Of a stretch of DNA of 22,012 bases, positions 1 through 22,012 are shown in pieces. The stretch's first letter is position 1. Each line of letters begins with the position of its first letter. Made by a program: the position numbers and the translations under genes. The stretch lies in the IMG/VR virus record IMGVR_UViG_3300037119_001653, positions 1 through 22,012 of that record, one strand, 5' to 3'. The DNA comes from a virus. The notes beneath the pieces are model-generated. The model saw only the letters and a list, made by a program, of their open reading frames with translations, did no database searches and had not been told where the DNA came from.

Positions 1-123
1 GATGGTCAACCGTTCGTATTCTCCGCCAGTCAGTGTTCTGGCTCGCTCAAATGCGGCAGCCATGAACTGCCCCGCAAAGTAATCCCGAATAGGGATACCC
101 TCTGCTGTGGTGTCATCTGCCAT
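1..123 (-). CDS. Small phage protein with RDYFAGQ motif, C-terminus cut by window edge
   Basis: Reading leftward from the ATG at 121-123 gives 41 residues beginning MADDTTAEGIPIRDYFAGQF and ending ...GGEYERLTI at the edge with no stop, so the gene continues outside the window. A purine-rich ribosome site (GGAAAGGA) lies about 8 bases before the ATG, just after the TAG stop of the 60-aa gene at 142-324. The segment IRDYFAGQFMAAAFERA resembles a common small phage protein family, known to me only as uncharacterised, that carries an (L/I)RDYFA motif near its start. Function is unknown. It appears to be the distal end of the leftward operon. The reading frame and start are well supported; family membership is from memory of the motif only. 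Confidence 0.7.
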   Translation of the reverse strand, partial: MADDTTAEGIPIRDYFAGQFMAAAFERARTLTGGEYERLTI

Positions 124-141
124 GTATCCATCCTTTCCGGT

Positions 142-324
142 CTAAGAACGGCTGTTGCGGTTTGCGCTGATCCAGCGTGGCGGCAACACCCTGATTGACA
201 CAACCGGCGTGCATGTGTCGCACGCACTAAACAAGCGATCGAGTTCCTCAACGCCGTACACGGTGCCGCCGCACTCGCACGTGCAGATGCGGCGTCCGTC
301 CGGCTTTTCCTTTTTCTTCGCCAT
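142..324 (-). CDS. Small Cys-rich protein, possible zinc ribbon (60 aa)
   Basis: A 60-residue basic protein starting MAKKKEKPDGRRICTCECGG. Cysteines at 14, 16 and 18 and a CDTC pair at 35-38 could hold one zinc ion; this is inferred from spacing, with no family recognised. The start is supported by the leader GGAAAGGAAAA a few bases upstream. The leader contains the same 14-base sequence (TAGACCGGAAAGGA) that precedes the next gene at 1-123. The gene lies between the 50-aa gene at 345-497 and the partial gene at the edge. No catalytic residues are evident. Small zinc-ribbon proteins in phage early operons are often regulators of host proteins, but nothing in this sequence identifies a target. 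Confidence 0.65.
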   Translation of the reverse strand: MAKKKEKPDGRRICTCECGGTVYGVEELDRLFSACDTCTPVVSIRVLPPRWISANRNSRS

Positions 325-344
325 CGGTATTTTTCCTTTCCGGT

Positions 345-497
345 CTATTTGCGTTCGTTGCGCTTAGGTCTGCGCCGTCTATTCCATGGTGCAACATGGA
401 AACGAAAGCCAAACTCATAGAGGCCGTAGATGTGCCGAACAAAGGGGCTCAACTTTGCCACCCTGTATCGCCAGTTTGGGCCGTATGCTGGGACCAT
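345..497 (-). CDS. Very small basic, aromatic-rich protein (50 aa)
   Basis: Translating leftward from the ATG at 495-497 gives 50 residues, starting MVPAYGPNWRYRVAKLSPFV and ending in a strongly basic tail (NRRRRPKRNERK), with a TAG stop at 345-347. The leader reads TAGACCGG, then AGGAAG six bases before the ATG, so a ribosome site is present. The same TAGACCGG sequence sits at the next two downstream gene boundaries. The composition (many Trp/Tyr/Phe and Arg/Lys, few Ala/Gly runs) is unlike random out-of-frame translation of GC-rich DNA. The gene fills almost exactly the space between the stop at 519 and the gene at 142-324. I recognise no family; a nucleic-acid-binding or small membrane-associated role is possible but not shown. 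Confidence 0.6.
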   Translation of the reverse strand: MVPAYGPNWRYRVAKLSPFVRHIYGLYEFGFRFHVAPWNRRRRPKRNERK

Positions 498-518
498 GTA
501 ACTTCCTATGCCGGTCTA

Positions 519-875
519 TTAAGGGGTCACCCGTCCCTCGACGCCGCGCGCCATGCGATCGCGGGTACGCGCGTGTAGCCAGTGCAGGGCCTCCTCGCAC
601 TTGGTCAGGGCGATCGCGTTCTCGCGGCACGCGAACGGGCCCGACTGAAACGAGCGCAGGCGATCGATGACGACGGCCAGCAGCGCTTCCTGCGTCACGC
701 CATTGACGCCGTGCTCGGGGATCGAGCCGTTCTGGAAGTAGAACCCCAGACTGTCGGTGCCGTCCATGTCAAAGATGTAGTGATAGTGCGCGCCGCCCGG
801 GCCCGGCGCTCCCATGACGCTGATCTCGATGCGGTCGCTGCCGGGGCTGGCGATGTGGTCGGTGAGTGTGCGCAT
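519..875 (-). CDS. Tad1/Acb2-like protein, candidate anti-CBASS/Thoeris cyclic-nucleotide sponge (118 aa)
   Basis: 118 residues. The N-terminal half (about 15-58) looks like beta strands (RIEISVMGAPGPGGAHYHY, then GFYFQNG). The C-terminal half (about 60-114) is helical and holds the hallmark FQSGPFACRENAIALTK (76-92) followed by EEALHWLHARTRDR (94-107) and RGVEG. This C-terminal signature is shared by a large family of phage proteins that I recall being assigned to the Acb2/Tad1 hairpin domain. Known members bind immune signalling nucleotides (gcADPR for Tad1; cyclic di- and trinucleotides for Acb2) and so block Thoeris or CBASS. The length also fits Tad1. The start abuts the preceding stop (TGAATG). 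Assignment is by remembered motif; nucleotide binding is inferred. An alternative is an uncharacterised relative that has lost sponge activity. Confidence 0.62.
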   Translation of the reverse strand: MRTLTDHIASPGSDRIEISVMGAPGPGGAHYHYIFDMDGTDSLGFYFQNGSIPEHGVNGVTQEALLAVVIDRLRSFQSGPFACRENAIALTKCEEALHWLHARTRDRMARGVEGRVTP

Positions 876-1085
876 TCAGGCTTCTCCGTTGTTGCATGGT
901 GACACGAACGCGTGGTCGGCCGCGGCCGGGTAGTCGGCAGCGAACGTCGGCGCGTGGATCTCTTCGCGCCAGCCGCACAGCGCGCACGGCAGGACGACGT
1001 CCATGCCGCGGTCATACGGCAGCGGATAGGCGGGCGGCTCGGGCGCGTCGAGCCAGCGCAGCACGCTCGCCCAGAATTTTCTCAT
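876..1085 (-). CDS. Hypothetical protein with one CxxC pair (69 aa)
   Basis: 69 residues beginning MRKFWASVLRWLDAPEPPAY. A CALCGW motif lies mid-protein (about 34-39), followed by a His/Asp-containing stretch and a late Cys, giving a possible single metal-binding site. The amphipathic, Trp-rich start could be a short helix but not a convincing membrane span. The ATG overlaps the stop of the gene at 1082-1366 by four bases (ATGA), and its own stop directly abuts the ATG of the Tad1/Acb2-like gene, so the three are probably translationally coupled. I do not recognise a family. Its position immediately before the candidate sponge gene may mean only shared transcription. Confidence 0.62.
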   Translation of the reverse strand: MRKFWASVLRWLDAPEPPAYPLPYDRGMDVVLPCALCGWREEIHAPTFAADYPAAADHAFVSPCNNGEA

Positions 1086-1366
1086 TTGCGCTTCCCTCTG
1101 ATTGCCTCGGTGATGCGCGCCTGATTGACGCGGAACACGTCGCCCATCATCTGCCGGGACGCATCAGGATGCTGGCGCTTATAGCGGCGGATGGTGGCCT
1201 GAAGAACCCGCGTTATCTTCTGCGATCTGACCGGCGTGCGATCGTAGGCGCGCCGGTACATCTCGCCCTCCAGCGATCGCAGCTTGCGCGCGATCGACAC
1301 CTTGCCCAGCTTGGCAAGCTTGCGCGCGACCTTGAGCAGCTCGCGGCGGACCTCGGGGATTGTCAT
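1082..1366 (-). CDS. Small basic protein with helix-turn-helix-like C-terminus (94 aa)
   Basis: 94 residues starting MTIPEVRRELLKVARKLAKL. This start is chosen over an upstream in-frame one because its ATG overlaps the stop of the preceding gene (ATGA), the pattern used by neighbouring genes, and because the upstream extension looks non-coding. The N-terminal half is a lysine/arginine-rich helix. The C-terminal part, HPDASRQMMGDVFRVNQARI followed by TEAIRGKR, fits a helix-turn-helix: a short helix, a turn, and a recognition helix with VNQxRxTEA. Similar segments (GVNxGRVSEAL) are common in phage and plasmid regulators. A DNA-binding role is inferred. It is one of three probable DNA-binding regulators in this operon. 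Confidence 0.68.
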   Translation of the reverse strand: MTIPEVRRELLKVARKLAKLGKVSIARKLRSLEGEMYRRAYDRTPVRSQKITRVLQATIRRYKRQHPDASRQMMGDVFRVNQARITEAIRGKRK

Positions 1367-1794
1367 GTGGCCTCCGGCTTGCGCTGCTTCCACTTGAACG
1401 GGAGATCGCCCTCCATGATCCACAGGTGCCGCATGCACTGGACGTCGACGAGGTCCTTGTCGGCCGGGAATATCTCGACCGCGTCGACGTCACCGTAGCC
1501 GCACTCGCGCTTGAGCCGCTGCATCTCGTCCCAAGTGATGCCGTCCATCCAGTAGCCGTCGTTGCGGATCTCCGCGCGATTGATGGTCAGGCGGCGCAGG
1601 TTGCCTTCGACAAACACCTGCACCAGAAACCTGTTCGATCGCCAGACGCCGATCAGAATAGCGCCATTGGAGCCCCGCTTCATCGGCGGCCATTCCTCGA
1701 CCGGCACCCGCTTGAGCACCTTGGGCCACTTGGCGTTGTCCCTCTTCAGCCGCGCGCGGGCGTCCTTTATTTCGCTCTGCGGGATTGTGCTCAT
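1363..1794 (-). CDS. DUF7694-like phage protein (143 aa)
   Basis: 143 residues from the ATG at 1792-1794, which overlaps the previous stop as ATGA; a longer in-frame version would run into the GcrA-like gene and is unlikely. Conserved-looking blocks are RVPVEEWPPM (about 29-38), VWRSNRFLVQVFVEGNLRRL (about 49-68), WDEMQRLKRECGYGDVDAVEIF, and MRHLWIM near the C-terminus. I recall this combination as typical of a widespread phage/prophage family now labelled DUF7694, whose function is unknown. No catalytic motif is visible. The protein looks compact and cytoplasmic, with alternating beta strands and a helix. Context among regulators suggests an early host-takeover or accessory role, but this is only positional. 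Confidence 0.75.
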   Translation of the reverse strand: MSTIPQSEIKDARARLKRDNAKWPKVLKRVPVEEWPPMKRGSNGAILIGVWRSNRFLVQVFVEGNLRRLTINRAEIRNDGYWMDGITWDEMQRLKRECGYGDVDAVEIFPADKDLVDVQCMRHLWIMEGDLPFKWKQRKPEAT

Positions 1795-2231
1795 GCGCGC
1801 ACCCGATTGTAGGCCATGCGGCAGTGGTCGGTGCAGTAGGGCATGCTGTCCTGCCTCGCCGCGCCACAGAACAACCAGACCGGCCGGCCGTCGTTCAGCG
1901 GCCACTTGCAGTCTGTCGGCAGGCCCTCGACCGGCGCACCGGGTATGCGCGCGGGCGCCGCCTCGATGGGCTTGTGGCGCCGGGGGCTGTCGTTGCGCTT
2001 GCGCCGGGGATCCGGCGCCGCCCGCTTCGGCGGCCCGACGCGTTCGCTGGCGCCGATCCGGCGCGATCGGCCGATCACCATGTTGCGGTTGATGCGCAGG
2101 CTGAACTCCTCCGACAGCATGTCGGCGATGCGCTTGCTGGAGAACACGTCCTTGACCAGCTCCCGCAGGCGCTCGTTGAGGCCGGGCGTGTCCCAGATGC
2201 TGTTGGTGCGCTGGTCGACTGTGCTGCTCAT
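1791..2231 (-). CDS. gcrA: GcrA-family cell-cycle regulator (146 aa)
   Basis: 146 residues from the ATG at 2229-2231, overlapping the upstream stop (ATGA). The N-terminal domain (about 17-62) has the GcrA helix-turn-helix pattern, with SSKRIADMLSEEF and INRNMVIGRSRRIG matching the usual SAxxIAxxLG...TRNAVIGKxHRLGL. A basic proline/arginine linker follows. The C-terminal domain carries CKWPLNDGRPVWLFCG (108-123) and PYCTDHCRMAY (131-141), with Cys108, 122, 133 and 137 likely holding zinc. In Caulobacter, GcrA binds sigma70-RNA polymerase and activates promoters bearing methylated GANTC sites. Here a phage copy may redirect host cell-cycle transcription. I found no GANTC in the three promoter regions examined, so any targets may be on the host chromosome. 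Family call is strong; role is inferred. Confidence 0.88.
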   Translation of the reverse strand: MSSTVDQRTNSIWDTPGLNERLRELVKDVFSSKRIADMLSEEFSLRINRNMVIGRSRRIGASERVGPPKRAAPDPRRKRNDSPRRHKPIEAAPARIPGAPVEGLPTDCKWPLNDGRPVWLFCGAARQDSMPYCTDHCRMAYNRVRA

Positions 2232-2455
2232 CGTTTCACCCGCCGCTTGGTGCCGCGCATTGCCCACAGTTCGGTGTCGGCGCTGAGCCCCATCTTTTTG
2301 AGGGCAACGGTCAGGGCCACGTAGGTCGCGGCCGGGAAGCGCTGCGCGGCCTTCCAGTTTGTCACGACCTTGCGATTGCTGTGCGTGATGGCGGCGACCC
2401 GCTGGTTGCCACCCAGCACCGAGATCACTGTATTGACCGACGTTAGTCTGCTCAT
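2228..2455 (-). CDS. Cro/YdaS-like helix-turn-helix regulator (75 aa)
   Basis: 75 residues from the ATG at 2453-2455, overlapping the previous stop (ATGA); the upstream in-frame extension lies inside the neighbouring gene and is rejected. The pattern NTVISVLGGNQRVAAITHSN (7-26) followed by RKVVTNWKAAQRFPAATYVA is typical of small phage Cro/YdaS-type repressors: a helix, the GGxxxVA turn helix, and a recognition helix with VTNWK, then FPxxTY. It is second in the leftward operon, next to the divergent promoter region, a sensible place for a regulator of the switch between the two directions. No paired CI-like repressor with a protease domain is present in the window. DNA targets are not known. 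Confidence 0.8.
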   Translation of the reverse strand: MSRLTSVNTVISVLGGNQRVAAITHSNRKVVTNWKAAQRFPAATYVALTVALKKMGLSADTELWAMRGTKRRVKR

Positions 2456-2853
2456 CGTGAGTTCATCCTTTCGACTGCTGCTGCTTTTTCGGTGAGTAAC
2501 AAGGCAAGCTCCAGCGCCGCCTCTGGCGGTATGGCCATCCACGCGACCGGCCCGCCGAACTCAAGGCGGATAAGGCGGCGCGTGCTGTCGATGCCGATGG
2601 CGACCTTCATGCCGCCTTGGTCGTCGGGGCTGATCTTTCCATCGGGGAAAGTCCCGGTCGGGCCGATCTCGCGCTTAGGCGGATCTGGCCGCATTCCTTT
2701 GTGAGCCATGAAGCGCACGAATGCGCGGGCAACGACGCCGTCCAGAAACACCTCGTTGGTGACGCTCACGCCGTTGCTGGCGTAGAGCCTGATCTGGAAA
2801 CCGTCGAACGACGCGTAGAGGCCGTCCCCAAGATATGTGTCCTCTTCGGCCAT
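2452..2853 (-). CDS. Two-part hypothetical phage protein (133 aa)
   Basis: 133 residues, first gene of the leftward operon. The ATG at 2851-2853 follows a clear ribosome site (AGGGAG, about 5 bases spacing). Two segments stand out. Residues 8-50 (GDGLYASFDGFQIRLYASNG and on) resemble a short beta-rich module seen at the start of many small phage proteins. Residues 80-125 (KVAIGIDSTRRLIRLEFGGP, then VAWMAIPPEAALELALLLTE) resemble a second small phage module around PVAWxAxPPExA. The two may be joined here as a fusion, separated by a charged proline-rich linker (about 55-78). Function is unknown for both. No membrane span or signal peptide. Confidence 0.72.
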   Translation of the reverse strand: MAEEDTYLGDGLYASFDGFQIRLYASNGVSVTNEVFLDGVVARAFVRFMAHKGMRPDPPKREIGPTGTFPDGKISPDDQGGMKVAIGIDSTRRLIRLEFGGPVAWMAIPPEAALELALLLTEKAAAVERMNSR

Positions 2854-2871
2854 TTTAACTCCCTGTTAATC

Positions 2872-2900
2872 TGGACCGGCCATACTTTCTGGACTATCCT
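2872..2900 (+). promoter_or_regulatory. Possible rightward promoter, overlapping the leftward one
   Basis: TGGACC (2872-2877), 17 bases, then TATCCT (2895-2900): four of six matches at each hexamer with ideal spacing. Transcription would start near 2907, just ahead of the AGGAGGG ribosome site at 2912-2918. It lies almost exactly over the leftward candidate on the opposite strand. Two copies of TCTGGAC (2870-2876 and 2888-2894) start 18 bases apart inside this element and could be a regulator site. Confidence 0.35.
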
Positions 2901-2910
2901 AGTTTGTCAA
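2882..2910 (-). promoter_or_regulatory. Probable leftward early promoter
   Basis: On the minus strand a perfect -35 hexamer TTGACA occupies 2910-2905. With a 17-base spacer, the -10 hexamer would be AAGTAT at 2887-2882, which matches the consensus at only three of six positions. It sits 30-60 bases upstream of the first leftward gene (start 2853) in the only intergenic gap available. A strong -35 with a poor -10 suggests a promoter that needs an activator, or a wrongly assigned -10. Confidence 0.45.
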
Positions 2911-2925
2911 CAGGAGGGAATAGCT

Positions 2926-3039
2926 GTGGATCCTTATTATTATGCGCTGCTGACCTTGGAGGTCGCGGTGCTATTCGTGATGATTGGCGCTTGCCTGTTC
3001 GCAAGCTTCTGGGGGGAGCGCGGCCATGACCATGACTAA
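2926..3039 (+). CDS. Single-span membrane microprotein (37 aa, GTG start)
   Basis: 37 residues beginning with GTG at 2926: VDPYYYALLTLEVAVLFVMI, then GACLFASFWGERGHDHD. The start is set by a near-ideal ribosome site, AGGAGGG at 2912-2918, seven bases upstream; no ATG lies at a sensible position. About residues 7-28 form one hydrophobic helix, with the charged GERGHDHD tail after it, suggesting an inner-membrane microprotein. Its end overlaps the start of the next gene by 14 bases. Small single-span proteins in phage early operons can be toxins or superinfection factors; nothing here identifies which. I recognise no family. Confidence 0.6.
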   Translation: MDPYYYALLTLEVAVLFVMIGACLFASFWGERGHDHD

Positions 3040-3274
3040 AATACCGGGCGTCAGGGACCGCGGTGACGTGCGGCCGGGCATGGCCTACTTTGCGGGCTCC
3101 GGCCCGCGGGGCGCGATCTGCGGCGGCTGCCAGCACAAGGGCTACCAGCACTTCGATGCCGTGCGCAGAAAGCTTGGCTGCGCGATGTTCCACAGGCTGA
3201 CCGGCAAGCACGGCCCGGCGATCAACGCGAGCTGGTCGGCCTGCAAATACTTCGAGGAGAGGCCCAAGGAATGA
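3026..3274 (+). CDS. Small Cys-containing hypothetical protein (82 aa)
   Basis: 82 residues from ATG 3026 (MTMTKIPGVRDRGDVRPGMA), preceded by GGGGAG at 3012-3017. A second ATG two codons later (3032) is also possible. The core has CGGCQHKGY, then a Cys about 20 residues later (KLGCAMFHRLTGKHG) and a further Cys (WSACKYFEE) near the end: four Cys plus His, a plausible single zinc-binding module similar to small phage CxxC...C...C proteins. It overlaps the genes on both sides (14 bases upstream, ATGA downstream), so the three are probably translated together. No function assigned. Confidence 0.68.
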   Translation: MTMTKIPGVRDRGDVRPGMAYFAGSGPRGAICGGCQHKGYQHFDAVRRKLGCAMFHRLTGKHGPAINASWSACKYFEERPKE

Positions 3275-3591
3275 TCAAGACCGAGGCTGCAATCCGCCAG
3301 CTGCGCAAGGAGCTTAACGACAAGGGCCGCTTCATCGAGGCGGGCTTTGTCAGCGACATGCTGTCTACGGCGCCGGACAACGTCAGCGACAGCCAGATCG
3401 CGATGGTGCGCTTCGCCTTTTTCACCGGGGCGCGGCACATGCTCGGCATGATAACCGACAGCGAAAACATGGCTGACGGCATGATCGACAAACTGGTAGA
3501 CGGCCTGCGGCGGGAGCTTTCCGAATACAGCCGGGAGCTGATCCGCCTGAGGGACGAGTATGAGCGGCGGGAGCAGGCGCGGCGGCAATAA
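3271..3591 (+). CDS. Hypothetical helical phage protein (106 aa)
   Basis: 106 residues whose ATG overlaps the previous stop (ATGA). Mostly alpha-helical, with a central segment QIAMVRFAFFTGARHMLGMI (about 42-61) and a long charged C-terminal helix (about 72-105), probably a coiled coil. The central segment resembles a recurrent small phage protein with an RxAFFAGAxHLF-like block that I know only as hypothetical. The hydrophobic centre has Arg and His and is not a clear membrane span. It is last in the first rightward unit; a strong promoter follows about 20 bases after its stop, so downstream genes can be expressed separately. Confidence 0.7.
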   Translation: MIKTEAAIRQLRKELNDKGRFIEAGFVSDMLSTAPDNVSDSQIAMVRFAFFTGARHMLGMITDSENMADGMIDKLVDGLRRELSEYSRELIRLRDEYERREQARRQ

Positions 3592-3600
3592 AAATGTGAT

Positions 3601-3634
3601 TAGGCCAGCTTGACAGGCCTGACACCTTGGCCTA
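3601..3634 (+). promoter_or_regulatory. Operator-like palindrome over the 3610-3638 promoter
   Basis: TAGGCCA at 3601-3607 is the exact reverse complement of TGGCCTA at 3628-3634. Between them is TGACAGGCCTGACA (3611-3624), closely related to TGTCAGGCTTGACA at the next promoter (4602-4615). The arms lie just upstream of the -35 and across the spacer and -10, the usual position for a repressor site. Confidence 0.55.
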
Positions 3635-3638
3635 TAAG
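3610..3638 (+). promoter_or_regulatory. Strong sigma70-type promoter
   Basis: TTGACA at 3610-3615 (six of six), a 17-base spacer, and TATAAG at 3633-3638 (five of six). It drives the gene starting at 3663 and perhaps beyond. It lies in a 71-base intergenic gap inside an otherwise overlapping gene array. The start of transcription would be near 3644-3646. Confidence 0.85.
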
Positions 3639-3662
3639 GGCTCATCACAACGGAGATGAGCC
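3639..3662 (+). repeat. Perfect 8-bp inverted repeat between the -10 and the start codon
   Basis: GGCTCATC (3639-3646) pairs with GATGAGCC (3655-3662), with an 8-base loop. The ribosome site GGAG (3652-3655) falls at the loop edge and the ATG begins the next base. If the transcript starts near 3645 most of the left arm is not transcribed, so a DNA operator is more likely than an RNA hairpin; a start a few bases earlier would allow an RNA switch. Confidence 0.5.
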
Positions 3663-4574
3663 ATGAACGCCCGCGACCCGAACGACTACTTCCCGCAAGA
3701 CGACCTCGACGCTCCCGCTGCCAGCCCGGTCCGCGCCGGCAAGGCCGGCTACATCGCCCCCGAGAAGATGTTCTCCGAGGGCTGCAAAAAGTGTCGCGGC
3801 ACGGGCCGCTACGGCAATTTCGGCATGTGCTTCGCCTGCAAGGGCGCCGGCAAGTTCACGTTCAAGACCTCGCCGGAGGCTCGCGCCAAGGCGCAGGATC
3901 GCGCCGTGGCCAAGCGTGAGAGCAAGGCGGTCGCCGATCGCGCGTGGCAGGCCGAGCACGCCGACGTGATCGCGTGGCTGCGCGCCGCGGCGCTGTCCAA
4001 CAGCCAGCGCAACGGCACCTTCACCTTCCCGACCGACCTGCTGGCCAAGCTTCACCAGTACGGCACGCTGACCGATGGCCAGCTCGGCGCCGTGCGCAAG
4101 CTGATGGCGCGCGACGTCGAGCGCGCCGCGGCCCGCGTTGTCGAGCGCGCCGAGCGCGAGGCCTCGGCGCCGGTCGTCGACGCGGCTGGTGTCGATCGCC
4201 TCAAGGCAGCGTTCGATCAGGCGGCGGCCTACACGGCAGCCAAGGCCAAGGGCCTGACAGTGCGCTCGCCCAAGCTGACGATCGGCGGCATCACGATCAG
4301 CCCCGCCAAGGCCCACAGCAAAAATCCGGGCGCGCTCTACGTCAAGGCGGGCGAGACGTATCTCGGCAAGATCGCGGGCGGCCGCTTCGTTGCCATGCGC
4401 GAGTGCACCCCGGAGCAGCAGGCGCAGGTTCTCAAGTTCGTCGAGAGCCCCGCCGACGCGGCCAAGGTCTACGGGCAGGAGACTGGCGTGTGCTGCGTCT
4501 GCAACGCGACGCTGCGCTCCGAGTGGCGGCTGCGCGGCATCGGCCCGATCTGCGCCGAAAAATTCGGCTGGTGA
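3663..4574 (+). CDS. DUF6011-like protein with two Cys zinc motifs (303 aa)
   Basis: 303 residues. Near the N-terminus CKKCRGTGRY and CFACKGAGKF (Cys41, 44, 56, 59) form one DnaJ-type zinc finger (CxxCxGxG twice). The middle is a long charged helical region (about 65-190) with many Ala/Glu/Arg/Lys. The C-terminus holds CCVCNATLRSEWRLRGIGPI followed by CAEKF (277-301), the pattern I recall as DUF6011 in phage proteins. The ATG follows GGAG by seven bases. Zinc binding and a nucleic-acid-related or chaperone-like role are inferred; no enzymatic motif is visible. As first gene behind a very strong promoter it is probably made early and in quantity. A segment around 205-265 (LTIGGITISPAKAHSKNPGA, then YLGKI) looks like a separate small beta domain seen in similar proteins. 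Confidence 0.78.
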   Translation: MNARDPNDYFPQDDLDAPAASPVRAGKAGYIAPEKMFSEGCKKCRGTGRYGNFGMCFACKGAGKFTFKTSPEARAKAQDRAVAKRESKAVADRAWQAEHADVIAWLRAAALSNSQRNGTFTFPTDLLAKLHQYGTLTDGQLGAVRKLMARDVERAAARVVERAEREASAPVVDAAGVDRLKAAFDQAAAYTAAKAKGLTVRSPKLTIGGITISPAKAHSKNPGALYVKAGETYLGKIAGGRFVAMRECTPEQQAQVLKFVESPADAAKVYGQETGVCCVCNATLRSEWRLRGIGPICAEKFGW

Positions 4575-4593
4575 GGTCCTAGTAATCAGGATG

Positions 4594-4623
4594 GGCCACC
4601 GTGTCAGGCTTGACATGGTGGCC
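4594..4623 (+). promoter_or_regulatory. Operator-like 30-bp palindrome over the 4610-4638 promoter
   Basis: GGCCACCGTGTCA (4594-4606) and TGACATGGTGGCC (4611-4623) are inverted repeats matching at 12 of 13 positions, separated by four bases. The right arm contains the TGACA of the -35 hexamer, so a bound protein would block RNA polymerase. The inner half, TGTCAGGCTTGACA, is nearly shared with the promoter at 3610-3638. Confidence 0.65.
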
Positions 4624-4638
4624 TATCCATTTTATAAT
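4610..4638 (+). promoter_or_regulatory. Consensus sigma70-type promoter
   Basis: TTGACA at 4610-4615 and TATAAT at 4633-4638 with a 17-base spacer: a full consensus match. It reads into the 64-aa gene at 4668 and the overlapping genes behind it. The predicted leader includes TTCATCACAGAGGAGA, similar to CTCATCACAACGGAGA downstream of the previous promoter. Confidence 0.9.
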
Positions 4639-4667
4639 GCTTCTGTTCATCACAGAGGAGAAGACCG

Positions 4668-4862
4668 ATGGAAAAGAAATACTGGGTTGAGGCTGATCGC
4701 GCCGTAAAGGACCGCAACAAGGTTATCGGCTACAGCGTCTGGCATCAGAACAACGGTCGCCAGCGCGTTCGCAAGTTCGCTATCAGCCGCAAGGGGGGAG
4801 CGGACGTTGCTCTGCATCTCGCCAACATGCTGCGTGACGACATGAATAATGGGGTTGCCTAA
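4668..4862 (+). CDS. Small hypothetical protein (64 aa)
   Basis: 64 residues, MEKKYWVEADRAVKDRNKVI and on, with GAGGAG about 8 bases before the ATG. First gene behind the consensus promoter at 4610-4638. It reads as a small beta-then-helix domain (YSVWHQNNGRQRVRKFAISR, then a helix ADVALHLANMLRDDMN). Basic, with no Cys and no membrane span. Fold is compatible with a small nucleic-acid- or protein-binding inhibitor, but no family is recognised. Its TAA overlaps the ATG of the next gene by one base (TAATG). Base use is slightly less GC-rich than its neighbours. High expression is expected from the promoter. Confidence 0.7.
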   Translation: MEKKYWVEADRAVKDRNKVIGYSVWHQNNGRQRVRKFAISRKGGADVALHLANMLRDDMNNGVA

Positions 4863-5149
4863 TGAACAACCCGACACTGCGCGACCGGCGCCGCACCATC
4901 ACCCGCGACGAACTCTATCGCGCGCTGGAGCGTCGCGAGAAACTGCTCACCGATCTGGTGCGCAACTACAACAAGATCAGGACCGTGCGGCGCAGGCTCG
5001 CCGCGCTGGAAAAAGGCGCCCGGCTCACTCGCGGGCACGCCGGAGACATCCGCGTCTCGGTCGCGTCCGGCGAGATCCTTGAGCCGCTTGTGTTCAAGGA
5101 CACCGACGTGTTCGACGACATGATCCCCGACCTCGGAGGTGCGTCATGA
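4862..5149 (+). CDS. Helical hypothetical protein (95 aa)
   Basis: 95 residues beginning MNNPTLRDRRRTITRDELYR. The first 55 residues are arginine- and leucine-rich and predicted as two helices likely to form a short coiled coil (YRALERREKLLTDLVRNYNK, then IRTVRRRLAALEKG). The C-terminal 40 residues are acidic (FKDTDVFDDMIPD). It starts on the TAATG junction with the previous gene and ends on an ATGA junction with the next, so all are co-translated. The bipolar charge recalls small DNA-mimic or adaptor proteins, but that is speculation; no family recognised. Confidence 0.68.
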   Translation: MNNPTLRDRRRTITRDELYRALERREKLLTDLVRNYNKIRTVRRRLAALEKGARLTRGHAGDIRVSVASGEILEPLVFKDTDVFDDMIPDLGGAS

Positions 5150-5598
5150 GGGTCATCATCACCGATGGCGGCCGCGCCAAGGCAGGCTTCTTCAGCGCGT
5201 CAAGTGGCGACTGCGTCGCGCGCTCGATCGCGATCGCCAGTGGCCGACCGTACGCGGAAGTCTACGATCGTCTCGCAGTCGGCAACGGCAAGCAGCGCCG
5301 CAGCAAGCGCACCGGCAAGCGTGGCATCACCGCGTCCAACGGCATCAATACGAACCGCAAGTGGTTCAAGGACTACATGGCCGATCTGGGCTTCGAGTGG
5401 ACGCCCACCATGGCGATCGGCTCGGGCTGCAAGGTGCACCTGCGGAACGGCGAGGTGCCGAGCCGCGGCCGCTATGTCGTCTCGCTCAGCAAACACTTCA
5501 CAGCGCTGATCGACGGCGTCGTGTTCGACACTTACGACCCGAGCCGCTTCGGCACGCGGTGTGTGTATGGCTATTGGAAACTGAGGGAGAGCCCATGA
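5146..5598 (+). CDS. Papain-like cysteine-peptidase-fold candidate (150 aa)
   Basis: 150 residues. GDCVARSIAIASGRPYAEVY (21-40) puts Cys23 at the start of a helix. SKHFTALIDG (115-124) gives His117, and DTYDPSR (128-134) supplies Asp128 or Asp131. Cys at a helix start, then a beta strand with His, then an Asp is the order in papain/C39/NlpC-type folds. The DCVxRA...KHxTAVIDG...DTxDPSxxGTRxVYGY pattern is recurrent in phage proteins I know as hypothetical. A lysine/arginine-rich insert (50-60) could bind nucleic acid. Whether it is a protease, deamidase or transglutaminase-like enzyme, or inactive, cannot be told. The start overlaps the previous gene (ATGA). Cytoplasmic; no signal peptide. Confidence 0.72.
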   Translation: MRVIITDGGRAKAGFFSASSGDCVARSIAIASGRPYAEVYDRLAVGNGKQRRSKRTGKRGITASNGINTNRKWFKDYMADLGFEWTPTMAIGSGCKVHLRNGEVPSRGRYVVSLSKHFTALIDGVVFDTYDPSRFGTRCVYGYWKLRESP

Positions 5599-5906
5599 TC
5601 ATCATCAGCAAAGATATAAGGCTCGATGTTGAGAGGCTTCGGGATGTCGTCGGGTTCATCCCGACGTTTCTCAGGGATGACGATCCCCGCACCGCGCGTG
5701 AACAGTTCAATGCAAACTACATCAGCGGCTGGCGGTCGGTGACCGGCTTCAAGCGCAACGGAACGACCCTGACATACCCCGGCGACCCGCCGCTGAAGCC
5801 CTACTGCGTCATCCTGTTCCATGACGAAGAGATCTATGTCTATCCGCACGCGTGGGTGATGGTCGTGCAAAAGGACGGCACGTTCGAGATCTGCCGCATG
5901 GACTGA
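5595..5906 (+). CDS. Hypothetical protein (103 aa)
   Basis: 103 residues from the ATG at 5595, overlapping the previous stop (ATGA): MIIISKDIRLDVERLRDVVG and on. An N-terminal helix is followed by several beta strands rich in aromatic residues (WRSVTGFKRNGTTLTYPG; YCVILFHDEEIYVYPHAWVM). No known motif. It is the last gene of the rightward operon, ending seven bases before the terminator hairpin at 5913-5941. The short form is chosen because the longer in-frame reading upstream runs antiparallel in meaning to the clearly coding 150-aa gene. Partner of the papain-like candidate by position only. Confidence 0.68.
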   Translation: MIIISKDIRLDVERLRDVVGFIPTFLRDDDPRTAREQFNANYISGWRSVTGFKRNGTTLTYPGDPPLKPYCVILFHDEEIYVYPHAWVMVVQKDGTFEICRMD

Positions 5907-5912
5907 AAACGA

Positions 5913-5941
5913 GAGCGCCCGGCTGTTTAGGCCGGGCGCTC
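5913..5941. terminator. Strong hairpin terminator between convergent operons
   Basis: GAGCGCCCGGC (5913-5923) and GCCGGGCGCTC (5931-5941) are perfect 11-bp complements with a 7-base loop. On the minus strand the stem is followed by GTTTTC, so it should best stop leftward (late) transcription; on the plus strand no T-run follows. Being between converging operons it may serve both. Confidence 0.82.
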
Positions 5942-6009
5942 AGACCCACGGAAAATCAGGAAGTCGCCTAACCTGACCTCGGCGGATTGCTTGTCCATCA
6001 CAACGAAGC

Positions 6010-6028
6010 GCCGGGACTGTACCCCGGC
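6010..6028. terminator. Small GC hairpin at the end of the late operon
   Basis: GCCGGG (6010-6015) and CCCGGC (6023-6028) pair with a 7-base loop directly after the stop codon of the two-span membrane protein gene (minus strand). No T-run follows, so it may stabilise the 3' end or assist the main terminator at 5913-5941. The remaining bases 5942-6009 hold no gene I can support. Confidence 0.4.
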
Positions 6029-6202
6029 TCAGGCGTGGATGACAAACCCGAACACCTTCCATCCCAGCAGAAATAACAACAGGAAGAACAGCACGTTTCC
6101 GGCGTGCGTCGCCCACGGCCACTGCGTCGGCGCGTAGGTCGTGCCAATCCAGCTCAGAAACCAGAACACCATCAGGATCCAGAACAGCAAACCAATAGAC
6201 AT
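6029..6202 (-). CDS. Two-span small membrane protein, possible holin or lysis accessory (57 aa)
   Basis: 57 residues from the ATG at 6200-6202, set by GGAGG eight bases upstream. Two hydrophobic helices, MSIGLLFWILMVFWFLSWIG (1-20) and NVLFFLLLFLLGWKVFGFVI (about 36-55), are separated by a short polar loop rich in Trp/Thr/Pro. This hairpin topology and size fit a class II-type holin, but similar short phage proteins with a GLLFWILM start and GWKVFG end are usually listed as uncharacterised. It is the last gene of the late operon, ten bases after the lysozyme stop, in the position where a lysis helper is expected. Function is inferred from size, topology and neighbours. Confidence 0.7.
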   Translation of the reverse strand: MSIGLLFWILMVFWFLSWIGTTYAPTQWPWATHAGNVLFFLLLFLLGWKVFGFVIHA

Positions 6203-6212
6203 GCGGGCCTCC

Positions 6213-6779
6213 TCAGGCATCCGCAGGACGGTCGACCGCCTGCGGCATCTCATTGGCCGGTTCGTGCGGCACTACCTTGTCCGGCTTGCCGTCATAGTCG
6301 AGATCGGGGATGCCGCGGAACAGCAGGCTCTCGCTCGCGCGCCGCCTGATCAATCCCGGCAACACCTTGCCGCCACCTTTGTTCCACTTGTGAAACTCAT
6401 TGGCGGCGCCCGCAAAATCCTTGGCGTTCACCTTGCGCAGCAGCGTGCTCTTCTCAAGATTGCCCGCGCCGCAGTTGTAGCAGAACGACACCAGCGCATC
6501 GAACTGGTGCTGGTTCAGCTCCACCTTTACGAGCCGCTTCACCGATGCCTCGAACGCCTTCATGTCGGCGAGGAACGCCTCGTCGCACTGCCTCTGCGTC
6601 CAGACCATGTCCTTGGTGATCTTGTGGCCGTGCTCGGTCGTCGTGCCCCATCCGATCGTGACGACACCCGCCGGGCAAACGTAGGCCTTGATCTGGTCGT
6701 GACCCGCCTTGCGCAGGCAGCCCTCGAATGCCTTCACCAGATTGGCGCCTGCGACGCTGAGCGTGAGGTTCTCGTTCAT
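6213..6779 (-). CDS. GH24-family lysozyme (endolysin), 188 aa
   Basis: 188 residues. KAFEGC supplies catalytic Glu19, and AYVCPAGVVTIGWGTT (32-47) gives Cys35 and Thr41. That is a Glu-Cys-Thr set like phage P1 Lyz rather than the Glu-Asp-Thr of T4, with the usual six-residue Cys-to-Thr spacing. Between Glu19 and Cys35 there are about seven more residues than in T4 lysozyme. HQFDALVSFCYNCGAGNLEK and RRRASESLLFRG match the GH24 core. It cleaves peptidoglycan at the end of infection. There is no signal peptide or SAR anchor, so it needs a holin. It overlaps the one-span gene upstream (ATGA). A C-terminal extension of about 30 residues (Asp/Pro-rich) follows the usual domain end. Confidence 0.92.
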   Translation of the reverse strand: MNENLTLSVAGANLVKAFEGCLRKAGHDQIKAYVCPAGVVTIGWGTTTEHGHKITKDMVWTQRQCDEAFLADMKAFEASVKRLVKVELNQHQFDALVSFCYNCGAGNLEKSTLLRKVNAKDFAGAANEFHKWNKGGGKVLPGLIRRRASESLLFRGIPDLDYDGKPDKVVPHEPANEMPQAVDRPADA

Positions 6780-7024
6780 GTGTGCTCCTCATCCGATGGT
6801 GTGATGTCAGACCGCGGACTGCCGCACTGTGCCAGCAGCTTCTGCATCTCTTTCTGGTAGTCGAGGATCATAGTCAGGCTGGTCTGGCGCGCTTCGGTGT
6901 AGCCCTTGTTCTGGTAGAACATGATCGCCAGCAGCGCGACGTTCATCACGCACAGCGCGAGCGCGAGCGGCTGCGATTTCATTGCATCCATGAAGGTGTT
7001 TGCAGCCTGACCTACTTCGCTCAT
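6776..7024 (-). CDS. One-span membrane protein of the lysis cassette (82 aa)
   Basis: 82 residues. A short amphipathic start (MSEVGQAANTFMDAMKSQPL) is followed by one membrane helix (about 20-38, ALALCVMNVALLAIMFYQN), then a charged coiled segment (ARQTSLTMILDYQKEMQKLL) and an acidic tail. One transmembrane helix followed by a coiled coil fits a pinholin/class III holin or an inner-membrane spanin (i-spanin); an outer partner lipoprotein is not visible. ATGA junctions with the tail fibre gene and the lysozyme gene couple it to both. Assignment between holin and spanin is open. Confidence 0.72.
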   Translation of the reverse strand: MSEVGQAANTFMDAMKSQPLALALCVMNVALLAIMFYQNKGYTEARQTSLTMILDYQKEMQKLLAQCGSPRSDITPSDEEHT

Positions 7025-8685
7025 GGGTTCTCCAGAACCTCGACGCGCGCCTTCAGCTCCTTCACCGCATTGATCAGCGCGTAGATCAGCGGCGTCGTGT
7101 CGACGATCACGCGCTGGTCGTCGACCTTCGCGCCGTCGATGATGCCGGGCTGGCGCCGCACCATCTCCGGCATGATCTGCTCCAGCTCCTGCGCGATCAG
7201 GCCAGCGAACTGCGTACCGGCCGCCGCCATTATGGCGTGCGGGCTCGGGAGGTTTGGCCGCGGCACGTCGTTGCCCTTGTAGGTGTAGACCACCGGCCGC
7301 ACCTTCGCGATGTCATCCAGCCCGCGATCGTAATCGCGCAGGACATTCTTGATGCGGGCGTCGCTCGTAGCGGTCCACGATCCACCGCCGGGCTTCAGTG
7401 CATCGCCCGCAATCTGCAGCTGGCTGTCAGACCGGCGGATGGACAGCGCAATAGACTTGAGCGAACCGCCATCGGTGAATGCCGCGATCTCGAAATTGGA
7501 TCCGGCGTCGCCGCTGCTCTCTGTCTCGACGTTGCCCAGCGACAGGCCCCAACGCTGAAACGCATTGAGGTAGCCCTCAAGGCGGCTGTTTGCGCCGTTT
7601 TGGCTCTTCACCAGCCGCAGCTTCGGCCCGCTGGTGTCGCCAGCGATCGACACCCAGCCGGTCTTGCGCTCGACCAGCACCGGCGTCCACGTCGTCTGCG
7701 TGCCATTGTCGAGGAACGCCCGGAGCTGCCAGTCGCTGCCAGCGTTGGCGCTCTCGGTCGTGTTGTTGCCCATCACCACTTGCCAGCGCGGATTGGCGCC
7801 GGTGCGGCCCTCGAAGATAGCCTCCTGACCCGTCGAGGCCTTCTGGATGATGATCTTCGGATTGGCGTAGCTGACCGATATTTGGCCGACAAAGACGCCG
7901 CCGTTCAGCCACGAATTGTCGGCCGGGTGCACATGGTCGGCGCGCGCGAACCGCGTCGAGGATCCGATCGCGCCCCCGCCGCCCGCGACGATCGGCGTCG
8001 CGGCCGAGGCTTGCGCGATGTACCACGCCGTCGTCGCAAGCCGCGTGCTGTTGTTGTCGACCGGCGGAATGGTGCCGCTGGATGTCGGCGTGCCGGTAAA
8101 GTTCGGCGACAAGATCGGTGCCTTCTCTAGCTCCAACTCATTGATCGCGCCCTGCACGTTGGTCGCGCCGATGTTGCCGGTCGGCTGCGAGCCGATCGTC
8201 GCCGCGGCGCCGCCACTGGTTCCTGCGGTTGCCGTCCACGCACCCCACGCGCCTGCCGTCTTGCGGCGGACCCACAGCGTGCCGGGCTCGCTCGTTTCTG
8301 TGAGATCTCGCGCCTCGACAACGACGTTCAGGTTCGGCGGGATGCCACTGACCGGGACGACATCGCTGGAGTAGCTGATGCCGGAGAACGCATGCCCGGA
8401 AAACGGCGAGCCGGTCGCCGTCGTCGCCGAGTAGAACGAGCCTGCGCGGAAGATGTGGCTGTCGTAGTTGGTGACGACCTCGCCCATGCGCTCGCCACCG
8501 AGCTTGGCCATGGCCGTGCCTGCGTCACCGGCGCCGGTGCCGCCAGCAACGATCGGCCGCGGCGTGTTCAGGTCCAGCTGAACGTCGAGAACGAACGCGT
8601 TGTACTTGTTGCTCTCAATCGTCGTGTCAGGGACGCCTTCGGTCCCCAGAGGAATGCTGTAAACGCCGGAACCGTTACGTGGCAT
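7021..8685 (-). CDS. Tail fibre/spike with C-terminal S74 self-cleaving chaperone domain (554 aa)
   Basis: 554 residues. The N-terminal region (1-100) is a virion-attachment-type segment (PLGTEGVPDTTIESNKYNAF; IVAGGTGAGDAGTA). The middle (about 100-420) is repetitive beta-rich sequence typical of fibre shafts. The last 114 residues are an intramolecular chaperone of the peptidase S74 family: SDARIKNVLRDYDRGLDDIA (441-460) with the Ser441/Lys446 dyad, then VRPVVYTYKG and FAGLIAQELEQIMPEMV, ending in a coiled-coil helix (ALINAVKELKARVEVLE). In this family the chaperone trimerises the fibre and cuts itself off after folding at the Ser of the SDxRxK motif. It likely recognises the host surface. 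TAATG junction with the gene upstream. Confidence 0.88.
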   Translation of the reverse strand: MPRNGSGVYSIPLGTEGVPDTTIESNKYNAFVLDVQLDLNTPRPIVAGGTGAGDAGTAMAKLGGERMGEVVTNYDSHIFRAGSFYSATTATGSPFSGHAFSGISYSSDVVPVSGIPPNLNVVVEARDLTETSEPGTLWVRRKTAGAWGAWTATAGTSGGAAATIGSQPTGNIGATNVQGAINELELEKAPILSPNFTGTPTSSGTIPPVDNNSTRLATTAWYIAQASAATPIVAGGGGAIGSSTRFARADHVHPADNSWLNGGVFVGQISVSYANPKIIIQKASTGQEAIFEGRTGANPRWQVVMGNNTTESANAGSDWQLRAFLDNGTQTTWTPVLVERKTGWVSIAGDTSGPKLRLVKSQNGANSRLEGYLNAFQRWGLSLGNVETESSGDAGSNFEIAAFTDGGSLKSIALSIRRSDSQLQIAGDALKPGGGSWTATSDARIKNVLRDYDRGLDDIAKVRPVVYTYKGNDVPRPNLPSPHAIMAAAGTQFAGLIAQELEQIMPEMVRRQPGIIDGAKVDDQRVIVDTTPLIYALINAVKELKARVEVLENP

Positions 8686-10379
8686 TAGCGCCTCTCCCGC
8701 TGCTCTTTGTCGTAGGCTTCCTGCTCGGCCGCGTTCCGCTCAACACCACTGGGCTGCGAAATAGCCTGCTGCAACAGCGCCTGCGCGATCGCCTCACGCG
8801 CATGCTGCGGGATGGCCTGATTGGCAAGATACGCCTGACCGGGCCGGGACACGACCCCGCGCGCAGCGGCAAGCGGCGCCCCTATGCCAATAGCGGCACC
8901 TATTGGACCGCCGAACATGGTGCCGAGGAGCCCGCCGCCGCCGGTCGACAACAGCGTCGGCGCGTTGAACAGCTGCTGTACTGCCGTGCGCGGGCCGGTG
9001 CCGGACTGCGGCAGATCCTTCATGACCAGCGCCGCGGCGTCCGCCAGCTCGTCGAGGTTGCCGCGTTGCGAAGCGTACTCCGAATTGCGCCCCGAGCGCA
9101 CCGCCTGCGCGACGCGGGCCGGGGACAGGTTCTCGCCTGCCGACGCAATCGCCGGATCCAGCGTCTTCATGTTGGCGTAGCGCAAATTGTTGCGCGCCCA
9201 TGCCGCGGCATCAGCCGGAGACAGGCCAGCCTGCATGGCCTCGTCCAGCGCGTACTTGTACTCCCTGAGCGCAATCTTCTGCTGCGGGTTAATTCCGGGC
9301 GCTCTCGCGCTCTCTCCTATCTGTGACCGTATCGCCTGATACTCATCGCCGGGCATGCGGCCGCCCTGCGCGACAAGCTTGTCGACGATGTCGTTCCGGG
9401 TCTGCTCGACGGCTGGCGTGCGCTGGCTCGGTAGCACCCTGCGCTCGTACTCGCCCAGTGCACGCGTCATTCTGTTTTGCAGCTGCGGATTAGACCGGAG
9501 ATCATTCTGCGTCAGGCGGGTGTACTCGTCGCTCAGCGCCTCCCCGCCATGCCGGCGCACGCTCGCGTCCGGCAGGTTGACGTCGTCGGGGACGCCGCGT
9601 GCGCGCAGCTCGCCGCGATCGAACGTGCGATTGGTCATGGCACGGTCGAAGGCAGTCCGCTGGCCGCCGAACAGCTCCCCCGCCCGGCCCGCCGAGCCCG
9701 GCATGTCGGCGGCAACGCTCTCGGCCCACTGGATGGGCTTGGAGCCAGTGCGCTGGCCCGCCGTGACCGGGATGCCTTCACGCTCAAGCACGCCGACAGC
9801 TTCCTGCCGCGCGCGCGTTGCCGGAGCTGCTGGCGTGACAATCTTTCCGACAGTGAGAGGCGCGGCCGCGCCGGCAATGCCGCGCGCCCACGGCTCGGCG
9901 GCCGTGCCCTTGGTGATCTGGCCCGCCGTTTCCGACGCGAGCGCGCCGGTGGCGGTGTTGAGCAGGCGCGCGCCGGCACCACCGCCGCCGGGGATCAGCG
10001 CGCCCGGCGCGAACTCGGCGAACGTCGACATATACTGGCCGGGGATGGTCTTCGGCTCGTAGAATTTTCCGGTCTGGCTCTCGATCGCCTCCTTCACCTG
10101 CGTCGCGTCGGGCCCGGCGAGTGCAGCGAATGGTGTGAGGCGCATCGCCTTGGCGCCCATGTCGAGATACTCGTCGGGCACGCCAATCTTGCTCAGGCCC
10201 TTGCGGTAGAGCCCGCCGATGGTGCCGGGCAAGCCAAGCGTGCCGGAGACGCCGCGGCCGAGCCCGCCAGCCGCGCCCTTGACGATGTCTTCGCCATAGC
10301 CGACGCCCTCCTGCTCTGCGGGCGCGGCGTCACGCGCGAGCGGGTCGGGATAGTCCTCCCAAGGTTTCTCCGCGCTCAC
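8685..10379 (-). CDS. Glycine-rich virion protein, probable DNA-ejection protein (564 aa)
   Basis: 564 residues from a GTG at 10377-10379 that overlaps the preceding stop as GTGA; the next upstream in-frame reading lies inside the neighbouring gene. It begins VSAEKPWEDYPDPLARDAAP, and PWEDY-type openings are common in podovirus ejection proteins. A glycine/alanine-rich stretch (GYGEDIVKGAAGGLGRGVSG, about 27-46) could insert into a membrane. A second glycine-rich region (about 500-530, STGGGGLLGTMFGGPIGAAI) has the same character. The rest is helical and charged. Between the transglycosylase and the fibre gene it matches the location of internal or ejection proteins (P22 gp7/gp16/gp20, T7 gp14-16). 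That role is inferred from composition and order; no specific homologue is identified. Confidence 0.68.
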   Translation of the reverse strand: MSAEKPWEDYPDPLARDAAPAEQEGVGYGEDIVKGAAGGLGRGVSGTLGLPGTIGGLYRKGLSKIGVPDEYLDMGAKAMRLTPFAALAGPDATQVKEAIESQTGKFYEPKTIPGQYMSTFAEFAPGALIPGGGGAGARLLNTATGALASETAGQITKGTAAEPWARGIAGAAAPLTVGKIVTPAAPATRARQEAVGVLEREGIPVTAGQRTGSKPIQWAESVAADMPGSAGRAGELFGGQRTAFDRAMTNRTFDRGELRARGVPDDVNLPDASVRRHGGEALSDEYTRLTQNDLRSNPQLQNRMTRALGEYERRVLPSQRTPAVEQTRNDIVDKLVAQGGRMPGDEYQAIRSQIGESARAPGINPQQKIALREYKYALDEAMQAGLSPADAAAWARNNLRYANMKTLDPAIASAGENLSPARVAQAVRSGRNSEYASQRGNLDELADAAALVMKDLPQSGTGPRTAVQQLFNAPTLLSTGGGGLLGTMFGGPIGAAIGIGAPLAAARGVVSRPGQAYLANQAIPQHAREAIAQALLQQAISQPSGVERNAAEQEAYDKEQRERR

Positions 10380-12955
10380 CGGACATCTCTCCAGCTGTTT
10401 GGATCGCTTGGCTTCCCGCCGATGTACTCCTTGTTGCCCTTTCGCTCGCCGAGGTCTGGGGCGTAGGGATCGTTCGGCGTGCGCTGCCACGCCGTGACAG
10501 GTCGGTGGGTCCTGCGCTGCGCCACTTCAAGGTCGTAGCGGATGCTGTCTTCCATGGCGTTGAGTGCCGCATCCATCGCCTTCTCGCCTGCCAGCGGATT
10601 GAGCGCGGCCTGCGACTGCTCGGTCTTCTCGCCTTCGATGTTGCTGATCTGACCGCCGCCGCCCTTCAGCTTTGCGTAACCAGACAAAAAGTTCTTGCCC
10701 TTGAGCTGGCCGATCAAGCCGCCTTCCTTGCCGCCACTGAACGTGTAGGCGTCGGTGTTCGGCGGCATTACGAGAGATGACGGCCCCGTGCCGAGCTTCT
10801 TACCGGGATGCTTGCGAACATAGTCGATCGTTTCGAGCATCTTCCTGAACTCAGGCTCGGCCGCGTCGACGGCGTCGAGGTCCTTCTTGATCGATTTGGA
10901 TTGCTGATCCGCCCACATCTCAGGGGCGGTGCCGGGCGGCACAGGCGGCGGCGCAGGGTTGCGATTGCGCTGCGGGCTCTGCGGCGTGCCGAGGCGCGTA
11001 TCGTAACCTGCAGACGGGCCCGCGGCAGGCGTGATGAGGCCCTGCTTGGTCTTCTGTATTTGCGCGTCGACGGCCTCGATCTCCTTCTGAAGCTTGAGCG
11101 CCTGATCGGGCTGCATCCGCGCGTCGGCTTGTGCCTTCTGGATCTCAAGCCTGACCTTGTGCTGTTCGAGCGCCTCGCGCGGTGCAGTGCGCAGGCTCTC
11201 TTCGTACTTGGTCTGCTCGGCCTGCGTGACGCTGCGCTTGTGTGTCCACTGCTCATAGGCGCGCTCGTCAGCCTTCAACCTGCTGCGCTCGTACTGCTCG
11301 GCCTGCTCTTTGGCATAAGCCTGCGTCGCCGTGTCGGCTGACGGGTGACGCATCACGTTGCGCCAGTACGTCTCCTCCCGGCCGGGCTTGCTTGCTGTCG
11401 GGGGCGGCTCCAGCGCACCGGGCTGCTTCGCCGTCAGCGGCGCCGCCGGAGGGATGGCCTCCTCGGACGGCAGCTTGGCGGGCGCCTTGCCAATACCCTG
11501 CTGCGCGCCTGTCGGTGTAAACGCCGCGGGCGGCATCGAGCTAATCGGCCGCGGGTCGAACATGCTCGCGCCTGCGGCGCCAGCGCCGCCGCCCGCATCG
11601 GTGGCCGCCCCCGTGGGCGCCTGCGCGACCACGTTGGCACCGGCCTGCGGAACGTCCGGCGCGGGAGCTGGCGCTGGCCCCTGCTGCTGCTGGACCGCGT
11701 TGTAGATCCCCTCCCGGCTCCTTATCGACCCTTCGAGGCCCGGCAACGCGCCAATACCGGGCAGCGGAGCGTCGCTGCCGACGCCCTCGCGGCCGAGCGC
11801 TGCCGTGGCAGGGCCGCGGCCGCCGCGGCCACCACCGAGCAGCTCCTTGAGAATGGCCTGCTGCCGGACCTCTGTCTCGCCGGGCGGCTGCTCGGGCTGC
11901 TGCGCCAGCTGCTGCGGCGGCATCAGCCCGGCGATCGCCTCCGGCGCCACGTCGGGCCCGGCCGGGCGGCCCTGCCGCACCAGAGCTGCCGCGACGCGAC
12001 TGCGCGGGCTTTCCTCGCCGGTGTCGGCGGCAAGCCTGCGCATGAAGTCCTGCCCGTAGTCGGCCACCGTGAGACGGCCGTGCACGTCACGGGCGCCAAG
12101 GTTGCGCATGCCGCGCTCGCCGCCATACCAAGCCCGCGCCGCGCCTTCCTCGCCGTACTTGTCGACGTAGCCGCCCAGCCGCTGCCGGGCCGTGATCTCC
12201 TGCGCATTCGGGTGCGCGCGAAACTCCTCTGGTGTCAGCGAATAGCCCAGCGCCTCCTTCGTCCAGCCGGGCACGTTCTTGCCCATGATCTGGTACTTGC
12301 CCTGCGCCTGATCGCCAGACCGCGTCACGGCGCCCTCTTCCTCGTATGGCGTGCGCGAGCCGCCAGTCTCGATGCCGCCCAGCGCCCGCATGCGGGCCTG
12401 CACCCGCGGATCCGGCATTGGGCCCTCGAACGGGATCTCGCCTTGCGGCGGCGGCACGTCGACGTCCGGCGGACGAACGAAGCTCGTCGTCTGCACCGGC
12501 CGCGGCTCGATCGGCGCCGTGCTGCCGATCTCCGGCGGCGGAGGCGCGGCAACTGCTGCCATGGGTGGCGGCAGATCTTCGACTGCTGGAACGTCGGCCT
12601 CCGGCATCGCAAACGCGACGGCACCACCGGCCGGATCTCCGGCGTCACTGACCGGCGCAGGCGCTGGCGTTGCGGGCCTCTCGCCATCCGCCTCGGGCGG
12701 AGGGCCGCCGCGCAGGCCCTGATTTATGCCTCTCAGCTTTTCTTCCTGCTGGCGCAGCCGCCACTCGCTGACACCTTCATAAATCCCCTCGCCGAGCGCC
12801 GTCAGGCCCTCGCCGATGTTCTTCGGATAGCCACGCTGCCGGGCGGCGAGCGCAGCCGCAATCGCGCGGCGGCGCTTCAGCTCCTCATAGGTCGGCGTGT
12901 CGGAGGTACCGCCGAAAATAAACGAGCCGAACGGATTGCTGTACTGGTCCGACAT
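10376..12955 (-). CDS. Virion lytic transglycosylase-like ejection protein (859 aa)
   Basis: 859 residues from the ATG at 12953-12955 (a GTG one codon upstream also fits the junction GTGATG). After a Pro/Ala-rich linker (about 85-185) comes a lysozyme-fold segment: RALGGIETGGSRTPYEEEGA (190-209) with likely catalytic Glu196, then GDQAQGKYQIMGKNVPGW, ITARQRLGGYVDKYGEEGAA, and ARAWYGGERGM with RLTVADYGQDFMRRL. This is the pattern of virion-associated transglycosylases that open peptidoglycan for DNA entry. A very long Ala/Pro/Gln-rich, low-complexity region follows (about 310-560) and then a charged helical C-terminal part (about 575-840) typical of ejection proteins. Flanked by the S74-tail protein and the Gly-rich protein. 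Confidence 0.85.
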   Translation of the reverse strand: MSDQYSNPFGSFIFGGTSDTPTYEELKRRRAIAAALAARQRGYPKNIGEGLTALGEGIYEGVSEWRLRQQEEKLRGINQGLRGGPPPEADGERPATPAPAPVSDAGDPAGGAVAFAMPEADVPAVEDLPPPMAAVAAPPPPEIGSTAPIEPRPVQTTSFVRPPDVDVPPPQGEIPFEGPMPDPRVQARMRALGGIETGGSRTPYEEEGAVTRSGDQAQGKYQIMGKNVPGWTKEALGYSLTPEEFRAHPNAQEITARQRLGGYVDKYGEEGAARAWYGGERGMRNLGARDVHGRLTVADYGQDFMRRLAADTGEESPRSRVAAALVRQGRPAGPDVAPEAIAGLMPPQQLAQQPEQPPGETEVRQQAILKELLGGGRGGRGPATAALGREGVGSDAPLPGIGALPGLEGSIRSREGIYNAVQQQQGPAPAPAPDVPQAGANVVAQAPTGAATDAGGGAGAAGASMFDPRPISSMPPAAFTPTGAQQGIGKAPAKLPSEEAIPPAAPLTAKQPGALEPPPTASKPGREETYWRNVMRHPSADTATQAYAKEQAEQYERSRLKADERAYEQWTHKRSVTQAEQTKYEESLRTAPREALEQHKVRLEIQKAQADARMQPDQALKLQKEIEAVDAQIQKTKQGLITPAAGPSAGYDTRLGTPQSPQRNRNPAPPPVPPGTAPEMWADQQSKSIKKDLDAVDAAEPEFRKMLETIDYVRKHPGKKLGTGPSSLVMPPNTDAYTFSGGKEGGLIGQLKGKNFLSGYAKLKGGGGQISNIEGEKTEQSQAALNPLAGEKAMDAALNAMEDSIRYDLEVAQRRTHRPVTAWQRTPNDPYAPDLGERKGNKEYIGGKPSDPNSWRDVR

Positions 12956-14358
12956 CACGCTGCCTTCAGGATGCTGCCCATGCGGGTCATGTCGATGTAC
13001 TTCCTGCCGCCCTTTGTCTTGACGGCGCGCTTGTCGATCTTCTCCACGTCCTGTGCCATCGGCCCGACGTGACGCTCACCGCGCGGATCGCTCTTGTAGC
13101 TGTACTCGTAGATCGGCAGCTCACGGCTGCTGCCTTCAGGATCCGCGGCAAACACCGTGCCCATGTGGCTGATGTCTTCCTTCTCACGCACGTCAGACAA
13201 TTTCGCCATGTTGCCCGCGAGCCCCAGCATGCCGCCCATTAGCGCGTTGTTGTTGGTGCTCTCCTGCTTGTAGATGTCCATGTCCTGACTGAAACGATTG
13301 TTGATCAGGCCCGCGACGTCGGTCGTCGGGATCTGGTTGTTCGGCGTGTTGACGAAGTTCGGATTGCTAATCTGCGACCCCGACAGCAGCGCGCTGATCT
13401 CGTTGACCGGCTGATTGCGCAGCGCGTACTGCTCGTTCATGTACTGGTTGCGCGCCATGTTCTCGGCATTGAACGCGGTCTGCTCTTGCGCCAGCTGCTG
13501 CGCGAGGCCCGCGTTGCCGAACTCCGCGCGGCCCGCAGCCTGCGTGTAATCGGCGGCCTGCCCCGCGTTGTAGAATTGCCCGCGCGACTGCTGCTGCAGG
13601 AAATCCTGCTGCTGCGCTGCGTTCTCAAAGCCCGCACGCTGCGCCGCCATGTCCATCATGCGCTGCTGCTCGGCGCCGCCCGCCTGCGTAACACCAAGCC
13701 GCAGGTCATTGGCCTGCCGGTTGTAGTCGTCCATCGCCGCGGCATACGCGGGCGAGCCGTAGCGGATGCCCTGATCGGCGAGCCGCTGCTCGACGTTGGC
13801 GCGCTCGCGATCGAGCTGCGGGTTCATGCGATCGTAGAGAGAGTTCTCGACGCGCATGCGATCGGAGCTGAAATCGTCGGCCGGTCCGTAGCTGCGCGTG
13901 ATGTCCCCGGCGTCGCCGAACTCGCGCAGCTGGCTGCCGACGTCGGCGAACTCGGTCGCGGCCCGACCGACGCCGCGGATGCCGGATGCATCACCAGCGG
14001 CGGGCGCGTCGGCGAGATTGATGTCGCGGCCGAGATGCTCGGACAGGCGCGCGCTCTGGGCGGCCGCCATACCGGCCATGTTGTACTTGGCCGCCATGCT
14101 CTGGTCTTGGATCGCCTGCCCCTGCGGCGACAGCGACTGCGTCGCCGTGAATGTCGGGATGTCGACGTTCATCCCGGTGTAGGGGTCGTACCAAGTGTAG
14201 TTGCCGCTGACGTCGTAACGCAGCGAACCTTCCGGCGTGATCTGGTTGGTGTTGTTCAGAAACGCATTGGCAATGCTCGTCCCGACGTTGGTCGACGTCG
14301 AGGCCCGCGCCGTGTCGACGGGGTTCGGAGGCGGTGGGGGAGAGCTGCCTTTGCCCAT
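12955..14358 (-). CDS. S74-domain tail/ejection-associated protein (467 aa)
   Basis: 467 residues. It opens MGKGSSPPPPPNPVDTARAS, followed by TSTNVGTSIANAFLNNTNQI and WYDPYTGMNVDIPTF, as in uncharacterised podovirus structural proteins. A long Gln/Ala/Asn-rich coiled middle follows (about 90-330, many short NRQAxxLRxG-like helices). The last 80 residues carry a second peptidase S74-type chaperone: SDVREKEDISHMG (388-400) with Ser388/Lys393, and HVGPMAQDVEKI. Unlike the fibre, this short version ends without a long helical tail (MTRMGSILKAA). It probably folds or caps a tail or ejected protein. It follows a stop codon by one base. Whether it self-cleaves is untested. Confidence 0.82.
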   Translation of the reverse strand: MGKGSSPPPPPNPVDTARASTSTNVGTSIANAFLNNTNQITPEGSLRYDVSGNYTWYDPYTGMNVDIPTFTATQSLSPQGQAIQDQSMAAKYNMAGMAAAQSARLSEHLGRDINLADAPAAGDASGIRGVGRAATEFADVGSQLREFGDAGDITRSYGPADDFSSDRMRVENSLYDRMNPQLDRERANVEQRLADQGIRYGSPAYAAAMDDYNRQANDLRLGVTQAGGAEQQRMMDMAAQRAGFENAAQQQDFLQQQSRGQFYNAGQAADYTQAAGRAEFGNAGLAQQLAQEQTAFNAENMARNQYMNEQYALRNQPVNEISALLSGSQISNPNFVNTPNNQIPTTDVAGLINNRFSQDMDIYKQESTNNNALMGGMLGLAGNMAKLSDVREKEDISHMGTVFAADPEGSSRELPIYEYSYKSDPRGERHVGPMAQDVEKIDKRAVKTKGGRKYIDMTRMGSILKAA

Positions 14359-14359
14359 G

Positions 14360-14773
14360 TCAGTAGCGTCCCTGCGGGATTGGTATCTGCGTTCCGGGGA
14401 TCATCCCGGCATCCGGCGGCGGCATGCCGACAATGTTTGGCCCCCGCTGTGGCGGAGGCATCGGTGCGCCGCCCATCTGCGGCGGCGGTATCTGCGGCGG
14501 CCCGCCCGGTGTCGGCGCGAGCGCTCCCGGCGTCTGCGGCATCTGCGGCCCGGCAGGGCCCTGCACGCCGCCGCCCGGAGGCATCTGCGGCGACGGCGGG
14601 CCACCCACGCCGGGGGGCATGGGACCAGCCGCAGCCCCCGGTGGGACGACCGGGGACTGCGTCGGAGCACCGACCCCGCCGCCGGGCATCTGGGTGCGGG
14701 GCGACGGGTTCTGCACTTCCATGAGCGCTCGGGTGATCATGTCCCGCATCTGATCCGGGCCGGGGATTGGCAT
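14360..14773 (-). CDS. Proline/glycine-rich low-complexity virion protein (137 aa)
   Basis: 137 residues, starting MPIPGPDQMRDMITRALMEV, a short amphipathic helix, then almost only Pro, Gly, Met and Gln (PPGGGVQGPAGPQMPQ; GGPPQIPPPQMGGAPMPP). Ribosome site GGAGAGT about 8 bases before the ATG. No catalytic features. Extended Pro/Gly-rich proteins sit among tail and ejection genes in several podoviruses and may be disordered linkers or tail-tube fillers. The low-complexity coding DNA (GGC/CCG/CCC repeats) makes the region repeat-rich. Together with the neighbouring 145-aa protein it is likely part of the same structure. Confidence 0.75.
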   Translation of the reverse strand: MPIPGPDQMRDMITRALMEVQNPSPRTQMPGGGVGAPTQSPVVPPGAAAGPMPPGVGGPPSPQMPPGGGVQGPAGPQMPQTPGALAPTPGGPPQIPPPQMGGAPMPPPQRGPNIVGMPPPDAGMIPGTQIPIPQGRY

Positions 14774-14785
14774 CTGGGTACTCTC

Positions 14786-15223
14786 CTAGACCGGCGGTGG
14801 CGGCATGCCACCGGCATTGCCCTTGGCGCCGCCTGCGGCGCCTCCGGGGACGCTCGGCGGCGGTGGGGGCATGTTGCCGAGCATTCCGCCCGGCAGTGAG
14901 GCCATGGGGCCCGGCGCGGCCAGAGCGCCCATCGGCGGGGCTCCCGGAGGTGGCCCGTTACCGAAACCCGGCGGCCGGGGCGGCATCGCGCCCGGCGCGC
15001 CAACGCCCGGAGGCAAGGACGCTGCGGAGCCTTGGCCACCAGCGCCCTGTGGCATCGGCATGCCCGACATCGGCGGAATGCTCGGCGGCGGCCCGTTTCC
15101 AAAGCCCGGCGGCCGAGGCCCCATCGCGCCCCCGCCCATGATGCCTTGTCGCATTGGCGCGCTGCCGCCGTACTGCTGGCGCAACATCATGGCCCGTGCG
15201 GCCCAGTCCCTCGGTCCGGCCAT
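14786..15223 (-). CDS. Proline/glycine-rich protein with a 12-residue internal repeat (145 aa)
   Basis: 145 residues from the ATG at 15221-15223 (a GTG just before it makes a GTGATG junction). After a helical start (MAGPRDWAARAMMLRQQYGG) the chain is Pro/Gly/Met-rich and has two identical copies of PRPPGFGNGPPP, at residues 36-47 and 82-93 (DNA about 15083-15118 and 14945-14980). Probably disordered and paired with the 137-aa protein at 14360-14773. No function can be assigned from sequence; structural association is inferred from position in the late operon. Confidence 0.72.
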   Translation of the reverse strand: MAGPRDWAARAMMLRQQYGGSAPMRQGIMGGGAMGPRPPGFGNGPPPSIPPMSGMPMPQGAGGQGSAASLPPGVGAPGAMPPRPPGFGNGPPPGAPPMGALAAPGPMASLPGGMLGNMPPPPPSVPGGAAGGAKGNAGGMPPPPV

Positions 15224-15711
15224 CACGCGGCCTCCATGGTTGCCGTCTCAGGCAGGTGATGCTTGAGGCGCTTGTTGAACTTGTTGCTGGCCCAGTCCTC
15301 ATACGTCAAAAGACAGAGCACGCCGTCGCGATCGCGGCCGAACATCCGCGGCACCTTGACGAACGTGTAGTCGTAGCTCGCGAGCATCCCCAGCAAATAC
15401 TCATTATCCGCGGGGGTACGCTGGTAGACCATCTGACAGCGGCACTGCACGAACGGGTACTGGTACATGCGCGCGATCGTGCCGCGTGTGAGCCAGCGCT
15501 TGTCGACCGCCGAGCCGGTGATCTCGATCGTGCCGCTGCGCGCGTCGAAACCGGAATAGACCAGCCCGGCGATCAGCGCGCCGTTCTCGTCGATCACGCC
15601 GATCGTCTGAAAGTTCGGCCCGAACGCAGCCGAGCTACCGCCGAGATGCGGGATCAGTGACGCGACAAAGTCCGCGACCTGTACGTTGTGATCGTAGGTG
15701 TAGCCCAGCAT
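15223..15711 (-). CDS. GNAT-family N-acetyltransferase-like phage protein (162 aa)
   Basis: 162 residues. The middle has the GNAT-type beta pattern GVIDENGALIAGLVYSGFDA (38-57) and IEITGSAVDKRWLTRGTIAR (62-81), and the C-terminal half AFSLLASYDYTF-like segment reads YLLGMLASYDYTFVKVPRMF (105-124). I recall a phage group with QCRCQMVYQRTPADNE and GRDRDGVLCLL that is annotated as GNAT. The classical Q/RxxGxG/A acetyl-CoA loop is degenerate here (KRWLTRGTIARM). It could acetylate a host or virion protein, or be a structural protein with this fold. TGATG junctions on both sides place it firmly inside the late operon. Confidence 0.75.
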   Translation of the reverse strand: MLGYTYDHNVQVADFVASLIPHLGGSSAAFGPNFQTIGVIDENGALIAGLVYSGFDARSGTIEITGSAVDKRWLTRGTIARMYQYPFVQCRCQMVYQRTPADNEYLLGMLASYDYTFVKVPRMFGRDRDGVLCLLTYEDWASNKFNKRLKHHLPETATMEAA

Positions 15712-16178
15712 CAGCCGCCACCCATGTACTGGTTCTGCAGCAGCCGCTCGGCAATCGCGCGGCGCCGCGCTTCGAGATCGTACTTGCCGCCCTGCGCGAG
15801 CACCTTCAGCGCGAGCGGGTCGACCGTGCCGCGCTTGTCAGTGAAATTCATGTCGAGCGGCATGCCGGGCCCGTACACACCATCGCCACCACTGCGGCCG
15901 CTCGACGGCCGCCACGCTTGCGGCATGCGGGTTCTCTCAAGATCCTCCCACGTCATGCTGCGATTGGCCTTCGTCCACGCGTCGACCGCGTCCTCGCTCG
16001 GCTTGTAGCCAGCAATGTGCGCGGGCGCGAACAAACCACCGGCCGCGCCCTGCGGATTGTAGGTGCGAAACAACTCGCCGAGCGCCTCCGGCTGCGGCTC
16101 GGGCACCGCAGGCGCAGGCACGCCAGCCTGCTCTAGCGCAGCAGCGACAAGTTCAGGCGGCAGAGCAGCTTCCGGCAT
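15711..16178 (-). CDS. Hypothetical virion-operon protein (155 aa)
   Basis: 155 residues, MPEAALPPELVAAALEQAGV and on, with GGGAG before the ATG. The first 35 residues are Pro/Ala-rich, then FRTYNPQGAAGGLFAPAHIA and MPQAWRPSSGRSGGDGVYGP suggest a mostly extended, partly disordered protein, with a final helix (DLEARRRAIAERLLQNQYMG). No family recognised. Between the tail hub and the GNAT gene, it may be a small structural or assembly protein. Confidence 0.68.
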   Translation of the reverse strand: MPEAALPPELVAAALEQAGVPAPAVPEPQPEALGELFRTYNPQGAAGGLFAPAHIAGYKPSEDAVDAWTKANRSMTWEDLERTRMPQAWRPSSGRSGGDGVYGPGMPLDMNFTDKRGTVDPLALKVLAQGGKYDLEARRRAIAERLLQNQYMGGG

Positions 16179-16187
16179 CGTGCTCCC

Positions 16188-17810
16188 CTAGACATTGACC
16201 CCAGCGCGCTCAAACGCGAGATCGAGCGAAACCAGTTCGACCTCCGGCCGCACCTGCTGCGCGACCGTGATCTGCACGCCCGGCGCGATCGTGAAGCCGG
16301 TAACGCCGATCGACACCCAGCCGGTGTTGCGGATCACCGGCTTGGCGGCGCCCTGCTGGTCCCATTTAGCCTGATCCCACTTGCCTTGGTCCCAGACCTC
16401 CAGCAGCCCGGGATCTTCGCCGGGCGGCGGCACGGTAGGGATGTTGATCGTGAAATCAGTGCAGCCAAACAGCTGCGGCTCGAACGGCTCGTTCGGTCCC
16501 GACGTGAACGAGGCGCGCGCCTGCCGCCAGACCGTGTTCGACGCCTGCTGCTGAAACAGGCCCCAGCCGCCGAGCAGCGTCGCCGTGTATGGCTCGCCAT
16601 CGTCGTAGCCGGTGCGATCGGCCTGCATGATGATGCCGCCCTGCGTGCCAAAGAACATATCGCTGCGGATCTGCACGAGGCATGTCATATCCCAGCCCAT
16701 GAACCGGGCCCACGCATTGGTGACGGCATTAGCGAGGAGGCAGTAGCGATCGCCTGCGGGGCCACCGGGCACAGCCACGAAAATCCCGCCGTACTCGTCC
16801 CAGTGCACCATCGTCCACGGCATGGTGTTGCGCGTCTCGACCAGCTCACGCCACAGCGGCTTGATCGTGCGCGTGATCGCCGCCAGCTCCAGCTGCTCGG
16901 ACGTCTTCTGGATCGCCTGTGACACGGGGATGATGCCGTCGACCGTCGCGATCAGCAGATCTCCGCCGATCGACATATGCGCGTTCATGCCCATCGGCGG
17001 CGACAGCTGATAGCGCCCCTCCTGCCGCCAGTTGTTTATGTTGCCGGGGTCGCTGCCGGTGAAAATCAGGACCTCGCCTTGATCGGTGACCATGACGCAT
17101 TTGTCGTCGATGCCGTCGCCCGCGTCGATCGACCACGTCGCGCCGAACAGCAGCTTGCCTCCCTTGCTCGCAGCACCCGACAACGGGATCAGCTTCAGCA
17201 GGCCGCCAATGCTATCGATGTCGAGGTACCAAGCGTTCATCGAATTGCCTTGGATGAAGAACCAGCGATTGCGGTACTTCCACACGTAGGTCAGGTTCTC
17301 GCCGAACTGCACCGGCGTACCGATAGGGCCGTTGATTTGGCTCGCGTTGAGCGTTGTCCACGTCGTGCCGTCGAAGCGCAGCGGAAAATTCCCGGCCTCG
17401 TTGACCGCAAGCAGGAAGTCACCCGACGCGTTCGCCATCTGGCTGGCGCAGTAGTTGCCCGACGTCTGGCCGCTCTTCACCAGCACGGGCGCGCCGGAGA
17501 TCGTGGTGTCGTAGAGCTTGGTTGCGTTGCCGGCAAACATCTTGCGGGTCGAGCCGCTCGCGTAGTCGAACATCGAGACGACCGGCGTCGTCTCCGGCAG
17601 CTCGGCCCAACGCACATGCCCGCCGCGCAGCTTCACGCCGCGCATCGTCGGCGCCCAGTTGTCGCAGATCAGGCAGGCGCCGCCCTCCATGTACGAATAG
17701 TTCTCGCTCATGATGATGCCGCGGCTCGGCGCAGGAAACGTCGTCGATTGAAGCTTCTGCGCGACCTGCTGCGGCACCGGCTGTCGCCGGAACATGCTGT
17801 GGATGCTCAT
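16188..17810 (-). CDS. Beta-propeller-like tail hub / DNA-stabilisation protein (540 aa)
   Basis: 540 residues with repeated short beta strands and motifs typical of propeller blades: GVKLRGGHVRWAELPETTPV (57-76), MFDYASGSTRKMFAGNATKL, YVWKYRNRWFFIQGN, VLIFTGSDPGNINNWRQEG and FVAVPGGPAGDRY. A WDQGKWDQAKWDQ repeat lies near residues 470-485. This resembles the P22 gp10-like tail hub or packaged-DNA stabilisation group that closes the head and joins the adaptor to the tail. It follows the adaptor gene directly (TGATG). Identification is by pattern and gene order; identity to gp10 is not certain. Confidence 0.72.
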   Translation of the reverse strand: MSIHSMFRRQPVPQQVAQKLQSTTFPAPSRGIIMSENYSYMEGGACLICDNWAPTMRGVKLRGGHVRWAELPETTPVVSMFDYASGSTRKMFAGNATKLYDTTISGAPVLVKSGQTSGNYCASQMANASGDFLLAVNEAGNFPLRFDGTTWTTLNASQINGPIGTPVQFGENLTYVWKYRNRWFFIQGNSMNAWYLDIDSIGGLLKLIPLSGAASKGGKLLFGATWSIDAGDGIDDKCVMVTDQGEVLIFTGSDPGNINNWRQEGRYQLSPPMGMNAHMSIGGDLLIATVDGIIPVSQAIQKTSEQLELAAITRTIKPLWRELVETRNTMPWTMVHWDEYGGIFVAVPGGPAGDRYCLLANAVTNAWARFMGWDMTCLVQIRSDMFFGTQGGIIMQADRTGYDDGEPYTATLLGGWGLFQQQASNTVWRQARASFTSGPNEPFEPQLFGCTDFTINIPTVPPPGEDPGLLEVWDQGKWDQAKWDQQGAAKPVIRNTGWVSIGVTGFTIAPGVQITVAQQVRPEVELVSLDLAFERAGVNV

Positions 17811-18538
17811 CAGGGCACCTGTCCCTGATTGGCGACATCTATCGTGGCGCTTATCGGCAGCCGCCCGATGATGATCGGCGCCGGGCTGTCAAAGCCTGCC
17901 GCGGCCGACAGCGCGTCGGAATAGGTGCCCATGTCCTCGGCGTAGGGCGAGCCCTTGTTCGCCTTCCACTGCCAGATCATGCCCAGCTTGAGCAGCCGCT
18001 CGCTGAGCACGAACGTGTCGTTGTCGGTGATGAACTCGTCGCCATACCCGCCAGCCGCGAGCGCGATCGCGTTCTTGCTTATGTAGGCGAATGACGCAGT
18101 CACACCGGCCGGCATGACCGGGAAGATGTGCATCTGCTTGCGCAGGATCGTCCACTCGCCGCGCCCGTCGACCCTGTTCAGGGCCCGGCGCTGCACCCAC
18201 TCGTCGGTGTCCGCGATAAACCGCGCGGGAGACTGCGCCGACGTCGACAGCCAGACGTTCGACGTGATCGGAATGCGCAGGTAGTCTGATGGGAAATTGA
18301 ATGCCGTCGTGCCCTGTATCACGCCGTTGATGTCAGCCACGCCGTCGCCGACAAACGTCGCCATCTGCCTGAGTGCGGTCCAGTTGCGCGTGTCGGCGGC
18401 GAGACGCTGTGCGATCTCGTTAGCGAGCGCCAGCATCTCCTGCATAGTGCGATTTGCGGAGATGCCGGAGAACACGCTGGAGGGAGCGGACACGCCGATC
18501 GGGCCGCACACCTCCTTCACAACCGAGATCAGTGTCAT
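17810..18538 (-). CDS. Head-to-tail adaptor, P22 gp4-like (242 aa)
   Basis: 242 residues. LISVVKEVCGPIGVSAPSSV (3-22) followed by MQEMLALANEIAQRLAADTR and WTALRQMATF fit the start of podovirus adaptor proteins: an N-terminal helix bundle, then beta strands (FNFPSDYLRIPITSNVWL), then the RRALNRVDGRGEWTILRK block and a helical FVLSERLLKLGMIWQWKANK segment. Such proteins bind the portal ring and receive the tail. Gene order (capsid, intervening protein, adaptor, hub) agrees. ATGA overlap with the gene upstream. Confidence 0.82.
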   Translation of the reverse strand: MTLISVVKEVCGPIGVSAPSSVFSGISANRTMQEMLALANEIAQRLAADTRNWTALRQMATFVGDGVADINGVIQGTTAFNFPSDYLRIPITSNVWLSTSAQSPARFIADTDEWVQRRALNRVDGRGEWTILRKQMHIFPVMPAGVTASFAYISKNAIALAAGGYGDEFITDNDTFVLSERLLKLGMIWQWKANKGSPYAEDMGTYSDALSAAAGFDSPAPIIIGRLPISATIDVANQGQVP

Positions 18539-19272
18539 CCACTGGTGACCTTGTCCTGCTGTGCGTCCATCGCCATGCGGATCAACGTCTTCTTGCCGAG
18601 CGTGCCGTGCGGCGCGTGGCCGGTATTGGTGGTGACGTAGTCGCGCAGCTGCTCGATCGTCATGTCATCGAACTCAGCGCCCGGCGCGGCAGGCGCGGCG
18701 CGCTCCTGCTTGCGCTTCGCGATTATTCTCGCGTCCTCCTCGAGAATTGCGTTGCGCGCACGCAGCGCTTCGATCTCCGCCGCCATCGCCGTGTTGGGCG
18801 AGCCCTTCCTCGCGTCTTCGAGGTACTCCATGGCCTTGTTCTTCAGGTCGCGGCCGCCGGACCCGAGGTTCTTCAGCTCGTTCCCGTCGATGCCGCCGAG
18901 CTGCTCGATGGTGTAGACGTTGAGCGCGCGCAGCTCGGCGCGACGCGCCTCGGTCAGGAACACCGCGTAGTCGAGCGGCGTCCCGGATTTTGTCTGGTGC
19001 GTGTGCGCCTTGAATTGCTGGTACTGCCGCGAGAACCGCTCGGCATACGTGACCCGCGTCTGCTCGCCGGTGTTCAAATCGTTCTCCCAGTGCGAGAACG
19101 ACAGCGCAGGAAACACCGACACATTGCGCGAGCCCGGTGCGCGGATCTCGCAGATTTCCATGTCGTCGAAGATCGGTCGACCTTCCTTGGCCGTCTTCAA
19201 TTCGTTCTTGATCGCGTGGTTCTTGAAAATCGCAATCAGGACCTCGTCGGTTCCCGCCTTGGGCGTCGCCAT
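18535..19272 (-). CDS. Conserved capsid-adjacent protein with SAP/HeH-like C-terminus (245 aa)
   Basis: 245 residues from the ATG at 19270-19272. Another in-frame ATG six bases upstream (19278) is only three bases from the GGAG site, whereas 19272 is nine bases away. Segment IRAPGSRNVSVFPALSFSHW and TGEQTRVTYAERFSRQYQQF match a conserved uncharacterised phage protein found after the capsid gene. Then comes a coiled coil (MAAEIEALRARNAILEEDAR, about 160-180). The last 45 residues (MTIEQLRDYVTTNTGHAPHG, then TLGKKTLIRMA) look like a SAP/HeH or Rho-N type helix-extended-loop-helix. Possible role in capsid or DNA association; not proven. Confidence 0.72.
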   Translation of the reverse strand: MATPKAGTDEVLIAIFKNHAIKNELKTAKEGRPIFDDMEICEIRAPGSRNVSVFPALSFSHWENDLNTGEQTRVTYAERFSRQYQQFKAHTHQTKSGTPLDYAVFLTEARRAELRALNVYTIEQLGGIDGNELKNLGSGGRDLKNKAMEYLEDARKGSPNTAMAAEIEALRARNAILEEDARIIAKRKQERAAPAAPGAEFDDMTIEQLRDYVTTNTGHAPHGTLGKKTLIRMAMDAQQDKVTSG

Positions 19273-19297
19273 GCTCATGCTCTCCGTTGATGGGTGA

Positions 19298-19341
19298 ACC
19301 GCCGCCTCCCCCGTGCAAGGGCTGACGGAAAAGGCGGCGGT
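19298..19341. repeat. GC-rich inverted repeat between capsid gene and the next gene
   Basis: ACCGCCGCCT (19298-19307) is the reverse complement of AGGCGGCGGT (19332-19341), loop 24 bases. It lies in the only sizeable gap (about 90 bases) inside the late operon, directly after the capsid gene stop. A T-run is absent, so it may be a weak or partial terminator or an RNA-stabilising hairpin that sets capsid mRNA level above the downstream genes. Confidence 0.6.
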
Positions 19342-19367
19342 CTTCAGCGTTCCAGCGCTCGAAGGTG

Positions 19368-20393
19368 TTAGGACGCCGGGACGCTATCGTAGAAGCGCCA
19401 GTTGAACAGCGGATTGGTCTGGGTCAGCTCGCCCATCCACCCGATGAACTGCGCGATGGCGTCCTTGTCGATCGGCATCTGGCCGTCGCCGTCGAACACC
19501 TTGTCGAAATTCCGGTTCGGGTGATAGCGAAGCCGGAAACTGTCGGTGTTGAGCCCGAACGTCGTGTCGGCAGGCATGTTCGAGCCGATGCCGCCGTCGA
19601 GCACGATCTCCGCGCGCTTGCCGCCGCCGATGTATTCGAGAGCGGAGAAGCCCAGCTTGCCCAGCGACGTCTCGTTCTGCTGGCGCTGGATGGCGATCGT
19701 GGCCGCGTCGTAGGCCGCGTAGTGCTCCGGCGACATGATCAGCAGGTCCGCGTAGTCCTTGCCGCGGCTCTGCTTGGTCATGATGTAGTTGAGCATCGGC
19801 CGGATCGAGGTCGACGTCACCTGCGTCGTCATCGCGGCGGGGAACGAGTTCGTCGCGTTGTACGTCTTGGTCTGCCAGATCACTGCGGTCGCGCGATCGA
19901 TGCCACCGTAGACACCTGAGTTGACCGTGATTGGCACTGCCGTCGCGAGGCCGGTGATCTGCTTGCCGCCGTTCGCAGTCCCGTCGCCGTACAGGCCCGC
20001 GTCCATCGTGTCTTCGAGCGCCCGCTCAGCGGCGTCCATGTAGCTGTCATAGACGTCCATCAGCTGAGCTTCACCCTCGTTGTTCAGGATCTCCTGCATC
20101 GACAGGATCACCGGAACGACGACCATCTTCGGATCGTAGTATGCATCGTTGAAGAGGTCGATCGCCGGGTTCAACAGCTGGTCGTAGCCGCTGTACCACT
20201 GGGCAATCTGCTTGCCGACTTGCAGCGTCTGGCGAATGCGCGGACCGGAGTAGGTCTGCCACAGGCCCTTGCGCTTCATCACCGCGAGCAGAGCGTTGTT
20301 GTTGGAGACGAGATCCTGATAGCTCGACGATCGGTCCTCGATCGCCATGGAAAGTATCTGCTGGTAGGAAGCATTGGTCGTGATATTGGGCAT
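19368..20393 (-). CDS. Major capsid protein (341 aa)
   Basis: 341 residues, starting MPNITTNASYQQILSMAIED. It matches the phage major capsid group with the sequence RQTLQVGKQIAQWYSGYDQL (about 54-73), NPAIDLFNDAYYDPKMVVVP (75-94), VILSMQEILNNEGEAQLMDV and GLYGDGTANGGKQITGLATA, plus a C-terminal NPLFNWRFYDS. The family usually adopts the HK97 fold and assembles the shell around the scaffold. A good ribosome site (GGAGGGG) precedes the ATG, consistent with high expression, and the gene lies between scaffold and adaptor-side genes as expected. No N-terminal proteolytic delta domain is evident, consistent with a separate scaffold protein. Confidence 0.9.
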   Translation of the reverse strand: MPNITTNASYQQILSMAIEDRSSSYQDLVSNNNALLAVMKRKGLWQTYSGPRIRQTLQVGKQIAQWYSGYDQLLNPAIDLFNDAYYDPKMVVVPVILSMQEILNNEGEAQLMDVYDSYMDAAERALEDTMDAGLYGDGTANGGKQITGLATAVPITVNSGVYGGIDRATAVIWQTKTYNATNSFPAAMTTQVTSTSIRPMLNYIMTKQSRGKDYADLLIMSPEHYAAYDAATIAIQRQQNETSLGKLGFSALEYIGGGKRAEIVLDGGIGSNMPADTTFGLNTDSFRLRYHPNRNFDKVFDGDGQMPIDKDAIAQFIGWMGELTQTNPLFNWRFYDSVPAS

Positions 20394-20416
20394 CTGCCCC
20401 TCCTGATCGGTTCAAA

Positions 20417-21670
20417 CTATATGCCGCCGTTCACCCGCCTGATGGCGGCCTGAATGGCGTCACGTCGGCCAACTTTCTTGTCGCTGCGGGCCGAACCGTT
20501 TGAGGGTCCGCTGTCAGGTGCACCGCTAATCGACTTGTCGGTCCGGGTTTGAGCCGGGGCAGTGGCACGGGTTTGAGCCGTCCGTTGGGCCGGTCGAAGC
20601 ATCTCTGCGCGCTGGTACGCCGTTTGAAGGTCGAAACCGAACCGCAGCTCCTGCTCGATCAATTCCCCTAGTTCATCGAACCGCGGATGCTGCTCGGCGA
20701 ACTGGTCGACGGCAGACCGGGTATAGGTGAACTGTTGCTGAGTATGCATCTGCTGGAGGGCTTGTTTCAAGCCCACGACTTCCTGATGCAGGGCACCGAT
20801 CTGGTGCGACGCCGCGGTCTGCTGGTTGCCCTGCTGCATCTGCCGCAGCTGCTCCGGCGACTGGCTCAGCACATGGTAGGCAATGTCGCGCAGGCCGATG
20901 CGCTGGCCGTCCTGCGTGCGCAGGTTCAGGTTGTTGACGATCACGTCGAGGCCGCCGACCACGTCCTGCCGGAGCTTTTGTTCCATGCTGACGTAGTTCG
21001 TCAGCGCACGTTCGAGCGTCGTGCCGTGCTGCGCGGCCATCGCTTGGAAGTGCCGGATCGGCTCCATGGCCTCGTGGTCGCCGCGGTATTTCTGGTAGGC
21101 GCCGTCGAACTCTTGCGCCATGCGGTAGACCTCGGACCGCACGCTGGGCGGCGTCCCGGCCCACGCCTCCTGCGCCTCCGGCACCCAGCGTGATGGCGGC
21201 GCCCTATAGGGATCCGTCTCGGGCAGGGGTGCGTAACGCCGCGCCTGCGGCTGGCCGGGCTGCGCCGGCTGCCCCGGCGGGGCCGTGGTGGCAGAATTGG
21301 GCGCAATATCCGGCGCCTTCGCAAAGCGCCCTCCCTCACGGTAGCGCTCGCCCTTGGGCGGCTGCCGGAGGTCGATCTTGTCCTCGGGTGGTGTTTGTTC
21401 GGGCGGCTGGTTGTGGCCGATTTTCGGTTTGGCCGCAGGGGGTTCGCCACCTTCTCTCGCCTTGTTGAAGGCCTTCTGGATGGCCTCCCGGCGATCGACC
21501 GGCTTGCGCGCCTCCGGCGGCTTCTCGGGCGGCGTGTTGCTGGCCGGGCTCGGCGTCGCGACTGGGTTCGGGTCAATCACGGCCTCGTTGCCGGCCGGGG
21601 CTGGTGCCGGCGCGGCTGGAGCTGGCGCGGATGCGGGAGGCGCGGCTGGCACGCCGGAGGTATCTGACAT
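20417..21670 (-). CDS. Scaffolding protein (417 aa)
   Basis: 417 residues. The first 60 are Ala/Pro-rich, then a basic segment (RREAIQKAFNKAREGG, 60-75), the recurrent phage linker motif KIGHNQPPE (83-91) and a Lys/Arg/Pro-rich stretch. From about 150 to 360 it is Gln/Ala-rich alpha-helix with coiled-coil character (GLKQALQQMHTQQQF). The C-terminus GRRDAIQAAIRRVNGGI partly repeats the N-terminal RREAIQKA block and is basic, as in P22-type scaffolds whose basic end binds the coat. Immediately precedes the capsid gene. Ribosome site GGGGAT a few bases before the ATG. Confidence 0.82.
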   Translation of the reverse strand: MSDTSGVPAAPPASAPAPAAPAPAPAGNEAVIDPNPVATPSPASNTPPEKPPEARKPVDRREAIQKAFNKAREGGEPPAAKPKIGHNQPPEQTPPEDKIDLRQPPKGERYREGGRFAKAPDIAPNSATTAPPGQPAQPGQPQARRYAPLPETDPYRAPPSRWVPEAQEAWAGTPPSVRSEVYRMAQEFDGAYQKYRGDHEAMEPIRHFQAMAAQHGTTLERALTNYVSMEQKLRQDVVGGLDVIVNNLNLRTQDGQRIGLRDIAYHVLSQSPEQLRQMQQGNQQTAASHQIGALHQEVVGLKQALQQMHTQQQFTYTRSAVDQFAEQHPRFDELGELIEQELRFGFDLQTAYQRAEMLRPAQRTAQTRATAPAQTRTDKSISGAPDSGPSNGSARSDKKVGRRDAIQAAIRRVNGGI

Positions 21671-21672
21671 TT

Positions 21673-21996
21673 TTATCCCCTCTGAACTGGCCGCTCTCCG
21701 GCCTTGTAGCGCTCGATCGCCTTGCGCAGCGACTGGCGGCGCGCCTCCTTTACCGCTTTTGCGGCGGTGGCGCGGGATTTTGGCTTGGGCTTTTCATTGC
21801 CGACCTCAATGAGGCCGTGCGCGCGGCCGACCGCGCGGTACTGGCTCTTGCTGCTGTAGAACCGCCCGTCGACCTGCTCGACGGGCTCCATGATGTCGCT
21901 GATCACGTTCGGGCACGGCAGCGGCGATCGCGCTGGCGGTGTCGCGTCACGGCGCACCCGCCATCTGCCGGGCTCGATCTCGATCAGCTCTACCAT
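21673..21996 (-). CDS. Small conserved phage protein upstream of scaffold (107 aa, start uncertain)
   Basis: 107 residues if it begins at the ATG 21994-21996. The frame stays open upstream to the window edge (GGC GCC GTA AGG CTG), and AAGG lies only three bases from the ATG, so the true start may be outside. Conserved-looking block: CPNVISDIMEPVEQVDGRFY (28-47), then SSKSQYRAVGRAHGLIEVGN (48-67), which resembles a family that commonly sits just before scaffold genes in podoviruses (pattern ISDIxxPxxxxxGxxxxSRxxxRxHxxxxGxxEVGN). A basic C-terminal tail follows (KPKSRATAAKAVKEARRQSL). Function unknown. Its stop abuts the scaffold start region. Confidence 0.7.
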   Translation of the reverse strand: MVELIEIEPGRWRVRRDATPPARSPLPCPNVISDIMEPVEQVDGRFYSSKSQYRAVGRAHGLIEVGNEKPKPKSRATAAKAVKEARRQSLRKAIERYKAGERPVQRG

Positions 21997-22012
21997 CAGC
22001 CTTACGGCGCCG

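Follow-up and report, generated by a model that had tools for sequence, protein, structure and literature searches.

Positions 519-875 of a 22,012-base IMG/VR virus record, a metagenomic phage fragment that was analysed whole and is called the window here, raise the question of whether a small phage gene encodes a sponge for the nucleotide signals of bacterial immunity and, if so, a sponge of which type. The original prediction placed the product in the Acb2/Tad1 group of cyclic-nucleotide sponges, a family assignment that is strongly supported by our sequence and fold matches and can now be narrowed to one of the two names: the ORF almost certainly encodes Tad1 (Thoeris anti-defence 1), a known phage sponge for immune alarm molecules.

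A constrained gene and its homologues

The ORF begins with ATG on the minus strand, and its translation of 118 aa contains both FQSGPFACRENAIALTK and EEALHWLHARTRDR, the two peptides that had been quoted for it, letter for letter; no strand had been given before. Its ATG is abutted by the stop of the upstream gene in a TGAATG junction, behind a Shine-Dalgarno-like GGAGAA. Measured against seven relatives, the gene differs roughly twice as often at third codon positions as at first or second ones (29/26/57 against one of them, for instance), and GC3 is 0.87, similar to that of the structural genes. Because of this start context, the third-position differences and the GC3 value, the ORF is regarded as coding, and it is a genuine gene under codon-level purifying constraint.

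The Pfam family PF24729 (Acb2_Tad1_hairpin) matches protein residues 63-101, corresponding to positions 573-689 on the minus strand. The score in the protein search, 27.3 bits, is just 0.3 bits above the gathering cut-off of 27, and a six-frame search of the window found the same place with 27.8 bits. Sequence homology to characterised Tad1 extends beyond the hairpin, as phmmer against the PDB aligned residues 19-115 with CbTad1 (7uav, E=6.4e-21) and also recovered CmTad1 (8kbb, E=3.8e-20) and gp184 (8y6v, E=2.9e-14). Relatives are numerous: the protein is matched by 128 phage records, including one from Bacillus phage SBSphiJ7 that is annotated as Tad1, by 68 IMG/VR loci (39-71% identity) and by 42 loci in bacterial and archaeal assemblies. 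A near-identity search of the window among phages gave no match, and in a tree the copy fell inside no supported small clade. It is, in short, an ordinary new example of an already known family.

Three characterised or annotated homologues are especially close. CbTad1, from a Clostridium botulinum prophage (7uav, 7uaw, 8smd, 8kbe, 8kbf), shares the whole fold at 40% identity. The Tad1 of SBSphiJ7 is 60% identical over residues 47-114, but it is longer (142 aa), its N-terminal half is unlike that of the window copy, and its host is Gram-positive. The third, gp79c of Agrobacterium phage OLIVR5 (48% identity over residues 16-115) comes from a phage with an alphaproteobacterial host, although that phage is large (151 kb) and the neighbourhood of gp79c is unrelated to that in the window. 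The OLIVR5 gene (2459-2860 of its locus) is labelled 'ABC transporter ATPase', a name that the PDB 7uav chain also bears and that is probably a propagated misannotation.

Fold and the distinction from Acb2

An AlphaFold2 model, a monomer prediction built from 22 sequences, reached a pLDDT of 89.1, with a loop at residues 51-60 at about 61. Strands were modelled at residues 2-4, 16-21, 32-37 and 43-47, followed by helices at 62-78 and 84-110, so that the beta-rich N-terminal half anticipated in the original prediction takes the form of four strands before two helices. This β1-4/α1-2 order is that of the Tad1 protomer, an N-terminal antiparallel sheet followed by two long C-terminal helices. The structural comparison with Tad1 that had been proposed as a check also came out in favour of the assignment: all 20 Foldseek matches under 0.001 in the PDB were Tad1 entries, and a VIA-align superposition on gcADPR-bound CbTad1 gave a Z of 13.6 and an rmsd of 2.4 Å over 116 of the 118 residues, while the best unrelated row (Z 7.2) covered the hairpin alone.

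The same evidence makes it extremely unlikely that the protein is a sponge of the Acb2 (anti-CBASS 2) type. A single Pfam family covers both hairpins, and Acb2 resembles the window protein in its C-terminal helical hairpin, as that grouping reflects, and in its sponge mechanism. However, the Acb2 protomer is all-helical, with one short N-terminal and two long antiparallel helices (PMC12043709), and lacks the N-terminal β-sheet (PMC12043709); the window protein, whose N-terminal half is a four-strand sheet in the model, is not of this kind and is consequently assigned to Tad1, and its whole-length sequence and fold matches are likewise to Tad1. No Acb2 entry appeared among its PDB sequence or fold matches, an absence that by itself is no evidence.

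Genomic setting of tad1

The gene belongs to a minus-strand operon that runs leftward through a 133-aa gene, a small HTH-like gene, a GcrA-like gene, a DUF7694 gene, a 94-aa gene, a 69-aa ORF and tad1, and then through doubtful ORFs to the contig end. Near the operon head, the small protein at 2228-2455 (minus strand) is conserved in relatives and has a weak YdaS/HTH-like match below the Pfam cut-off. It is followed on the same strand by the GcrA-like protein (1791-2231; 8.6e-15), the DUF7694 protein (1363-1794; 2.1e-15) and the 94-aa phage protein (1082-1366; phrog_23243), the last of which is conserved in syntenic relatives that do not have tad1. The GcrA-like protein, a relative of a cell-cycle sigma-70 cofactor, matches PF07750 and, in part, the NCBIfam GcrA model, and through it the phage may gain access to the cell-cycle transcription of its host that is linked to methylation.

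The 69-aa ORF directly upstream of tad1 (876-1085, minus strand) shares the TGAATG junction with it and is probably co-translated with it. Downstream, also on the minus strand, lie a 50-aa ORF at 345-497, a doubtful gene with a GC3 of 0.59, and a 60-aa ORF at 142-324. The ORFs at 876-1085 and 345-497 had been put forward as further anti-defence candidates, a proposal that found no backing. Neither these two nor the ORF at 142-324 has a convincing family match, an IMG/VR relative (in a pattern scan that detects close relatives only) or a counterpart beside any of the approximately 70 other Tad1 loci, and guilt by association was consequently dropped for all three.

The early character of the operon, which had also been proposed, finds support in synteny, as the same gene run in relatives leads on to genes for a Holliday-junction resolvase and for a protein resembling a primase/helicase. 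A search with the 94-aa gene identified four relatives in which a large part of the early region is retained, with genes of both strands; in all four the resolvase comes directly after the 94-aa gene and is followed by more recombination- and replication-type genes. One of the four, a 43.5-kb contig whose major head protein is 84% identical to that of the window, gave no PF24729 match in a search identical to the one that detects the window copy. The same held for the PF24729 search of Rhizobium phage RHph_I3_18, the nearest isolate by head protein (63%). Since a close relative has the same early operon without tad1, and has the Holliday-junction resolvase there instead, tad1 looks like optional, accessory cargo in this lineage, where the records of relatives may be incomplete.

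Two further ORFs of the window were recorded, both on the minus strand. The one at 15223-15711, among tail genes, belongs to the acyl-CoA N-acyltransferase family (phrog_4470), and an N-acyltransferase is similarly placed in the Rhizobium phage relative. The other, a 601-aa ORF at 8685-10490 between tail-fibre genes, had no PHROG match at 0.01.

Ligand range, hosts and meaning

The reading that best explains the whole of these observations is that the gene product is a Tad1 sponge, with a probability of about 0.88. Hexameric Tad1 proteins sequester gcADPR and cyclic di- and trinucleotide signals (PMC12043709). By analogy with the family, the window protein would be made early after infection and would assemble as a hexamer of three dimers, which would hold gcADPR (the Thoeris signal) and/or cyclic di- or trinucleotides (the CBASS signals) without degrading them. 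Such sequestration would protect the infected host from being killed by ThsA- or Cap-type effectors.

The presumed gcADPR-contacting residues speak for this function. F82, N92, R109 and R113 of the CbTad1 helices, which we take to be gcADPR contacts, align with F76, N86, R103 and R107 of the window protein; the last three are invariant across a 71-sequence alignment and F76 is nearly so. The sheet loop is less uniform. Its motif GxGGAxHxY reads GPGGAHYHY in the window copy, which retains the glycines, the alanine and the last tyrosine but has Tyr31 in place of the histidine found in CbTad1 and in 53 of the 71 sequences. Additionally, Ser51 stands where 59 of the 71 have proline, and the loop between strands 3 and 4 is shorter than in CbTad1. 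Ile52 occupies the position of CbTad1 Arg57, a candidate trinucleotide-site residue; isoleucine is usual there in the subgroup (53/71), and the difference was given no weight in judging trinucleotide binding. Judging from sequence, the departures at Y31 and S51, the only mildly unusual aspect of this Tad1, could alter ligand binding or tune the ligand.

These changes, together with the short loop, count in favour of a sponge that keeps the Tad1 fold but has shifted its ligand range from gcADPR to cyclic di- or trinucleotides or to some other nucleotide signal. Such a shift is possible but doubtful: the range of cyclic dinucleotides does vary between Tad1 homologues (PMC12043709), whereas those tested share the ability to bind trinucleotides and gcADPR (PMC12043709). 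The window protein, moreover, keeps every helix residue that we presume to touch gcADPR. That the altered sheet loop, with Tyr for His and Ser for Pro, has been tuned to a signal beyond those reported for Tad1 is a long shot. Decay or repurposing, for instance as a virion-associated protein, is also improbable, although the solved chains include a distant relative of 230 aa (gp184) and some relatives are annotated as 'structural protein' or 'ABC transporter ATPase'. Against it, the window copy is full length, under codon-level constraint and with the presumed pocket residues retained; it sits in an early-type operon, apart from the structural genes, and it has none of the N-terminal extension of the 200-230-aa relatives.

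For a Tad1 sponge, the defences of likely hosts are also relevant. The alphaproteobacterial host proposed in the original prediction is plausible, as the operon contains the GcrA-like gene and, among isolates, a Rhizobium phage comes closest in its head protein. Among 199 genomes from the order of a Rhizobium, SMODS CD-NTases exceeded the cut-off in 15 and ThsB-type TIR matches were found in 33 (about a dozen being small, ThsB-sized proteins), so that CBASS- and Thoeris-type target systems exist in plausible hosts; Tad1 relatives were present in three of the genomes. Of 11 cultured genomes that carry Tad1 relatives, SMODS was over the cut-off in one and ThsB-type TIR matches occurred in four, with many TIR matches lying inside large proteins. 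Co-occurrence in this set was set aside as a sign of targeting, as the genomes are too few and the TIR matches often fall in large proteins.

The general biology of Tad1 sponges is already known. What the window adds is a confident Tad1 in an uncultured phage lineage with a Rhizobium-phage-like head protein, where the gene looks optional, and its presence there predicts Thoeris or CBASS signalling in some of the hosts of this phage.
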